NCBI GenBank assembly: GCA_032595675.1 | Contig: JAVQMD010000001.1 | Location: 1,396,640-1,460,639, forward strand | Source: Candidatus Electrothrix rattekaaiensis | GTDB lineage: Bacteria; Desulfobacterota; Desulfobulbia; Desulfobulbales; Desulfobulbaceae | Reading direction: 5' to 3' | Length of the DNA stretch: 64,000 bases | In this document: one piece after another, positions 1-64,000 of the stretch | Position numbering within the stretch: position 1 is the stretch's first letter | How the letters are laid out: each line of letters opens with the position of its first letter | The notes under the pieces: generated by a model | What the model saw: the letters and a program-made list of their open reading frames with translations, nothing else | Database searches by the model: none | What the model was told of the DNA's origin: nothing | Program-made: the position numbers and the translations under genes

Positions 1-1
1 A

Positions 2-280
2 GGCGTTTTGATACATATAAACCCTGAATATTTGCCTGTAGTATATGAAAAATTGTACAACTGCTCAAGTCGTTATGTCTTAGTTGCAGAATATTACAAC
101 CCTACTCCTATGGAGATTAATTATCGAGGTCACGCGGGGAAACTTTTCAAGCGTGATTTTGCCGGTGAACTCCTAGATAAGTATTCCGATTTAACTATAG
201 TGGACTATGGTTTTGTGTGGCGGCGTGATCCTAACTTTCCTCAAGATGATATGACATGGTTCTTGCTGGAAAAGAAGTGA
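2..280 (+). CDS. PseM-like pseudaminic acid biosynthesis methylase, C-terminal part
   Basis: Only the C-terminal ~92 residues lie in the window. The frame is already open at base 2, so the TTG at 8 is internal rather than a start. The segment reads GVLIHINPEYL, followed by AEYYNPTP, KLFKRDFAGE and DPNFPQDD near the end. I recognise this as the tail of the methyltransferase-like proteins found in pseudaminic-acid gene clusters. Its stop codon overlaps the likely GTG start of pseG (GTGA), so the two are probably translationally coupled. The SAM-binding half is outside the window. The family call is firm from the tail and the neighbours, but the methylated substrate is unknown. Confidence 0.8.
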   Translation, partial: GVLIHINPEYLPVVYEKLYNCSSRYVLVAEYYNPTPMEINYRGHAGKLFKRDFAGELLDKYSDLTIVDYGFVWRRDPNFPQDDMTWFLLEKK

Positions 281-1362
281 AATCAGTCGCTATCCGCACA
301 GATGCATCCTTTCGCATCGGCAGCGGACATTTTATGCGTTGCCGCACATTGGCGGAAGAACTCCAACGACATGGTGCGGAGGTGGAGTTTATTTGTCACC
401 GCCACAGCGGCAACTTAATCGACATGTTGCGAGGTACTTTTCCAGTCCGCGAACTGCCGCCGCCAATGAATACTCAAACGGCACCGGATGAAGATTTTGT
501 TGCTTGGCTTGGTGTTAGTCAGGAAAAAGATGCTGCTGATACGATTGCTGCATTACAAGGCTGGCGACCTGATTGGCTGATAGTTGACCACTACAGTTTG
601 GATAAAACCTGGGAAATGGCTCTGCGTCCCCATATCGAGCGTATTATGGTGATTGACGACTTGGCGAACCGCCCCCACGATTGTGATCTGTTTCTGGATC
701 AAAATCTCCACCCTAGTGTAAATATCTATAATTTAGGTCTAGCACCTCCATATTGCAAATTGTTTCTTGGATGCAACTATTTAATCTTTCGCCCAGAGTT
801 TCGTGAAGCACGTAGCAAACAGTCACGACATTCAAATAGTGATGTAAAGCGTATTTTGGTGTCTTTTGGTGGTGCTGATTTAGCAAATACAACTATCAAA
901 GTAATCCAGATGTTGAAAAAACTTACAATAACATGTGTTGTTGATGTAGTTGTTGGCACTCTTCACCCCCACAAAAAACTAATTAAGAAAGAGTGCTCTG
1001 CTTTAAATAATTTTAATTTTCATGAGCAAACAAACAAAATGGCTGAATTAATGTCCAAAGCAGATTTAGCAATATCTGCTGGTGGTTTCACAAGTTACGA
1101 GCTTGCATTTTTAGGTGTTCCAGCTTTGTTGTTGCCTGCGACTCAAAGTCAATCACTATTTACAGCGGAACTCGAAGAATGTGGTGCGGCCATTAGTTTC
1201 GATTTTATGGAAGATTTTCCTGATGCTCTTTTGCAAAATAAACTTGGAGTTTTACTTAGCTCCCAGTTCTCTCGTGAAAAAATGACAAATGCAGGATATA
1301 AGTTGTTCGATGGTCAGGGGATAGAGCGGGTCTGCGAAGCTCTTCTCTATTTCTCAGAATAA
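277..1362 (+). CDS. pseG: UDP-2,4-diacetamido-2,4,6-trideoxy-beta-L-altropyranose hydrolase (PseG)
   Basis: This cytoplasmic enzyme removes UDP from the altropyranose intermediate, giving the free sugar that PseI condenses with phosphoenolpyruvate. A longer reading from ATG 256 exists, but GTG 277 overlaps the upstream stop as GTGA and gives the usual start MKSVAIRTDAS, so I use it (361 aa). The GSGHFMRC motif at residues 15-22 carries the family's catalytic histidine (H18). A MurG-like nucleotide-binding region (SAGGFTSYELAFLGVPALLLP begins around residue 268) follows. The length is normal for PseG. It sits two genes before WbqC and three before PseI, which supports the pathway assignment. 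Confidence 0.9.
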   Translation: MKSVAIRTDASFRIGSGHFMRCRTLAEELQRHGAEVEFICHRHSGNLIDMLRGTFPVRELPPPMNTQTAPDEDFVAWLGVSQEKDAADTIAALQGWRPDWLIVDHYSLDKTWEMALRPHIERIMVIDDLANRPHDCDLFLDQNLHPSVNIYNLGLAPPYCKLFLGCNYLIFRPEFREARSKQSRHSNSDVKRILVSFGGADLANTTIKVIQMLKKLTITCVVDVVVGTLHPHKKLIKKECSALNNFNFHEQTNKMAELMSKADLAISAGGFTSYELAFLGVPALLLPATQSQSLFTAELEECGAAISFDFMEDFPDALLQNKLGVLLSSQFSREKMTNAGYKLFDGQGIERVCEALLYFSE

Positions 1363-1378
1363 CCGAGATAAAAGTTTT

Positions 1379-1996
1379 ATGAGTAGCACTACTCCTATTG
1401 TAAATCATTACCGCAAATTACTACAAGAGCATGGAGATACTGCGGAGTCAGCCCAGTGGTCTTCTCGTCAGTCACAAGAACAGCGATTTAAATATCTGAC
1501 TCAAATTGGCTCGTTGGAAGGTATGAGAGTATTAGATTTTGGTTGTGGCACCGGGCATCTTGCTACCTATCTCAAGTCGCAGGAAATTAACGTAACTTAC
1601 ACCGGAATCGATATTGTAGATGAGTTTTTCCCTGTGTGTCGTGCCAAGCACCCGGGGCATCGGTTTAGTCGAATTGAAGATATTAAAGGTGAACGATTTG
1701 ATTATGTGTTTGTAAGTGGCGTATTCAACAATAAACAAAAAAATAACCGTAAATTTTATCAAGATTCTGTTTGTATGCTATTTGGATTATGTGATATAGG
1801 ACTGGCTTTTAACATGATGAGTACATATGTGGATTATCAGGACAAGAATTTATTTTATGAGGACCCAGGCAGAGCTTTTAAGTTTGTAAAACAAGAAATC
1901 ACTCCATTTGTTGTATTGCGTCATGACTATGAGGTAAAAGAGGGCGTTATTCCATTTGAATTTATTATTTATGCCTATCGAGGAGCGACTTCGTGA
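1379..1996 (+). CDS. class I SAM-dependent methyltransferase
   Basis: This 205-residue soluble protein has a clear SAM-binding glycine loop, VLDFGCGTGH at residues 51-60, then acidic GIDIVDE about 20 residues later, as in Rossmann-fold methyltransferases. It lies 16 nt after pseG and overlaps the next gene by GTGA, so it belongs to the pseudaminic-acid operon. It probably methylates the nonulosonate or another sugar of the same glycan. The acceptor cannot be read from the sequence. Confidence 0.75.
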   Translation: MSSTTPIVNHYRKLLQEHGDTAESAQWSSRQSQEQRFKYLTQIGSLEGMRVLDFGCGTGHLATYLKSQEINVTYTGIDIVDEFFPVCRAKHPGHRFSRIEDIKGERFDYVFVSGVFNNKQKNNRKFYQDSVCMLFGLCDIGLAFNMMSTYVDYQDKNLFYEDPGRAFKFVKQEITPFVVLRHDYEVKEGVIPFEFIIYAYRGATS

Positions 1997-2682
1997 GGTG
2001 TGCAATTATGCAGCCTACTTATCTTCCGTGGGCAGGTTATTTTAATCTCATCAATTCAGTGGATACTTTTGTTTTCTTAGATGATGTTCAATTTGAGAAA
2101 TCATCGTGGCAATCAAGAAATCGTATTCTGGCAAACGGCGTAGAAACCTACCTAACAGTTCCAATAAAACGGCAAGGTTTAAATACACAAATTAAAGATG
2201 TTTTGATCAATGATAATACTCCGTGGAGAAAAAAACACTACATGACTGTTTCTCAAGCTTATAGCAAGGTGTCTCAGGGTGAAGATATTATTGATTTATT
2301 TGAAGAGATCGTTAAGGATAAAAGCATTGAGAAAGTTGTTAGTCTAAATACTCGCTTTATTATTTTAGTTTCTAACGCGTTAGGATTACACACTGATTTT
2401 GTGTTTGCCAGTGACTTAAATTGCGAAGGAAATAGATCATCTCATATAGTTGAAATTTGTAAATCTATTGCAGCAACTGAATATCTTTCTCCCGAAGGTG
2501 CTAGAGAATACTTGACTGAAGATGGCATATTCAATGAATCAAACATTTCGTTAAGTTTCCAGAAATTTGTTCCTGGCGTGTACAATCAAATTAAAGCGCC
2601 TAACTTTGTCTCGCATTTATCTATTCTGGATGTCATTGCTAACCTTGGCTGGAAGAATACTCTAGCATATATATCCAACTGA
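1993..2682 (+). CDS. WbqC-like family protein
   Basis: This 229-residue protein starts at GTG 1993, which overlaps the previous stop (GTGA) and follows an AGGAG ribosome-binding site at 1981. The N-terminus has the family signature QPTYLPWAGYF, followed by FLDDVQFEKSSWQSRN. WbqC-like proteins occur in O-antigen and nonulosonate clusters, where they are suspected to help modify or transfer an acyl or amino-acyl group. Their biochemical role is not settled. Its position between a methyltransferase and PseI fits tailoring of pseudaminic acid; this is inference from context. Confidence 0.85.
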   Translation: MRCAIMQPTYLPWAGYFNLINSVDTFVFLDDVQFEKSSWQSRNRILANGVETYLTVPIKRQGLNTQIKDVLINDNTPWRKKHYMTVSQAYSKVSQGEDIIDLFEEIVKDKSIEKVVSLNTRFIILVSNALGLHTDFVFASDLNCEGNRSSHIVEICKSIAATEYLSPEGAREYLTEDGIFNESNISLSFQKFVPGVYNQIKAPNFVSHLSILDVIANLGWKNTLAYISN

Positions 2683-2729
2683 CTTTGCATGAGTACAATG
2701 CAACACTCAAGTGACAGGATTTTTATCAT

Positions 2730-3797
2730 ATGATTGCGCGCGATTTCCAAATAAAAAATCATTCAATTGGATCAAGCTATGCACCTTTCATCATCGCCGA
2801 AATGTCCGGCAACCATAACCAATCCCTTGACCGGGCGCTGGAGATTGTGGAAGCAGCGGCAAAAGCGGGAGCGCATGGCCTGAAGTTACAAACCTATACC
2901 GCCGATACCATGACCCTGGACATTAGTGAAGGCGAATTTTTTATCGAAGATAAAAACAGCCTGTGGCAAGGCAAATCGCTTTACCAGCTTTATCAGGAAG
3001 CCTATACCCCGTGGGAATGGCACGAACCGATTTTCAAACGCGCCCTTGAACTGGGTATGGTGGCTTTCAGTTCGCCTTTCGATGAAACAGCGGTAGATTT
3101 TCTGGAGAGCCTGGATGCGCCGTGCTATAAAATTGCCTCGTTTGAGATGACCGATTTACCTTTAGTTCGCAAGGTCGCAAGCACCGGTAAGCCGATGATT
3201 ATTTCCACCGGCATGGCAATGCTTGGTGAGATTGACGAGACTGTACGCACAGCAAGGGAAGCAGGTGCTGCTGAAATCGTCCTGCTTAAATGCACCAGCA
3301 CCTATCCAGCATCAGCGGATAAGACGAATTTATTGACCATTCCGAATTTACGAGAAGCCACAGGCTGTCAAATCGGGCTGTCTGATCACACAATGGGAAT
3401 CGGTACTGCTGTGGCGGCGGTTGCGTTAGGTGCAACTGTGATTGAAAAGCATTTTACTTTACGCCGTGCTGATGGCGGAGTGGACTCGGCTTTTTCCATG
3501 GAGCCGGAAGAAATGGCGGCATTAGTGATAGAAACCGAGCGAGCGTGGCAGGCAATGGGGAATGTCAGCTATGGCTCCAACGCTGCTGAAAAGAAATCGC
3601 TTGTTTTTCGACGTTCTTTATATGTTACTGAGGATATGAAGGAGGGAGACGTGCTGACGAAAGAAAATTTGCGAGTTATCAGGCCTGGATATGGGTTGAA
3701 GCCTAAGTATATTGATATGTTGCTTGGTAAAATTGTGCGTCAGAACATTAAAAAAGGTACGCCTATGAGGTGGGAATTTATTTGCAGTAGTCGTTAG
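2730..3797 (+). CDS. pseI: pseudaminic acid synthase (PseI), NeuB family
   Basis: This 355-residue enzyme condenses 6-deoxy-AltdiNAc with phosphoenolpyruvate to form pseudaminic acid. The N-terminal NeuB TIM barrel has AEMSGNHNQSLDRA near residue 24, GLKLQTYTADTM, SSPFDETAVDFLE and GLSDHTMGIGTAVAAVALGA, all typical of the family. The C-terminal ~60 residues form the SAF (antifreeze-like) domain. The codon composition is more GC-rich than the flanking tailoring genes. PseB, PseC, PseH and PseF are not in the window and are presumably upstream. PseI rather than NeuB or LegI is favoured because PseG and the PseM-like protein are adjacent. Confidence 0.92.
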   Translation: MIARDFQIKNHSIGSSYAPFIIAEMSGNHNQSLDRALEIVEAAAKAGAHGLKLQTYTADTMTLDISEGEFFIEDKNSLWQGKSLYQLYQEAYTPWEWHEPIFKRALELGMVAFSSPFDETAVDFLESLDAPCYKIASFEMTDLPLVRKVASTGKPMIISTGMAMLGEIDETVRTAREAGAAEIVLLKCTSTYPASADKTNLLTIPNLREATGCQIGLSDHTMGIGTAVAAVALGATVIEKHFTLRRADGGVDSAFSMEPEEMAALVIETERAWQAMGNVSYGSNAAEKKSLVFRRSLYVTEDMKEGDVLTKENLRVIRPGYGLKPKYIDMLLGKIVRQNIKKGTPMRWEFICSSR

Positions 3798-3967
3798 AAA
3801 ATTTCGGCCATTTCAAATAAATATGTTTACTTGACTGTCCTTTAAGACAGCTTACTTAGGAGTAAAAACCAGAAAGATATACTGTCCAGCGGCATATACT
3901 GAGTTTTTCAAGAATCGATAACTGGGACTTATTTTGCTTTCTGGAAATAATCTCAAAAGATCAGTTT

Positions 3968-4582
3968 ATGGTAGTGCAGAATATGATACAGAGAAAACAA
4001 TTTGATATAATATATAAAAGTAACCGAAAATACTTACAGGGCCCTGATGTATTTGATGCAACATTAGAATGGTTAAGTAATATTGAAGTTGAGGTTAAAG
4101 ACATTGATTTTACTTTTCATCGTTTGGCGTTCAAACAGGTTGAGGCAGTGATGGGTGATGCTTTACCGGATAGTGCTAACTCTCTTGCCGAGTGTAGATA
4201 TACTGTTTCCGGCTATAGCAAGATAGTTCATATCGTCGAAACAGATTTGGCTGTTACAACGTCACGAATTTTTCCCGAAAATGATATTATTGATGCCATC
4301 AGTTATGATCTGTCAGCACAACGTTCCGTGTATAATAAAGAAAATAACTTTAGCAATATGGAAATATGGGTCGCCATGACCAAGGCCCTGCATCAGAAGG
4401 TATTTGCAGATCTTAAGGGAAAATGGCTTTTTGTGCGCGGACGTTTTCCGCAATACTCTCTAAAAAAATCTCGGAAGAAACATACAGTGGCTATTGCAGC
4501 ATCATTCGGAGGGAAATTAACGCGTAGCGAGGTTTTTTTGAATGACATGAGGGTTGGCGAGATTTTTTTTTCAATTACGTGA
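3968..4582 (+). CDS. unknown protein upstream of KASIII-like gene
   Basis: I do not recognise this 204-residue protein. It is mixed alpha/beta in composition, with no signal peptide and no obvious membrane segment. Conserved-looking patches are FHRLAFKQVEAVMGDALPD near residue 48 and, near the C-terminus, basic LKKSRKKH followed by alternating hydrophobic strands ending VGEIFFSIT. It ends 7 nt before the KASIII-like gene and shares its direction. A role with the acyl-carrier module, perhaps as an acyl-processing hotdog-type or thioester-handling protein, is a guess from position only. A 170-bp gap separates it from pseI. Confidence 0.6.
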   Translation: MVVQNMIQRKQFDIIYKSNRKYLQGPDVFDATLEWLSNIEVEVKDIDFTFHRLAFKQVEAVMGDALPDSANSLAECRYTVSGYSKIVHIVETDLAVTTSRIFPENDIIDAISYDLSAQRSVYNKENNFSNMEIWVAMTKALHQKVFADLKGKWLFVRGRFPQYSLKKSRKKHTVAIAASFGGKLTRSEVFLNDMRVGEIFFSIT

Positions 4583-4589
4583 GGGTTAA

Positions 4590-5525
4590 GTGATAGGTCT
4601 TGAAGATATAGCTGTTTATGTCCCGGAAAGATACATCTCTAATCTTGAACTATTAAAAAAGTTCGACATAAGTGAATCATTTTTGACTGAAAAGATTGGA
4701 GTATTAAAGAGAGCTATTAAGCATTCAGGTGAAGATACGAGTGATATGGCATTAAAGGCCTTAAAAAGGCTGATATCAAAAGCTGGCATAGACAAAGAAG
4801 AACTTCAGTGCCTTATTGTTGTTACTCAAAACCCCGACAGTAATTTACCTCATGTTTCCGGGATTGTTCATGGCAAGGCGGAATTACCATCTTCATGCGC
4901 TGTTTTTGATATTTCTCTCGGATGCTCGGGTTATGTATATGGCCTTTCAATATTACTGTCATTTCTAAAAGCTAACCAACTTTGCAGAGGAGTGTTGATT
5001 ACCTGTGATCCATATAGTAAAGTGATTGATGTTGATGATAAAAATACAGCTCTCTTGTTTGGAGATGCCTCCACTGCAACGCTGATTGGCCCAAGTCCAG
5101 TTATGATCTGTAGTCATTTTATGTTTGGTACACAGGGTGATTTGTCAGGGGCTTTGACATGTCAAAATGGAAAGCTGAAGATGAAAGGACGTGAAGTGTT
5201 TAATTTTGCCGCTAGAGTGATTCCGGAAAGCATTAAGCAATTATGTCAAAGAGCCAATATTTGCAAAGAAGAGGTTGACTGTTTTATTTTTCATCAGGGC
5301 AGCAGGTATTTAATTGAGACACTAATTAAACGAATTGGTTTGGAAGAGGCGAAAGTGCTATTTGATATTGAACAGGTGGGAAATACGGTATCTTCTTCCA
5401 TTCCACTCTTGCTAGAGAAAAAAATGTTAGATAGTGCAGATAATATTTTTGTGTTGAGCGGTTTTGGTGTAGGTCTTTCATGGGCCAACTGTCTATGCAG
5501 AAGAACGGAGAGAAACAATGATTGA
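4590..5525 (+). CDS. 3-oxoacyl-ACP synthase III-like (KASIII/FabH family) enzyme
   Basis: This 311-residue thiolase-fold protein starts at GTG 4590 after a GAGGG site. The catalytic triad is visible: C112 in SLGCSGYVYG, H235 in FHQGSRYL and N265 in VGNTVSSSIP. KASIII enzymes load a starter acyl group onto malonyl-ACP or transfer an acyl chain. This copy is immediately followed by its own acyl carrier protein (ATG 5518 lies inside its last codons) and sits in a glycan locus. It is therefore more likely to make a dedicated acyl group for sugar acylation than to serve general fatty acid synthesis. Its last ~200 bp are duplicated 852 bp downstream. Confidence 0.85.
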   Translation: MIGLEDIAVYVPERYISNLELLKKFDISESFLTEKIGVLKRAIKHSGEDTSDMALKALKRLISKAGIDKEELQCLIVVTQNPDSNLPHVSGIVHGKAELPSSCAVFDISLGCSGYVYGLSILLSFLKANQLCRGVLITCDPYSKVIDVDDKNTALLFGDASTATLIGPSPVMICSHFMFGTQGDLSGALTCQNGKLKMKGREVFNFAARVIPESIKQLCQRANICKEEVDCFIFHQGSRYLIETLIKRIGLEEAKVLFDIEQVGNTVSSSIPLLLEKKMLDSADNIFVLSGFGVGLSWANCLCRRTERNND

Positions 5526-5743
5526 GCTGGAAAAAATTATTGAAATAATCAAATCAACTGGTGTAGTAAAAGATATAACAAAATATGATCCAGAAAAACA
5601 TTTCAAGATAATGGGATTGATTCGCTTGATACCTTTACTATTTTTTGGCCGTTGAAGAACAGTTAGGGATTAAATTTAGTGAAAAAGAATCTGAACAGAT
5701 AGCGACTGTTGTCGAAATGATTGAATCGCTAAATAAACGCTAA
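5518..5743 (+). pseudogene. acyl carrier protein, first copy, frameshifted
   Basis: This is the first copy of a ~75-residue acyl carrier protein. Against copy two it has one A fewer in the run at 5594-5598 and one T fewer in the run at 5641-5646. The reading frame is therefore lost before the phosphopantetheine serine, and translation ends about 5655. The 3-prime end is better preserved than in copy two, because its five-A run keeps the frame through ESEQIATVVEMIESLNKR to the TAA at 5741. The two copies together define the intact protein. The start overlaps the KASIII-like stop. Confidence 0.8.
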
Positions 5744-5796
5744 TTTTTCCAAGTGAGCCTTGTGCTAATGGCAGTATAGGAGAGGCCGTGGAGTAT

Positions 5797-6377
5797 ATGT
5801 TTGATTATTCTTACAAAAATATAATTGATGCCTATAAAAAGTAGGTGTTGGTCCAGGTCGGGTTGTTTATGCTACAGGAAACTTCGGCAAGCTTGGACAA
5901 TATCAGGTCCAAAACAAGCAGATAGTGTTCACTGCTCATTTGAGTGCTATTCAGGAGCTTCTTGGTGAAACTGGTACGCTGATTGTGCCGACCCATTCAT
6001 GGTCATTATGTAACACATCGAAAGTATTTGATATAAAAAGAACGCCGAGTGAAACTGGTCCATTCACAGAGTATATAAGGAAACAAAAAAGTTCAGTACG
6101 ACAACTTCATCCCTTTTCATCATCTACTGCCTTGGGGAAAGAAGCAATGGCAATTTGTGCAAATACATCAAAACATGCTAAACGAATTGGTTTGGAAGAG
6201 GCGAAAGTGCTATTTGATATTGAACAGGTGGGAAATACGGTATCTTCTTCCATTCCACTCTTGCTAGAGAAAAAAATGTTAGATAGTGCAGATAATATTT
6301 TTGTGTTGAGCGGTTTTGGTGTAGGTCTTTCATGGGCCAACTGTCTATGCAGAAGAACGGAGAGAAACAATGATTGA
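5797..6377 (+). pseudogene. AAC(3)-like N-terminus fused to KASIII-like C-terminus (duplication chimera)
   Basis: The reading begins as the AAC(3)-family acyltransferase (ATG 5797). It is frameshifted at the A-run 5836-5840 and is open again from about 5841. At 6179/6180 the duplication junction joins it, in frame, to the last ~65 residues of the KASIII-like enzyme, including VGNTVSSSIP. The fusion cannot contain either complete active site, since it lacks the C-terminal half of the acetyltransferase and the KASIII Cys and His. I treat it as a by-product of tandem duplication. An expressed fused protein from GTG 5925 (150 aa) is possible in principle. Confidence 0.75.
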
Positions 6378-6596
6378 GCTGGAAAAAATTATTGAAATAA
6401 TCAAATCAACTGGTGTAGTAAAAGATATAACAAAATATGATCCAGAAAAAACATTTCAAGATAATGGGATTGATTCGCTTGATACCTTTACTATTTTTTT
6501 GGCCGTTGAAGAACAGTTAGGGATTAAATTTAGTGAAAAGAATCTGAACAGATAGCGACTGTTGTCGAAATGATTGAATCGCTAAATAAACGCTAA
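6370..6596 (+). CDS. acyl carrier protein, second copy, 3-prime frameshift
   Basis: This copy has the complete phosphopantetheine site DNGIDSLDTF with S36 as the attachment serine. It is preceded by a typical ACP helix and followed by FLAVEEQLGIKF. The open frame stops early at 6555 because the A-run near 6537 has four A instead of five. Restoring that base extends the protein to 75 residues ending at 6596. A dedicated ACP directly behind a KASIII-like enzyme and before an AAC(3)-type acyltransferase implies that the acyl donor for the latter is carried on this protein. Whether the last ~18 residues are really missing depends on sequence accuracy. Confidence 0.75.
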
Positions 6597-6649
6597 TTTT
6601 TCCAAGTGAGCCTTGTGCTAATGGCAGTATAGGAGAGGTCGTGGAGTAT

Positions 6650-7449
6650 ATGTTTGATTATTCTTACAAAAATATAATTGATGCCTATAAAAAGTAGGTG
6701 TTGGTCCAGGTCGGGTTGTTTATGCTACAGGAAACTTCGGCAAGCTTGGACAATATCAGGTCCAAAACAAGCAGATAGTGTTCACTGCTCATTTGAGTGC
6801 TATTCAGGAGCTTCTTGGTGAAACTGGTACGCTGATTGTGCCGACCCATTCATGGTCATTATGTAACACATCGAAAGTATTTGATATAAAAAGAACGCCG
6901 AGTGAAACTGGTCCATTCACAGAGTATATAAGGAAACAAAAAAGTTCAGTACGACAACTTCATCCCTTTTCATCATCTACTGCCTTGGGGAAAGAAGCAA
7001 TGGCAATTTGTGCAAATACATCAAAACATGCTTATGGTCCTGAATCTCCTTTTCAACGTATGATAGACCGCAATGCTTTGTACGTTTCAATTGGCCTGCC
7101 TATAGAATTGACTATCTCACTGGTTCACCATATAGAGTTGGTTATGGGAGTGCCCTATCGTTATGTAAAAGAATTCATTCATCCCATAAAGGTGGACAAT
7201 GAACTGAAAAATATTGCGTTTTATCTTTATGTAATACGAAGAGAATGCCAAATTGAACGAGATTGTAATGTTAACATATTAAATGAATTCAAGAAATCAT
7301 ACTCTGTTAAGCGTAGTTCACTGGGGCGTTCCATTGTGGAATCGCTATCGACTGCTGAGTTTTTTCAGGCCATAACAAAAGTATTTGCTAAAAATATTTA
7401 CATTTGGCTCAAGAAACCACCGAAGAAAAGAATCTCCTATCAACAGTGA
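6650..7449 (+). CDS. AAC(3)-family N-acyltransferase, frameshifted near the 5-prime end
   Basis: The protein resembles aminoglycoside 3-N-acetyltransferase family members (Antibiotic_NAT): GTLIVPTHSW, then RTPSETGPFTEYIR and LHPFSSSTALG. Family members in glycan loci N-acylate amino sugars. The start is probably ATG 6650 (or GTG 6641) after AGGAG at 6631. The frame breaks at the A-run 6689-6693, where one more A would join MFDYSYKNIIDAYK to VGVGPGRVVYATG. The same break is in the upstream copy, so it predates the duplication or is a systematic error. The open part runs 6778-7449 from a GTG. The stop overlaps the next gene (GTGA). Confidence 0.75.
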
Positions 7450-8753
7450 AAGCTATGGTTCCAACAGGACAACAAATGTTAACTTGGGCACATGATCTTT
7501 TCCCTATTTGTCGGAGCATTACCGGGCCGGGAGTGCGTGAGACATTAGCCTATTTTGTTGAATTGTTGCCTGATTTGAAAATACACTCTGTGGCTTCTGG
7601 AACCAATGTTTTTGATTGGAAAATTCCAGATGAATGGATCATTCGTGATGCTTTTATTGAAGATGACTCAGGTAACCGTTTAATAGATTTCCATAAAAAC
7701 AATCTTCATGTAGTGGGCTATTCTGAGCCTGTTGACAAATATCTTACGCTTGATGAATTAAACAACCATTTGTATTCACTGCCCGATCAACAGGATGCTA
7801 TCCCTTATATAACCTCTTATTATGAAAGGAGGTGGGGTTTTTGTCTTACATATAAACAGCATAAGGAGTTAGCTCCAGGCCGTTATCGGGCAGTTATTGA
7901 TTCAGAATTAAATCCGGGTGTATTGAACTATGCTGATCTTGTATTGCCTGGACAAACCGAACAAGAGGTTTTACTTTCGACATATATTTGCCATCCTTCT
8001 ATGGCGAACAATGAGCTTTCCGGGCCGGTAGTAACGACAGCTTTAGCGCGTTGGTTGATGGAACGCACTAAAAGAAGATACACGTACCGTATTATATTTG
8101 TACCGGAAACGATTGGTTCTATTACGTACTTGAGTACCAATTTAAAACATTTAAAAGACCATGTGATTGCTGGATTTAACATTTCATGTGTTGGAGATGA
8201 ACGCTGTTACTCATATTTACCGTCACGTTCCGGCAGCACTCTCTCGGATATTGCAGCTATGCATGTACTCAAACATATTGATCCAGATTTTAAATGCTAT
8301 ACATGGTTAGATCGAGGAAGTGATGAACGGCAATATTGTGCCCCAGGAGTAGATTTGCCGATTGCGTCAATAATGCGTAGTAAGTATGGTCAATACCCTG
8401 AATACCATACTTCGTTGGATAACTTTAACTTAGTGTCGGCTGCGGGTTTACAGGGGGGATTTGAAGCCTTGCAAAATGTTATTGAAATAATTGAACATAA
8501 TGCTTATCCTGTAGTAACTGTTTTAGGAGAACCGCATCTTAGCAAACATGGCCTCCATAGGACATTATCCACAAAAGAGTCTAATAAACGCGTATCGACA
8601 ATGTTAGATGCTATTTCCTATTGCGATGGAAAGCATTCAATACTTGAGATTGCTGAAAAAATAAATGTTAATGCGATGTATCTTTTTGATATGATTAAAG
8701 AGTTGGAGAGGGAGCAACTGGTAACGGTTTCACCAACAATTCAACATGGTTAA
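7446..8753 (+). CDS. DUF4910 aminopeptidase-like protein of polysaccharide loci
   Basis: The likely start is GTG 7446, overlapping the upstream stop, which gives 435 residues. The protein has the zinc-peptidase-like fold of the DUF4910 family: ICRSITGPGVRETL near residue 20, then YICHPSMANNELSGP, FVPETIGSITYL, CVGDERCYSYLPSRSG, DRGSDERQYCAPGVDLP and YPEYHTSLDNF, which carry probable metal ligands. A C-terminal ~80-residue winged-helix-like tail follows. Members sit in surface-polysaccharide clusters, sometimes next to methyltransferases and glycosyltransferases. Their substrate is unknown; deacylase or amidase action on a glycan intermediate is one possibility. Confidence 0.8.
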   Translation: MKAMVPTGQQMLTWAHDLFPICRSITGPGVRETLAYFVELLPDLKIHSVASGTNVFDWKIPDEWIIRDAFIEDDSGNRLIDFHKNNLHVVGYSEPVDKYLTLDELNNHLYSLPDQQDAIPYITSYYERRWGFCLTYKQHKELAPGRYRAVIDSELNPGVLNYADLVLPGQTEQEVLLSTYICHPSMANNELSGPVVTTALARWLMERTKRRYTYRIIFVPETIGSITYLSTNLKHLKDHVIAGFNISCVGDERCYSYLPSRSGSTLSDIAAMHVLKHIDPDFKCYTWLDRGSDERQYCAPGVDLPIASIMRSKYGQYPEYHTSLDNFNLVSAAGLQGGFEALQNVIEIIEHNAYPVVTVLGEPHLSKHGLHRTLSTKESNKRVSTMLDAISYCDGKHSILEIAEKINVNAMYLFDMIKELEREQLVTVSPTIQHG

Positions 8754-9681
8754 ATTAAGTACTTCCTTGGTTTTGTGCCGTACGCCATTTCAAGCACTAT
8801 TGCTAAAAGCAGTTTTGGTAGAGGAAAATGTTACAGATTATCACCTTGTGTATTTGACACAGGACGATTCGGAAGAAGATCATTATTATTATAATAAACT
8901 ATCTGAAAACGCTTCTCAAGCTTACTATCTTTACCAGCATAAGAAAAAATTTGATATTTTTAATCATATTGAAATATATCGAAAGGTTTTTTTTATGAAC
9001 ATCGCTCCAGAATACCATAAAATTTTTATATCAAGTATAAGCAGTCTTGCACTTCGTAAAGTTGCTTCTCATTATAAAGAGGCTGAAATCATATCGTTTG
9101 ACGATGGGTCTGGACATATTAATAAGCATACATTGATTGCAGGTAGGCGACCTGCAATCAGAATGAGAGTTTATGAAAAGCTTTTTCGTGTACCAACAGT
9201 GGAGAAGTTTAAATGTAAAATACATCGACATTATTCAGTATACCCGCATCTTGATCATATAATGCCGAGAGATATCATTCGATATGTTAACCCATTCGGA
9301 AGTTTGAAATTATTGAGAAGTAAAGCAGCAGGACCGACATTTTTTATTGGACAACCATACCCGGCAAATTATCCGGTTGATAAACTTATGGTATTTCTGC
9401 GAGAGCAAAAAATAGATTATTATGTAAAACATCCACGAGAAGCTCAACCTCTTGTACCAGATATACCACTGTTGAAAAAAAACGGAAAAATAGCCGAAGA
9501 GGCGATATTTAAAACGAGTAAAGGGAAAATTCCACGAATTATTGGCGGTTTTAGTTCAGTGCTTTTTAATATTCCGCATGATCAGGCGAAAAAGATTATG
9601 TTAGTAATCAAGGATGATGTTACTGCAAAATACTATAGTGAATTAGCCATTCAGGCAGGTTGCAAGGTGGTATTTTTTTGA
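8746..9681 (+). CDS. glycosyltransferase family 52 (sialyltransferase-like)
   Basis: This 311-residue protein overlaps the end of the DUF4910 gene by 8 nt. The start VLCRTPFQALL, the central ISFDDGSGHI, then GQPYP, YYVKHPRE and FSSVLFNIP follow the order of GT52 enzymes, which include bacterial lipooligosaccharide alpha-2,3-sialyltransferases. GT52 enzymes use CMP-activated nonulosonates, and PseI is encoded 5 kb upstream. The natural inference is that this enzyme transfers pseudaminic acid (or a derivative) onto the glycan. No transmembrane segment is seen, so it probably acts on the cytoplasmic face. Confidence 0.8.
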   Translation: MVKLSTSLVLCRTPFQALLLKAVLVEENVTDYHLVYLTQDDSEEDHYYYNKLSENASQAYYLYQHKKKFDIFNHIEIYRKVFFMNIAPEYHKIFISSISSLALRKVASHYKEAEIISFDDGSGHINKHTLIAGRRPAIRMRVYEKLFRVPTVEKFKCKIHRHYSVYPHLDHIMPRDIIRYVNPFGSLKLLRSKAAGPTFFIGQPYPANYPVDKLMVFLREQKIDYYVKHPREAQPLVPDIPLLKKNGKIAEEAIFKTSKGKIPRIIGGFSSVLFNIPHDQAKKIMLVIKDDVTAKYYSELAIQAGCKVVFF

Positions 9682-9797
9682 CGCCTCAAATTTCATTTTT
9701 CTGAGTTATTCTTGTGATATTGAAGAGTTCTGCAATTTTTTTATTCCGTCATGGCTCAGATTATCAAGCCACCAGATGATTATTTAGGAGATTTGTA

Positions 9798-10541
9798 ATG
9801 AGTGACTTGATTGATTTAGCTAAAAAGCATGGTACAGATAAGTGGGGTAGACATTTCTACGCGAAGTATTACGACACTTATTTGAGCAAGTTTAGAAACC
9901 AAAAACTGAACTTATTGGAAATAGGGGTTGGGGGGTATGAAAATCCATCAGAAGGAGGTGATTCCCTTCGTATGTGGAAGGAATATTTTCCTAAAGGAAA
10001 TATTGTCGGTATAGATATTCATGACAAATCCTCGTTATCAGAAAGTCGCATACAAATATTTCAAGGAAGCCAAGATGATAGGGATTTTCTTCAACATGTA
10101 GTTTCTAAAGTGGGAGGCGTTGATATCATTATAGATGACGGAAGTCATGTGAATAGCCATGTATTGACTTCTTTTGAAATTTTGTTTCCTTTGTTGTCTG
10201 AGAATGGAATATATGTAGTAGAAGATACCCAGACTTCATATTGGCCGCATCGTGGAGGAGATAGCTTTAATTTGAACAATAAAAAATGTTCAATGGGTTT
10301 TTTAAAATCATTAGTTGACGGTCTCAATTATCAAGAATTTGATAATCCATTTTATAGCCCAAGTTATACAGATAAAAATATCACAGGAATATCCTTCTTT
10401 CATAATATTGTTTTTATTGAAAAAGGAAAAAACAATGAAGGAAGCAATATCTGTAAAAATAATAGAATGGGACAAAAGACTATAGGGCAGAATATAAGAT
10501 ATTGGAAGAGATTTCTTTCCTCATTACTACTTAGACATTAA
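9798..10541 (+). CDS. SAM-dependent sugar O-methyltransferase-like protein (MycE-type)
   Basis: This 247-residue protein starts at ATG 9798 after a TAGGAG site. It has HGTDKWGRHFYAKYYDTYL, LLEIGVGGYENPSEGGDSLRMW, GIDIHDKS, IIDDGSHVN and YVVEDTQTSYWP. These match class I methyltransferases related to the mycinamicin/desosamine sugar O-methyltransferases, with the acidic residues that bind the catalytic metal. It probably methylates a sugar hydroxyl of the surface glycan. It is followed by a 400-bp gene-free stretch bearing an inverted-repeat element. Confidence 0.78.
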   Translation: MSDLIDLAKKHGTDKWGRHFYAKYYDTYLSKFRNQKLNLLEIGVGGYENPSEGGDSLRMWKEYFPKGNIVGIDIHDKSSLSESRIQIFQGSQDDRDFLQHVVSKVGGVDIIIDDGSHVNSHVLTSFEILFPLLSENGIYVVEDTQTSYWPHRGGDSFNLNNKKCSMGFLKSLVDGLNYQEFDNPFYSPSYTDKNITGISFFHNIVFIEKGKNNEGSNICKNNRMGQKTIGQNIRYWKRFLSSLLLRH

Positions 10542-10602
10542 CTCGTGATAATTTTACAGAGATAATCATTTTTTTAACACAATGTAAAAAAATCGTAAAT
10601 CT

Positions 10603-10921
10603 GGCATGCTTCATATGCCCCTCAAAAGTAGTTGACACTTATACGCAAGAGCTGTGCTAAGTTGTCGTCACAGAGCAATGGTGGTAAAAATTTAACCTAA
10701 TGATTTTACAGCAATTGCAACATTTTTCTTGTTTGAGTCGAGACTTAGGGAGAAGGAAAATAATACTTGTCCAGTTGTTCAGGATGCCCTACGGGTGTCT
10801 ATTTCGAAATTGCAACGGTATGAGCATTGATGCCATTCGTCGGTAATATATTCTGGATGATTATTTTCTTCCGCTCCCCTTAGCTCATGCAAAAAGTGTC
10901 AACCGGCATATGAAGCATGCC
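10603..10921. mobile_element. 319-bp inverted-repeat-bounded element (possible MITE or IS remnant)
   Basis: A perfect 17-bp inverted repeat (GGCATGCTTCATATGCC at 10603-10619 and its reverse complement at 10905-10921) bounds the stretch. Just inside lies a second perfect 10-bp inverted pair, GTTGACACTT at 10631-10640 and AAGTGTCAAC at 10894-10903. No open frame of useful length lies between them. Nested terminal repeats with a non-coding core suggest a non-autonomous transposable element or a decayed insertion sequence. The TGTCAA-like inner ends resemble some IS ends, but I cannot name a family. It ends 22 nt before the next gene's ATG. Confidence 0.55.
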
Positions 10922-10942
10922 AACTTCTTTGGGTACTAATTG

Positions 10943-11878
10943 ATGCCTTCACTACTTACTATAGGAATACCAACTTTTAATCGTTCTCGATGTATAGTTA
11001 ATCTAATTGACAATCTTTTACTCAATGATATCAAAGATCTAGTTGACATCGTTATTATAGATGACGGCTCAAGTGACGACACCTACAGTTTACTGCTGAA
11101 CCATTCAGCATTTCTTCTGGAAAACTTTTCTCTCGTTTCAAATGGTACAAATAAAGGATACGCGAATGTTTTTATACGAATGTTTGTAGAATGCAGAACA
11201 GAGTATTTAATGATGATGGCTGATGATGACTGTGTGCTATTCGAAAATATTCAGACACTTATAAGTTATTTGCAAAAAAACAAACCAGACTTTCTTTCTA
11301 CTCAATTTATTTCTAATGGCAAAGTGTATCGCGGTAAAAATAAAAACTCTCGAATTAACCCGAAAGAGTTTTTTATGGCATCTGCTCATGCTCCTGGTCT
11401 TGTGTATCGAGTTAAAGCATGCTCTAACTGTCTAGGGATAATGCGTAAACGTGCTGATGCAAACAGATCGGATACAATAATATACCCACAGGTGGTTATG
11501 CTTATTATTTTGTTGTCGGAAAGGTTGAAGTGCTGGTGGCTCGCTTTACCGATAGCTTCTCAGGGAGAGGCTGCACCTTCTGGAATAAGAGATAAAAAAT
11601 CAGGTGAAGCATATTGGTCCTTATGCTCTCGATGGCATCAATTGGTGGACTTTGATGAATTACTTAGTGGACTGTTTCCTGAGAGATATGAGGTAGTGCT
11701 ATCAATGGTGCAGGCGAATAGAGAGCGAGTTTTTGGTCATTTGCTTACGGCGTTAGAAGAGGAACAACCTGAGTTGCGTATTGCTTTTGATCGAACTGCC
11801 CGACGCTATTATTTTAACAAAATAGTAAAGAAAATAATATGTTATGATTTTTTCATTAAGTTGAAAGGGTGTCTGTAG
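10943..11878 (+). CDS. family 2 glycosyltransferase
   Basis: This 311-residue protein starts at ATG 10943; a TTG directly before it is also in frame. The GT-A Rossmann half is clear: LTIGIPTFNR, VDIVIIDDGSSDDT, then GTNKGYANVF and the DXD-type metal site ADDDC near residue 90. The rest is acceptor-binding and less conserved. It probably adds one sugar to the lipid-linked glycan at the cytoplasmic membrane. The start lies only 22 nt downstream of the inverted-repeat element, so the native promoter or upstream coupling may have been replaced. Confidence 0.82.
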   Translation: MPSLLTIGIPTFNRSRCIVNLIDNLLLNDIKDLVDIVIIDDGSSDDTYSLLLNHSAFLLENFSLVSNGTNKGYANVFIRMFVECRTEYLMMMADDDCVLFENIQTLISYLQKNKPDFLSTQFISNGKVYRGKNKNSRINPKEFFMASAHAPGLVYRVKACSNCLGIMRKRADANRSDTIIYPQVVMLIILLSERLKCWWLALPIASQGEAAPSGIRDKKSGEAYWSLCSRWHQLVDFDELLSGLFPERYEVVLSMVQANRERVFGHLLTALEEEQPELRIAFDRTARRYYFNKIVKKIICYDFFIKLKGCL

Positions 11879-11960
11879 CGACTTATTTTAAAAAAAATTA
11901 AACTGATGATAAGGGTTTCAAGTCTACCCATAACCTGGATAACTTAAAAACGAAGAAAAA

Positions 11961-12641
11961 ATGAATTTAATAAAAGAATTATTTAGGAAGATTTTATTGC
12001 AGTCGCCAATTAAGCATTATGCTTTTTATCGATATGAATATAATTTTACACCTTCTCAATTGTCTTATTTGCTAAATTGTTTGAATGCAACAAAAGATAT
12101 AAAAGGTAATTGTGTCGAAATTGGTTGCGCATATGGGAATACAACGGTTTTTTTGAATAAACATATGGAGTATTCAGGGATTAACAAACCGTATATATGT
12201 ATTGATACTTTTACCGGTTTCACCGATAAAGATATAGCCTATGAAGTGCAGAATAGAGACAAAACGAACGATATGTTTTCAACGGCTTTTCTTTATAATT
12301 CGAAGAAAAGATTTGATCAAACAATGGCGTTTAACAAAGTAACAATGGTTACTTCATATCAGGCGGACATAAAAGATTTTGATTTATCTCGCCTTGGAGA
12401 AATATCTTTTTGTCTTTTTGATGTTGATTTATATCACCCCACGATTACAGCTCTCCCGCAATTGTACCAGCAGTTATCTCCAGGAGGTATTTTAATAATT
12501 GACGACTGTATCCCCGACAATCGGTTCGATGGAGCATATCAGGCATATGAAGAATTTTGTGCTACAAATAATTTCACTTCTGAAATCGTTGAGGAAAAAT
12601 TAGGTGTAATTAGAAAAATATCAGAAACACAAGGAAAATGA
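11961..12641 (+). CDS. TylF/MycF-family O-methyltransferase
   Basis: This 226-residue class I methyltransferase has GNCVEIGCAYGNTTVFLN near residue 49, ICIDTFTGF, FDVDLYHPT and LIIDDCIPDNRFDGA. These are hallmarks of the macrocin O-methyltransferase (TylF) family, with the metal-binding aspartates in the last motif. It probably methylates a sugar hydroxyl in the glycan. It ends one base before the next gene's GTG start. Confidence 0.82.
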   Translation: MNLIKELFRKILLQSPIKHYAFYRYEYNFTPSQLSYLLNCLNATKDIKGNCVEIGCAYGNTTVFLNKHMEYSGINKPYICIDTFTGFTDKDIAYEVQNRDKTNDMFSTAFLYNSKKRFDQTMAFNKVTMVTSYQADIKDFDLSRLGEISFCLFDVDLYHPTITALPQLYQQLSPGGILIIDDCIPDNRFDGAYQAYEEFCATNNFTSEIVEEKLGVIRKISETQGK

Positions 12642-12642
12642 T

Positions 12643-13608
12643 GTGCCCACATTTAGCGTTATTATCCCTCTGTACAATAAGCTCGCTTATATAGGGCGAT
12701 CCGTTGAAAGTGTACTGGTTCAGTCATTCAAAGATTTTGAACTTATAGTTATTGATGACGGTTCAACGGATGGAAGTAGCGAGGAACTCCTCGATATTAA
12801 AGATGAACGACTACATATCCTTCGAAAGGAAAACCAGGGTGTCGGTAAAGCCAGAAATACAGGAATGCAACATGCTGAAGGACAATGGATTGCATTTCTT
12901 GATGCTGATGATGCATGGATGCCGGAGCATCTTTCTGAACTACGGAGAGTGACCGAAGCATTTCCGAGTGCCGGATTGATCTCGACTCGCTGTGTTGAAT
13001 CTGCCACCGCCGATCTGTCTGTAGCTGATAAACAGAAATCAGTACCCTCATCTATTCGCTCCGTTGATTATTTTTATGAAGCGTCTAAGAACATAGGTTT
13101 TGTGAATTCCACATCAACTGCAATAAACAAAGATGTTTTTGTTAAACTGGGTGGTTTTACATCTGCTGTTGCTGGAGAGGATCTTGAGTACTGGGCACGT
13201 ATAGCACTGCATTATCCTGTTGCCGTATCAGACCGCGTAACTTGTTTCTATTTTCGATCTACAGGCGGTGTGATGGAGAAATTGTCAACGAATAGGATGC
13301 GGGAGCCAAAGGGGTTGACGAGAATACGAGATCTTTCTGCATCTGTTGCTATGCTATGCGATTACTTTGAAAAAGACCCTTCACTGCAAAGGAACCCCAG
13401 TATTGTTGCTTATATTAACAGTCGGGTGGAAAATGCGGTTCGTGGAGCATTGTATAGAGGTAATCCCAAGTTGGCTAAGAGTTACTTTCAATTCATGCAA
13501 AAGCCGATCAATAGAAAACAGAGGGTATATAGTTTGCTGCTTACGCTTCCATGTGTTGTACTCCAAGCAGCAGTTATGGGGTACAACTGGGCCAAAAGCT
13601 TGTGCTGA
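12643..13608 (+). CDS. family 2 glycosyltransferase
   Basis: This 321-residue protein starts at GTG 12643, directly after the TylF-like stop. It has FSVIIPLYNK, ELIVIDDGSTDGS, GVGKARNTGMQHAEGQWIAFLDADDAW and a second acidic site GEDLEYWAR, typical of GT2 polysaccharide transferases. The C-terminal ~30 residues are hydrophobic (LLLTLPCVVLQAAVM) and may anchor it to the membrane. The sugar donor is not predictable. GC content is higher than in its immediate neighbours. Confidence 0.85.
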   Translation: MPTFSVIIPLYNKLAYIGRSVESVLVQSFKDFELIVIDDGSTDGSSEELLDIKDERLHILRKENQGVGKARNTGMQHAEGQWIAFLDADDAWMPEHLSELRRVTEAFPSAGLISTRCVESATADLSVADKQKSVPSSIRSVDYFYEASKNIGFVNSTSTAINKDVFVKLGGFTSAVAGEDLEYWARIALHYPVAVSDRVTCFYFRSTGGVMEKLSTNRMREPKGLTRIRDLSASVAMLCDYFEKDPSLQRNPSIVAYINSRVENAVRGALYRGNPKLAKSYFQFMQKPINRKQRVYSLLLTLPCVVLQAAVMGYNWAKSLC

Positions 13609-13663
13609 AGGCAAGGTGTCGATAAAATAAACAATTAGCTATTGCATAGAGAGGTTTGTAGGC

Positions 13664-14464
13664 ATGATTATTTATGCAACAATGTCGGTAAAAGATGAAG
13701 CGGATATACTTAGCCACACCATTGAGAATGCCCTGACATGGATCGATAAAATTTTTGTCGTTGACAATGGAAGTGATGATTCTACTCAAGAAATATTAAA
13801 ACAATACGGAGATCGTGTCATTTTACTAGCGACTTTTTATGGTGCCTTTCATAGTGGCTTAAAGTCGATACCTTTCAACTGGGTGAACAGTATTCAGTCT
13901 TACCCACAGGCGGATTGGTGGTGTGTTATGGATGCTGATGAGGTTTATTTTGATAATCCACGACGTTTTTTGACGAGTGTACCGGAATATTTCGGGCAAG
14001 TATGCACAAACACTATAGAGTTCATTGGATTAAAAGAGGCTGAGTCTCCTTTAGAGCCGAGCAGTTACTCTCACTATATTCCGATTGATTGGTCTGAAAC
14101 GAGATTTTACAGGAATACTAAAGCATTGAGATGGTGCATGTATAGTGACAATGGACCATGAGGTGCTAGAGCGACATATCATAAACGTATTAGAGTTCTG
14201 CATTTTCCATTTCGTTCAGAAGCACACATTCGAAAACGCATTGAGTCGAGAAATATAAATCGAGAGATATCTGGAATCCCTTGGCATAATTCAAACTTTG
14301 CTAGTGTTGAGTCCCTTGTTTTTGAATATAATAAAGAAAACCGAGTTATTAATAATGGGGAGCTGGAGTTTTTAGATACAGTACAAAATTTTCTTACATC
14401 GCCTCGGCAGAGACTGACAAGATTACTGAAAATAATTGCATACAAAATGAGATTGCTTCAATAG
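13664..14464 (+). pseudogene. family 2 glycosyltransferase interrupted by in-frame TGA
   Basis: Residues 1-165 form a GT2 catalytic part (MSVKDEADILSHTIENAL, VVDNGSDDST, MDADEVYFDNP). An in-frame TGA at 14159-14161 ends it, but the same frame stays open for another 100 codons to the TAG at 14462. The continuation (GARATYHKRIRVLHFPFRS and onward, with FRSEAHIRKRI) looks like the normal C-terminal region of this subfamily. A single CGA-to-TGA or TGG-to-TGA change or a sequencing error would explain it. As read, the product would be truncated by about 40 percent. Confidence 0.7.
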
Positions 14465-14498
14465 TTTTCTGATTACAAAGATAACAAGCGAGGAATAA

Positions 14499-15282
14499 AT
14501 GATACCAATAGAAATGATTAAGAAGGTTGCTATAGATATAGGTCAGTTCCATAACTTCCGTCGAGTTTATCGCTTTTTTTAAACGACAAAATATTAAAGA
14601 GACAGAAATACTTTTATCTCAGTTAACTGCATTGAATCTTAAGGGAAAACTCGTTTTTGACATAGGTGCTAATGTTGGTTTGGTTTCAGAGGTTCTGTTA
14701 AGAACAGGTGCCCGTGTAGTAGCAATTGAGCCAAATATTTCATTACTACCGGAGCTACAGGCCCGATGTGTAAACAAGGATCACTTGACGGTGCTACCCA
14801 TTGCAATATCATCAAATGTGAAAATAGAGAAGTTCTAGATTCCACAATACGCTGGTCAAGCAAGTTTTTCAGAATCTTGGTCGGATAGTTTAGAGCCGAT
14901 GAAAAAAACTTATGTACCTGCCTTAACATTTCAGGAATTGTTTAATGTATTCGGTATACCATACTATGTGAAAATTGATGTTGAAGGACATGAACTTGAT
15001 GTGTTTCGTGGTATGAAGACACAGGTGCCTCTTGTTTCCTTTGAATTTCATATGGACCAGAAGAGGGTGGAAGAAGCTTTGAAAATAATGAAGCAGTATA
15101 GAATGTTAGGTGATTTCACAGTAAATATTATTTTTGAGGGTGACAGAAGTCAATATTTCAAAGAAGCTATTTCATACACAGCTTTTGAAGAAAAATTTGA
15201 ATCATTATGCGCTCAAAAAAATAAGCGAAGGAAAGCATATGGGCAATGCTTCATGCAGGCACTGCCAGCCAGCCCCCTGTGA
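14499..15282 (+). pseudogene. FkbM-family methyltransferase with frameshift and internal stop
   Basis: The gene starts at ATG 14499 after a GAGGAA site and reads MIPIEMIKKVAIDIG, then is frameshifted in the seven-T run 14574-14580; six T would keep the frame. It continues with LVFDIGANVGLVSEVLLRTGARVVAIEP, the FkbM SAM motif, to an in-frame TAG at 14836. It reopens in the same frame with YAGQASFSESW and VKIDVEGHELDVFRGM, the second FkbM motif. Two independent lesions suggest true decay or poor sequence here. The end overlaps the following GT4 start (GTGA). Confidence 0.75.
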
Positions 15283-16376
15283 AGATCACACAAATCTCAT
15301 ACACCGGTTTCGGTGGACTAGGTAGCGTAGCTTTCTCGCTAGTTGCTGCTGATAAATCGCAAGAGCATAGCTGGCAGGTAGCTTTCATCGGTGACCAAGA
15401 GCTGGATGCTTCCTATCCGGCTCGCTGTGAACAGTATAGCGTTGAGTATGCCGCATTTAGAACAAAGCCCGGTAGGCCGTATAGTGCTTGGATTGCCTTG
15501 GCCCGATGGCTCGGCAAAAAACGTCCTGAAGTAGTGATCTGTCACTCCAGCACATCCATTTTAGCCTGTAGATGGTATAGTTGGTTGCATCGAGCAAAGT
15601 TAATAGCGGTTGAACATACACCAAACCAAGTGAAAACCCGAAATGAGTGGGCGGCAAGTCGAATGTGCATGTTGCTGGCGGACAAGGTGGTGGTGCTGAC
15701 CGAAGAATATCGAAATGAACTGCAAATGGCATATGGCAGATTGTTTCGAACCAAAAAGGTACTGGTTATACCTAACGGGATAGATACAGCGGTTTTTTAC
15801 CCGAAGGCGACTCATGAAACCGGAAAAAAGACTAGAATTCGGCTTGGCATGGCGGCACGTTTTTTCTTCAGCAAGCGGCAGGATTTGTTGATTGCTGTTA
15901 TGGAGAGACTGGCCGAGCTACATACTCAATTTTATTTTGAATTGGTGCTGGCGGGTGACGGTAGCGAGTTCGAGAGTGTAAAAAAACAGGCAGAAGCCAG
16001 TCCGGTTGCTTCTCAAGTTTCTTTCGAAGGACTGCTGAGTGAAAATGATATTGCTCCTTGGTTACGAGAGCTGGATATTTATGTTCATGCGACAGAGGGT
16101 GAAACTTTAAGTACCTCACTGTTGCAAGCTATGGCAACTGGCCTGCCGATTATAGCTTCGGATATTCCCGGTGTGAAAAATCTATTAGGTTCACCCGAGC
16201 AATATGGAATTTGTGTGCGGAATGAAGTTGAAACTTTCACACAGGCTGTTTTTAGACTGGTGAATGAACCTGATTTGGCCTCTGTCCTCGGTCGAAGTGC
16301 AAGGGAACGCGTTGTTATAACCTACAGTAGTACGGTTATGCTAAAACGTTACCTTGATATTATCTGTAGCGTCTGA
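15279..16376 (+). CDS. family 4 glycosyltransferase
   Basis: The likely start is GTG 15279, overlapping the upstream stop, which gives MKITQISYTGFGGLGSVAF and 365 residues. An upstream ATG at 15246 would add 11 residues without similarity. GT-B features include VEHTPNQVKTRNEWA, VIPNGIDTAVFYP, RLGMAARFFFSKRQDLLI, LAGDGSEFES and the GT4 nucleotide-sugar motif EGETLSTSLLQAMATGLPII. It is a retaining transferase, probably working on the cytoplasmic face of the inner membrane. Donor and acceptor are unknown. Confidence 0.87.
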   Translation: MKITQISYTGFGGLGSVAFSLVAADKSQEHSWQVAFIGDQELDASYPARCEQYSVEYAAFRTKPGRPYSAWIALARWLGKKRPEVVICHSSTSILACRWYSWLHRAKLIAVEHTPNQVKTRNEWAASRMCMLLADKVVVLTEEYRNELQMAYGRLFRTKKVLVIPNGIDTAVFYPKATHETGKKTRIRLGMAARFFFSKRQDLLIAVMERLAELHTQFYFELVLAGDGSEFESVKKQAEASPVASQVSFEGLLSENDIAPWLRELDIYVHATEGETLSTSLLQAMATGLPIIASDIPGVKNLLGSPEQYGICVRNEVETFTQAVFRLVNEPDLASVLGRSARERVVITYSSTVMLKRYLDIICSV

Positions 16377-16414
16377 CGGTAAGAAGAATCATATATTGAA
16401 ACGTTAATTCGCGT

Positions 16415-17362
16415 ATGAAAAAAATAGCACCACTTCAGGATCTAAGAGGAATAGCAGTGTTATTAGTTGTGATGCTGCATGCACAGGCTATAACAGGATA
16501 CGCTATTTTTCCCTATTCATTTGGTGCGATCGGGGTTGAAATCTTTTTTATAATTAGTGGCTTTATTATGGCCTCTATACATGGGCATGACAAAGGTGTT
16601 TCTGAATTTTTTCTTTTTTTGAAGAAAAGAGTAGCTCGAATATTTCCTCTATACTGGTTTATATTATTTTTTTTTATGTCAGCTATTCTATATGCGGGAA
16701 AAGGTGGCGACTATCACAGGAATAGTGGCAATATAATTTTAAACATATTTTTACTTAATGATCCAAGTTTATCTATCCACCCATATGCTTGGTCTTTAGT
16801 TTACGAGATGTTTTATTATTATATATTTTCAGTTTTTGTAATTTTATTTGGCCTCCCAGTAATCATTCCTGCATTATTACTAATTTTACTTCCAGTTATT
16901 TTTACTAGTAACTCTACTGACAGAGATATTATTTTTTTGTCTCATTACAATATATACTTTGGGATTGGTTTATTTTTTGGTTACTATTGGGAAAAAATTA
17001 AATTCAAGATCATACATAGTTTTATTCCGTTTTTCTTGTTTATATGCATGATACTATACTCATTTTACGGATCAAATGCGTTGTGTAGCCTCATTCTATG
17101 TATATTTTTTTTCATTTCATATGTAATGCGTGGTAAGTCTATAAAATATATAAATTATATAGGCACTGCAAGCTACTCTATATATTTATCGCATGCTCTG
17201 GTGATTCCGGTAGCAATATCCTGTGTACAAAGCAATCTTGCATATTATCCGCTCCTTGTGTTGCTTTGCTTGATATTCGGGGTAGTTACCCATGAGTATA
17301 TTGAAAAATATCTCGTATTGTTTGCAGGAGATGCTTTAGGTGTTAGAAGGACTAGAAAGTGA
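16415..17362 (+). CDS. acyltransferase-3 family membrane protein (OafA-like)
   Basis: This 315-residue protein is very hydrophobic with about ten membrane spans. It opens with LQDLRGIAVLLVVMLHA, the conserved RG and the catalytic histidine of the family, then GVEIFFIISGFIMA and KKRVARIFPLYW. Such proteins O-acetylate surface sugars using an acyl donor taken through the membrane. The coding region is strongly AT-rich compared with the flanking GT4 genes, a sign of separate acquisition. It overlaps the next gene's GTG start by GTGA. Confidence 0.88.
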   Translation: MKKIAPLQDLRGIAVLLVVMLHAQAITGYAIFPYSFGAIGVEIFFIISGFIMASIHGHDKGVSEFFLFLKKRVARIFPLYWFILFFFMSAILYAGKGGDYHRNSGNIILNIFLLNDPSLSIHPYAWSLVYEMFYYYIFSVFVILFGLPVIIPALLLILLPVIFTSNSTDRDIIFLSHYNIYFGIGLFFGYYWEKIKFKIIHSFIPFFLFICMILYSFYGSNALCSLILCIFFFISYVMRGKSIKYINYIGTASYSIYLSHALVIPVAISCVQSNLAYYPLLVLLCLIFGVVTHEYIEKYLVLFAGDALGVRRTRK

Positions 17363-18384
17363 AAAAAGTTATCCACTTAATACCCTATGACGGAATAGGC
17401 GGAGTGGAAACCGCTGCTCGCTCTATGGCTCATTATGACCAGAGTGAGATTAATTTTCAGATTAACTATATATTCAGTCTGTTGTGTACAAGTCGAAATA
17501 GGATTGCCCTGTTTAATCCTTTGCCTTTTTTAAAAGCAACTCGCCAGATTCTTATTGATCAACCCGATATCCTGATTGTATCCCTCTGGAGGTCGTGTAT
17601 TGTTGGATTGTTGGTCAAGATGGGGTACCCTGCTGTTCGGCTTGTACTTTTTTTACATTTACCAAAAGATGTTCATTTTCCTGATTGGATATTAACCCGT
17701 CTGACAGCTAAACTTGCTCATCAAGTTTGGGCTGACTCGGAAGCAACATTGGCTTGCCGTATATCAGGTTTACCTGGAACCGGAAAGGTAATATCATTTG
17801 TTACTCATCGCCTTGCAGCTTATAAAAACAAAATGGTAAAACCGATTTTTGTTTTTTGGGGGCGCATTCATTCACAAAAGAGATTGGAACGATCTCTCAC
17901 CATTTTTGCCGATATTCATACTGTATATCCGAAATCACATTTTATTGTTATTGGGCCTGATGGAGGAGAGTTAACCAGAATAAGAGAAGTTGCCGGGAGC
18001 ATAGGAATTACGAATGCCGTCAGGTTTGTCGGAGAAAAAAATTTCAGCGAGATAAAAGAACTTGCCCAAAATGCATTTTTTTATTTGCAGACCAGTGATC
18101 TGGAAGGTATGGCTATGTCTGTGTTGGAGGCTATGCAACTGGGATTGGTACCAGTGGTCACACCAGTGGGGGAGATAGCCTCTTATTGCAGGCATCAGGA
18201 AAATAGCTTACTCATTACATCAGATCGGCAAGCTGTTGACGATATATTGGGACTCCTGAATAATTCACGTATGTATGAACAGCTTCGCGAGAGAGCAATT
18301 GCAACATGGACGGATAAGCCTCTGTACTCAGAATCGGTGGTGCAAGCCTGTTTGGAAATTTGTTCAGAGGGGGGGGCATGCTGA
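17359..18384 (+). CDS. family 4 glycosyltransferase
   Basis: This 341-residue GT-B protein starts at GTG 17359 (GTGA overlap). It has VIHLIPYDGIGGVETAAR at the N-terminus and HLPKDVHFPDW in the acceptor half. Donor-domain motifs include VFWGRIHSQKRLE, VIGPDGGELTRI, FVGEKNFSEI and SDLEGMAMSVLEAMQLGLVPVV, the E-x7-E region of GT4. It is the last gene of the first + strand block; a convergent AAA ATPase gene follows 70 nt later. The donor sugar is not predictable. Confidence 0.86.
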   Translation: MKKVIHLIPYDGIGGVETAARSMAHYDQSEINFQINYIFSLLCTSRNRIALFNPLPFLKATRQILIDQPDILIVSLWRSCIVGLLVKMGYPAVRLVLFLHLPKDVHFPDWILTRLTAKLAHQVWADSEATLACRISGLPGTGKVISFVTHRLAAYKNKMVKPIFVFWGRIHSQKRLERSLTIFADIHTVYPKSHFIVIGPDGGELTRIREVAGSIGITNAVRFVGEKNFSEIKELAQNAFFYLQTSDLEGMAMSVLEAMQLGLVPVVTPVGEIASYCRHQENSLLITSDRQAVDDILGLLNNSRMYEQLRERAIATWTDKPLYSESVVQACLEICSEGGAC

Positions 18385-18454
18385 GAATTGTTGTCGAACA
18401 TGTCTGTTGGGTTGTTTTTTGTAACGAAAAGATGAGGTCTCGTGAGGTCTAACA

Positions 18455-19846
18455 TCATTGGCCGGATGAGCGAGGGCCGACAAATCTACCTTTCACCAGC
18501 CTTTCAACCTGACACACTAAATACAGCGGCAAAGAGATAAAAGAGAAACGGACACTCTCTTTTCCGGCAATGGCTGATTTTGCCTCAAGGCACGAGGGAG
18601 CCATACTGTTAAATCTGACAGCGACAGGCAGTTTTTTCTCACTCATGAAAACCTGAAGAGATTTCAGAGAGCCGGTCTTGCCTGCCTTGACTTCAACTGG
18701 TACCACTTGTCCGTTGACAGAGATAAGATAATCCACCTCAGCTTGGGAATTTTTCTTTTCTCTGTTCCAGTAATAGAGTTCCGGTCGTTTATAGCTTTGC
18801 TGTCTGTATAAAAGATGCTGCCCGACAAACTGCTCAGCCATTGCACCGTTGTTGATCATAAGCAGTTCCTTTTCAGCATGGAGATCAGCGAGATTTAAGC
18901 CGAGACCGGTTGCCACCAGACCAATATCAAGAAACAGCGGTTTGAAATCCCGTTCTTTCACCTCTGCACCCAAAGGGACACCGTTACCCGCACTGTGTCT
19001 GACAGGATAAGAGATACGTGCTAGCTCAAGCAGGTGCAGTGTATCCGCAAGGTCTCTTGATTTTTCGTTTGGATCAAGGTTTACATACTTCAACTTGCCG
19101 CCGATAAGTGACGGTAACCGCCTGAAAACTCTACGCAACCGTTCGGAGTGAATCCGTTGGCGGTATTTACTGAAATCATCTTCATAGGTTTGGAGAATGC
19201 TTTCATGTTCTCGTTCGACAGCAGTAAAGTTCTGCTCTGAGCCGTACCTCTTAACTGCTGCTGGCATTCCGCCTATGATCCAGAACAAGCGGACATAATA
19301 CATCAGATTATTATGGATTGACGCGGGAATACGGTCTTCCAAGGAAAAAGCGTTCAGAAAGCGGGACAATCTGTCCTGCCCCAAGCCTAGAAGAAATTCC
19401 TCGAAATCCATAGGCCCCAGATGCAGATACTCAATTCTGCCCACAGGCATGGAAAAATCATGTTCCGCCAGTAAAAACTCCAGCAGAGAACCAGCAGCAA
19501 GAATGTGTATATCTGGTCGTTCTTCAAAAAAATACCGCAACAAAGGAAGAAGACTCGGTACCGCCTGGATCTCATCAAAAAAGATGAGCGTCTTACCGGG
19601 AACGATCTCTGTATTTGCATCAATCTCAAGGAGCTGTAGGCTTTTTTCTATATCTGCGGTTTTGAACAGTTGCGCCTTTTCCGGTGTTTTGTCAAAATTA
19701 ATCTCAATTAAATTCTCGAAATGTTTCCGAGCAACCTCTCGTACCAACCATGTCTTGCCGACCTGTCTGGCCCCGCGAATAATCAGCGGCTTCCGATCAG
19801 TTCTGTTTTTCCATTCATCTATATCCAATAATGCCTTGCGATACAT
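18455..19846 (-). CDS. AAA ATPase with DUF4143 domain
   Basis: The start is placed at ATG 19846 because an AGGAGA site precedes it by 7 nt; the upstream in-frame extension looks non-coding. The N-terminal AAA_14 domain has Walker A GARQVGKT, Walker B LIFFDEIQ and AAGSLLEF. The C-terminal DUF4143 domain has a restriction-like patch EVDYLISVNGQVVPVEVKAG, with the D/E and V-K spacing of PD-(D/E)XK nucleases. These proteins are widespread and often mobile; their cellular role is not established. It interrupts the glycan block on the opposite strand. Confidence 0.85.
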   Translation of the reverse strand: MYRKALLDIDEWKNRTDRKPLIIRGARQVGKTWLVREVARKHFENLIEINFDKTPEKAQLFKTADIEKSLQLLEIDANTEIVPGKTLIFFDEIQAVPSLLPLLRYFFEERPDIHILAAGSLLEFLLAEHDFSMPVGRIEYLHLGPMDFEEFLLGLGQDRLSRFLNAFSLEDRIPASIHNNLMYYVRLFWIIGGMPAAVKRYGSEQNFTAVEREHESILQTYEDDFSKYRQRIHSERLRRVFRRLPSLIGGKLKYVNLDPNEKSRDLADTLHLLELARISYPVRHSAGNGVPLGAEVKERDFKPLFLDIGLVATGLGLNLADLHAEKELLMINNGAMAEQFVGQHLLYRQQSYKRPELYYWNREKKNSQAEVDYLISVNGQVVPVEVKAGKTGSLKSLQVFMSEKKLPVAVRFNSMAPSCLEAKSAIAGKESVRFSFISLPLYLVCQVERLVKGRFVGPRSSGQ

Positions 19847-20052
19847 GTTTTTCTCCTGTTGGTAATTATATGGGGCTATAATATCCTCTTTTGGATAAAA
19901 CACAAGGGTCTTTTGTGCGGAAAATGTCTGCTTTGCGGAAAGAAAGATGTTTTTTTACTCCTCGTCTGGTATGTTTTCAACGAGATATGTTCGTTCTACC
20001 AAGAACAATACGGTATATTATAAAAATAATTCACTGATCGCTTACTGACGCT

Positions 20053-22044
20053 ATGTGCGGAATTACAGGATTTCTTACGAGTCATCTTGGTGACAAATAT
20101 ACTCGTTCTCTCAAACAAATGACTGATACTCTGCAACACCGTGGCCCTGATAACAGCGGTATCTGGACAGATCAGGCATATGGGATTGGGCTGGGACACA
20201 GGCGTCTGGCAATTCTCGATCTTTCGCCGTCAGGGTACCAGCCCATGCATTCTGTTTCAGGACGTTATGTCATCGTTTTTAACGGTGAGGTCTATAATCA
20301 TCTTTCGTTGCGAAAACAGCTGGAAGGCAGCGGGGATCAGCAAAAAGCATGGCAGGGCCATTCAGATACAGAGACCCTGCTTGCCTGTTTTGAGGCATGG
20401 GGAATTGCAAAAAGTCTGCAAAACGTCGTGGGTATGTTTGCCCTTGCTGTCTGGGATCGGCAAGAAAGGCAGCTGACGCTCGCCCGTGATAGAATGGGAG
20501 AGAAACCCCTGTATTACGGTTGGTGCAAAGGTAGTTTTATTTTCGGCTCTGAACTGAAGGCCCTGCGTCAGTATCCCGGCTTTAACAACGCTATTGCAAG
20601 AGATGTACTGCCTCTTTATCTCCGTCACTCGTATATTCCAGCACCCTATTCTATTTACCGAGACATATATAAACTGGAACCGGGCTGTATGCTGACGGTT
20701 GATGCCTCTGGTTCGTCTATCGAGCCTGCCTCTGCCCCCCACGCTCCCTGTGAAGATAGAAACTGGAGCTTGCAACGGTATTGGTCGTTGCATGATCAGG
20801 TAATTAATAGAGAGCCAGATATGATGCTTGGCGAACAGGAAGCGCTATCCTCTCTCGAAACTGCCTTGACAGCGTCGGTTCGTATCCAGTCTGTGGCGGA
20901 TGTTCCGCTGGGTGCTTTTCTCTCCGGCGGCATTGATTCCTCTTTGATTGCAGCGCTGATGCAAGGTCAAGCGACCAAACCGATCAAGACCTTCACTATC
21001 GGATTCGAGGAAGACGGCTACAGTGAGGCGGTTTATGCAAAAGCCGTGGCTGAACACCTGCATACTGAGCATACGGAATTGTATCTTACAGCCGCCCAGG
21101 CAATGGAGGTGATTCCTCTGCTGCCGACCTTGTATGATGAGCCCTTTGCCGATTCATCGCAAATTCCCACCTTTTTGGTGGCGCAAATGGCCCGCCAGTA
21201 TGTTACAGTGGCCCTGTCCGGCGACGGCGGGGATGAGCTGTTCGGAGGGTATAATCGGTATCTCTGGGCACCAAAGATATGGCAAAAAATAGCTTGGCTC
21301 CCCTATACTCTTCGACAGCAGCTCTCTCGCCTCCTTATACGGGCTTCTCAAAACGATTTCTTGGCGCACCAACAGGGCATTGCTCATAAATTTTCGATAG
21401 CCTTAGCAGGAGAAAAACTGCAAAAACTCGGGCAACGTTTACAGGGGGTTCGGGATCTTGATGATTTTTATCAGAGTCTGGTTTCGGAATGGAGAGCACC
21501 AGAGGAAATCGTTTTGGCAGGGCAGGGAGTTGAAACTTTACTTACAGACAGAAGAAACTGGCCGCAACTGGAGCGGGCTGAAGAACGTATGATGTACCTT
21601 GATGCTCTAACCTACTTACCGGATGATATTTTATGCAAGGTGGATCGGGCCGCTATGGGGGTAAGTCTTGAGACGCGGGTGCCTTTCCTGGATCATCGAG
21701 TGGTGGAAATGGCGTGGCGATTACCCTTGCATATGAAGATTCGTGACAGTCAGGGGAAATGGCCTTTGCGGCAGCTTCTGTATAAATACGTACCGTGTGA
21801 ATTGATTGAACGACCTAAGCAGGGGTTTGCCATACCTTTGGGCGAATGGTTGCGTGGACCTTTGCGTGATTGGGCCGAGCATCTGCTGGATCCTGTCCGT
21901 TTATCTGAACAGGGCTATTTTCGGTCTGAGCCGATCCAGCAGAAATGGCAGGAACATGTGACGAAAAAGCGCAACTGGGAACATTCCCTGTGGTCAATAT
22001 TGATGTTTCAGGCTTGGCTTGAAACACAGCAGGAGAAGAATTAA
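20053..22044 (+). CDS. asnB: asparagine synthase (glutamine-hydrolysing), AsnB family
   Basis: This 663-residue protein starts MCGITGF, so Cys2 is the glutaminase nucleophile of the class II amidotransferase domain (to about residue 210). The synthetase domain follows with the pyrophosphatase motif LSGGIDSS near residue 290 and GDGGDELFGGYNRY. AsnB paralogues inside polysaccharide loci often amidate uronic acids or similar carboxylates, so its real substrate may be a sugar acid rather than aspartate. It reads divergently from the AAA gene with about 200 bp between starts. No clear ribosome-binding site is seen. Confidence 0.9.
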   Translation: MCGITGFLTSHLGDKYTRSLKQMTDTLQHRGPDNSGIWTDQAYGIGLGHRRLAILDLSPSGYQPMHSVSGRYVIVFNGEVYNHLSLRKQLEGSGDQQKAWQGHSDTETLLACFEAWGIAKSLQNVVGMFALAVWDRQERQLTLARDRMGEKPLYYGWCKGSFIFGSELKALRQYPGFNNAIARDVLPLYLRHSYIPAPYSIYRDIYKLEPGCMLTVDASGSSIEPASAPHAPCEDRNWSLQRYWSLHDQVINREPDMMLGEQEALSSLETALTASVRIQSVADVPLGAFLSGGIDSSLIAALMQGQATKPIKTFTIGFEEDGYSEAVYAKAVAEHLHTEHTELYLTAAQAMEVIPLLPTLYDEPFADSSQIPTFLVAQMARQYVTVALSGDGGDELFGGYNRYLWAPKIWQKIAWLPYTLRQQLSRLLIRASQNDFLAHQQGIAHKFSIALAGEKLQKLGQRLQGVRDLDDFYQSLVSEWRAPEEIVLAGQGVETLLTDRRNWPQLERAEERMMYLDALTYLPDDILCKVDRAAMGVSLETRVPFLDHRVVEMAWRLPLHMKIRDSQGKWPLRQLLYKYVPCELIERPKQGFAIPLGEWLRGPLRDWAEHLLDPVRLSEQGYFRSEPIQQKWQEHVTKKRNWEHSLWSILMFQAWLETQQEKN

Positions 22045-22045
22045 G

Positions 22046-23077
22046 ATGTGGCCCTATTGGCTGATGTTTTCGATCCCCGCCTTTGCGGCCCTGTCAACCG
22101 AGAATAGGGACCGATCTTGGGGGCCTTGGATTGCGCTGGGACTTTTTTTCACGATTTGTATCGGTTTCAGATTTCATGTTGGAGGAGATTGGAATAACTA
22201 TCTCCCTTTTTATGATCGGGAGATCGGCAGAGCCTTTACAGATCCTATAAGCGGTGACCCCGGCTATGTTTTGTTGAATCGTTTTATGGCTCAACTTGAT
22301 TGGAAGATTTACGGAGTGAACTTGGCCTGCGGGTTATTTTTTATTGGAGGGCTGGTAGTTTTTTGCAGAGGTTTGTACCGATCCTGGCTGGGTTTTGCCG
22401 TGGCGGTGCCGTACTTGGTGGTTGTGGTAGCAATGGGATACTCCCGCCAAGGGGTGGCACTTGGTCTGATTTTTTGGGGACTTGCCTATCTTGAAAAGGG
22501 CAAATTCATCCCCTATCTACTCTTTATTGCTGTTGCTGCTCTGTTTCATAAAACAGCAGTAATTATGATTCCTCTGGGTATTTTTCTCTATCGTCAAGGG
22601 TGGTTGTATCGAATTATAGCTGTTGCTTTGGTTGTTACCGGGCTATGGAATGCTCTGGTGGCTAAGGAGGTAGATCATCTCTGGTCTGCCTATGTTGAGC
22701 AGCAGATGTATTCCCAGGGTGCTTTTATTCGAGTGGCGATGAACGGTGTCGCTGCTGTGTTTCTGTTGAAATATTGGAAGCAGTGGAAGGAGATTTATCC
22801 CAATGCACTCCTTTGGTTATGGATGGCCTATGGCGCGATAGCCTGCGTTTTTGCGGTCGGATTTGCCACTACTGCTGTGGATCGGCTTGCTCTCTATATC
22901 ACTCCCTTGCAGGTGGTTGTTTTCTCACGACTCCCCTTTCTTGCCAGAAAGGAATATCATCCTGATACAATGACAGTATGGATTTTATTGGGCTATGGAG
23001 CGGTCCTCTTTGTCTGGCTGAATTTTGCCACCCATGCCGGATATTGGCTCCCGTATCGGAATATTCTTTTCGAATAG
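22046..23077 (+). CDS. EpsG-family membrane protein (probable polysaccharide polymerase)
   Basis: The start is ATG 22046, two bases after the asnB stop, with AGGAGAA upstream. The product is 343 residues with about nine hydrophobic spans. The GGDWNNYLPFYDREIGR loop near residue 50 and YSRQGVALGLIFWGLAYL match the EpsG family, which is thought to act like Wzy and join repeat units in the periplasm. Placement between AsnB and a GT4 supports this. No separate Wzy or Wzx is visible in the window. Confidence 0.8.
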   Translation: MWPYWLMFSIPAFAALSTENRDRSWGPWIALGLFFTICIGFRFHVGGDWNNYLPFYDREIGRAFTDPISGDPGYVLLNRFMAQLDWKIYGVNLACGLFFIGGLVVFCRGLYRSWLGFAVAVPYLVVVVAMGYSRQGVALGLIFWGLAYLEKGKFIPYLLFIAVAALFHKTAVIMIPLGIFLYRQGWLYRIIAVALVVTGLWNALVAKEVDHLWSAYVEQQMYSQGAFIRVAMNGVAAVFLLKYWKQWKEIYPNALLWLWMAYGAIACVFAVGFATTAVDRLALYITPLQVVVFSRLPFLARKEYHPDTMTVWILLGYGAVLFVWLNFATHAGYWLPYRNILFE

Positions 23078-23090
23078 CCAGCTCCAGTTC

Positions 23091-24236
23091 ATGAAGATTA
23101 TTTTTTTCGCCAATACGGATTGGTATCTGTATAATTTTCGGCTTGGGCTTGCTCGCTCCCTTCGTGAACAAGGTACTGAAGTGGTTATGATGTCACCCCC
23201 TGGTGAGTACGGGGCACGAATAGAAAACAAGGGATTTCGCTGGATTCCCCTGCCGATGGAACGGCGCAGCCTGAATCCTTTTCGTGAAATTCAATTACTT
23301 CGTTATATCTGTTCCATATACAAAAAAGAACGACCTGATGTAGTCCATAATTTCACCATCAAAAGTGTGATCTACGGTGCTTTGGCTACCCAAGCAGCAG
23401 GGATACAAAACAGAATCCATGCTGTTACAGGTTTGGGGCATGTCTTTATCAGTCAATCCATGCGAGCCCGTATCCTTCGTCCTCTGGTTAAGGGGTTACT
23501 CAGACAGGCTTTACGAGGAAAAGGGAGTCGTTTGATTCTCCAGAATCCTGATGATAGAGCCTTGTTTCTTGAGCATAACCTGATCGGCCCGGAACACATT
23601 CATCTGATTCGAGGCTCCGGCGTGGATACCGAGCGTTTTGCCCCGGTGCAAAAGGTACGTCAAGGGAAATTTCGGGTTTTGTTGGCTGCTCGGCTGCTTT
23701 GGGAAAAGGGGATTAGGGAGTATGTGGAAGCTGCCGAGTTATTGATCCATCGGAGCGATGAGCTTGAATTTCTGCTTGCCGGGGTTGCGGATCCGGGTAA
23801 TCCTAGCGCCGTACCGGAACAGGAAATAAGGAGATGGCAGAAATCCGGCATGTTAACGGTACTCGGACATGTGGAAAATATGCAACAGCTGATGACTGAG
23901 GTAAATGTCATGGTTCTGCCAAGTTGGCGGGAGGGAACCCCGCGAGGCCTCCTGGAAGCAGCATCTATGGCCCTACCCATTATCACCACTGATGCACCCG
24001 GTTGTCGGGAAATAGTGGAGAATGAGAAAAACGGCTTCCTCGTGCCGGTGGGAGATGCTGTCGCCTTGGCTGAAAAGATTGAATATCTCCTGGATCACCC
24101 GGAGACTTGCCTTCATTTCGGTACAGCAGGCCGTGAAAAGGTCTGCAAGGAGTTTGACCAAGAGATTGTTTTTCGTCAAACATGGGAAGTCTATCGCTCC
24201 CTCGGCATCCTGAACAAGTCGATAAGAGGTGGATGA
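23091..24236 (+). CDS. family 4 glycosyltransferase (PglA/WbpX-like)
   Basis: ATG 23091 gives MKIIFFANTDWYLYNFRLGLA; the longer reading from 23025 lies inside the EpsG gene and is rejected. The 381-residue GT-B protein has PDVVHNFTIKSVIYGALA, AVTGLGHVF, GSGVDTERF, LLAARLLWEKGIREY and SWREGTPRGLLEAASMALPII. These fit GT4 enzymes that add N-acetylhexosamines to undecaprenyl-linked sugars. It overlaps the next gene by ATGA. Confidence 0.87.
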   Translation: MKIIFFANTDWYLYNFRLGLARSLREQGTEVVMMSPPGEYGARIENKGFRWIPLPMERRSLNPFREIQLLRYICSIYKKERPDVVHNFTIKSVIYGALATQAAGIQNRIHAVTGLGHVFISQSMRARILRPLVKGLLRQALRGKGSRLILQNPDDRALFLEHNLIGPEHIHLIRGSGVDTERFAPVQKVRQGKFRVLLAARLLWEKGIREYVEAAELLIHRSDELEFLLAGVADPGNPSAVPEQEIRRWQKSGMLTVLGHVENMQQLMTEVNVMVLPSWREGTPRGLLEAASMALPIITTDAPGCREIVENEKNGFLVPVGDAVALAEKIEYLLDHPETCLHFGTAGREKVCKEFDQEIVFRQTWEVYRSLGILNKSIRGG

Positions 24237-25381
24237 CGGTGACGGTTCGAGGACTGCACCCAGAGACTGGTGAGCTGCTTCGTCAAGTTTTTCTTGGGCA
24301 GGAAGCTAGGTGGCAGGAAAGCAGAGAGTTCTCAGAAGAAGTTTTTTTTCAGGATGTTGTTTCCCAAGGAATGGCTCCGCTCCTGTTTCGGAGGATCGCC
24401 TCAGAAGTCAGCAGTGCTCGTGCTTGGCCTGAGCCCCTTTTGCTTCGCCTGCGGAAAACAGCTTTGCATCAGGCCGCCTTTGAACTGGTAGCTGAGCTGG
24501 ATCTTCGTCATCTACTTGCCGCCTTTGCACACGTTGGTATCAGTCCGCTTCTCCTCAAAGGAACGCCTTTATCCCATACCCTGTACCCGGAACCGGGCCT
24601 GCGTTCGAGATGTGATACAGACCTGCTCATCTCAGAGGAAGAGCGAGAAAAGGCAGCAAGCTTGATGAAAAAATTGGGTTACACTCCACTCCATGAAGCG
24701 CAAGTGGATTATATCAATACCCAGATGAGCTATGCAAAGCAAACAGCGCAAGGGTTTTCTTGCTGCTATGATATGCATTGGCAAGTGAGTAATTGCAACC
24801 GCCAGTTCAGCCGGGATTTTGCCAACGGAAAATTGTTTGAACACGCTGAGGATATTCCGGTCTTGGGAGAAAATGCTCGAACCCTGAGCAAGGTGGATGC
24901 GCTGATTTTTTCCTGCTTTCACAGAGCAGGTCATTTTGCCCATAGCGGTGACCGGCTAATTTGGCTGTACGATATCCATTTACTTTGTCAAGCCCTGACA
25001 GCGCAAGAGGGAGCGGCCTTTTGTCGGCGAGCCAAAGAGCTTCAGATCAGCTCGCTCTGTACTGATGCCATAACCACAGCACAATCCTGGTTCGGCACAG
25101 TGTGTCCTGAAGAATTAAGGCTCTTTTTACACGAGAGAACCGAAAATGAAGCGGCGGCTCAGCTTCTTGGAAGCGGCAGACGCGACGGTATCAGAAAGCA
25201 TACCTTGCTTGAGCTGAAAGGTTTATCCGGTTGGCAAGAACGCTTTTCGTATATTGTGCAAAACCTTTTCCCTCCGGCAGAATTCATGCTCTGGCGCTAT
25301 AATAAAAAGAAAAAATTGATATTGCCTTGGTTGTATGTCCGGCGGTTTGCAGAAGGGCTGATTATTTTTTTACGGAAATAG
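24233..25381 (+). CDS. nucleotidyltransferase-fold protein (NTP_transf_5-like)
   Basis: ATG 24233 overlaps the GT4 stop (ATGA) and gives 382 residues. The central region has LLLKGTPLSHTLYPEPGLRSRCDTDLLI, with the paired-acid pattern of a minimal nucleotidyltransferase. It is followed by MHWQVSN and a helical C-terminal half with HRAGHFAHSGDRLIWLYDIHLL. The family is recurrent in exopolysaccharide loci, but its reaction is not known. The coupled start ties it to the same operon. Confidence 0.75.
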   Translation: MTVTVRGLHPETGELLRQVFLGQEARWQESREFSEEVFFQDVVSQGMAPLLFRRIASEVSSARAWPEPLLLRLRKTALHQAAFELVAELDLRHLLAAFAHVGISPLLLKGTPLSHTLYPEPGLRSRCDTDLLISEEEREKAASLMKKLGYTPLHEAQVDYINTQMSYAKQTAQGFSCCYDMHWQVSNCNRQFSRDFANGKLFEHAEDIPVLGENARTLSKVDALIFSCFHRAGHFAHSGDRLIWLYDIHLLCQALTAQEGAAFCRRAKELQISSLCTDAITTAQSWFGTVCPEELRLFLHERTENEAAAQLLGSGRRDGIRKHTLLELKGLSGWQERFSYIVQNLFPPAEFMLWRYNKKKKLILPWLYVRRFAEGLIIFLRK

Positions 25382-25396
25382 AGCGACAAGAGGCCC

Positions 25397-26020
25397 ATGT
25401 TGAAAACGCGCTTACTCCTCTTTCTGGGCGGCATCGTGTTCGGTATTTTGCTCGTCCTTGCTGCTGGAATCCTTTTTATGCGCTATGCTCCTTTTCTCCT
25501 TATTGTTGACGAGCCGGTTGAACAGGCGGATATTGCTGTGGTGCTGGGCGGCGGGGGAGGGAGTCGTCTTCGCAAGGGTTTATCGCTCTATGAGGCCGGT
25601 CTGGTAAAGCATCTCGTCTTGGTGGATAACAAAAAGAATGCTTGGGATTATATGCTAGGGCGTTTTTGTCCAGACTGCGCAGCAGAAGGCAAGATAACCA
25701 TTATAGAAGGTTCAAAAAATACCTTTACCGATGCAGAATTGGTGGAGCAGTATTGCCGTGCCCGTAACATAAAAAATAAGATAAAAAATGTGCTGGTGGT
25801 GACGGATCCCTATCACACCCGTCGAGCAGCCTTGATTTTTACAGCACAATTTGCAGAAAGTGAGGTCCAGGTAGCTGTGGTCAGTTCAGGAGACTTTGGC
25901 AGTCGATTAACACCGGAAAAACAATGGTGGCAAGATGAGAATACCCTACAGACTGTTTGGGCTGAGATGAATAAAATATTGATTATCCTTTTGAGAAAAT
26001 ATGAATTTTGCACTCACTAA
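25397..26020 (+). CDS. YdcF/ElyC-family membrane protein (DUF218)
   Basis: This 207-residue protein has one N-terminal membrane helix (about residues 6-28) and then a DUF218 domain with ADIAVVLGGGGGSRLRKGLSLYEAGLVKHLVLV and VVTDPYHTRRAALIF. The domain should lie outside the cytoplasm. Family members influence envelope integrity and lipid-carrier or peptidoglycan metabolism; the chemistry is not proven. Its last 20 bases overlap the start of a second member of the same family. Confidence 0.85.
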   Translation: MLKTRLLLFLGGIVFGILLVLAAGILFMRYAPFLLIVDEPVEQADIAVVLGGGGGSRLRKGLSLYEAGLVKHLVLVDNKKNAWDYMLGRFCPDCAAEGKITIIEGSKNTFTDAELVEQYCRARNIKNKIKNVLVVTDPYHTRRAALIFTAQFAESEVQVAVVSSGDFGSRLTPEKQWWQDENTLQTVWAEMNKILIILLRKYEFCTH

Positions 26021-26771
26021 ACTGTTGCCCTTATTTGTTTATCCTTTGGGCATGACGATCATGCTTTTTCTTGCTGGATTCCTTCTGCTTTGGATACGTC
26101 GGAAACGAAGTGCTGTTCTGCTGATCTTCCTCTCTCTCGCTTTGCTTTGGTCTGCTTCAACCCAAGTGGCTGCCGAGTTTGTTTTGCACTCCCTGGAACG
26201 TCGTTATCCACCGCTTGCTCTCGAAGAAATACCGACTGCGGATGCGATTGTTCTTTTGGGCGGTGTTACCCGTGGGAGAGTTCCCGGGACCGGCCTGACC
26301 GATCTTGGTGGCGGAGTCGATCGAATTGTGCATGCTGCCCGGCTTTTCAAGGCCGGGAAGGCCCCGCTTCTTCTTTTATCCGGGGGCAATGCACCAGGAT
26401 ATCGATCTGAAGCCGAGGATATGGCAGATATCTTGCAACTCATGGATATACCGGCTGATAGCATATTACTGGAGACCAAGAGCAGAAATACGCAGCAAAA
26501 CGCGCTGTACAGCCAACAAATTTTGCAGCAACAGGGAATCAAAAAGATTCTGCTGGTGACCTCTGCTACCCATATGCGCCGGGCTGAGGCTCTTTTTTCA
26601 GGCATTGGAGTATCGGTTCTTCCGGCAGCGACGGATTACCAATTGGTTGAGCGCGCTCCTTCTCTCCTTGACTGGCTACCCCAGGCCGGAGCCTTGGAGA
26701 TGACAACCAAGGGGATCAAGGAGTATATCGGGTATTGGATGTATCTTATTACAAGGGCTTTGGACCGATGA
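26001..26771 (+). CDS. ElyC/SanA/YdcF-family envelope protein
   Basis: This 256-residue protein has two N-terminal membrane helices in its first 55 residues, then ADAIVLLGGVTRGR, RIVHAARLFKAGKAPLLLLSGGNAPGYRSEAEDM, SRNTQQNALYS and LLVTSATHMRRAEALF. This is the classic order of ElyC. ElyC affects undecaprenyl-phosphate use in peptidoglycan and glycan synthesis, which fits a polysaccharide locus. It overlaps the upstream paralogue by 20 nt and the downstream gene by ATGA. Confidence 0.87.
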   Translation: MNFALTKLLPLFVYPLGMTIMLFLAGFLLLWIRRKRSAVLLIFLSLALLWSASTQVAAEFVLHSLERRYPPLALEEIPTADAIVLLGGVTRGRVPGTGLTDLGGGVDRIVHAARLFKAGKAPLLLLSGGNAPGYRSEAEDMADILQLMDIPADSILLETKSRNTQQNALYSQQILQQQGIKKILLVTSATHMRRAEALFSGIGVSVLPAATDYQLVERAPSLLDWLPQAGALEMTTKGIKEYIGYWMYLITRALDR

Positions 26772-29260
26772 TCAGTATGAATCCAGAAAAGATAACAGGA
26801 ACAAGAAGGCTGGTGCTGTTTTTTACCACCATCCTCCTGAGCATAGCGGCTGTATCAAACAGCGGTTGGGCAGAACAAAAGGCTGTGAAGAGCAACGGGC
26901 AGGAAACTCAAATTATACAAAATATAAAAGATATAAAAGATATACAAGAGCTGGTCATTGCTGATAAGGGGAATGCCTCAGCTGTGATTGTTGTTGCTGA
27001 ACAGGCCGGTCCCAATGAACTGTTAGCTGCTGAGGATTTGGCAAAGTATATTGAAATGATGTCTGGAGCAACTCCGACAATTGCCAAGACTCCAGAGACG
27101 ATTGCCGTAGCTCTCAAGGGAAAACAACCGCTCATTATTATTGGTCAAGAGGCCCTCAAGGCGGATAAATCCCTTGTCGCCGCTTTGAAGAAACCGGTCA
27201 CGGTGAAGGGACTTTTACGCAGCGACGCTATTGTTCTCCGGCGTAAAGATAACCGGGTGTATCTGGCTGGCAGTAATGATCTCAGCCATTATTATGCTGT
27301 TATAGAGCTTCTGCGCCGCTGGGGATGCCGATGGTATCTGCCCACGGAGTTCGGTGAGTGTATTCCGAAGCAACCTCGACTGACTCTCGGTGAGCTGGAT
27401 TATGCCTATGCCCCGCCCTTTGAGATACGGAGCTATTGGATTTCCTGGGTCGGTGATCGCACTGGTATGGAGGAGTTTCAACGGCGTAATTTTATGACCC
27501 TTGGCAAGGGAGATTTTCCTCCGACAGGGCATGCTCTGGGGAAATATGTTCGGGATCTGAGCGAAAATATCTTTCGAGTCGCCCTGACAGCACCGGAAAC
27601 AGCAAAACATATTGCGGCTCAGGTGGAGAAAAAATACGCTGCGGGCGAGAGCTTTTCTCTGAGTATGGAGGATGGGGTTTACGAGTCTACCTATCCTGGC
27701 GATAAAAAGCTCATGCAGTTGCAATGGGATAAATATTATTTCCGTTGGAGTGTGACGGATCCCTTTTTGGAACTTTATAATAATGTGGCAGGCATTCTTC
27801 AGAAAAAATTTCCGAACAGCTCGGCCAAGATAGGTTTTCTGGCCTACACCAATATGACCATCCCGCCGGTGCGGGAAATGAAGGCGGAAAAATCCCTTTT
27901 CTGTGAGCTGGCCCCCATTGATATTGATCCTATCCACGGTATGGATTCCCTCCAATCACCGCCCCGGCAGGAATATAAGGATTTTCTCTATAAATGGGCT
28001 GAGGTGATGGACGGTCGCTTGGCGATCTATGATTACGATCAGGGGATGTTGGTCTGGCGTGACCTCCCCAATCCTTCCCATCAGGCCTTTGCTCAGGATG
28101 TGCAGCATTATCGCAAGGCCGGAATTCTGGGTATTAATACGGAAAGCCGCAATGCCATTGCCACCACCTTCCTGAACCTCTACCTGCGCGGTCAGCTGAT
28201 GTGGAACCCGGATGCAGACATCCAGGCTGAGCTGGCCGAATTCTACGAAAAATTTTACGGGCCAGCGGCAAAACCCATGCAGGCCTATTGGGAGGCCATC
28301 TTTCAGGCCTGGGAAGAGACCATTGTCACCGAGCATGAATACTTCCTTGCTCCGGCCATTTATACACCCGGCGTGCTCAAGGTCATGAAGGCCAAGATGA
28401 AGGAGGCAGAAGAACTTATTGCTTCGTTGCAAAAAAAGAAATCGCCCACTCGCCGTGAGCAGCTTTATCTGGATCGAATCGCCTTTACTCGAATGAGCTG
28501 CGATATAACAACCCTGTATTTAGAAATGGTTAAGGCTGCTGCAACAGATATTGACTATAAAAAGGCAGTGAAACTTGGTGAAAAGGCCTTAGTCATCCGG
28601 GAAAAATTAACAGCCATGAACGGAACCTTTACCACCTATAAGGGCATGAAGGTGGAAGATACCGGCTATGCCTGGTGGCCGGGTGAAGTGAAACAGTATC
28701 GTGAGCTGAATCAATGGGTGAACGGTGACAAAGGAGAGCTGGTCCTCAAACTGCCCTTGGAATGGGCCTTTCGCCGAGACCCAAAGAATATCGGGGTGAA
28801 AGGTAATTTTGCTGCTGGACCCGTGGATTTGACCTTTTGGAAGGCAAATCGAGGGACCTATACCTTGGATCTGCTCAAAGATTATCCTGTCAGCGAATGG
28901 GAGCTACTGAAGACGAACCTCTATATGCAGGCCCAAGGCATTCGCAACCCGGATCGGCAAAGTTATACTGGCTACGCTTGGTATCGCACTGAGGTCGACA
29001 TTCCAGAAGAGCAGTCGGACAAAAATTTGCATCTCCGATTCCCAGGCCTGTTCAACGAATGTTGGCTCTATCTTAATGGTGAAGAATTTGCCCATCGTAC
29101 ACAAAATAAGCTCTGGTGGAATAACGACTATCGCTTTGAGTGGGATGTTGATTTGACCGGAAAACTCAAACAGGGAAAAAATATTGTTGCCCTACGCGTG
29201 GACAGTCGGCATCATTTTGCCGGGATGTTTCGCCGGCCTTTTATTTATGCTGCGCGATAA
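26768..29260 (+). CDS. secreted DUF4838 protein, glycoside-hydrolase-like
   Basis: ATG 26768 overlaps the ElyC stop; 830 residues. A signal peptide (LVLFFTTILLSIAAVSNSGWA) ends near residue 35. Residues ~60-170 resemble the N-terminal domain that precedes GH20/GH67 barrels (AEDLAKYIEMMSGATPTIAK). Residues ~195-520 form the DUF4838 barrel, with YGW-type aromatic pockets such as RRWGCRWYLPTEFGE and YDYDQGM. The last ~130 residues look like a galactose-binding beta-sandwich (YTGYAWYRTEVDIPEE and LNGEEF). It probably acts on polysaccharide in the periplasm or outside. The substrate is unknown. Confidence 0.8.
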   Translation: MISMNPEKITGTRRLVLFFTTILLSIAAVSNSGWAEQKAVKSNGQETQIIQNIKDIKDIQELVIADKGNASAVIVVAEQAGPNELLAAEDLAKYIEMMSGATPTIAKTPETIAVALKGKQPLIIIGQEALKADKSLVAALKKPVTVKGLLRSDAIVLRRKDNRVYLAGSNDLSHYYAVIELLRRWGCRWYLPTEFGECIPKQPRLTLGELDYAYAPPFEIRSYWISWVGDRTGMEEFQRRNFMTLGKGDFPPTGHALGKYVRDLSENIFRVALTAPETAKHIAAQVEKKYAAGESFSLSMEDGVYESTYPGDKKLMQLQWDKYYFRWSVTDPFLELYNNVAGILQKKFPNSSAKIGFLAYTNMTIPPVREMKAEKSLFCELAPIDIDPIHGMDSLQSPPRQEYKDFLYKWAEVMDGRLAIYDYDQGMLVWRDLPNPSHQAFAQDVQHYRKAGILGINTESRNAIATTFLNLYLRGQLMWNPDADIQAELAEFYEKFYGPAAKPMQAYWEAIFQAWEETIVTEHEYFLAPAIYTPGVLKVMKAKMKEAEELIASLQKKKSPTRREQLYLDRIAFTRMSCDITTLYLEMVKAAATDIDYKKAVKLGEKALVIREKLTAMNGTFTTYKGMKVEDTGYAWWPGEVKQYRELNQWVNGDKGELVLKLPLEWAFRRDPKNIGVKGNFAAGPVDLTFWKANRGTYTLDLLKDYPVSEWELLKTNLYMQAQGIRNPDRQSYTGYAWYRTEVDIPEEQSDKNLHLRFPGLFNECWLYLNGEEFAHRTQNKLWWNNDYRFEWDVDLTGKLKQGKNIVALRVDSRHHFAGMFRRPFIYAAR

Positions 29261-29307
29261 ATATCGTCGTTTCTGACGGCAAAGATGATTCTTGAAAAAT
29301 ATAATTA

Positions 29308-30099
29308 ATGGACAGTACAATGAATATACAGCAGGATCTGCAACAACGACTGAAAAAAAAGCCCATTCTTCTCATGACCCATCTCGTGCTCGGGTATCCT
29401 TCCTTAGAGGTCAATCGCGAAGTCATTCACCAGATGGCGGATAACGGGGTGGATTGCATTGAACTCCAGATTCCCTTTTCCGAGCCTATGGCGGACGGCC
29501 CGGTGATTCTCAAGGCCAATCAGGATGCCTTGGCTTCTGGCATTCGGGTTGAGGACAGCTTTGCCTTTGCCAAAGAAATGGTGCAGGAGTTTCCCCAGGT
29601 CAATTTTCTTTTTATGACCTATTATAATATCGTTTTCCGCTACGGCCTGAACGCCTTTATCGAGCGGGCAGCCGATATCGGGATGAAGGGCTTTATTTTT
29701 CCCGATTTGCCGCCGGAAGAGGGAGAGGCGTATCTCAGTTTGGCTAAAGAAAAGGATATGGCCGCTGTTATGTTTTTCACCCCGACCTCAACAGATGAAC
29801 GGATGGCCGAGGTGGCAGGGCAGGGCGGCGGCTTCGTCTACTGTGTGGCCCGGAAAGGGGTGACTGGAAAACAGACTGCTATGGACGACGGCCTTGCTGA
29901 GTATCTCCGGCGTTGTCGCCGGGCGACGGATCTTCCGCTGGCTGTGGGCTTTGGGATCAGCAGTCGCATGGATGTTGCTCTGCTGGAGGGCAAGGCGGAT
30001 ATGGCGGTTATTGGCACCGCGACGATTAAACTGGTGGACCAGGAAGGGCCAGAGGCTGTGGGGCCGTTTATTCGTTCGCTGGCTGGAGAGCAGGGGTAA
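29308..30099 (+). CDS. trpA: tryptophan synthase alpha subunit
   Basis: This 263-residue TIM-barrel enzyme cleaves indole-3-glycerol phosphate. The catalytic acids are visible as E52 in CIELQIPFSEP and D63 in MADGPVI. Phosphate-binding loops include VGFGISSRMD and AVIGTATIKL. The segment that is usually YITAGDP reads MTHLVLGYPSLE here. No trpB lies next to it, so the gene is detached from the rest of the trp operon. It follows the DUF4838 gene by 47 nt in the same direction, but the pathway is unrelated. Confidence 0.93.
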   Translation: MDSTMNIQQDLQQRLKKKPILLMTHLVLGYPSLEVNREVIHQMADNGVDCIELQIPFSEPMADGPVILKANQDALASGIRVEDSFAFAKEMVQEFPQVNFLFMTYYNIVFRYGLNAFIERAADIGMKGFIFPDLPPEEGEAYLSLAKEKDMAAVMFFTPTSTDERMAEVAGQGGGFVYCVARKGVTGKQTAMDDGLAEYLRRCRRATDLPLAVGFGISSRMDVALLEGKADMAVIGTATIKLVDQEGPEAVGPFIRSLAGEQG

Positions 30100-30142
30100 A
30101 TTCCGGTTGTCGGGTATAACTCTTCAACGAAAGAGAACGCAC

Positions 30143-30172
30143 ATCAGGGAGCAGGATATCTTGCTCCCTGAT
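30143..30172. terminator. 11-bp stem-loop between convergent trpA and TPP-enzyme genes
   Basis: A perfect 11-bp inverted repeat (ATCAGGGAGCA and TGCTCCCTGAT) with an 8-nt loop lies between the trpA stop at 30099 and the convergent gene ending at 30214. No U-tract follows on either strand, so it is a weak candidate for a bidirectional terminator or an mRNA 3-prime-end stabiliser. Confidence 0.5.
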
Positions 30173-30213
30173 TATAGCCGATGAGGAGTCTGAGGTTCAT
30201 CCCGTCCTATTGA

Positions 30214-31920
30214 TTATGCAAAATGAGTATCCATTGATTTGATGCGACCGTGGATAGGCGGCACAGCTTGGTCGTCAATCCACACATCAAGGACCGTGGG
30301 TAACTGGGCTGTCAGGATATCCTCAACCAATGAGTCGGACAGAGGTACGTTCGCGTCAAGATGAATGCCGTGAGCTCCCAGTCCTTCAGCAATCTTGACA
30401 TAATCGACCCGTTGAAAGCAGGGTTCCATTGCGTCAGGAACGGCTTTTTTATACAAGCGACGTCCATGATAGACCATGCCCAACATGGCGTTATTCAAGA
30501 TTACCCAAATCACCGGAACCTTATAGTTGACCGCTGTGGCGACCTCAAAACCGTTCATCAGAAAGGAGCCGTCCCCGACTATGGCCACCACCGGACGGTC
30601 GGGAGCGGCTAATCTAGCTCCGACCGGAGCTGCAACAGCATAGCCCATAGAGGCATATCCCAAGGAGACAAAAAAAGAGGCGGGTTGATCAATCGTCATG
30701 TAATGCACAGTCCACGCCATAGCCGTACCTGCATCTGCAAAAAAAATTGTATTCTTCGGAAACTTTTCTTGAATATCACAGATGAGCTGAGCAGGATGGT
30801 AAAGGTTACCACTTGATGTCATTTCTTCTTTTTTGGCAGGCTTTTTCTTTGGCAGTACCGGTTTTTTTCGCTTTTTTTTCGCCAACTCACCTGACTCTAT
30901 TATTCGTTTAACAGCCTTTGACAGCTTTCTTAAATTGATCTTTGCATCCCCCTCCATCGGGTGAGATGTAGGATAATTTTTTCCGATTTTTTCTGGATCC
31001 ACATCCAGATGAATCAAATGACCGGAAGGCTGAATATGCTCGTCCCAGCCGTTGGTCATCAGTTCACTAAAACTGGTACCCACAGCAAAGATTACATCTA
31101 TGTCACGCGTAATAATGTATTCTTCCGCTACAGGAGAACCAGCGAAGCCCAAGACGCCCAGAGATAATTCATGAGATTCGGGAAAAACTCCCTTTCCCTT
31201 GGGCGAAGTGGCTACAGGAATTTGCAAGAGTTCAGCTAGGTCGAGAAGTTCCGACATAGCCTGCGAAAGATAGACTCCCCACCCTGCTATAATTGCTATT
31301 TTTCTTGCTTTTACAAGGAGTTCCGCTGTCTTGTCCACATGTTCCGCATCAAAAAGTCGCGTTTTCCCTTGGCTTGGAAATAGAGATAAGTCTTGGCATT
31401 CCAAAGTTCTCTTCATAATATCTGCTGGCATATTGAGATGCACCGGCCCCCCGGGATTACTCAAAGCAAGGCGAATAGCCTTTTGCAGCATATACTGACT
31501 GCGGTTTTCTGACATCAGGATCCTGCTGTATTTTGTGATACTGCTGAAGATTTTCATAAGATCAATCTGTTCAGGCCCTGACTCCTGTAAAGCCCCTTTG
31601 CCGAACAGCGAAGTGGCAACCTGACCGGTTAAGGCGAGTATTGGGATTTGATCGACATATGAGAAAGCCAAGCCGGTAATCAGGTTAGTGGCCCCAGGTC
31701 CAGACGTAGAGTAACACACTCCGAGTTTCCCTGATAAGCGGGCGTAACCGTCAGCCATAAAAGCAGCTCCCTCTTCATGTTTTGTCACAACCGGTATGAT
31801 ACCGTACGTATTTTTGTAGAGCGCGGTGTTAAGGTCTTCAATGGCACCTCCGGGAATACCGAACATATATTTGACACCGGTCCGACCTAATACTTCGACG
31901 ATCATTTCAGCGGTATTCAT
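30214..31920 (-). CDS. thiamine-diphosphate-dependent enzyme, acetolactate-synthase-like
   Basis: This 568-residue protein has the three-domain fold of acetolactate synthase relatives. E49 in TKHEEGAAFMADGYAR activates the cofactor, STSGPGATNLITGLAFSYVDQIP follows, and the ThDP/Mg motif runs from GDGS (449-452) to NN (476-477). An unusual Lys/Pro-rich stretch at residues 347-366 joins the middle and C-terminal domains. It is the last gene of a four-gene operon with an acyltransferase, an SDR and a sulfotransferase. It more likely makes an acyloin or decarboxylates a 2-oxo acid for a special product than serves branched-chain amino acid synthesis. Confidence 0.85.
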   Translation of the reverse strand: MNTAEMIVEVLGRTGVKYMFGIPGGAIEDLNTALYKNTYGIIPVVTKHEEGAAFMADGYARLSGKLGVCYSTSGPGATNLITGLAFSYVDQIPILALTGQVATSLFGKGALQESGPEQIDLMKIFSSITKYSRILMSENRSQYMLQKAIRLALSNPGGPVHLNMPADIMKRTLECQDLSLFPSQGKTRLFDAEHVDKTAELLVKARKIAIIAGWGVYLSQAMSELLDLAELLQIPVATSPKGKGVFPESHELSLGVLGFAGSPVAEEYIITRDIDVIFAVGTSFSELMTNGWDEHIQPSGHLIHLDVDPEKIGKNYPTSHPMEGDAKINLRKLSKAVKRIIESGELAKKKRKKPVLPKKKPAKKEEMTSSGNLYHPAQLICDIQEKFPKNTIFFADAGTAMAWTVHYMTIDQPASFFVSLGYASMGYAVAAPVGARLAAPDRPVVAIVGDGSFLMNGFEVATAVNYKVPVIWVILNNAMLGMVYHGRRLYKKAVPDAMEPCFQRVDYVKIAEGLGAHGIHLDANVPLSDSLVEDILTAQLPTVLDVWIDDQAVPPIHGRIKSMDTHFA

Positions 31921-31954
31921 ATCTTACCTCACAGGCAGTATAATTTTTATGGTA

Positions 31955-33340
31955 TCAAAAAGGAATCCCCTCCACCTCTCTTTCCATCTGTTCCCTTGGA
32001 AGGCTGGCAATCTCTTTGTCTATCGCAAGAAAAAGATCTTTTACTTTTTTTTCATCATGAAGATTTTTACTGAATCCTGTTGAGAGAGTAATCGTCTCAC
32101 CAAATCCAGTTGCCCCGATGGCAAGTAACGGGGCGTAGATAACTGGAGGGATGATAACAGCGTCTGTTACTTCAATTTCATCGAACGCAATATCTTCTCC
32201 TTTGATAAGCCCCATGTTGGTAAACCACGGTGGGATATCTTTTGGGCCGATCAGATAATTCAGTTTCGAAGTAAGGTTATGGATTGTGCAAGAGGCCCAA
32301 GCAGGCAACCATTGTAGACTAAAGATGGAGTTTTTGTTAATATCTAAACCTAGATAGTTCGCCTTGCGATCCTTCATTTGTCCATGTACTAAGGCTATTG
32401 TCTCTAGCAGGGTATCTCCAATATCATGCCCAATATTAAGAAGGAACATTTTAGCCAGATTGGTAAGAGCTTCTCCCTGCTGGTTGGCACGATAACGGCG
32501 TAAATCGACTGTCACACCAATTCGGAGCGGAGTACCTATATGAGGTTGAATAATTTTATAAAGCCCGCGCAGGATACATGCCGTAAGAATATCATTAACC
32601 GTAACTCCATGGTGCCCTGCAACATGCTTGATTCTTTTACATTGGTCAGGGGGGATGTGATGGAGAAGAAAAGTACAATCAGTCGCTGGATGCAGGTGTA
32701 GAAAAGGAAAGGTCCAGTTCTTTCTCGGAAAAAGGCTGTCATGCCAGTTTCGCAGACTCAACAGTAAAATTTTGAGCCGATCATATAGACTCAAAAGATC
32801 TGTGATTTGCTTAGATGAACGCCTTGCTGGCAGGTTACTTTGCGGCTTAAATGCCGGGTTGATTTTAAGGGTTGCGTAGAAAGAGGAGAGAAGGCGAACA
32901 TATTCTTTAAGCCCGCCCGCATCTGAAACAATATGGTTTACTCTAATGCAGAGTGTATCTGTTTCCGCCCGAAAAATATGTGCTTGAACCATAGGGTCAT
33001 TGTAGGGATCACAATCAGAACTCATACATCGGATGAGAGATTCTTTTGGGCAATCGGTTTCAGTTAATCGGCAGAATTCGAGATCGTCAAGATCCTCTCT
33101 TCGTTGCCAAAACGGGCCTTTCCTGTTTTCGATAAACCTACACCCCAGAATGGGCTCGGCATCCACGGTGAGTCGGATCGCCTTTGCTAGTCGTTCGAGA
33201 TCAAGTTTACTGTTAAAAGTTATAATGTAGTGGAGCTGTACATTACAAACATGACGAATGCTTGAAAGAACTTTATCTCCCTTGACGGCTTGAAAGCACG
33301 TAGGAGTATCCTTTTTTTCTTTTTTTTTCATGACCGCCAT
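31955..33340 (-). CDS. condensation/PapA/alcohol-acyltransferase superfamily protein
   Basis: This 461-residue protein has the HxxxD active site as H136-IVS-D140 followed by AGG, in the superfamily position ~140 residues from the N-terminus. A second half contains GVTVNDILTACILRGL and RIGVTVDLRRYR, as in wax-ester, alcohol and Pap acyltransferases and NRPS condensation domains. It probably joins an acyl thioester to a hydroxyl or amino acceptor. It is spaced 36 nt from the SDR and 34 nt from the ThDP enzyme on the same strand. No carrier-protein domain is present in the operon. Confidence 0.78.
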   Translation of the reverse strand: MAVMKKKEKKDTPTCFQAVKGDKVLSSIRHVCNVQLHYIITFNSKLDLERLAKAIRLTVDAEPILGCRFIENRKGPFWQRREDLDDLEFCRLTETDCPKESLIRCMSSDCDPYNDPMVQAHIFRAETDTLCIRVNHIVSDAGGLKEYVRLLSSFYATLKINPAFKPQSNLPARRSSKQITDLLSLYDRLKILLLSLRNWHDSLFPRKNWTFPFLHLHPATDCTFLLHHIPPDQCKRIKHVAGHHGVTVNDILTACILRGLYKIIQPHIGTPLRIGVTVDLRRYRANQQGEALTNLAKMFLLNIGHDIGDTLLETIALVHGQMKDRKANYLGLDINKNSIFSLQWLPAWASCTIHNLTSKLNYLIGPKDIPPWFTNMGLIKGEDIAFDEIEVTDAVIIPPVIYAPLLAIGATGFGETITLSTGFSKNLHDEKKVKDLFLAIDKEIASLPREQMEREVEGIPF

Positions 33341-33376
33341 TTTGCAGGTAAAATCTTGGCTACTCTCGTGTTAGAG

Positions 33377-34129
33377 TTATTCTGGATGATTTACGGACAG
33401 AACGTCCGCTCCTCCATCGACAACCCATACGCTGCCCGTCACATAGCCAGCTTCAAGCTGAGCGCATACTACATGCGCAACTTCCTTGGCTTTACCAAGG
33501 CGTTTCAGGGGAATATGCTGCTCTAACAATGCATGGCGCGCAGTCCTTTTTTCTTGATCAAGATGTAATTTTTTTAATAAAGGGGTGTCGATAGCACCTG
33601 GAGAAACCGCGTTGACTCTAATTTTTTTGGGAGCCAACTCCAAAGCAAGGCTTCGAGTGGCTGCCTCCAAGGCCCCTTTCGTTGCAGCGTACAGTGCTCC
33701 TTTGACCAGTCCGTTATTAACGGCGATGGAAGAAATATTCGTAATACTGCCCTGTTTTTTTTCTAGAGCTGGCAATGCTTCCCGTATTAACTCCAACGGC
33801 CCTCGGATATTTGTATCAAAAAACAACGCGTAATCAGATAACAATATTGAACCAAAAGGAATAAATGTCGCTATTGCCGCATTATTGACAAGTACATCTA
33901 GTCCGTTATCCCCAAAAAAGGACGCCAAGTGCTTTATGTCATCAGGCTTAGCCATGTCAGCAACGACGCATTCAACGTCCATCTCTGTAGCTGCTCTCTT
34001 GAGCCTTTCTTTATCGCGACCAGAAATAACAACTGAATAGCCCTTTTCCTTTAACAAAGCTGCTGTTGCGTAGCCTATTCCAGAGTTCCCACCTGTAACC
34101 AAAGCTGTTTTAGGTTTTTTTCTTGTCAT
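33377..34129 (-). CDS. short-chain dehydrogenase/reductase
   Basis: This 250-residue classical SDR has the NAD(P)-binding motif TGGNSGIG at 12-19, NNAA at 82-85 and the catalytic S134, Y147 and K151 (YAATK). A C-terminal VNAVSPGAIDTPLL and GSVWVVDGGA complete the fold. The basic residue in SGRDKER after the second strand is compatible with NADPH use. In this operon it could reduce the ketone made by the ThDP enzyme or an acyl intermediate; this is inference. Confidence 0.9.
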   Translation of the reverse strand: MTRKKPKTALVTGGNSGIGYATAALLKEKGYSVVISGRDKERLKRAATEMDVECVVADMAKPDDIKHLASFFGDNGLDVLVNNAAIATFIPFGSILLSDYALFFDTNIRGPLELIREALPALEKKQGSITNISSIAVNNGLVKGALYAATKGALEAATRSLALELAPKKIRVNAVSPGAIDTPLLKKLHLDQEKRTARHALLEQHIPLKRLGKAKEVAHVVCAQLEAGYVTGSVWVVDGGADVLSVNHPE

Positions 34130-34222
34130 TTAAAACTGTTGGGTTGTTCTGTGATGATTGTGTTGGTAATTTCTATTGAAATTCCACACGAGTTACAATG
34201 GATTTTTCAGCTACACATCTTG

Positions 34223-35446
34223 CTAAGAAAACAGTTTAAACCTCTCGAGGTAATTACCAAAAAGGCGAGAAATAAATTCGTCGCTTAACCCATAGTTTCC
34301 AGCGAAATACTCGTGGAGACCATGTTTATTTTTAGGATTATAAAACAGCCATTTCTTCATTTTTTCTGTAACATTCTTGTTTGGTATAAAATCAAAATAA
34401 TCATATATGTTATGGGATACCTCCAGAGGGTTTTCTACGAGTTTTTCATAGTTGATATCCAAGAAACGTTCTTCCCCATATTTACTTCGAATTTGCATGT
34501 TGTTATCCAACATATTTTTCCAAAACTGTGCTGCGTCTCTGCCAAGCTGGTTACTAACGGGCTTATTTTGAAGATTTTTTCTAACAGTTGTCAGCATGCT
34601 GCATAGAGAGGATAGGCTTTGAGCAGGAGATCTATGGGTTTGTATAATACAGGCATCGGGAAAGATCTTAAGCAAATGATCTATCCCGAACATATGAAAA
34701 GGGCTTTTCAAAATCCAACGCTTCCTAGAGTTACGAGGAGTGCTAAATTGAAGTATTTGCAGTTGTTTTTTATAATATTTATACACAGGAAGCATATCTT
34801 GATGATTCAACCAGTTATAATACGAAGGCAAGTCAAAAAGAATATGAAACAGAGAAGACATAAATTCTTTATCAAGGAGATGAAAGCACTCTTCGGGTTG
34901 CCTTATGTATGAAGGATGCATCATGTTGATATTCGGTACAACAGTATTTCGTATTCGAAGAAATTGCGCGGCAGCTCGAATACGTAGGTCACTCTTTTGT
35001 GAGTCTGGGTATAATTTTGGGAAAGGCGCAGGGAAGAGCCCCTCCCAGTACGCAAGGGATCTAGCGCAAGAGGCTTGTGTTAACAAACGTTGCAGCAAGG
35101 TGGTACCCGTACGTGGTAAACTGATAATAAATAATGGTCGATCTATTCGTTCTTTTTTAATCTCTGGATTTTTTTTACAATATTCCTCAATGGTTAAGCG
35201 GCCATAAAGATATGTTGTCATTAGTGAATGAATGTAAAACCAGCCAAATGAGTTGAGGTTTCCTTCGTTCCTGCAAGAATGAAGTAATCTGCTCAAAGCA
35301 GTTACGAAATTTGTATTTCCCCAATCATCCAGACCTACTTTTTTGCTGGCCTTGTTCATTAAAAAAACTTCTGATTTTTCTTCTGGATTTCTGTTATAAT
35401 AACAAGATGCTATTTTTTTTAATCGTTTTTGATACCGGGTCTTCAT
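34223..35446 (-). CDS. PAPS-dependent sulfotransferase family protein
   Basis: ATG 35446 is chosen because GGAGAAG lies just upstream; 407 residues. The 5-prime-phosphosulfate loop IISLPRTGTTLLQ is at about 108-120. A later WILKSPFHMFGIDHLLKIFPDACIIQTHRSPAQSLSSL supplies the 3-prime-phosphate site, as in the Sulfotransfer_3 family. The start of the protein is basic and lacks a signal peptide, so it is cytoplasmic. It is the first gene of the four-gene operon. It may sulfate a lipid or polyketide-like alcohol; the acceptor is unknown. Confidence 0.83.
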   Translation of the reverse strand: MKTRYQKRLKKIASCYYNRNPEEKSEVFLMNKASKKVGLDDWGNTNFVTALSRLLHSCRNEGNLNSFGWFYIHSLMTTYLYGRLTIEEYCKKNPEIKKERIDRPLFIISLPRTGTTLLQRLLTQASCARSLAYWEGLFPAPFPKLYPDSQKSDLRIRAAAQFLRIRNTVVPNINMMHPSYIRQPEECFHLLDKEFMSSLFHILFDLPSYYNWLNHQDMLPVYKYYKKQLQILQFSTPRNSRKRWILKSPFHMFGIDHLLKIFPDACIIQTHRSPAQSLSSLCSMLTTVRKNLQNKPVSNQLGRDAAQFWKNMLDNNMQIRSKYGEERFLDINYEKLVENPLEVSHNIYDYFDFIPNKNVTEKMKKWLFYNPKNKHGLHEYFAGNYGLSDEFISRLFGNYLERFKLFS

Positions 35447-35547
35447 TTTTTTCTTCTCCGGGAAGAAATAAAACAAGTAGCTTTTTTTGGGGAAATGATT
35501 TGGAGCGCATCAATTTGCTGGAAAAACATATTTCACAAGGACTAACT

Positions 35548-35856
35548 ATGCAAAATAAAATAACTTCTGTTGCTTTTTCTTTCATTAAGCCTGAGTTTGT
35601 AAACGACGTCATTCAAATATATCAAAATGCTGTTGACAATCACACTGCTCTCAAAGGGTGTGTTGAGATAAAACTATTTAGAAAGATCAGTATTTCAAAT
35701 GAATTTATGATCGTGTCAAAATGGGACAGTATAGAAGCAAGAAAAAAATATTTAAAATCAGACTTTCATAAAAAAACTATAGAAAAATTGAAAAAGTACA
35801 GAGAAAGACCGCCTGTTATGGATGATTTTGAAGAGATTACAGAGAGATTATTCTAA
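35548..35856 (+). CDS. antibiotic biosynthesis monooxygenase (ABM)-fold small protein
   Basis: This 102-residue protein starts at ATG 35548 after AAGGA. The upstream in-frame extension overlaps the divergent sulfotransferase gene and is rejected. The ferredoxin-like ABM pattern is visible: VAFSFIKPEFVNDVIQIYQNAV, then ELFR-type strands, FMIVSKWDSIEARKKYL and FHKKTIEKL. ABM proteins act as cofactor-free oxygenases, haem monooxygenases or lyases on small aromatic or polyketide substrates. Its divergent position beside the sulfotransferase suggests membership in the same pathway. Confidence 0.7.
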   Translation: MQNKITSVAFSFIKPEFVNDVIQIYQNAVDNHTALKGCVEIKLFRKISISNEFMIVSKWDSIEARKKYLKSDFHKKTIEKLKKYRERPPVMDDFEEITERLF

Positions 35857-35917
35857 GAGAATTGAGGTATTAAAAGTTTTCCATCTAACCATAGTGCACC
35901 ATTCCATATCAGATTGC

Positions 35918-38107
35918 CTAAAAATGGAAAATTAGCTCAGCATAAGCCACCCTTTCTTCCATAGGTATATCATTAGATATAGAGGTCGAAATCGGTTCTC
36001 GAATATTTTCATTAAAAATATTGCGTACAGAAAAAGCCAGATCAATATGTTGCGTAATATTATTTTTTCGTATCTTCATATTCGCAATACTGTTATCTTC
36101 GATGTTTTCCCGGCTATCATCTTTTGCCCTATGGCGATCGCCGATCCAGAAATATTGCGCATTGAGATACCATTCAGGCATGAAATTCCAGTGTGCGTTA
36201 AGGTACAATTGCATGCCAGGCGCGTCGGCCACAACTGTACCTGTATTCCTATCTTCCGAGTCTTGCAAGGCGAAATTGCCGCTCATTGTTAAGGACGGCA
36301 TAACCTCCCACTCCAGCTCAACCTCGAAGCCATGTCCTTTTTGATTAAGAAAGTTCCGCGCTGTTTTCGTCGTGGCTGGAGAAGGATCAGGAATATAATC
36401 AATAAGGCCTTCTATGTCATAAGCAAAAACACTGAGAATAGTTTTTAAAGAAGGCGTAGGTCTATAATCTAAAGCGAATTCATAAGTATCTATGGTTTCC
36501 GGTTCAAGGTTTGGGTTACCAAGAACTATCGGGTTATTTTTAACATAGCTCTCGGCAAAAGACGGGGGGCGGAATGCCCGACCATACATGAGCTTACTGG
36601 TCAGATCGTAACGTGTTTCCCATACCAAGGCAATACGAGGATTGATGGTTTTCCCAAAATCGCTGTAATGATCGTAACGCACTCCAGTCGTCAATTCCCA
36701 GTTTTTAACAAAAGTCCATTCATCTTGTAGAGAGGCATGGAGAATCGTACGATTCTGGTCAGTCATAAACATAGCATCCGTACCTGTAACATCCACCATA
36801 GTTCCGTCAATGGTGCTGGGTAATGCTTTGTCATTCAAAACACCTGGCCCAACGTTCTTGGACGACTTGGCATTTTCATCCTGTATTTTTCCCCCTGAAG
36901 CAATGCGCCAAACATGCTGGTGCATGCCGTCATATTTGCAAATAAAATCAAAAGCTAACTGATTATCAATAAGGGTTGGATGACCGTAAATGCCCTCAGT
37001 GAAAGTCGTTATTCCGGCAGTTGGCGATGTGAAAATGTTACCGTCTGTACCTACGGCAACAGTTGATCCAGGAGGAAGGAACTGATACAGGACGTCTTCT
37101 TTACGATAGAGATAATTAAGTTGGGCCGTAAGTGAAAAATTTTCTATCGAATCCTCGTTCTTCCAAGTTATATCACTAAGAATCTGTTCAGAGTTTATTT
37201 TGCTTTCCGGCCCTAATGCCCCAGCACTACCAGTACCTCCTTCATAGTCATCTAGAAACCAGCCCCAGAAACGGATTGTCAAGTTTTTACGACTGAAGTT
37301 GGCCATGATATTGTAATTTTCAAAATCAGTGTGCAAGGCCCCCGGAGCCAACGAGGCATTCGTGCCAAAGGCTTGATCCAGCGTAGTTTGAAGGTCAGCG
37401 TCAATAATACGTTTATCGTCACTGCCGCCTCGCCAATATTCCAATCCTATGCCAACGTCCCAACCTTTGTACTGTCCTCCATGTTGTCCCCAGATATCCA
37501 AACCGTCAAAGGAAGACATGCGTACACCAGTATGCATCCCCTCGACTTCAAAACGATCCTTGGTGATAACATTGATAGTGCCTGCAAAGGCATCAGCACC
37601 GTAGAGGGCAGAGCCAGGTCCACGTACTACTTCAATACGGGCTATCATAGAGACCGGCAAACGAAAGCCTGCTGGACGGCTACCATTATATGGCTTGGTA
37701 AAAGGAATGCCATTCATCAACACCAAGACTTGCGGATTCAGGCTGGTATGGATGCCCCGTATGGAATAGATAGAATCAAGATGGGCAAAAGAAGGTGTAA
37801 TATGAAGACCGGGCACAGTTTCCAACACCTCGTCAAGGGTGGTGGCACCGAGCTTTTCGATATCTTCTGCTGTAATAACCGAGGCCACTGAAGGAGCCAA
37901 GTGAACGGGCTTCAGGCTACCGGTTGCTGTGAGCAAAAGACGATCAGTACGATAGACATCCTCTTCCTGGAGCCCTTGTCCGAACATCTCTTCAAAGGCT
38001 TGGATATTTTCTTCGCTTATCGTAAAATCCTCGTTCTCTACTTGGGTTCTTCCTTGCGTATAATTTAAAAGGAGGAAAAGAGCGATTGCGACAGTTGTTT
38101 TGTACAT
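35918..38107 (-). CDS. TonB-dependent outer-membrane receptor
   Basis: This 729-residue protein has a signal peptide (KTTVAIALFLLLNYTQG), then a plug domain (VASVITAEDIEKLGATTLDEVLETVPGL, SIRGIHTSLNPQVLVLMNGIP, IEVVRGPGSALYGADAFAGTINVIT). A 22-strand-type barrel runs to an aromatic C-terminal residue (LIFHF). It imports a scarce ligand with TonB energy. The ligand cannot be read; the barrel is of the vitamin/colicin-receptor type. It is last in an operon behind two solitary substrate-binding proteins. Confidence 0.92.
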   Translation of the reverse strand: MYKTTVAIALFLLLNYTQGRTQVENEDFTISEENIQAFEEMFGQGLQEEDVYRTDRLLLTATGSLKPVHLAPSVASVITAEDIEKLGATTLDEVLETVPGLHITPSFAHLDSIYSIRGIHTSLNPQVLVLMNGIPFTKPYNGSRPAGFRLPVSMIARIEVVRGPGSALYGADAFAGTINVITKDRFEVEGMHTGVRMSSFDGLDIWGQHGGQYKGWDVGIGLEYWRGGSDDKRIIDADLQTTLDQAFGTNASLAPGALHTDFENYNIMANFSRKNLTIRFWGWFLDDYEGGTGSAGALGPESKINSEQILSDITWKNEDSIENFSLTAQLNYLYRKEDVLYQFLPPGSTVAVGTDGNIFTSPTAGITTFTEGIYGHPTLIDNQLAFDFICKYDGMHQHVWRIASGGKIQDENAKSSKNVGPGVLNDKALPSTIDGTMVDVTGTDAMFMTDQNRTILHASLQDEWTFVKNWELTTGVRYDHYSDFGKTINPRIALVWETRYDLTSKLMYGRAFRPPSFAESYVKNNPIVLGNPNLEPETIDTYEFALDYRPTPSLKTILSVFAYDIEGLIDYIPDPSPATTKTARNFLNQKGHGFEVELEWEVMPSLTMSGNFALQDSEDRNTGTVVADAPGMQLYLNAHWNFMPEWYLNAQYFWIGDRHRAKDDSRENIEDNSIANMKIRKNNITQHIDLAFSVRNIFNENIREPISTSISNDIPMEERVAYAELIFHF

Positions 38108-38134
38108 ATTTCGTCCTTCTCGTAATATATAAAT

Positions 38135-39085
38135 TCAATCAACCACTTGTGTCGCCATGTCAAGGGAGTTCCGGTGCAGGGACAATCCTATGCGCTCAGC
38201 GGTAGTACGGTTAATAATAATCTGCGTCCCCAGAGGAGGCATCACTCCTATATAATCGGGATGTTGATGGCGGTTGATGATATTTTTTGCTATAGAGGCA
38301 GCCTGTGAACCAATATCAGCTAGATCAGGATTAATAGAAAGTATAAGGCCGTGCTCCGCTATATTTTTCGACTGACCAATACAAGGCAATTTTTCTCTGA
38401 TACAGCGTATTTTCAGCCAGTCCATATTTTCAAGAGTGTAGATTACCGGGTCGTTCAAGACGAGAAAGGCATCTACCTTTTGCCGCATCTTTTTAAAAGA
38501 ACGTTGGAAATCTTTTGAGCGAGCGATTTCCTTGCTGTATAATTCAATATTGAAAATTTCAGCTGCCTTCTTGGCCTGTTGCAGCACCTCGCGACTGTGT
38601 GGGCTGTATATAACCCCTATTCGTTTAATGTCTGGAGAAAGGATTGTAATGTTGGCAAATTTTGTCCCAGGGGCTATCTCGCCCGCTATGCCAGTCATAT
38701 TTTTTTGATTCATGAGATTGTATCGTTGCCAGTTTAACACCAAGGCGAAAATCACAGGTATGTCCTGATGCTCGTGAGTCCAGAGTTTAGCAGTGAAGGC
38801 CGCTTTGGCACCCAAGGCGAATATTAATCGAGGATTGCTAGAGAAGAGCTTACGTTTGAGAGCAGGATCTTTTTTAATGTCACCTTGCAGGTTAAAAACA
38901 CGGACAGAGTGGCCGATTTCAGAACGAAAAGCCTTCATAGGGCTATGATAGACGGTTTCGTTATCCGAGAGCAGAAGAGCTACCGGAAGATCAGTATCGG
39001 CAGCGAACAGTGATACAGGTAACTGTCCGCACATAACCGACAGAAGAAGTAAAAACACTTTAGCGTGCATAGTTATGCCATGCAT
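38135..39085 (-). CDS. ABC-transporter substrate-binding protein (ABC_sub_bind family)
   Basis: ATG 39085 or 39070 is the likely start, overlapping the upstream gene by up to 26 nt. A signal peptide (VFLLLLSVMCGQLPVSLFA) follows. The type-1 periplasmic fold is indicated by FSSNPRLIFALGAKAAF, IPVIFALVLNW, RIGVIYSPHSREVLQQAKKAA and DAFLVLNDPVIYT. No permease or ATPase gene is adjacent. With the TonB receptor downstream, it may scavenge or sense a ligand brought into the periplasm. Confidence 0.8.
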   Translation of the reverse strand: MHGITMHAKVFLLLLSVMCGQLPVSLFAADTDLPVALLLSDNETVYHSPMKAFRSEIGHSVRVFNLQGDIKKDPALKRKLFSSNPRLIFALGAKAAFTAKLWTHEHQDIPVIFALVLNWQRYNLMNQKNMTGIAGEIAPGTKFANITILSPDIKRIGVIYSPHSREVLQQAKKAAEIFNIELYSKEIARSKDFQRSFKKMRQKVDAFLVLNDPVIYTLENMDWLKIRCIREKLPCIGQSKNIAEHGLILSINPDLADIGSQAASIAKNIINRHQHPDYIGVMPPLGTQIIINRTTAERIGLSLHRNSLDMATQVVD

Positions 39086-39893
39086 CAATTTGCAACATCT
39101 CCATGAGATCAGCAGAATCATCGGAGTCATTAGCCTCCAAGAATATTTTTTTCAGCTCCATAATTTTCTCATCCAAAACTTTCCCGTTTCCTGCGCAAAG
39201 TATGGGCAGGGGTATAGGCTGTGATTCAGCCAAAGGACGCACAATTTGGAGGATACGGGGATTGATTCTTCCGATTCTCTGTAAATTATTTTTAGAAACC
39301 AAGGCCGCATTCACCTGCCCGACAGCCAGTGCGAACAGGGCATCTGAATCCTTTGGGGTCATAATAATGTTTAATGAATTTGATTTGATCTTAAATTGAT
39401 TAAACAAAAGACGATCCAACAGATCAGGGGTTTCATTCCCCATGGTTGTTATGGCAAGAAGTTTGTTGCTTAGCCCCTGTAAGGTGAGCGTTGAGTCCTG
39501 TGATGTTAACAGAACCTTACGATAAGTTGTACGGCCCTTGTGAACTGGTTGCAGAAGAGGTTTCAACTTGGATTTTTTTTTGCTTTGTTGATAATACCAA
39601 TCAGGAAGAAAAACAAATGCAGGAATATTTTCGAGCATTTCACGATGAAAGTCATGGTATTTAGCAAAGGGTTGGAAGTTGAGAACAAGATCCTTTTTAT
39701 CCAGAAAACGTTCCATCTCCTGTTTGAGACGTGTGAGATTGCTTTGCGAGGAATCAGGGTTGAAATAGTAAAATTTTTCGCTGTCGGTTCCGGCTGCATA
39801 ACCGGTATTAATCATGATTGTTATTCCGCACAACATAAAAAGCGATGTCATGAGGATACAGATAATTCCTTCTTTGAAAGAGATATTTTTCAC
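39060..39893 (-). CDS. PhnD-like periplasmic substrate-binding protein
   Basis: The gene starts at GTG 39893; 277 residues with an N-terminal hydrophobic segment (IICILMTSLFMLCGITIMI). The type-2 binding fold shows YRKVLLTSQDS, LTLQGLSNKLLAITTMGNETPD, SDALFALAVGQVNAALVSKNNL and a C-terminal helix ending LMEMLQIDAW, typical of phosphonate-binding PhnD relatives. It is first in a three-gene operon with ABC_sub_bind and TonB-receptor genes. No phn or pst transporter genes are nearby. Confidence 0.75.
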   Translation of the reverse strand: MKNISFKEGIICILMTSLFMLCGITIMINTGYAAGTDSEKFYYFNPDSSQSNLTRLKQEMERFLDKKDLVLNFQPFAKYHDFHREMLENIPAFVFLPDWYYQQSKKKSKLKPLLQPVHKGRTTYRKVLLTSQDSTLTLQGLSNKLLAITTMGNETPDLLDRLLFNQFKIKSNSLNIIMTPKDSDALFALAVGQVNAALVSKNNLQRIGRINPRILQIVRPLAESQPIPLPILCAGNGKVLDEKIMELKKIFLEANDSDDSADLMEMLQIDAWHNYAR

Positions 39894-40375
39894 TCGGTTT
39901 TTTGTGAGGTCGGTGGTGATTCTTTCAGTACAAAGGGCTTAAGAAAGGGCAAAACCACGACAGCGGATGTGAAGGATGAAATAAGATAGACTCACACCTT
40001 CTTCTTTTTTATGTCTACAACAGTTATATTGAAAAAGCAAGAAGAGAGAAGTGAGTATAAGAGTTTTTTTCTTTTTAAAATGGCATGATATGCCTATGGC
40101 TAGAGAAGGGCTTCCTTGTTTTTTATTTCTGTAAGAAAGAAAAAAAGCTACCACATAGTGTGCGGGGCATTGCTTGTTGAGCCAGTTTTTTTTAATTCTG
40201 ATTGACGTGTATTCCGTTTTGTAAGCGGAAAAACTCACTGGTGACGAGAAATTTATTGTCCAGCAGGAAGGATATTATTGTCGGGAGAGCAGGGAAAAGC
40301 AATGCGGGTAGCCGAACTCGAATGATTCAGCCACCAATGCATTATTTTGAAATGTTTAATTATATAAAATATTTT
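39894..40375. other. gene-free stretch of ~480 bp
   Basis: This AT-rich stretch lies between the PhnD-like gene start and the end of the DUF2301-like gene. I see no convincing coding frame. A small hairpin (TTCCG and CGGAA arms at 40212-40230) is the only structure noted. The promoter of the PhnD-TonB operon should lie near 39900-40000 on the minus strand, but I cannot assign -35 and -10 boxes with confidence. Confidence 0.4.
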
Positions 40376-40942
40376 TCAGAGCCCGTACAGGCTTTTGTCG
40401 CCGATATCGAAATGAAGGGGCATGCGCCATTTGGCGATAACGAGCCAAGTAAGGAGCAGAGCTGCCGGGAGGAGGAAGTATGGCTCGGCAGCGGAAAATC
40501 CTAAGAGACGGCTCAAGACTGAGCCGCAAAGGAATAAAGGAACCAAGGGAAGCCCGATAATCCGAAAGCAGAGAGATTCTTTCAGGGCAAACATTCCGGC
40601 ACCGACATAAAAAAAGCCTAGACTCAGGTCAGCTAGAGTATCCGCCAGCGGGCCTGCTCCCTTGAGGGCATAGGCAAAGGCCAGGATGATAAAGCCGATC
40701 CAGCTAACAAAAGGGAAAAACCATCTGAATTTTGGATCGTAAAGATGTACATCTGCACTTGCCAGCGCAATGCCAGCGGCAAAGACAGGTAAGTAAAAAA
40801 TACCGAGTATCTGTACACCGATGATTCGTTCAATGCTGTAGATCAGGGCAGTTACGGCTGCAATGGTCAGGCCGGTTCGGTAGAGGGCAACAGTCATGTT
40901 GTCCAAGGAATTCATTTCTGGAGTATGTTCAGGATTCGCCAT
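40376..40942 (-). CDS. DUF2301-like integral membrane protein
   Basis: This 188-residue protein has five to six hydrophobic helices: LTIAAVTALIYSIE, LPVFAAGIALASA, FPFVSWIGFIILAFAYALKG, LGFFYVGAGMFALKESLCFRI, LPLVPLFLCGSVL and LLPAALLLTWLVIAKW. The motif ALKESLCF with a following proline-rich helix agrees with DUF2301 proteins as I recall them. The function is unknown. It stands alone between gene-free stretches. The family name is moderately sure; the membrane nature is certain. Confidence 0.65.
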   Translation of the reverse strand: MANPEHTPEMNSLDNMTVALYRTGLTIAAVTALIYSIERIIGVQILGIFYLPVFAAGIALASADVHLYDPKFRWFFPFVSWIGFIILAFAYALKGAGPLADTLADLSLGFFYVGAGMFALKESLCFRIIGLPLVPLFLCGSVLSRLLGFSAAEPYFLLPAALLLTWLVIAKWRMPLHFDIGDKSLYGL

Positions 40943-41072
40943 AATAGATGTCTTGAGAAATTTTTGAACCCGGCGTTAAAACACCGGTTTTTTTTGTCGT
41001 GCTGTCCCTTGGGGATCCTTTTTGCTGGACGCTATGAGATCATTCCAAGAAGAGAAAGTCAACTGCTTTTGC

Positions 41073-42872
41073 TCACAACTCTTTTTCCTTGAATCCCCAA
41101 AAGGGATAATCAAGCTGATACGAGCCGATCAGGCCCGGTGTGTGTTCCCTGCTGGCGACCAGCCAGAGCGCATTTTCGCGCTGCTCCGGCGGGGCGTTGC
41201 TGAACGGGTCCCATTGCGGCAGCAGAACCATCGCGTTGTCCGCAGAATACTCAATATCCCCGGATCCCTTAAAGGCCCCCAGCTGGGGCTGTTTATCATA
41301 CTGCCCGTCATCGCCGCGTGTCAGCTCGGAAATCACCAAAAAAGAGACATTCAGTTCATCACGCAGGGCCTCAAGATGACGGAGCCAAGCATCAATGCCG
41401 GTTCGCCGTTCTGAAAGATCCTTAAACGGCAGTTTATGCAGACTGTCGATCACCACCATAGTGTACTCGGATTTGCTTTCATGGCGGAGAAAATCAATAT
41501 GACTGCGCATCAGCTTAGGATCAAGCTTACGATCCGTGACCACCCGGAACCAAGGCAGCAGTTTTTGCAACTCAGCTTTGGCAGCTGCAAGCTGCTTTTG
41601 TTCTTGCTCTGCGAGAGTATTACTTTGCAGCTGATTAGTGCTTAATCTGCTCAAACGGGAGAGAGTACGCTGGTAGATCTTCTGCCGACCGTTTTCAAAA
41701 TCATAATAAATAACCGGAACCTTGCGCCGAGCCATTTCCGTTGCCACCTGGATAAAAAAGCAGGATTTGCCCGCCTTGGGCAGACCGCCCATGATGTTGA
41801 CCCCGTGCAGACCGCCCAGGGCCTTGTCCATTTTGGCAAAGCCGGAGACCATAGTCTGATAGTTTTCCCCGCCTTGTAGGCTGAGTTGTTCCTCAAGATG
41901 AAGAAATTCCCGTTCCGGCGAACTAAATGGGGAAAATGATTTTGCCTCCAGGATCAGTTTGAAAAATGCCTGATGAAATCCCTTCCCCTGTTCTCTGGCC
42001 AGCTGCATCAGGTTAAACTGCCTCGGCGCAGTATCAGGCCAGCGGATCATCCTGATCTTGAAGCCGATCCGCGTGGCAAGTTCACGGGCTGCGGCAATGG
42101 ATTCCGGGGTATGGTTGACGCAGAGAAAAACGGTCTTGAGCCAAGCCAACCGTTCTGTTTCCAGATGCGTAAATTCAGTGACATCCGGCAAGGCAATGCC
42201 GGGTAGTCCCAACTGTCGAACCGCAAGCAGATTATCCTCGCCCTCAATGATCACCAGACTGCCGTTTTCACAACGCTGGATATCCTCCATGTTGAAAATT
42301 CGCAATCCGGGCCGGGCAATATCTTCATCACCGTGCCAGAAGCTGTCTTCCGGCTTGTCCGGATGAACGCAGCGAGCTGCATAGCAGTTGCCGTCCGCTT
42401 GAACATACGGATAGACCAGATAGCGTCCGTTATAACCGATCTTCATTTCCTGAAGAACCGCCCGAGATATCCCAGACTGAGCAAAGCGGTCAATCAGGTC
42501 ATCGGTCATCCTGTCCATAAAATCGAGCACTTCATGGTTAATATTCCTGACCGGATAATTAACCTGACCGGCAGCGTAATCCCGGTCCGGGTCAAAACCG
42601 GGTGTTAGGCTCAGGTCAAGATGAGATTGTCTGGCAAAATGAAGCGGAAATCCACCCGGTGAACAGCGATTGAGACAGCGAAAATAGCCGTGAAAATAGC
42701 TTTCCGGGTTGAGGAAAACAACAAGGGCCTTGTCTCCATTCTTATGTTTTTTGTTTGCTGTATCGCCGGACCGGGAGCAGAAAGGGCAGTCCGCAGTCAG
42801 GACTTTATTGTGTAGTTTTGCCCCTGGGAGTCGAGTGAGATAAAAATTAGTTACCGGGTCAGTACGTTTCAT
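41073..42872 (-). CDS. Twinkle/T7-gp4-like primase-helicase
   Basis: This 599-residue protein combines a CHC2-type zinc finger (C29, C32, C66, C70), a TOPRIM-like region (SLVIIEGEDNLLAVRQLGLPG) and a RecA/DnaB-type helicase half. The helicase half has Walker A GGLPKAGKS near residue 370, Walker B MVVIDSLHKL and ISELTRGDDGQYDK. This arrangement is typical of phage T7 gp4 and mitochondrial Twinkle rather than separate bacterial DnaG and DnaB. No other phage genes are visible around it. It may belong to a cryptic element or a defence or replication accessory system. Confidence 0.75.
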   Translation of the reverse strand: MKRTDPVTNFYLTRLPGAKLHNKVLTADCPFCSRSGDTANKKHKNGDKALVVFLNPESYFHGYFRCLNRCSPGGFPLHFARQSHLDLSLTPGFDPDRDYAAGQVNYPVRNINHEVLDFMDRMTDDLIDRFAQSGISRAVLQEMKIGYNGRYLVYPYVQADGNCYAARCVHPDKPEDSFWHGDEDIARPGLRIFNMEDIQRCENGSLVIIEGEDNLLAVRQLGLPGIALPDVTEFTHLETERLAWLKTVFLCVNHTPESIAAARELATRIGFKIRMIRWPDTAPRQFNLMQLAREQGKGFHQAFFKLILEAKSFSPFSSPEREFLHLEEQLSLQGGENYQTMVSGFAKMDKALGGLHGVNIMGGLPKAGKSCFFIQVATEMARRKVPVIYYDFENGRQKIYQRTLSRLSRLSTNQLQSNTLAEQEQKQLAAAKAELQKLLPWFRVVTDRKLDPKLMRSHIDFLRHESKSEYTMVVIDSLHKLPFKDLSERRTGIDAWLRHLEALRDELNVSFLVISELTRGDDGQYDKQPQLGAFKGSGDIEYSADNAMVLLPQWDPFSNAPPEQRENALWLVASREHTPGLIGSYQLDYPFWGFKEKEL

Positions 42873-43211
42873 GGTCGGTATCCTTTATTTTTTTCAGCGA
42901 CATGCATTATTATTTTTAGGTGATTCTATCATGAAAAGGCATTCAAGTACATTTCAATTTTTTATATCGGAACGCAGGCAAAGTAATATTTCCTGCATTT
43001 GTATAATAAGTGCATTTTGTCTCCATTCTTGCTGAAGGCGGTTCGCTGTGCTCTTTCCTTGAACTTTCTCCACTGCGCTGGTAAACTCCATTCATAACAT
43101 AATAAAATCAACGATTCCTGTCCTGTTTGTTGGGCGAAAAGAGTCCTGGTTACGCTAACAGTATAAACTTGGAGCCACACCAAGAATTGTAAACTCAAGG
43201 AGACTGCACCT
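42873..43211. other. gene-free stretch of ~340 bp between divergent genes
   Basis: This lies between the divergent primase-helicase and malic enzyme genes, so it should hold both promoters. The malic enzyme ribosome-binding site AAGGAG (about 43197) is clear 10 nt before its ATG. The minus-strand side is AT-rich. I find no operator, riboswitch or small gene that I can support. Confidence 0.4.
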
Positions 43212-44948
43212 ATGTCGGAAAATTCCGCAATGTTCAAGTACGACGAATATGGCAACACCCGTGAGATATATGTCTATTCCAGCGGACTGAACCTCCATGC
43301 CGACCCGTTTGTCAATCGAGGGACCGCTTTTACCGATGATGAACGGCAGCGTCTCGGGCTGATTGCCATGCTGCCCCCTGCTGTGCGCAGCTTGGAAGAG
43401 CAGGTGGAAAACAGCCGGGTCAAGGTGGAAGACAAGGAGTCGGATATCGAACGTTTTGTCTATATCCGTTCCCTGTTCGACCGCAATGTGACCCTAGCTC
43501 ATGCCCTGATCAAAAGCGATATCAGTCGCTATATGTCTATCATCTATACCCCGACTGTAGGATATGCCTGCCAGCAATATTCCTCTATGTTTCGCTCTGC
43601 CAATGGGCTGCATTTTCATCCTGGGAATATTGATCAGGCGGAAAATGTCCTCCGTCGTTTTCAGCAGCGGGATATTCGGGTCGCAGTGGTGACGGACAAT
43701 CATGGTATTCTTGGACTCGGTGATCAGGGAGCAGGGGGAATTGCCATCTGCCTGGGCAAGCTGATGCTCTATACCCAGGGGGCGGGCATCGCGCCGTGGC
43801 ATTGTCTGCCGATCTCCCTGGATGTGGGCACCAATAACGAGACACTGCTTAATGATCATGAGTACTTGGGATGGCGACATAAACGTATTGCCGGGGACCA
43901 GTATATCGATTTTATCCAGCGTTTCGCCCGGGCCTTCCGCAATGTCTTTCCTAGTGCCCTTTGTCAGTGGGAGGATTTTTCCAAGCAGAACGCCTTTGCC
44001 ATTCGTGATACCTTTCTTCGTGACCTGATCTCCTTTAACGACGACATCCAGGGGACCGGCGCAGTCGCCCTAGCTGCCATCTATACCGCCATGCGGATTA
44101 AGCAGGAAAGTCTGGTAGAGCAGAAGTTCCTGATCCACGGCGCAGGGGCAGGGGGGATCGGTATTGCCGAGCAGATTATGCTTGCTCTTTGTGCGGAAGG
44201 GATGTCGGAAGAGGAGGCTCGGAAGCAGATCTTCACCTTGGATTCACAGGGGCTCATCATAACGGATCGAGATATTCTCCCCTATAAACAAAAATTTGCA
44301 CAGGATCCGGCAGCACTTGATTGGTTACAAGAGGAAAAAGACGGGCAGCTGGAAAATGTGGTAAAAAAGGCCGGGATTACCGTGTTGATAGGTACTTCGG
44401 GCCAGCCCGGTTGCTTTAGTAAAGAGGTCGTGCTTTCAGTACTGGAGCACACTGATCGTCCGGTAATAATGCCGCTTTCTAATCCGACAGATCATGCCGA
44501 AGCCGTGCCTGCGGATCTCTATAGCTGGACCGGTGGACGCGCTCTGATCGGAACAGGCTCACCTTTTCCAGATGTGCTCTATGAGGGACGGGCATTTTCT
44601 GTTGCTCAGGCGAATAATGTCTTTGTCTTTCCCGGTGTGGGACTCGGCACCTTGATGTCTGGTGCCCGCGAGGTGTTGCCGGAGTTCTTTACAGCCGCTG
44701 CCGGGGCGGTCTCTTCTTGTGTGAGTCCCGGAATTATGAAGGACGGTGTTCTGTTGCCTTCAGTGACAGAGCTTGCCCAAGTCAGCCTCAAGGTTGCCCA
44801 AGCCGTGGGTGAGGCAGCAATTGCGGCAGGAGTGAGTCGGCCTTGCGCTTTTTCCAGCTTTCAGCACCATAATGATCCGATTCGTTTACAGCGATTGATC
44901 CGTCATTTTCGTTGGCAACCAACCTATCTCCCTTTGGTTGCCATGTGA
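43212..44948 (+). CDS. NAD-dependent malic enzyme
   Basis: This 578-residue enzyme oxidatively decarboxylates malate to pyruvate. It has the large-form (MaeA/eukaryotic-type) architecture: YIRSLFDRNVTLAHALI, YTPTVGYACQQYS, VVTDNHGILGLGDQGAGGIAICLGK, the metal-site FNDDIQGTGAVALAA and the nucleotide loop HGAGAGGIGIAEQ. Strong AAGGAG precedes the start. It stands as a single gene. The size fits the 560-590 residue form; cofactor preference for NAD is inferred from that form. Confidence 0.92.
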   Translation: MSENSAMFKYDEYGNTREIYVYSSGLNLHADPFVNRGTAFTDDERQRLGLIAMLPPAVRSLEEQVENSRVKVEDKESDIERFVYIRSLFDRNVTLAHALIKSDISRYMSIIYTPTVGYACQQYSSMFRSANGLHFHPGNIDQAENVLRRFQQRDIRVAVVTDNHGILGLGDQGAGGIAICLGKLMLYTQGAGIAPWHCLPISLDVGTNNETLLNDHEYLGWRHKRIAGDQYIDFIQRFARAFRNVFPSALCQWEDFSKQNAFAIRDTFLRDLISFNDDIQGTGAVALAAIYTAMRIKQESLVEQKFLIHGAGAGGIGIAEQIMLALCAEGMSEEEARKQIFTLDSQGLIITDRDILPYKQKFAQDPAALDWLQEEKDGQLENVVKKAGITVLIGTSGQPGCFSKEVVLSVLEHTDRPVIMPLSNPTDHAEAVPADLYSWTGGRALIGTGSPFPDVLYEGRAFSVAQANNVFVFPGVGLGTLMSGAREVLPEFFTAAAGAVSSCVSPGIMKDGVLLPSVTELAQVSLKVAQAVGEAAIAAGVSRPCAFSSFQHHNDPIRLQRLIRHFRWQPTYLPLVAM

Positions 44949-45008
44949 GGGTTGCCATATGAGGGTGCCATGTGAGAGGAAAATAGAATGAGGAGAGTTG
45001 CTTAGGTC

Positions 45009-45040
45009 ATGGCGTATTGTTTATACTTTTTATACGCCAT
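45009..45040. terminator. stem-loop between malic enzyme and NtrC-type regulator genes
   Basis: A perfect 9-bp inverted repeat (ATGGCGTAT at 45009-45017 and ATACGCCAT at 45032-45040) with a 14-nt T-rich loop lies between two convergent genes and overlaps the regulator's last codons and stop. It could end transcription or stabilise both messages. A clean U-tract is lacking, so the call is tentative. Confidence 0.4.
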
Positions 45041-46376
45041 ACTTTTTCAATTTATTCAGCAGGGTCTTTCGAGTAATCTGTAAGCGGCGGGCGGCCTCGC
45101 TGCGGTTTCCGTTGGTTTCCTCAAGGGTCTTCAGGATGAGAACACGCTCAGCTTCTCTCAGGGTTGACGGTTGTTCTTCTTCCTTTTTCGGATTCATTCC
45201 AGCCCAGTTTTGCACAGCCATAGGCAGGCTATCAAGGTCAAGATAGTCTCCCCGCATCAGGATTACGCCCCGTTCTATGGCATTTTCCAACTCCCGGACA
45301 TTACCGGGCCAAGGGTAGCGATTAAAGATGTCCATGCATTCAGGGGTTATTCCCTGCACCTTCCGTTTATTTCTTTTGGCAAAATTGCGCAGGAAAAAGT
45401 CAGCGAGCAAGGGGATATCACCGTCACGGTCACATAAAGAAGGCATGTCTAGGGCCACAACATTGAGTCGGTAATAAAGGTCTTCCCGGAAGTTTCCCGT
45501 CTTCACTTCTGCTTCCAGATCCCGGTTGGTGGCCGTGACAATACGCACATCAACGGTAATGATTTCTTGGCCGCCGACTCGCTGGAGTTCGTGCTCCTGA
45601 AGAACCCGTAAGAGTTTTGCCTGCATGGCCGGGGTTGTTTCACCTATCTCATCAAGGAAGAGGGTACCCTCCTGAGCCCTGACAAAACATCCTTCTCGGA
45701 GGCGGTCCGCACCGGTAAAGGCTCCTTTTTCATGGCCAAAGAGCTCAGATTCCAGCAGAGTTTCAGAAAGGGCTGCGCAGTTGACCTTGATAAAGGGTCC
45801 CTTCCTGCGATGGCTTTTATAATGCAGGGCTGAGGCGACGAGTTCCTTGCCGGTCCCTGAATCACCGGTAATAAGTACTGTAGCCTCTGTGGGAGCAACC
45901 TGGACAATCATCTCCCAAAGGGTTTGCATAGGAGTTGAAGATCCTATGATCCTGCCGTCCTCACCAAAAGGTTTTTTAGAGAGTTCTGTCTTGTCCGGCT
46001 GCTGGCGATGCCCCAGAGCAACTTCCAAGGTTTGACGAAGTCGTTCAAAATCTATGGGTTTTGTCAGATAATCATGGGCACCCAGTTTAATTGCCTCAAC
46101 AGCCGAATCTATTGAGGAGTAGGCAGTCATCATAACTACTGGAATCGATGGATTGATGGCGTGTATCTTGCGCAGAGCCTCTAGCCCGTCCATTGGTTCC
46201 ATGCAAACATCCATGAGGATGACATCAAAAGGCCCTTGTCGTACAGCTTCAACCGCTATCTCGCCGTCATCTGCTTCATGACACGACCAGCCCCATTCAG
46301 TCAGCATGGAGTAGAGCATGTACCTATGGACTTCTTCATCGTCTACAATTAAAATTTGGACCTTCTTCTTTTCCAT
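45030..46376 (-). CDS. sigma-54-dependent response regulator (NtrC family)
   Basis: This 448-residue protein has a receiver domain with VDDEE near residue 11 and phospho-acceptor D56 in ILMDVCMEPMDG. The AAA+ domain has Walker A GDSGTGKE, the sigma-54 contact loop GAFTGA and LFLDEIGETTPAMQAKLLRVLQ. A Fis-type helix-turn-helix at the end contains RSEAARRLQITRKTLLNKLKKYG. It activates sigma-54 promoters when phosphorylated. No histidine kinase gene is adjacent, so partner and targets are unknown. Confidence 0.93.
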   Translation of the reverse strand: MEKKKVQILIVDDEEVHRYMLYSMLTEWGWSCHEADDGEIAVEAVRQGPFDVILMDVCMEPMDGLEALRKIHAINPSIPVVMMTAYSSIDSAVEAIKLGAHDYLTKPIDFERLRQTLEVALGHRQQPDKTELSKKPFGEDGRIIGSSTPMQTLWEMIVQVAPTEATVLITGDSGTGKELVASALHYKSHRRKGPFIKVNCAALSETLLESELFGHEKGAFTGADRLREGCFVRAQEGTLFLDEIGETTPAMQAKLLRVLQEHELQRVGGQEIITVDVRIVTATNRDLEAEVKTGNFREDLYYRLNVVALDMPSLCDRDGDIPLLADFFLRNFAKRNKRKVQGITPECMDIFNRYPWPGNVRELENAIERGVILMRGDYLDLDSLPMAVQNWAGMNPKKEEEQPSTLREAERVLILKTLEETNGNRSEAARRLQITRKTLLNKLKKYGV

Positions 46377-46653
46377 GGATTCAGTAGGTTATTGCGAATT
46401 TTATCGTTTCTGTTGAGGGCAGAGAGTTATTGTCGGTACGCTTATCTGTACAATATGTATTCAAGTAAAAGAAAAGACCTGGATTCAACTGATATAAAAT
46501 AATGTGATGCCGTAAAATTATCATAAAAAAAAATCAGGGCTCACTTTATAAGTTATGTAGAAAACAAGTCGTTGTCCATAAAAAAAGGACTTTTGAAAAA
46601 CAATATTGAAAAACAATATCCTTTGAGAGGGGGGAATTCGGGGAGTCTTCAGA

Positions 46654-47310
46654 TTAATCACGCAGCGAAATACAATTCCAGCCTTTTTGGCGGGCAAGCG
46701 CAAGCAATTTTTCATCTGGATCAACGGCAACAGGGGTATCCACCTTTTCCAATAAGGGTAAGTCGTTGATCGAGTCACTATAAAAACAGCTTCCTTGGAG
46801 TGACATCTTATTTTTCGCCAGCCAGTTCTCCAAGCGTTGTACTTTGCCCTTATGAAAACAGGGGATGCCGTCAATCTCTGTGGTATAGCGATCATTGACG
46901 ATCTTTGGTTCTGTTGCCAGCAGATGCTCTATCCCGAAGGCGCGGACAATCGGACCGGTGATAAAGCTGTTGGTTGCCGTGATAACCATCACGGTGTCTC
47001 CTTGCTCTTTATGCTTATTCACCAAGGTCAGTGCCTTTTCTCCGATCATCGGTTGGATAACTTCTTGCATAAACTCTGCATGGAGCAGCCGAAGTTCTTC
47101 CATGCTGCGTGCTGCCAGAGGCTGAAAACTGAATGCAGCAAATTCATAAATATCCAGGGTACCCTGCTTATACTGTTCATAAAAGCGGTTATTTTCCGCC
47201 TCATAATAGGCCTCGTCAACCAAGCCTTTGTTGATGAGAAAGCGGCCCCATTCATAATCGCTGTCACCGGCTAACAGGGTGTTATCAAGGTCAAAAAGAG
47301 AAAGCTTCAT
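46654..47310 (-). CDS. HAD-IB family hydrolase (SerB-like phosphatase)
   Basis: This 218-residue protein has the HAD motif FDLDNTLL with nucleophile D7 and D9. Motif II is VMVITATNSFITGPI, then a conserved lysine in HKGKVQRLENWL, and motif III is YSDSINDLPLLEKVDTPVAVDPD. The helical cap between motifs I and II marks subclass IB, as in phosphoserine phosphatase relatives. AAAGGA precedes the ATG. The substrate is not predictable; relatives act on small phosphate esters. Confidence 0.87.
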   Translation of the reverse strand: MKLSLFDLDNTLLAGDSDYEWGRFLINKGLVDEAYYEAENNRFYEQYKQGTLDIYEFAAFSFQPLAARSMEELRLLHAEFMQEVIQPMIGEKALTLVNKHKEQGDTVMVITATNSFITGPIVRAFGIEHLLATEPKIVNDRYTTEIDGIPCFHKGKVQRLENWLAKNKMSLQGSCFYSDSINDLPLLEKVDTPVAVDPDEKLLALARQKGWNCISLRD

Positions 47311-47585
47311 AGGCAGATCCTTTTGCAGGAAGTTTTTTTGGCTCTGAAATGTAGTGATTGTAGCATACTGATTGTAGCATATTGTACGGATTATTTGAAG
47401 GCACTTTGAAGATGGCTTTGAAGGTACTGCCCAGTACCGTGCAACAGGAGAGTGTTTGGGGCTAGTCGGGTTTCTGGATTGGAGTGATTGGAGTGACTGG
47501 AGTCACACCCGGGAATCGGAATTTCAGAAAAACAGAGACTGAGCAGGGCGGAATGCTGTCGATTCCAACCCTGTCGTGCTCTTCT

Positions 47586-47969
47586 TTAACGGTGACGAGA
47601 ACCGTGTTTTTTGTTACGCTCTACTTCAATCTCATAGGCAAGAAGCACATTATTGTCACGAACTCCCTCAACCTCCACATACCTTCCGACTTCGGCCGGG
47701 CCGTGTTCTTCTTCTATTTCTGTTCTGTCCGTCACTTCAACTTCACGACCGCCGACCACCCATCTTCCTATAAGACCGGATCTCGGCAGACTGTCAATGA
47801 TGCCGTAGATCTTAATTTCTTCTCTATAGCGTTCATATCTCCTGTCACGGTCGGCCAGTGCTACGCTTGCACAGAACAGGCTGATAAACATTGCGGCCAA
47901 AGTAACCAATGTTCCTGATTTTATTTTATCTGAAGTCACATGCCGAGAAGATTTTATAAAAGTGTTCAT
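47586..47969 (-). CDS. small exported protein, DUF5666-like
   Basis: This 127-residue protein has a signal peptide after a long basic start (GTLVTLAAMFISLFCASVALA), probably cut near residue 39. The mature part is short, charged and beta-rich: IYGIIDSLPRSGLIGRWVVGGREVEV, then VGRYVEVEGVRDNNVLLAYEIEVE. This fits the small OB-like DUF5666 repeat. It ends in a basic tail (RNKKHGSRHR). GGAG lies upstream of the ATG. It is probably periplasmic; the function is unknown. Confidence 0.65.
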   Translation of the reverse strand: MNTFIKSSRHVTSDKIKSGTLVTLAAMFISLFCASVALADRDRRYERYREEIKIYGIIDSLPRSGLIGRWVVGGREVEVTDRTEIEEEHGPAEVGRYVEVEGVRDNNVLLAYEIEVERNKKHGSRHR

Positions 47970-48109
47970 AGTGATTACTCCGTTAAAGAGAATGGATTAA
48001 AATGTCGAGTGGCTGTATCTCTATCTCTATCTGTAGCCATATCTTGTCTTACTTCTATTTTATCAGGACAAGATGAACAGAAAATGAATTTCGCCGTGAA
48101 AAGTTTGAA

Positions 48110-49465
48110 TCAAGAACTTTTTACGAGAACATCACCTTTGAGAGAATGTTGACCCGCATGGGTGATCGTGAGCAGAGCAAGGTCACCGGGCAGCAGATCT
48201 GTCGGAGAGGTGAAATGAACAATATGATTTGTTCCTGTTCGTCCTTGTGCTCTGGAGGGGGACCAAGATTCAACCATGACCTCAACTGTCTTGTCAAGGA
48301 ATTCCTGGTTGCGTTCCAAACTGATGGCATCCTGACGATTTTGAAAGCGTTGCAAGCGTTCTCCTTTCACCTCCTCGTCAACTTTATCGCTGAAATCAGT
48401 GGATCGGGTGTGAGGACGGTCCGAGTATTTAAAAGAAAAGGAGCCGTGAAAGCGAACGGTCTCCAGCAGATCCATGGTTTGCTCAAAATCCTCCTCTGTC
48501 TCGCCGGGGAATCCGACAATAACATCCGTGCAGATGGCGATGTCTGGGCGATAGGAACGCAGCTCTACGACTTTTTCCAGATACAGCTCTCTGGTGTACT
48601 TGCGATGCATTCGTTTCAGTACGGCATTGGACCCGGCCTGCACCGGCAAATGAAAATGGGGGCAGAGATTGGGAAGATCCCGGAAGCATTGCATCAGCTC
48701 GGTGGAGAGATCCTGAGGATTCGAGGTGGTGAAACGGAGCCGCTGCACTCCGGGTATCTCAGCAACCATCTTGAGCAGGTCGGCAAAGCCGGTCGTTTTT
48801 TCGGCAACCGCATTGGTGCAGCCGTAGGAGTTGACATTCTGGCCCAGTAGGGTGATTTCCTTGATGCCTCGCGCAATCAGGAGCCGAACCTCTTCCAGGA
48901 TATCCGCAACCGGCCTGCTGATTTCACGGCCTCGGGTTGTCGGCACCACGCAATAGCTGCAATAATTATTACAGCCCTGCATAATGGTCACGAATTTACG
49001 AAACTCTGCTGACTGCGCCTGTGCAGGTGCTTCCTCTAAAAGTTTTTGAAAAGGAGGGATGGTGAACTCCTTGTCAAGATCGCAGGAAATTTCCCTGGCC
49101 GTTTCTTGCCGCTCAAGGCGTCCAAGCATTTCCGGCAGCTGATAGAGCTGCTGGGTTCCCACTACGATATCCACATGGGGCATCCGGCGGAAGATCTGTT
49201 CACCTTCCTGTTGAGCTACACAGCCTGCCACGGCGATGCGCAGGTCTGGCTGCTGTTTTTTCTGCTTGCGGAGCGATCCAAGCAGGCTGAAAACCTTCTG
49301 TTCTGCCTTGGCGCGAATGGAACAGGTATTGAGGATAACCAGATCGGCGTTGGTCGGCTCTCCCACCGGAATATAGCCGGATTGCGCCAGCATCTGCTCC
49401 ATGATTTCCGAGTCCCGCTCGTTCATCTGGCAACCAAAGGTCTTTATATAAACGTGTTTGCTCAT
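48110..49465 (-). CDS. miaB: tRNA-2-methylthio-N6-dimethylallyladenosine synthase (MiaB)
   Basis: This 451-residue radical-SAM methylthiotransferase modifies position A37 of tRNAs. The N-terminal domain has cluster ligands C12 (TFGCQMNERDSE), C48 (LNTCSIR) and C82 (VAGCVAQQEG). The radical SAM site CNNYCSYC follows near residue 165. A C-terminal TRAM domain holds VMVESWS and GDLALLTITHAGQHSLKGDVL. It lies 11 nt downstream of livG on the same strand. Confidence 0.95.
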   Translation of the reverse strand: MSKHVYIKTFGCQMNERDSEIMEQMLAQSGYIPVGEPTNADLVILNTCSIRAKAEQKVFSLLGSLRKQKKQQPDLRIAVAGCVAQQEGEQIFRRMPHVDIVVGTQQLYQLPEMLGRLERQETAREISCDLDKEFTIPPFQKLLEEAPAQAQSAEFRKFVTIMQGCNNYCSYCVVPTTRGREISRPVADILEEVRLLIARGIKEITLLGQNVNSYGCTNAVAEKTTGFADLLKMVAEIPGVQRLRFTTSNPQDLSTELMQCFRDLPNLCPHFHLPVQAGSNAVLKRMHRKYTRELYLEKVVELRSYRPDIAICTDVIVGFPGETEEDFEQTMDLLETVRFHGSFSFKYSDRPHTRSTDFSDKVDEEVKGERLQRFQNRQDAISLERNQEFLDKTVEVMVESWSPSRAQGRTGTNHIVHFTSPTDLLPGDLALLTITHAGQHSLKGDVLVKSS

Positions 49466-49476
49466 TATGTGTATTG

Positions 49477-50295
49477 TTATGTTGTTATACTTTGCATTGA
49501 TTCTATATCGTCTCCAAGATAGGCCTTGATCACCTCTGGATTATTGCGGACTTCGTTCGGCGTACCTTCCGCGATTTTTTTGCCGTAATCCATCACAAAG
49601 ATATGGTCGGACAGACTCATGACCAACTTCATATCGTGCTCGATCAGGAGGATGGAGATGCCGTCATCTCGGATCTCGGTAATCAATTCATCCAGCTCCA
49701 CGGTTTCCTGGGGATTCATGCCAGCTGCCGGTTCATCAAGCAGGAGCAGGGCCGGATCGGTTGCCAAAGCCCTGGCTATCTCCAGCCTGCGTTGCGCTCC
49801 ATAGGGTAAGTTCTTGGCAAATTCATTGGCTAGCTCGGCGAGACCGACTTTTTCTAAGAGGGCAAAGGAGCGGGCAATGACCTCTTTTTCTTCCTTAATT
49901 GTTCGCTTGTCGCGAAAGATTGCTCCGAGCACCCTGGCCTTGGTTCGGCAATGGCAACCGATCATGACGTTTTCCAGGACACTCATATCAGGGAAGAGGC
50001 GGATATTTTGAAAGGTCCGGGCAAGTCCCTGCACCGTCACCTGATTGGGTTTTAAGCCGTTGAGTCGTTTTGTGTCTTGTCCGGGCGGGGTCAGGAGGAG
50101 ATTCCCGGCAGTCGGTTTGTAAATCCCAGTCAGGCAGTTGAAAAAGGTGGTCTTGCCTGCTCCGTTCGGGCCGATCAGAGCGGCGATTTCCCCCTGCCGA
50201 ACCCGGATGTTGAGGTTATCCAAGGCCCTGATGCCGCCGAACTGCATGGTTAGGTCGCTGACCTCAAGGATAGGTGTTCCCTGTTGTTCGGTCAT
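49477..50295 (-). CDS. livG: branched-chain amino acid ABC transporter ATPase LivG
   Basis: This 272-residue protein has Walker A GPNGAGKT at 42-49, the LivG-typical long insertion between Walker A and the signature, the signature region LPYGAQRRLEIARAL, Walker B LLLLDEP and the H-loop LLIEHDMKLVMSL. It energises high-affinity uptake of branched-chain amino acids with LivM/LivH. Its likely permease partner LivM is 4.6 kb upstream at 54,881 on the same strand, the two being separated by accessory genes. Confidence 0.92.
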   Translation of the reverse strand: MTEQQGTPILEVSDLTMQFGGIRALDNLNIRVRQGEIAALIGPNGAGKTTFFNCLTGIYKPTAGNLLLTPPGQDTKRLNGLKPNQVTVQGLARTFQNIRLFPDMSVLENVMIGCHCRTKARVLGAIFRDKRTIKEEKEVIARSFALLEKVGLAELANEFAKNLPYGAQRRLEIARALATDPALLLLDEPAAGMNPQETVELDELITEIRDDGISILLIEHDMKLVMSLSDHIFVMDYGKKIAEGTPNEVRNNPEVIKAYLGDDIESMQSITT

Positions 50296-50354
50296 AATTT
50301 TTCGAAAAATTAAGATATGTTGGAGGACAAAATTGTAGCATTGTCTGCTTGCTA

Positions 50355-50633
50355 TTACGCAAATTCAATGCGTAGCCGTTTGCCAACAGCGTGTGCGGCA
50401 CGTTCTAATGTTTGAAGCGTTATTGAGGTGTTTTTGGGATCAAGTAAGCGATCCAATGCGGAGCGACTTGTATTCATCTTTTGAGCCATGGCTACTTTTG
50501 ATAATTTTTGCGCCTTCATTGTCTGGTTAACTTGATAAGCAATAACGCGTTTAATGGCAACAGCCTCTGTTTCAGCCAGCAGGCCCTCTTCCTCCAGAAA
50601 ATCATCAAAGCTGCTTCCAATGTGTTTATTCAT
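50355..50633 (-). CDS. XRE-family antitoxin (HigA-like)
   Basis: ATG 50633 is preferred because TGGAGAT precedes it; 92 residues. A helix-turn-helix is clear: VNQTMKAQKLSKVAMAQKMNTSRSALDRLLD, then SITLQTLERAAHAVG. It overlaps the upstream toxin stop (ATGAATAA). As in HigBA-type modules the toxin gene comes first, and the antitoxin would bind the toxin and repress the shared promoter. Confidence 0.85.
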   Translation of the reverse strand: MNKHIGSSFDDFLEEEGLLAETEAVAIKRVIAYQVNQTMKAQKLSKVAMAQKMNTSRSALDRLLDPKNTSITLQTLERAAHAVGKRLRIEFA

Positions 50634-50979
50634 TTTTATCTCCAAAAGTAGCCATGCGTTGCCGTGCAACCTTTAATTCACTTGTGGGTGTTTTTTGAGT
50701 TTTTTTAATAAAACCATGAAGCAAAACCATAAGTCCGTCATGAGAAGTGAATAGAATTCTTGCTATTCGACCATCAAGTCGGACACGCACTTCCCATAGG
50801 CCCTTTTCAATTTTGCGGACAAGGGGCATTCCTAACGGCCAACCGAACTGAACAGTTTTTATATCCTCTCCGATCACCTTGCGGTCTTCTTTATCAAGTT
50901 GTTTAAGCCATTCTCTTACGGGTTCTTTTCCTGAGTCTGATTTGTAAAAAACAACTTGTAATCTATAGGGTGTTTCCAT
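50626..50979 (-). CDS. RelE/HigB-like toxin (phage Gp49-like family)
   Basis: This 117-residue protein has the Gp49-like pattern: VVFYKSDSGKEPVREWLKQLDKEDRKVIGEDI, then MPLVRKIEKGLWEVRVRLDGRIARILFTSHDG and VLLHGFIKKTQKTP. Members are mRNA interferases in HigBA-type modules. It is the first gene of the pair; the downstream XRE antitoxin overlaps by 8 nt. The pair opens an accessory island inside the liv genes. Confidence 0.87.
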   Translation of the reverse strand: METPYRLQVVFYKSDSGKEPVREWLKQLDKEDRKVIGEDIKTVQFGWPLGMPLVRKIEKGLWEVRVRLDGRIARILFTSHDGLMVLLHGFIKKTQKTPTSELKVARQRMATFGDKNE

Positions 50980-51053
50980 ATAGAAAGTGTACCAAATATG
51001 GAGCAGCGATCAAGTAGTTTTTATATTACTTTGAAGTAAGTAGTTAAAACAGG

Positions 51054-51368
51054 TTAAGTGGCTTGCTCCCTTTTCAAGGACAATCGTTCTCCCCCTTGGG
51101 GATGATCCTGCGTCACAGGGGGATAGCCCTCCGCCCCTTGGGGATCATCGTGCGTCACAAGGGGATAGCCCTCCGCCCCTTGGGGATCATCGTGCGTCAC
51201 AAGGGGATTGCCCTTCGCCCCTTGGGGATCGTCTTGCGTCACAGGGGGATTGCCCCTCGCCCCTTGGGGATCATCGTGCGTCACAGGGGGATAGCCCTTC
51301 GCCCCTTGGGGATCGTCCTGCGTCACCGGGGGATAGCCCCTCGTCCCCTGGGGATTATTCTGGGTCAC
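51054..51368 (-). CDS. possible 14-residue-repeat protein encoded by the minisatellite
   Basis: A minus-strand frame from GTG 51368 encodes 104 residues, almost all of them 14-residue repeats with the core TQDDPQGA. The composition is rich in Pro, Gly, Asp and Gln, so it is likely disordered. A short basic tail follows the last repeat (LSLKREQAT). No good ribosome-binding site is seen. Because 42 is a multiple of three, an open frame through the repeats is expected by chance, so I cannot tell whether it is translated. Confidence 0.3.
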   Translation of the reverse strand: MTQNNPQGTRGYPPVTQDDPQGAKGYPPVTHDDPQGARGNPPVTQDDPQGAKGNPLVTHDDPQGAEGYPLVTHDDPQGAEGYPPVTQDHPQGGERLSLKREQAT

Positions 51369-51376
51369 AAGGGGAG
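51094..51376. repeat. 42-bp tandem minisatellite, about 6.7 copies
   Basis: Near-identical 42-bp units starting CCTTGGGGATC repeat from 51094 without spacers. Variation is scattered: each unit ends ...CCCTCCGCC or a close variant. On the minus strand 42 bp equals 14 codons, so a repeated peptide (VTHDDPQGAEGYPL and variants) is encoded. The plus strand is also open in one frame. Expected behaviour is copy-number change by slippage. Confidence 0.88.
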
Positions 51377-51397
51377 AACGTTGCGTACCTGGGCGAG

Positions 51398-51718
51398 CTA
51401 TTTGCGGAACTTCCGCATCTTCTTGACCAGCTCGTCATCTTTGCCCAGCAGACCGGAAATCAGGTCGGCAAAATCGGAGGCGTCGTCATAGGCATCATCC
51501 AGAGTGTGGTTGGCCTGGGCTGTGGCCTCTTTGGCCTTGGCAGCCGCTTCCTGCTGCTCGATTTCCGCTGTGTCGGCAGTAGTTTTCTTGGTCTTCAGCT
51601 CGTCAACCCGCTCAGTGGGGTCAAAGCCTTTGTCGGTCAACACCTCCTGATTTTCTTCAACAAGAGTGATGATCTGCGTAACAAAATCTCGTTTTTTTGC
51701 TTCTGTCAGTTTGCTCAT
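51398..51718 (-). CDS. small acidic coiled-coil-like protein, unknown
   Basis: I do not recognise this 106-residue protein with confidence. It is highly charged and helical: KKRDFVTQIITLVEENQEVL, then an Ala/Lys/Glu-rich middle (EIEQQEAAAKAKEATAQAN) and DDAYDDASDFADLISGLLGKDDELVKKMRKFRK. The start codon and first codons lie in a 48-bp sequence that is repeated 735 bp away. It follows the small partner of the PIN-domain gene on the same strand with a 4-nt overlap (ATGA). Confidence 0.6.
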   Translation of the reverse strand: MSKLTEAKKRDFVTQIITLVEENQEVLTDKGFDPTERVDELKTKKTTADTAEIEQQEAAAKAKEATAQANHTLDDAYDDASDFADLISGLLGKDDELVKKMRKFRK

Positions 51719-51748
51719 GATGTTGTGTGAGGTTGAGGTTGTTGGTTA
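51701..51748. repeat. 48-bp direct repeat, left copy
   Basis: It matches 52436-52483 in 46 of 48 positions, the differences being one G/T and one A/G. It covers the first codons of the small acidic protein, the space before it and the end of the PIN partner gene. The two copies bracket the PIN-domain module. Confidence 0.8.
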
Positions 51749-51918
51749 AGGGGCTGGTTTTTCGAAGCGGACTTGGGGGGAATTGTGACAAAGACCCGTT
51801 GTCCAGCCTGCTGCTTCCGCATGAAATACCTGCCCAGTGTATACACATCATACTTGTGTTCAGAGGCTATCTGCTCTCGTATCTTTCGTGTTTCTTTCAC
51901 AATAGGATCTTCTATCAT
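51715..51918 (-). CDS. small protein paired with PIN toxin, candidate antitoxin
   Basis: This 67-residue protein starts at ATG 51918, overlapping the PIN-domain stop by ATGA. The N-terminal half MIEDPIVKETRKIREQIASEHKYD with DVYTLGRYFMRKQQAGQ resembles short partner proteins I recall beside PIN-domain genes. The last ~12 residues (NQQPQPHTTS) are encoded inside the 48-bp direct repeat, so the C-terminus has probably been altered. An antitoxin role is inferred from size and overlap. Confidence 0.55.
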   Translation of the reverse strand: MIEDPIVKETRKIREQIASEHKYDVYTLGRYFMRKQQAGQRVFVTIPPKSASKNQPLNQQPQPHTTS

Positions 51919-52397
51919 AGCTCGTCTCCAAAAAGTTCTTCAGGCGTACAGATAACCGGCGCAACAAAGCCGTGCTCAACAGCGGCAGTCCGAATATTTT
52001 CTCTTTTCTCTGCATTGGCAATATGCTTGCAGTTCCAGGTCAGCAGGAAATCAACGTTATTCACACAGCAGACAGCGATGTGCAGAGCATCTTGTGCCGC
52101 TTTTTGGGGAACAGCACCACTTTGGATCAGTTTATCCGCAAAGTCGAGTGCTTCTTCAGTTACAGCAATAAAAGGAATATCCCTGAGAAGATCCAGTCTT
52201 CTTTGTGCCGCTTCCGGGTGGCCCTTTCCTGCTTCCTCCGCAACGATCTCGGATATAACGACTTTAAAACAGCTTCTCCTTTGATCCCACCATTCTTGAC
52301 TTATTGCCTGATGGGCGGAGACAATAAGATCCCTGCTTGGTCGGGCAGTAAGATAACTGACAAAACTTGTTTCCAGGTAGACAAACTCTCTGTTCAT
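51915..52397 (-). CDS. PIN-domain protein, probable VapC-type toxin
   Basis: This 160-residue protein starts YLETSFVSYL, with the first acidic residue as Glu, as in a known PIN subgroup. SEIVAEEAGKGHPEAAQRRLDLL carries the second acidic site. QKAAQDALHIAVCCVNNVDFLLTWNCKHIAN carries the third and the typical final strand. PIN proteins of this kind cleave RNA. A small overlapping downstream gene and flanking 48-bp direct repeats suggest a mobile or recently inserted toxin-antitoxin module. Confidence 0.82.
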   Translation of the reverse strand: MNREFVYLETSFVSYLTARPSRDLIVSAHQAISQEWWDQRRSCFKVVISEIVAEEAGKGHPEAAQRRLDLLRDIPFIAVTEEALDFADKLIQSGAVPQKAAQDALHIAVCCVNNVDFLLTWNCKHIANAEKRENIRTAAVEHGFVAPVICTPEELFGDEL

Positions 52398-52435
52398 AAC
52401 GTTGATGAGTATAGTTTTGAGCTGTTACCGAGGGG

Positions 52436-52483
52436 TTCTGTCATTTTGCTCATGATGTTGTGTGGGGTTGAGGTTGTTGGTTA
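52436..52483. repeat. 48-bp direct repeat, right copy
   Basis: This is the second copy of the 51701 repeat. Here the minus strand reads ATG-AGC-AAA then diverges from the acidic-protein gene and stops after about 20 codons, so it is a start region without its gene. It lies just after the stop of the 52494 membrane protein. Confidence 0.8.
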
Positions 52484-52493
52484 TGCGCTATCT

Positions 52494-52982
52494 TTATTTT
52501 TTTCGACTGACCCGAATGGCAACCTTTCGCTTCCTGTAATCAATATCCAGCACTTGGACATTGAATATACCGGATGAAGACGTGAATTCTTCCGTATATC
52601 CCTTGAACACGGCACGAACAGATGCATCTTTACCTGTGGGAGCAATATTGAGGCTGACAAATTCCTCTCCCTCAATATTCTGAAAACTAACCGACAGGTT
52701 AGTTCGAGCCTCCTGAGTAAACAGAGACTGATGCTCAATCAGTGTATAATATTCCTTCGCTACTGAATGTTCAACCGACGGGGGCGGATCAGCCTGATCA
52801 ATAGGTTTAGTAGCGACATCACTCCGATCCTGCATATAACTGAGTAGGGCTATTATCACTCCTGATACCCCAATCATTAAACCGACAAACCACTGGAATG
52901 TGCTGTTTGTGACAATACGTTTTAGACTCCCATGAAAAAAAGCGAATCTTCTGCTCTGCTCGCTGCTGTTCATGTTGCTCAT
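52494..52982 (-). CDS. single-pass membrane protein, unknown
   Basis: This 162-residue protein has one membrane helix at about residues 31-48 (FVGLMIGVSGVIIALLSYM), a linker rich in Asp and Pro, then a beta-rich domain (ARTNLSVSFQNIEGEEFVSLNIAP and VRAVFKGYTEEF). It ends in a basic stretch (RKRKVAIRVSRKK). ATG 52982 overlaps the stop of the extended FlgO-like reading (ATGA), so the two were probably made as a coupled pair. No family recognised. Confidence 0.6.
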   Translation of the reverse strand: MSNMNSSEQSRRFAFFHGSLKRIVTNSTFQWFVGLMIGVSGVIIALLSYMQDRSDVATKPIDQADPPPSVEHSVAKEYYTLIEHQSLFTQEARTNLSVSFQNIEGEEFVSLNIAPTGKDASVRAVFKGYTEEFTSSSGIFNVQVLDIDYRKRKVAIRVSRKK

Positions 52983-53896
52983 TTGGACAAGGGAACCTTC
53001 CGAAACTGAACTTTAAAGTCGTTGCAATTAAGTTCAAGCAGAGCGACCCCTGTTATCTTTGGAGAAACACCTCCAAAACTAATACTTGCCTTAACAGGAA
53101 TATCAGAAACGAGAATTTTGTCTATATAGCCATCGTCTTTTGTATAACCGATTTATGCTTCTGTTGCTCCATATTCATTTCCTTCGTAATCAAAAAGTCT
53201 TGAATATCTGCTGCCATACATGCCAATCTTCTTATCCTTTCCAGGGCTGGTTATCAAAAAAGAGAACGTTATAGTTCCGTTGGATAGTTCACATTTCAAC
53301 AACTGAAATATAAAACCTCCGGCTTCAAGCGTCTGTAAAGGCCTCCCCAGTCTCCTTTCCGAATTTCCATCGGGAGACACTTCCGTAAGGCTGGTGGCAA
53401 GCAGAACCTTAACAGCTTCTGTCTTGGCAATATTCCCGGCTATTGCATCAATGACTTCCGCAGTGGAGATGTCCAATATTTTAACGGCGATTCGCACAGT
53501 GTCTCCGAAAGGCGTGAGCGTTCCGGTAATCAGGGAATCCACCCCAGCAATCTGCCCCAATTTTCTTGCAGTCTCCGGGTCTATGATTCCGGTTGCGGAG
53601 AGCTTGTGTTCTTTGAGAATATTTTTCAGATGGGTTCTGTCCATAATTTTGAAGCTCTTTCCCGCACCGGCAAGGGCAATAGAAAACTCCTCAGCAACGA
53701 ACCGGCCAAGCTCCGTCACATCGCTGTGCGAGTCTGTGAAATCCACAACAGCTATTTTGTCTTTTTCCGTCGCGGAGATTTTTTCCGCCATTGTTGCGGA
53801 CATTTTCTTGATCTCGGCTTCATAAGCGGATGCATCGCAAACTGCTGCCAGAAAGAAAACTATCGCCAACATTACAATATGCCTGAAGAACTTCAT
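52979..53896 (-). pseudogene. FlgO/CsgG-like lipoprotein-type gene with in-frame stop
   Basis: The first 247 residues have a signal peptide (IVMLAIVFFLAAVCDASA), then KIAVVDFTDSHSDVTELGRFVAEEFSIAL, FKIMDRTHLKNILKEHKL and LGQIAGVDSLITGTLTPFG, the FlgO/CsgG-type nucleotide-like fold. A TAA at 53153-53155 ends it, but the same frame is open for another ~57 codons (IGYTKDDGYIDKI, then GVSPKITGVALLEL) to a TGA coupled to the next gene. The continuation looks like the end of the same beta-domain, so a nonsense change or base error is likely. Confidence 0.7.
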
Positions 53897-53913
53897 TGAT
53901 GCTTCTCCTTTAT

Positions 53914-54072
53914 TTATTTTCCCCGCTTCTTTACTCCATCAAGCACAAGAGTAATACGCTGTTTTTCTTCATCAGGTTCGAGGTTCCGGCGCAAAACAGC
54001 CCGGTCGAAATCTGCCTGCGTCACTTGGGGGTATTCATCCGTAGAGGTTTTTGAAATAGAGTCCTTGTTCAT
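53914..54072 (-). CDS. 52-residue protein, possibly truncated BrnA-like antitoxin
   Basis: This small frame starts at ATG 54072 and reads MNKDSISKTSTDEY, then PQVTQADFDRAVLRRNLEPDEEKQ and RITLVLDGVKKRGK. The TQADFDRAVLR pattern followed by a strand resembles the N-terminal part of BrnA/CopG-type antitoxins, whose DNA-binding helices would come next and are missing. It lies in the gap between the FlgO-like gene and the restriction-fold gene. The call is tentative. Confidence 0.4.
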   Translation of the reverse strand: MNKDSISKTSTDEYPQVTQADFDRAVLRRNLEPDEEKQRITLVLDGVKKRGK

Positions 54073-54191
54073 GCTGATTTGCCCTCCGCATAGAGATTAC
54101 CCTGCTGCAACCTCTGAAGCTCTTCAACCGACAACCCCGTAATTTCCGCAATCTCCCCTATATCCAAGCTCTCGATTGAAGCGCAAGGGCG

Positions 54192-54818
54192 TTACCGACT
54201 CCACTCTTTGATAATTTTTTTGCTGTTTTGGAGCACACCAAAGATATGCAGGAGTTCTTCATCTGTTGCATTGAGTCCTGTATGGACGGCATAGGCCTGT
54301 TCATGGAGCACGACAAAATGCCAATAACGCCCCATAACATAGGCCCCGTACACAGGCTGGTTGTCAGCATTCAGATGCTGGGCCGTGACCATTTCGATCA
54401 TCAGCTGACCGAGGGGGTCGTTGGAGGAATCATGTTCTTTCTTGTATTCATGGATAAAAAAATACGGTTTCTTCGGAGAACGTCTTCCAGAGGCCACCAT
54501 GAAATCGACAAAACCGGAGACTGTGTCGTCTTCAACGGTCATGGTAAGTTCTCGGGAAAGAAAGGGCTTACAATCCGTCTCCTCAAAACGAATCAGCTCA
54601 AGAAGCGGAATAATAAAATAGACCTTGAGTTCCTCTTCATTCCAGTCCCATACGTTATCCAGCAATTTTTCCTGAAGCAGCTGCAATTGCTGCTTTTCGG
54701 TGTCCGAGGGAGCAGGAACCGGGCGCATCCACTGTTCAAGTTGTTGGTTCTGTTTTTGCTGAACGATATGAAAAGTTTCTTCCACCTCTTCAATTGTCCA
54801 TTTTGAAAACGATTTCAT
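54192..54818 (-). CDS. restriction-endonuclease-fold protein, unknown role
   Basis: This 208-residue protein starts MKSFSKWTIEEVEETFHI. The middle has SGFVDFMVASGRRSPKKPYFFIHEYKKEHD, with the D...E-x-K spacing of PD-(D/E)XK folds. YVMGRYWHFVVLHEQAYAVHTGLNATDEELLHIFGVLQNSKKII follows. Similar proteins are common in genomes rich in mobile elements; none is characterised to my knowledge. After the stop the same frame continues for ~40 codons (LDIGEIAEITGLSVEELQRL), a fragment like the tail of Rpn-type transposon-associated proteins. Confidence 0.65.
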   Translation of the reverse strand: MKSFSKWTIEEVEETFHIVQQKQNQQLEQWMRPVPAPSDTEKQQLQLLQEKLLDNVWDWNEEELKVYFIIPLLELIRFEETDCKPFLSRELTMTVEDDTVSGFVDFMVASGRRSPKKPYFFIHEYKKEHDSSNDPLGQLMIEMVTAQHLNADNQPVYGAYVMGRYWHFVVLHEQAYAVHTGLNATDEELLHIFGVLQNSKKIIKEWSR

Positions 54819-54880
54819 GGGTATTCCTCCTGCTCCGTTTCGACTTTTTTTAACCCAATATTTTCAACGACTCTGTTGCG

Positions 54881-56116
54881 CTATGCGCTTTCTCTCCTGT
54901 ACGTCCGCCGCACCGTGGAAATCAAGCCCTTGGGCCGAAAGACCATCATGATGACCAGGGTTGCACCGAAAACCAGCATCCGGTAATCGGCAAAGGCCCG
55001 TAGATATTCCGGCAGCAGCATCAGGACCAGGGCCGCAATGATCACCCCGATGATAGATCCCATCCCGCCCAGCACCACGATGCAGAGGATAAGAGCGGAT
55101 TCAAGAAAGGTAAAGGAAGAAGGGTTGACAAAGGTAGTTTTTGCGGCAAAGATCACCCCGACGATACCGGCCCAGAAGGCACCTAGGGCAAAAGCGGTCA
55201 GCTTGGTTTTTGTTTTGTCGATCCCCATAGCCTGACAGGCGATCTCGTCTTCGCGCAGGGCGAACCAAGCACGACCGATCCGGGAATTTTGCAGACGATT
55301 CACCACAAACACGGTAAAGAGCACCAGAGCGATCATCAGGTAATAGAGATAGTTGATGGATTGGTCCAGAGACAGCTCCATCCCGAAAAAACCGGGTCGG
55401 GGAACACCGGCGATTCCGCTGGGACCATGAGAAAACTCTGTCCAGTTTTCCAGGACCAAGCGGATGATTTCGCCGAAACCTAGGGTAACAATAGCCAAGT
55501 AGTCGCCTCTCAGGCGTAAGACCGGAAAACCGAGCAGGATACCGAAACAGGCTGCCAATAAGCCTCCGATGGGCAGGGCTACCCAGAAGCCGATTCCGAA
55601 ATGGAGGTTGAGCAGGGCATAGGTATAGGCCCCGACAGCATAAAAGGCCACATAGCCAAGATCAAGCAGGCCCGCCACCCCGACAACGATATTGAGCCCC
55701 AGTCCCAAGACCACGTACATCAGGGCGGTGATCATGATGTTGATTTGATAGGTGGAAAGGTACAACGGAAAAGCAGAAAAAATAACGAGAAGCACTCCAA
55801 GTACCGGTACAAATACTTTTGGTTCGTTGAGCAGGATGTGCTGCCAATCCTTTTCATCTTTTTCTAGGGTAATTCCAGGGGTAACGCGCAATTTTTTCTT
55901 TTCTTCCTGTACCGTCTTCCAGCCCAGAAAAACTCGGCTTAACAGGTACAGAAAAAAGCTGGCAAGGGCCACATAGAGCATATTCTGCCAACGCCAGACA
56001 ACGGTTTCTTCATAGGGATTCACCTTGATGACCATGATGGGAAAGGTGAGAAAACAGAACCAGAGAGCGACCAGAAATGCTTTTTTCAGGTGTTGGAATG
56101 AGATTATGTAGTGCAT
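54881..56116 (-). CDS. livM: branched-chain amino acid ABC transporter permease LivM
   Basis: ATG 56116 is taken as start (411 residues); an upstream in-frame extension to 56203 looks unlike the family. About ten membrane spans are present. ALMYVVLGLGLNIVVGVAGLLDLGYVAFYAVGAYTYALL and RLRGDYLAIVTLGFGEIIRLVLENW are LivM signatures, as is ALREDEIACQAMGIDKTKTKLTAFALGAFWAG. It should partner LivG and LivH. An island of accessory genes lies between it and livG. Confidence 0.9.
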   Translation of the reverse strand: MHYIISFQHLKKAFLVALWFCFLTFPIMVIKVNPYEETVVWRWQNMLYVALASFFLYLLSRVFLGWKTVQEEKKKLRVTPGITLEKDEKDWQHILLNEPKVFVPVLGVLLVIFSAFPLYLSTYQINIMITALMYVVLGLGLNIVVGVAGLLDLGYVAFYAVGAYTYALLNLHFGIGFWVALPIGGLLAACFGILLGFPVLRLRGDYLAIVTLGFGEIIRLVLENWTEFSHGPSGIAGVPRPGFFGMELSLDQSINYLYYLMIALVLFTVFVVNRLQNSRIGRAWFALREDEIACQAMGIDKTKTKLTAFALGAFWAGIVGVIFAAKTTFVNPSSFTFLESALILCIVVLGGMGSIIGVIIAALVLMLLPEYLRAFADYRMLVFGATLVIMMVFRPKGLISTVRRTYRRESA

Positions 56117-56273
56117 ATTCAGCGTAATCTTAAGAACTCTTGCAGGATGTACTGCTGTCCCGTATGGATCTTGCCGGAAAATTTCGGATGCCTGCCTCGG
56201 CACATCATAGCTGAATCGCTCTGTTAGTGCAATCTATCAGTCGTTTTTCTCCTTCGAGATATGTAGCCTCCGT

Positions 56274-56504
56274 TTACGAAGAGACTTGTTTATCTTCCTG
56301 ATGTTGTACGTATTGTCTTGAATGCAACGAAGCTCTCAGATATGCGGCTTCTCCGGTTATAATGTGGTTGATACGATAAATTTTGTCTTTTATGGGAGGG
56401 TGGGCACCAAGCAGCACAATCAGCCAGAAAAAACTGATAACCAAGACAATGGGCAGCAGGTCGGTAAAGGTGGACCAGAGTTTTTTCAGGGAGGTGAGAA
56501 GCAT
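56274..56504 (-). CDS. small membrane protein, possible DUF1538 fragment
   Basis: From ATG 56504 there are 76 residues with one strong helix (LLPIVLVISFFWLIVLLGA). The N-terminal LKKLWSTFTDLLPIVLV resembles the start of DUF1538 transporters, of which only the first ~30 residues would be present. The remainder is not similar. It is either a remnant or a small unrelated membrane protein. No good ribosome-binding site is visible. Confidence 0.3.
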   Translation of the reverse strand: MLLTSLKKLWSTFTDLLPIVLVISFFWLIVLLGAHPPIKDKIYRINHIITGEAAYLRASLHSRQYVQHQEDKQVSS

Positions 56505-56763
56505 TTTCAAGTCAGTACATGGCTCTGGTCTGATGAAAACAGAATGGTACAGGTACGTACGAGATGCGACATGGGGCCTCCTCTGAGTGCAAGGAAGTGA
56601 TGATGAAAAAATACCTTGCTGTTGCAGTCGTGTCAAGCCCCTCCTTTTCTTTGTCTTTTGCGAGGAGCTGCTGACTTCAGCTTGACAGGCTGTTACGGTC
56701 TTTGGTATGTAAAAAGATTCATAAATTCGTTGCATAAAATCACCGATCTTTTAAGGATACCCA

Positions 56764-57819
56764 ATGAAAAAAAAGAACATGCCTCTCTGCGATTATCTCT
56801 ATGTGGACACCAAGAAAATTCTTTCCGTGTACAATCAGCTCACCGGAGCTGTTGTCTCTTCCGGAGAATCCACGTACGCAACCGTTAATCCGGTGGAGAA
56901 CAAGAAAAAGTACGATTTTAAAATATTTAAAAGCGATTCTGTTAACACGGCCCAGGAAGGGCAGGGGGCACAGGAGCAGGTCAAGCCCCATCATGCCTTG
57001 TTTCAAGAATTGGAAGCAGAGCTGGTTGACCAAGGGCATCTGGTTGATTTATCCGGAAAGGGAATGGCGGAAAAGATACAGGATCAAGATTTTAGAAAGA
57101 CCTTAAAAGATACCTTCTGTGTCAAGGTGACAGGGCGATGCGTTATTGAGCATTACGAGAGAATGAAGAAGATTTCTGAATCGTTCCCGGATATTGCCGC
57201 GCTGATTAATCAGAGCAATAAGGCGGCAGTGAAGAGCACGGACGCCTATAAAGAGCTTGTAGAGCAGATCAAGGCCCGAGAAGCAGAGATAGCAAAGATA
57301 AAGGACAGAAATGCACGCAATATTCAGCAGGTTCCGCTGAAAGAGCAAAAGAAAAAGCTGGAGGATCTGCTGGAGAATCACAGCAAGGCCGGAGTGGTTG
57401 AACAGTGGATCCTCGACGGGCTCAAGACCTGGATTGATACCTTCATTCCCGGCATTATTAATTTGCGGATTTATCCTTCCCAAGAGCATATGGAGGTGCA
57501 GGTTTTCGGGCATATGAAGCAGGAAAATTTCTTTGATATGGATGTCAGTGCGTTCCATTTTACCTATGGTTCTGTCCCGACCGAAGAGCTCACTATGATT
57601 GGAATTGTCAGCTCGGTACCCAACCCGGAGGATGCCGCCTTTAATCCCCATCAGGAGTTTTTGAGTGGTGATTTATCAAGCAAGGAAGCGGTTGAGCGCG
57701 GGTTCCGTAGTGTTTTTCGCGGGTTTGAAGGGTTTGAGCAGATGGTGCGGACGTGTCGGTATCCAAGGGTGTTGGTTTATCCGATGTTGGTGTATCGGGA
57801 GATGGGGGGGAAGAGGTAG
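56764..57819 (+). CDS. DUF6414-like protein
   Basis: This 351-residue soluble protein has AAGGA 8 nt before its ATG. It starts with CDYLYVDTKKILSVYNQLTG, the pattern I associate with DUF6414 proteins, then a helical region with a coiled coil (KELVEQIKAREAEIAKIKDRNARNIQ). The C-terminal half is mixed alpha/beta (IIPGIINLRIYPSQEHMEVQVFGHMKQ). DUF6414 genes are often found in accessory regions, and the function is unknown. The family name is a recollection, not a search. Confidence 0.5.
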   Translation: MKKKNMPLCDYLYVDTKKILSVYNQLTGAVVSSGESTYATVNPVENKKKYDFKIFKSDSVNTAQEGQGAQEQVKPHHALFQELEAELVDQGHLVDLSGKGMAEKIQDQDFRKTLKDTFCVKVTGRCVIEHYERMKKISESFPDIAALINQSNKAAVKSTDAYKELVEQIKAREAEIAKIKDRNARNIQQVPLKEQKKKLEDLLENHSKAGVVEQWILDGLKTWIDTFIPGIINLRIYPSQEHMEVQVFGHMKQENFFDMDVSAFHFTYGSVPTEELTMIGIVSSVPNPEDAAFNPHQEFLSGDLSSKEAVERGFRSVFRGFEGFEQMVRTCRYPRVLVYPMLVYREMGGKR

Positions 57820-57948
57820 TTTTTCTGCCGGGGCAGGTGCTGTTTCTTGTCTCATACGGCGTGTCGGTGTCAACAACGACCTTGCGGAATCTCACCCCTT
57901 TTTTGTACACTCTAGACTGAGTGCCCGCCGTAAAAGAGCGTTTCTGAC

Positions 57949-58050
57949 GTCCCGTCGGGACACTCGATCATAGCCCAGTGATTTATCTCGTTGGGCAGAG
58001 AAAGCCCCGGCGGGGATCTATCTAACCAACCCAGGATAACATCTCGGGCT
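57949..58050. repeat. composite palindromic intergenic element before xseA
   Basis: Three hairpins stand in a row: GTCCCG-T-CGGGAC at 57949-57961, GCCCA/TGGGC arms at 57973-57996 and CCCC-GGC-GGGG at 58005-58015. A fourth, imperfect one (CCCAGGAT with ATCTCGGG) follows. This resembles a class of dispersed palindromic elements seen between genes in many environmental bacteria. It may act in mRNA processing or termination. Confidence 0.55.
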
Positions 58051-58064
58051 AACACATTTTCACC

Positions 58065-59441
58065 ATGCACCTCCACAACAACCAACAAAAAATTTTCAGC
58101 GTTTCAGAACTTACCCGCTCCATCAAATCCATGCTGGAAGGCCGCTTCGCCTTTATCAGCGTTGCCGGGGAGATCTCCGGCCTGCGGCGACCGGGTTCCG
58201 GTCATCTCTACTTCACCCTCAAGGACGATCAGGCTCAGATTAAGGCTGTGCTCTTCAAGATGCAGCAGCGGTATCTGCAACAGCAGCCCAAGGACGGCGA
58301 TATGGTGGTCTGCCTGGGCAGGGTCTCGGTGTACGAACCCAGAGGTGATTACCAGCTCATCATTGATAGCCTGGATTACCACGGGGAAGGAGCCTTGCAG
58401 CTCGCCTTTGAGCAGCTGAAAAAACAGCTGGATGCTGAAGGACTCTTTGATCAGGAGCTGAAAAAGTCGATTCCGCCGCTGCCCGAACACCTGATCCTCG
58501 TGACCTCGCCATCCGGTGCTGCGGTCCATGACTTCATCCGCATTGCCCAGAAGCGATATCCCCAGGTGCGGATCTCGGTATACCCGGCAGCAGTGCAGGG
58601 CGAGCATGCGGCAAAAGAACTCTGTCAAGCTGTGTCGGAGATTAATCTTCAGCAGGAAGCTGGTCGGTTGGCAACAGACGCGATTATTCTCTGCCGGGGC
58701 GGCGGCTCTGTTGAGGATTTGCAGGCCTTTAATAATGAAGAGCTGGCCTGGGAGATTCATAGGTCTAATATCCCGGTGGTCAGTGCAGTGGGCCATGAGA
58801 TCGATTTTACTATTGCCGACCTAGTGGCCGACCTTCGTGCGCCCACACCCAGCGGGGCCGCAGAGATGCTGCTGCCGGACAGCCAGGCCCTGCGCGAGCA
58901 TCTTGCTGATCAGGCCCGCAGGCTCTGCCGGACCATGCAGGGGCAACTGGACCGGTATCAGGAGCGGATCACTCTGTATCGGCACAAGCTGTCCGGTGCT
59001 GCCCAGCCTGTTGATACCTTGCTTCTCCGTTTGGACCATATGTCCGAAAATATGGAGCATGCCATGCAGGCCAACTTGGCAGCCCTTCAGACCTGCCTGG
59101 ATCGGGTGGAAAATCGTCTCAAACAGAACAATCCCTTGCTGGTGCTCAATCTCTATCATCAGCGGGTTAAGGAGATGCAGCGACGACTTCGCCAGATCGG
59201 TACCCGGCTTATCAGCGATAAGGAACAGGAACTTGCCCGAGCCGCAGGGGTGCTGGAAGCGGTGAGTCCTCTGTCCACCTTGGCCCGTGGCTACTCTGTG
59301 GCTCGAAAAGTCTCAGGCCGCCGAGCGTTGATCTCGGCAGCGGATCAGGTTCAGATCGGAGAGCCTATTGAGGTGCTGCTTCATCAGGGGCGACTGGAGT
59401 GTGAGGTGACTCGGGTTGAACGGAGTTCAGGCGATTTGTAA
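58065..59441 (+). CDS. xseA: exodeoxyribonuclease VII large subunit
   Basis: This 458-residue protein has an N-terminal OB-fold DNA-binding domain (RFAFISVAGEISGLRRPGSGHLYFTLKDDQAQIKAVLF). The catalytic region includes ILVTSPSGAAVHDFIRIAQKRYP, IILCRGGGSVEDLQAFNNEELAWEIHRS and SAVGHEIDFTIADLVADLRAPTPSGAAEM. A long helical C-terminus follows. The enzyme degrades single-stranded DNA with XseB. No xseB follows within the window, so the small subunit must be elsewhere. Confidence 0.95.
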   Translation: MHLHNNQQKIFSVSELTRSIKSMLEGRFAFISVAGEISGLRRPGSGHLYFTLKDDQAQIKAVLFKMQQRYLQQQPKDGDMVVCLGRVSVYEPRGDYQLIIDSLDYHGEGALQLAFEQLKKQLDAEGLFDQELKKSIPPLPEHLILVTSPSGAAVHDFIRIAQKRYPQVRISVYPAAVQGEHAAKELCQAVSEINLQQEAGRLATDAIILCRGGGSVEDLQAFNNEELAWEIHRSNIPVVSAVGHEIDFTIADLVADLRAPTPSGAAEMLLPDSQALREHLADQARRLCRTMQGQLDRYQERITLYRHKLSGAAQPVDTLLLRLDHMSENMEHAMQANLAALQTCLDRVENRLKQNNPLLVLNLYHQRVKEMQRRLRQIGTRLISDKEQELARAAGVLEAVSPLSTLARGYSVARKVSGRRALISAADQVQIGEPIEVLLHQGRLECEVTRVERSSGDL

Positions 59442-59695
59442 GGAGAAACGGTCATCCCCTCATCGCAATTCCTGCTGCGGTTTGATGAATCTCCAAGGTA
59501 AAGCTGCTCTTAGATCTATTTCGGAATCAATGGAATTTATCACCAAAAAAAGAAAGAAGATTAAGCAGGTACTTCCCCATATGGAAAATTTCGACAATTA
59601 ATGAGTTGTAATATGCCTGTTGTGTGAAAAGGTTGTTTTTCAGTTAGTTACAAACCGTTCCCCTTGGTTTTTACAGGTAACACGGTGAAACGTCG

Positions 59696-61231
59696 TCACA
59701 AGCACTCTGCTTCATATTGGACAATATTTCGTTCACTGAAATCAATCCGCAGCCCGATGAGAATGACTCGTTTATTTCTGTAGGCTCCTGCATAATTTTT
59801 TTCTTTGATCTGTCGGAGAGCCTTTTGTGCCGAATCAGTTTTTAATTCGAAAATATAGACAGTTTTTCCGTGCCGGAGTGAAAGGTCGAGACGGCCCTTA
59901 TTGCCCAGACGTTCCGGAGAGGCGTCAAAGCCTGCGGCCTGCAAGTACATAAGCAGGGTGGCAGAGTAAAAATGTTCCGTCTTGTTTGCATCAAAATGGA
60001 CATAGGGTATGGAAGAATAGATGATTTTGAATTGCCGAATAATTTGTTCAATATCTTCATCCTGTAAAGCCTTACTCAGCTTTTCCTGCACATCCAAAAT
60101 GTCGGCATCAGCAACCGTGTATTGCGCGTTCAGGATCAATTCGCAAAAGGAGCGTCGCACTTCGTCATTAGGGAAATCCAGGGTGTAGCTCTCTTCCTCT
60201 CTTTTTTTTATGGTGAGATAACCGGCCTGGGTAAGAAAGCTTTCCGGTGTGGCCTGATCTATATCCCGTTTGCTGAGAAAGGTCGATGAAACCTTTACCT
60301 GCTCAAAATCAACAAGATCGTATTTTTTATCTGCGGAATAGCGGATGATGTATTCAGGGGAACCGGTTTCCATCCAGTAGGGGGTAAAACGGCCTTTGTT
60401 ATCGAAATACTTGAGTATAGAGAAGGGGTTATAGACAAAGGTCTCGCCGTCCCAGGAATAGCCGTTATAGTAGCGGGCCAGCTTTTTCCAGAACTCCGGT
60501 TCGCTCAGATCCTGCTTTCTCCGAACCTGCCGGATCTGTTCAGGAAAGGAGGAGGCAATCTCTTCAGCTGTATAACCGCAACATTCTGCATACTCTTCGT
60601 TCAGGGTTATATCATTCAGGTGATTGAGGGCACTGAACACCCCCATCTGGGTAAATTTAGAAATCCCGGTGATGAAGATGAAACGAATATACTCTTCATC
60701 GGCTTTTATCATCTTGTAGAATTCCCGCAACAGTTCTTTGATTGCAGGTAGTTCTGGTTTATTCAGATTATTGAGAACTGGAGCGTCATACTCATCAATC
60801 AGAAGAACCACCGGCTTTTTTTTTCCTGCTTTTCGAATCAATCGGTCAAAAGCGATATCAGGATAGGGGGTCTCCCTGAGAGTAATATCAAGATCTTCCG
60901 CAGCATTATAGATGAGTTCAAGCAGCTTGTTGGCAATGACCTCAACATGGTCGCCACCCGTCTTGCTTAAGTCCAGCCGGATGACCGGATGGGTTTGCTG
61001 AAAATCCCATTTTTCATAGGCATAGGTCTCTTGAAAGAGTTCCTTCTCACCCTGAAAAAGTTCTTTAAAGGTGTTTATCATTAAGGACTTGCCAAATCTT
61101 CTCGGACGGGAAAGAAATATGGGAACTGTGGACTGGGCTAAGGAAAGGAGGTGTTGTGTTTTATCGACATAGAGAAAACCACCTTCAATGAGCCCTTTAA
61201 ACTCCTGTTTGCCGATGGGCAGCTTTTTCAT
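59696..61231 (-). CDS. AAA-ATPase-like / PD-(D/E)XK nuclease-fold protein
   Basis: This 511-residue protein has the AAA-ATPase-like domain: KKLPIGKQEFKGLIEGGFLYVDKT, Walker A-like RPRRFGKS, and VVLLIDEYDAPVLN for Walker B. The C-terminal PDDEXK_9-type domain reads LGNKGRLDLSLRHGKTVYIFELKTD, with D, E-x-K in place. Such proteins are abundant in some anaerobes and often come in many copies; their role is undefined. It is distinct from the DUF4143 ATPase at 18,455 but similar in general design. Confidence 0.85.
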   Translation of the reverse strand: MKKLPIGKQEFKGLIEGGFLYVDKTQHLLSLAQSTVPIFLSRPRRFGKSLMINTFKELFQGEKELFQETYAYEKWDFQQTHPVIRLDLSKTGGDHVEVIANKLLELIYNAAEDLDITLRETPYPDIAFDRLIRKAGKKKPVVLLIDEYDAPVLNNLNKPELPAIKELLREFYKMIKADEEYIRFIFITGISKFTQMGVFSALNHLNDITLNEEYAECCGYTAEEIASSFPEQIRQVRRKQDLSEPEFWKKLARYYNGYSWDGETFVYNPFSILKYFDNKGRFTPYWMETGSPEYIIRYSADKKYDLVDFEQVKVSSTFLSKRDIDQATPESFLTQAGYLTIKKREEESYTLDFPNDEVRRSFCELILNAQYTVADADILDVQEKLSKALQDEDIEQIIRQFKIIYSSIPYVHFDANKTEHFYSATLLMYLQAAGFDASPERLGNKGRLDLSLRHGKTVYIFELKTDSAQKALRQIKEKNYAGAYRNKRVILIGLRIDFSERNIVQYEAECL

Positions 61232-61352
61232 TGAAAAGTCCTCATGCTCAATGGGGTAGTATCAAGGGGTAAAAAGACATAATCAGAAGTATATTCAATT
61301 TGACCCGGAAACTCAATGCTTGCATCACGTACAGAATATTGTCCCTGTAAAT

Positions 61353-61371
61353 CCCTCCCCACCGGGGAGGG
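61353..61371. repeat. GC-rich hairpin upstream of rsmG
   Basis: CCCTCCCC and GGGGAGGG arms with a 3-nt loop. It lies in a gene-free stretch of about 314 bp (61232-61545) between the AAA-type gene and rsmG, together with two further palindromes. Confidence 0.6.
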
Positions 61372-61457
61372 GCAACAAAGTACGAAAGTTTTTCAAGCGG
61401 CTCAAATGAGGCTTGCCCGACACCTTTCCTATAAATTATGATGACAGCAACGTGTCC

Positions 61458-61481
61458 CCAAGGCTAATATATTAGCTTTGG
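61458..61481. repeat. 24-bp near-perfect palindrome
   Basis: CCAA-G-GCTAATATATTAGC-T-TTGG is self-complementary except for one G/T pair. This could be an operator-like site or the core of a dispersed repeat. It is 65 bp before the rsmG start. Confidence 0.5.
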
Positions 61482-61502
61482 TGAACAATCGAAGTTTTGT
61501 TA

Positions 61503-61521
61503 TCCTTCCCCAGGGGAAGGA
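61503..61521. repeat. hairpin immediately before rsmG
   Basis: TCCTTCCCC and GGGGAAGGA arms with a single base between them, 25 bp before the rsmG ATG. It resembles the GC-rich hairpin at 61353 in style. Confidence 0.5.
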
Positions 61522-61545
61522 TGGAAGTTTATATTCAGAAAACCC

Positions 61546-62253
61546 ATGTGCGATCAAAAACAATTTCTTAGTGGCCTGAGCAAACTCGGCCTTTCTCTCT
61601 CGCCCCAACAGACTGACAGCATCCTCCTTTACTGTCAGGAGCTGCAAAAATGGAACAAACGGGTTAATCTGATTGCCCGCAATACCAGTCCTACGGATAT
61701 TGTGGAAAAGCATTTTCTTGATTCTTTGACCCTGCTGCCTGTTATTCACCGATACGGCCTAGAGCAAGGAAAGGTCGAAAAGACCGGGAAGGACGGGGGC
61801 AACAAAGACGACAGAGTAAGCCTCATCGACGTAGGCTCCGGAGCAGGTTTTCCCGGTCTGGTGCTGGCCACTGTCCTGCCGGAATTGTTGGTCACCCTGG
61901 TTGAGCCCAGACAGAAGCGGGTTTCTTTTCTCCGTCATATCATCAGAATCCTTGGCCTGACCAATGTGCAGGTGACAGACCAACGGATTGAGCCAAGTCA
62001 GGCTTGGGACGGCCCAGAATGTACCTTTATTACCAGCCGGGCAGTGGCTGCGACAGATGCTTTTCTCCCTCTGATAGAGGGGATTGCTACTGAAAAAACA
62101 GTGGTCATCATGATGGGCGCGACCGACGAGACCTCCTTACCTGGACAGGAAAAACAGATTGCAGCGGGTTGGCAATGCTTGGAGGAACAGAAATTCACCC
62201 TTCCTTTTTCCCATCATCCAAGAGTCTTGACCTTGCTGCAAAAGGTTGCGTAA
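61546..62253 (+). CDS. rsmG: 16S rRNA (guanine-527-N7)-methyltransferase RsmG
   Basis: This 235-residue SAM enzyme methylates G527 of 16S rRNA. It has LQKWNKRVNLIARNTSPTDIVEKHFLDSL near residue 35, SLIDVGSGAGFPGLVLATVLPELLVTLVEPRQKRVSFLRHI as the SAM-binding core and ITSRAVAATDAFLPL. A lysine/aspartate-rich insert (EKTGKDGGNKDDR) precedes the glycine loop and is longer than usual. It stands alone with no mnm or parAB genes next to it. Confidence 0.94.
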   Translation: MCDQKQFLSGLSKLGLSLSPQQTDSILLYCQELQKWNKRVNLIARNTSPTDIVEKHFLDSLTLLPVIHRYGLEQGKVEKTGKDGGNKDDRVSLIDVGSGAGFPGLVLATVLPELLVTLVEPRQKRVSFLRHIIRILGLTNVQVTDQRIEPSQAWDGPECTFITSRAVAATDAFLPLIEGIATEKTVVIMMGATDETSLPGQEKQIAAGWQCLEEQKFTLPFSHHPRVLTLLQKVA

Positions 62254-63652
<1,399 letters not shown>

Positions 63653-63679
63653 TCCGGCAGGAGAAAACAACAGAGACCG

Positions 63680-64000
63680 ATGACCAGACGAGAAAATATT
63701 TTACTGATTGCAACCCGAGATACAGTTCCCCTTGCCGATAAAGTAGCAGCCGTGTTGCGGGTCGTGTGTACCCCGATGATCCGCAAGCAGTTTGCTGACG
63801 GTGAAATATACCACGCCTTCCCCTGTGATGTCTCAGGCCGTGATATTATCATTATTGGATCAACCCATACGGATGAGGCTAATCAGGAGTTGATCGATCT
63901 GATCGCAGGTGGGCGCTATTGGAATGCCCGCAGCGTAAACGTGGCGATACCCTACTTGGGCTATTCCACTATGGAGCGGTCCAAACCCGAGTCTGGCGAG
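63680..64000 (+). CDS. ribose-phosphate pyrophosphokinase-like protein, N-terminal part
   Basis: The frame from ATG 63680 runs 107 codons to the window end without a stop. It reads DTVPLADKVAAVL, then MIRKQFADGEIYHAFPCDVSGRDIIIIGSTHTDEANQELIDLIAGG and VAIPYLGYSTMERSKP. This is the N-terminal half of PRPP-synthetase-family proteins: the catalytic FADGE, the strand IIIIGST and YLGYSTMER in place of the usual PYFGYARQDR. It starts 28 nt after leuB. The divergence from PrsA suggests a paralogue. Confidence 0.8.
   Translation, partial: MTRRENILLIATRDTVPLADKVAAVLRVVCTPMIRKQFADGEIYHAFPCDVSGRDIIIIGSTHTDEANQELIDLIAGGRYWNARSVNVAIPYLGYSTMERSKPESGE

Follow-up and report, generated by a model that had tools for sequence, protein, structure and literature searches.

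What might a cable bacterium make with a ThDP-dependent enzyme, an acyltransferase-like enzyme, an oxidoreductase and a sulfotransferase encoded side by side, and what would a TonB-dependent receptor and two periplasmic binding proteins be doing next to them? The question is raised by a locus from Candidatus Electrothrix lying in a 64,000-nucleotide stretch of DNA (the window). Its genes are as follows (G and L numbers below are our handles for genomes and loci).

30214..31920, reverse strand: ThDP-dependent enzyme, three TPP_enzyme Pfam domains over cut-off
31955..33340, reverse strand: stand-alone condensation-fold (CAT superfamily) acyltransferase-like enzyme, the C enzyme (PF00668, 39.0 bits, cut-off 30.6; HxxxD motif present as HIVSD)
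33377..34129, reverse strand: SDR oxidoreductase
34223..35446, reverse strand: PAPS-type sulfotransferase (ST) of clade STw (Sulfotransfer_3, PF13469, 145.1 bits, cut-off 27)
35548..35856, forward strand: ABM-fold small protein (43.0 bits, cut-off 23.1)
35918..38107, reverse strand: TonB-dependent outer-membrane receptor
38135..39085, reverse strand: ABC_sub_bind periplasmic binding protein
39060..39893, reverse strand: Phosphonate-bd-type periplasmic binding protein

The four close-packed reverse-strand genes and the divergent ABM gene, first described in a sequence-only reading of this DNA, are real and were correctly read, with Pfam scores as listed and intergenic gaps, from the ThDP gene through the ABM gene, of 34, 36, 93 and 101 bp. 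The sulfotransferase start was set at 35446 by eye, the G527 orthologue having a similar N-terminus. A promoter and terminator scan gave counts not above those of shuffled sequence (20 vs 16.8 +/- 4.7, and 4 vs 7.3 +/- 2.9), and none of the locus proteins scanned is a PKS or NRPS.

The window ThDP enzyme falls in the TPP_enzyme N/M/C class, having the three TPP domains, a GDG motif and a KHE motif whose Glu we take to be the catalytic residue. Its best NCBIfam score, 417.7 bits on TIGR00118, lies below the cut-off of 538.35, whereas the IlvB of the same genome scores 837.7 bits; the RFDDR and GMVRQWQ stretches of that IlvB are missing, with SFSEL and GMVYHGR in their place. No ilvN occurs among the scanned neighbours of the window gene, and a separate, adjoining ilvB-ilvN pair, both members over curated cut-offs, is present in the genome, so the concern that this might be the cell's only biosynthetic acetolactate synthase falls away. 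The enzyme, which is not the AHAS of the cell, probably acts as a carboligase. A scytonemin-type function (ScyA-type acyloin synthase) was also rejected, NF035923 and NF035927 giving 286.9 and 308.6 bits against cut-offs of 1020 and 1000. The best PDB sequence matches are BbmA (8x3x, 3.9e-143) and CsmA (8x3z, 3.9e-95), the latter sharing an NNAxLGMVYHG stretch with the window enzyme; no paper was found on the pathways or organisms of either protein, and PMC12247030 contained no match.

A described parallel is the cyanobacterin/deoxyenhygrolide furanolide pathway, for which ThDP-dependent acyloin formation by CybE, followed by the KS CybF, has been proposed (PMC8777810, in the part of the text available). 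The likeness to CybE is drawn from that described pathway; in one relative, G415, a KAS III gene adjoins the ThDP gene. The furanolide pathway differs in being described without a TonB receptor or kinases in the available part of PMC8777810, and the word sulfotransferase is absent from the corresponding main text.

The C enzyme has an AlphaFold pLDDT of 91.7, and Foldseek together with the HxxxD motif places it among the condensation/CAT superfamily acyltransferases; in its family alignment (47 sequences) D140 is invariant and H136 is found in at least 90%. It has the fold of the stand-alone acyltransferases PapA5 and TRI3, at 13-14% identity to their structures, and a wax-ester synthase (wax ester/DGAT) assignment was rejected at 19.1 bits against the TIGR02946 cut-off of 309.95. 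The family occurs in five of 242 genomes of the order, all five of which also carry the ThDP enzyme, a count not corrected for shared descent. A profile scan of genome contigs with the C alignment returned 57 loci, only two of which (L033, L052) hold the ThDP enzyme or the citryl-CoA-lyase-like proteins (CS1, CS2) by tblastn; the family is thus widespread and mostly located elsewhere. At the locus the C enzyme is optional. In L033 the gene caller had overlooked the ThDP gene, which tblastn recovered. Plasmid records contained four C relatives (27-30%) and no ThDP match at E 1e-100. The C alignments exclude a G275 homologue with one internal stop; the G568 gene is split in two frames, its first piece alone entering alignment A1 and neither piece A2 or A3. 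Alignment A3 combines the proteins of the window, L023 and L024 with 44 of 45 full-length proteins, L033 being omitted as a duplicate of L024.

The window sulfotransferase is of the PAPS type, carrying a PRTGTT motif that is presumably the phosphosulfate loop, and a source of PAPS in the same genome is indicated at G000:C2, where a protein matches the APS kinase family with 186.4 bits. Sulfotransferases of related loci form two separate clades, STb (13 rows) and STw (three rows, from the window, G527 and G531), with support of 100/100 each; the window protein was accordingly rejected as an orthologue of the usual cluster sulfotransferase, to which it is 24% identical. As a query it matches 16 other genomes of the phylum at E <= 1e-20; the cluster carriers G145 and G301 are not matched, the G145 locus having STb. 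Besides 16 cluster rows, the tree includes 15 proteins drawn from 14 loci, a subset of the matches to the window protein, and as these outside rows were found with that protein their grouping with STw is favoured. An APS kinase lies beside STb, and four versions of the locus include one. Because two separate clades of sulfotransferase are found at the locus, and four versions include this PAPS-making kinase, a sulfated product is likely on gene content. The ST and ABM genes are of low GC (0.369 and 0.294), and no phage families were found for either; the ABM gene adjoins the STw gene in three genomes of Electrothrix, of which two are almost identical.

How far the gene set travels together was assessed within 12 kb of 26 ThDP genes (E <= 1e-140) in 242 genomes of the order. 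The subfamily is found in 26 of these genomes, and the locus in 16 of the 68 genera searched; it is present in five of eight Electrothrix genomes and missing from three, one of them 69% complete, and is therefore dispensable. TonB receptors are encoded at 22/26 loci, the four exceptions each meeting a contig edge no more than 4 kb upstream, and periplasmic binding proteins at 21/26. Other companions are CS2 (20/26) and CS1 (19/26), a sensor kinase or regulator (HK or RR, 17/26), a sulfotransferase (16/26: 13 STb, three STw), an SDR (11/26), the C enzyme (5/26) and APS kinase (4/26). A ThDP tree was built from 25 of the 26 order proteins (L161 was dropped by a motif filter), the G423 protein, three proteins of genomes outside the order, and the IlvB and AlsS-like protein of the window genome.

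These counts support a dedicated set of ThDP chemistry, SDR, acyltransferase fold and sulfotransferase, but not a strictly conserved four-gene operon, since the exact set occurs at only two of the 26 loci (the window and L024). The earlier worry that the four genes might not co-occur elsewhere is thus half borne out, with ST, SDR and ThDP enzyme together at six loci, and because the full set recurs only once the operon is best described as one version of a mix-and-match cassette. The ABM, receptor and binding-protein genes go with the set; ST, ABM and ThDP genes are also found together in G527 and G531, and the receptor and binding proteins, adjacent as first noted, are part of the same recurrent locus rather than mere neighbours. 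Its modifying genes vary; what changes least is the receptor, the binding proteins and the ThDP enzyme.

Two usual companions in the relatives are absent at the window locus: the citryl-CoA-lyase-like pair and the two-component system. CS2 and ThDP genome sets each number 26 of 242 with 21 in common, uncorrected for shared descent; no ThDP match at 1e-140 was obtained in five CS2 genomes (G411, G423, G444, G457 and G480), with a 53% match in G423 and a 150-residue piece at 59% in G480. The window genome has no CS2 relative and no CS1 relative (best 0.003, to a 473-residue frame). The citryl-CoA lyase 6hxp is matched by CS1 (2.5e-20) and CS2 (2.8e-7) of G509; both are far below NCBIfam cut-offs, and, read by eye against the expected motifs, they seem to have lost the catalytic histidines, which makes their chemistry doubtful. 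The kinase pair is found at none of the five Electrothrix loci, and no kinase occurs at four of the 21 loci outside Electrothrix (L161, L163 and L026, near contig edges, and L113). In the window genome an HK (42%) and a hybrid RR (49%) are adjacent at G000:C1 2.06 Mb, away from the locus, to which they are tied by homology alone.

Going by gene content, the product of the locus is probably a small molecule capped with sulfate, which the linked genes could recapture and sense. In the proposed route the ThDP enzyme, judged from its family and intact motifs, would couple a pair of alpha-keto-acid or acyl units to give an acyloin-type hydroxyketone core. A partner using acyl thioesters would then elaborate this core: the HxxxD condensation-fold enzyme in the window, and the citryl-CoA-lyase-like pair or KAS III in relatives. 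The SDR would reduce a ketone, and the sulfotransferase would cap a hydroxyl with sulfate from PAPS. Linkage points to the TonB receptor as the route by which the product would return to the periplasm, to the two binding proteins as its holders, and to the kinase and hybrid regulator, which most relatives encode at the locus and the window genome elsewhere, as its readout. In LuxP-LuxQ-type sensing, too, periplasmic binding proteins go with a sensor kinase and a hybrid regulator; the present locus differs in its binding-protein families and its added TonB receptor. This scheme of a ThDP-built, acylated, reduced and sulfated hydroxyketone that is recaptured, bound and sensed is put forward tentatively, at a little under an even chance.

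An unlikely alternative is a metallophore: the small hydroxyketone or carboxylate made by the locus would chelate a metal, the TonB receptor and binding proteins would re-import the complex, and the kinase pair would sense metal or stress. The frequency of receptor and binding proteins would suit this, as would the NCBIfam matches listed for the TonB receptor (25 of 31), all below cut-off, which are to heme, B12, siderophore and other TonB receptor models; cable bacteria also have an unusual nickel demand (PMC11247825, available part). However, the same part of that source relates none of the cable-bacterium TBDTs to known Ni transporters and points to a different TBDT beside a Nik/Opp/Dpp operon. 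No siderophore synthetase was found among the proteins scanned, nor any ABC permease or ATPase over Pfam cut-off among the 10 proteins scanned at 29.3-40.9 kb; about 10-15 kb from the locus lie a Liv-type ATPase (49477-50295) and, over its cut-off, a LivM permease (54881-56203), which may conceivably partner the binding proteins.

We consider it similarly improbable that this is an ordinary secondary-metabolite cassette, for an antimicrobial or surface molecule, with receptor and kinase serving only self-uptake or regulation. Variation of the cassette among relatives, the low GC of ST and ABM and the patchy presence in Electrothrix (5/8) are as expected of one, but it is the receptor, binding proteins and ThDP enzyme that stay most constant, and none of the 10 proteins scanned there is for export or resistance. 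Catabolic uptake, with a compound imported through the TonB receptor, cleaved by a ThDP lyase, oxidised by the SDR and split by the citryl-lyase-like proteins, is very unlikely: ThDP enzymes and citryl-CoA lyases can act as lyases, and TonB receptors and binding proteins import, but the sulfotransferases and APS kinases of these loci fit synthesis better than breakdown. That the ThDP enzyme is the acetolactate synthase of branched-chain amino-acid synthesis in a chance neighbourhood is scarcely credible, its best score, on TIGR00118, being under cut-off, with IlvB motifs absent, ilvN separate and the neighbourhood recurrent.

Returning to the recaptured hydroxyketone, relatives have different genes between the TonB and ThDP genes, which would give each lineage a variant of its own to make and read. 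Against the Electrothrix relative G509, locus proteins are 59-85% identical (Phn 79, ABCsub 85, TonB 76, SDR 77, C 59, ThDP 73%) and flanking proteins 82-97% (DUF2301 82, DUF218b 86, DUF218a 89, DUF4838 90, NTrase 90, trpA 95, GT 97, IlvB 97%), the ranges touching at ABCsub and DUF2301; horizontal exchange without signalling could produce this divergence. A broader proposal, that Desulfobulbales, cable bacteria included, possess a new signalling class of hydroxyketones built by ThDP enzymes, elaborated with thioesters, capped by sulfate or methyl groups and returned through a dedicated TonB receptor to binding proteins and kinase pair, cassette and receptor co-diversifying as lineage dialects, is on the doubtful side.

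Among the matches listed from the open-licence literature, no description of the locus and no cell-cell signal of cable bacteria was found. The unassigned ThDP subfamily, citryl-lyase-like pair, sulfation and TonB/kinase module form one testable unit in a sulfur-cycling order, and the probable sulfate-capped product may be a bacterial chemical signal not described before. For cable bacteria, multicellular organisms with electrically connected cells, the locus offers a concrete candidate gene set for a cell-cell signal; if the broader proposal is true, such a signal could mark kin or coordinate filaments.

The five genes that the sequence-only reading had described as encoding a thiamine diphosphate (ThDP) enzyme, a condensation-type enzyme, an SDR, a sulfotransferase and an ABM protein are borne out. 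The first four share a strand, with intergenic gaps of 34, 36 and 93 bp; another 101 bp separate the sulfotransferase start from that of the ABM gene, which is transcribed away from it. GC content drops to 0.369 in the sulfotransferase gene and 0.294 in the ABM gene (ThDP gene 0.470, trpA 0.538), which suggests that these two genes are recent arrivals. Upstream of the trpA-like gene lies a DUF4838 protein with glycosyl-hydrolase-2-like domains (26735-29260).

Three proteins in the window genome, that of a cable bacterium of the genus Candidatus Electrothrix (order Desulfobulbales), match the ThDP N-terminal family: IlvB, a PRK08322-type acetolactate synthase, and the window enzyme. IlvB (stretch L015) scores 837.7 bits against TIGR00118 (cut-off 538.35) and its gene adjoins ilvN (TIGR00119, 215.8 bits; cut-off 56.9), while the synthase of the other family (L016) reaches 799.8 bits against PRK08322 (cut-off 509). 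The window enzyme scores 417.7 bits against TIGR00118, below the 538.35 cut-off, and lacks the RFDDR and GMVRQWQ motifs of the genome's own IlvB, retaining KHE and GDG. Its closest relatives among solved structures are BbmA and CsmA, for neither of which was an account of function found in open-licence literature.

This ThDP subfamily occurs in 26 of 242 Desulfobulbales genomes, spanning 16 of 68 genera (E <= 1e-140). At the 26 loci, genes no further than 12 kb from the ThDP gene encode a TonB receptor (22), at least one periplasmic binding protein (21), the citryl-CoA-lyase-like proteins CS2 (20) and CS1 (19), a kinase or regulator (17), a sulfotransferase of any kind (16), SDR (11), condensation-type enzyme (5), APS kinase (4), methyltransferase (3), ABM (3), B12-radical SAM (2) and KAS III (1). 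All four loci without TonB (L161, L163, L026, L164) reach a contig edge less than 4 kb upstream. A kinase or regulator occurs at 17 of 21 loci outside Electrothrix but at none of the five within it; an adjacent sensor kinase/hybrid regulator pair (identity 42% and 49%) lies elsewhere in the window genome. CS2 is also found in 26 of the 242 genomes, 21 of them shared with the ThDP set (hypergeometric 4e-21, kinship ignored), and the condensation family in five, all with the ThDP enzyme (1e-5, kinship ignored). Sulfotransferase, SDR and ThDP enzyme co-occur at 6/26 loci (window, L024, L118, L120, L121, L164), and the full set including the condensation-type enzyme at two (window, L024).

Among 395 genomes drawn from the phylum, six have a CS2 relative, two of these belonging to Desulfobulbales. 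Outside the order, G325 and G343 combine the CS pair with TonB, a binding protein, a kinase and a ThDP enzyme 34-35% identical, the last of which in both (L150 and L151, from another family of the phylum) is on the opposite strand; G153 carries the CS pair together with a ThDP enzyme (51%), TonB (28%) and a kinase; and in G039 the CS pair is accompanied by a kinase, with no ThDP enzyme within the 14.9 kb examined.

The ThDP enzyme is present in five of eight Electrothrix genomes (one of the three negatives is only 69% complete), and the five copies form one clade (support 100/100), in four cassette versions:

Window: ABM, sulfotransferase, SDR, condensation-type enzyme, ThDP
G509: CS1, CS2, SDR, condensation-type enzyme, ThDP
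G568 (E. aarhusensis): CS1, CS2, methyltransferase, different SDR, split condensation-type gene, ThDP
G527 and G531 (two almost identical genomes): B12-radical SAM, sulfotransferase, ABM, ThDP

Contig MTKO01000066.1 (L052, Candidatus Electrothrix aarhusensis) has the same locus gene content as G568. The condensation-type gene of G568 (L025:7880-9240) comprises two overlapping frames, owing either to a frameshift or to faulty assembly; the acyltransferase may therefore be missing from this version. The B12-binding radical SAM protein of the G527/G531 version (L148:12031-13455) scores above the TIGR04072 ('lipid biosynthesis') cut-off. In the window genome no CS2 relative was found, and for CS1 nothing beyond one 0.003 match in a 473-residue frame.

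Between the window and G568, the ThDP enzyme is 93% identical and the neighbouring DUF2301 and DnaB-like genes 93-95%, versus 73% for TonB, 76% for the Phosphonate-bd protein, 83% for the ABC_sub_bind protein, 38% for the condensation-type piece and 32% for SDR; against G509, locus genes are 59-85% and flanks 82-97% identical. Receptor, binding proteins and cassette are thus mostly more diverged than the surrounding genes; diversifying selection could explain this, as could horizontal exchange.

The condensation-type enzyme is an optional member of the locus. The window copy is a stand-alone protein, above the PF00668 cut-off over its N-terminal part; Foldseek with its AlphaFold model (pLDDT 91.7) places NRPS condensation domains at the top, with TRI3, PapA5 and AzeD also among the best 50 matches. 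The wider family spans 57 loci across many phyla, two of them with the ThDP enzyme. In Desulfatibacillum and relatives, SDR plus a stand-alone condensation enzyme is a recurrent two-gene unit (L010, L012, L014, L050, L053), with no ThDP enzyme found nearby in the stretches examined, and Firmicutes bacterium HGW-Firmicutes-15 (L048) clusters six stand-alone condensation family genes with an SDR.

The sulfotransferases fall into two separate clades (100/100 each), the usual one (13 loci) and that of Electrothrix, the window included (3 loci, effectively 2 lineages). Non-cluster rows of this tree were retrieved with the window enzyme as query, biasing them toward placement beside its clade; even so, the window enzyme is 29-39% identical to them, versus 24% to the usual clade. 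The simplest reading is that a sulfotransferase was recruited twice to the same locus. APS kinase within four loci, and another in the window genome, make a sulfated product likely. The latter domain (L181, G000:C2:828656-829114) sits in a 576-residue open frame and may therefore be fused to another domain.

Two parts of a branched-chain amino-acid transporter lie 10-15 kb from the locus, leaving room for ordinary uptake:

49477-50295, Liv-type ABC ATPase
54881-56203, LivM permease

No description of the locus was found among the open-licence papers listed, and the available part of PMC11247825, which treats TonB transporters of cable bacteria in relation to nickel, does not mention it. The CS pair, the condensation-type enzyme and KAS III belong to families acting on acyl thioesters. 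Whichever of these is present would work on an acyl thioester, the SDR would reduce, and a sulfo- or methyltransferase would then cap. This is the logic proposed in PMC8777810 for the furanolides, in which a ketosynthase would act after ThDP-dependent acyloin formation. Judged by gene linkage alone, the product would then be re-imported and sensed.
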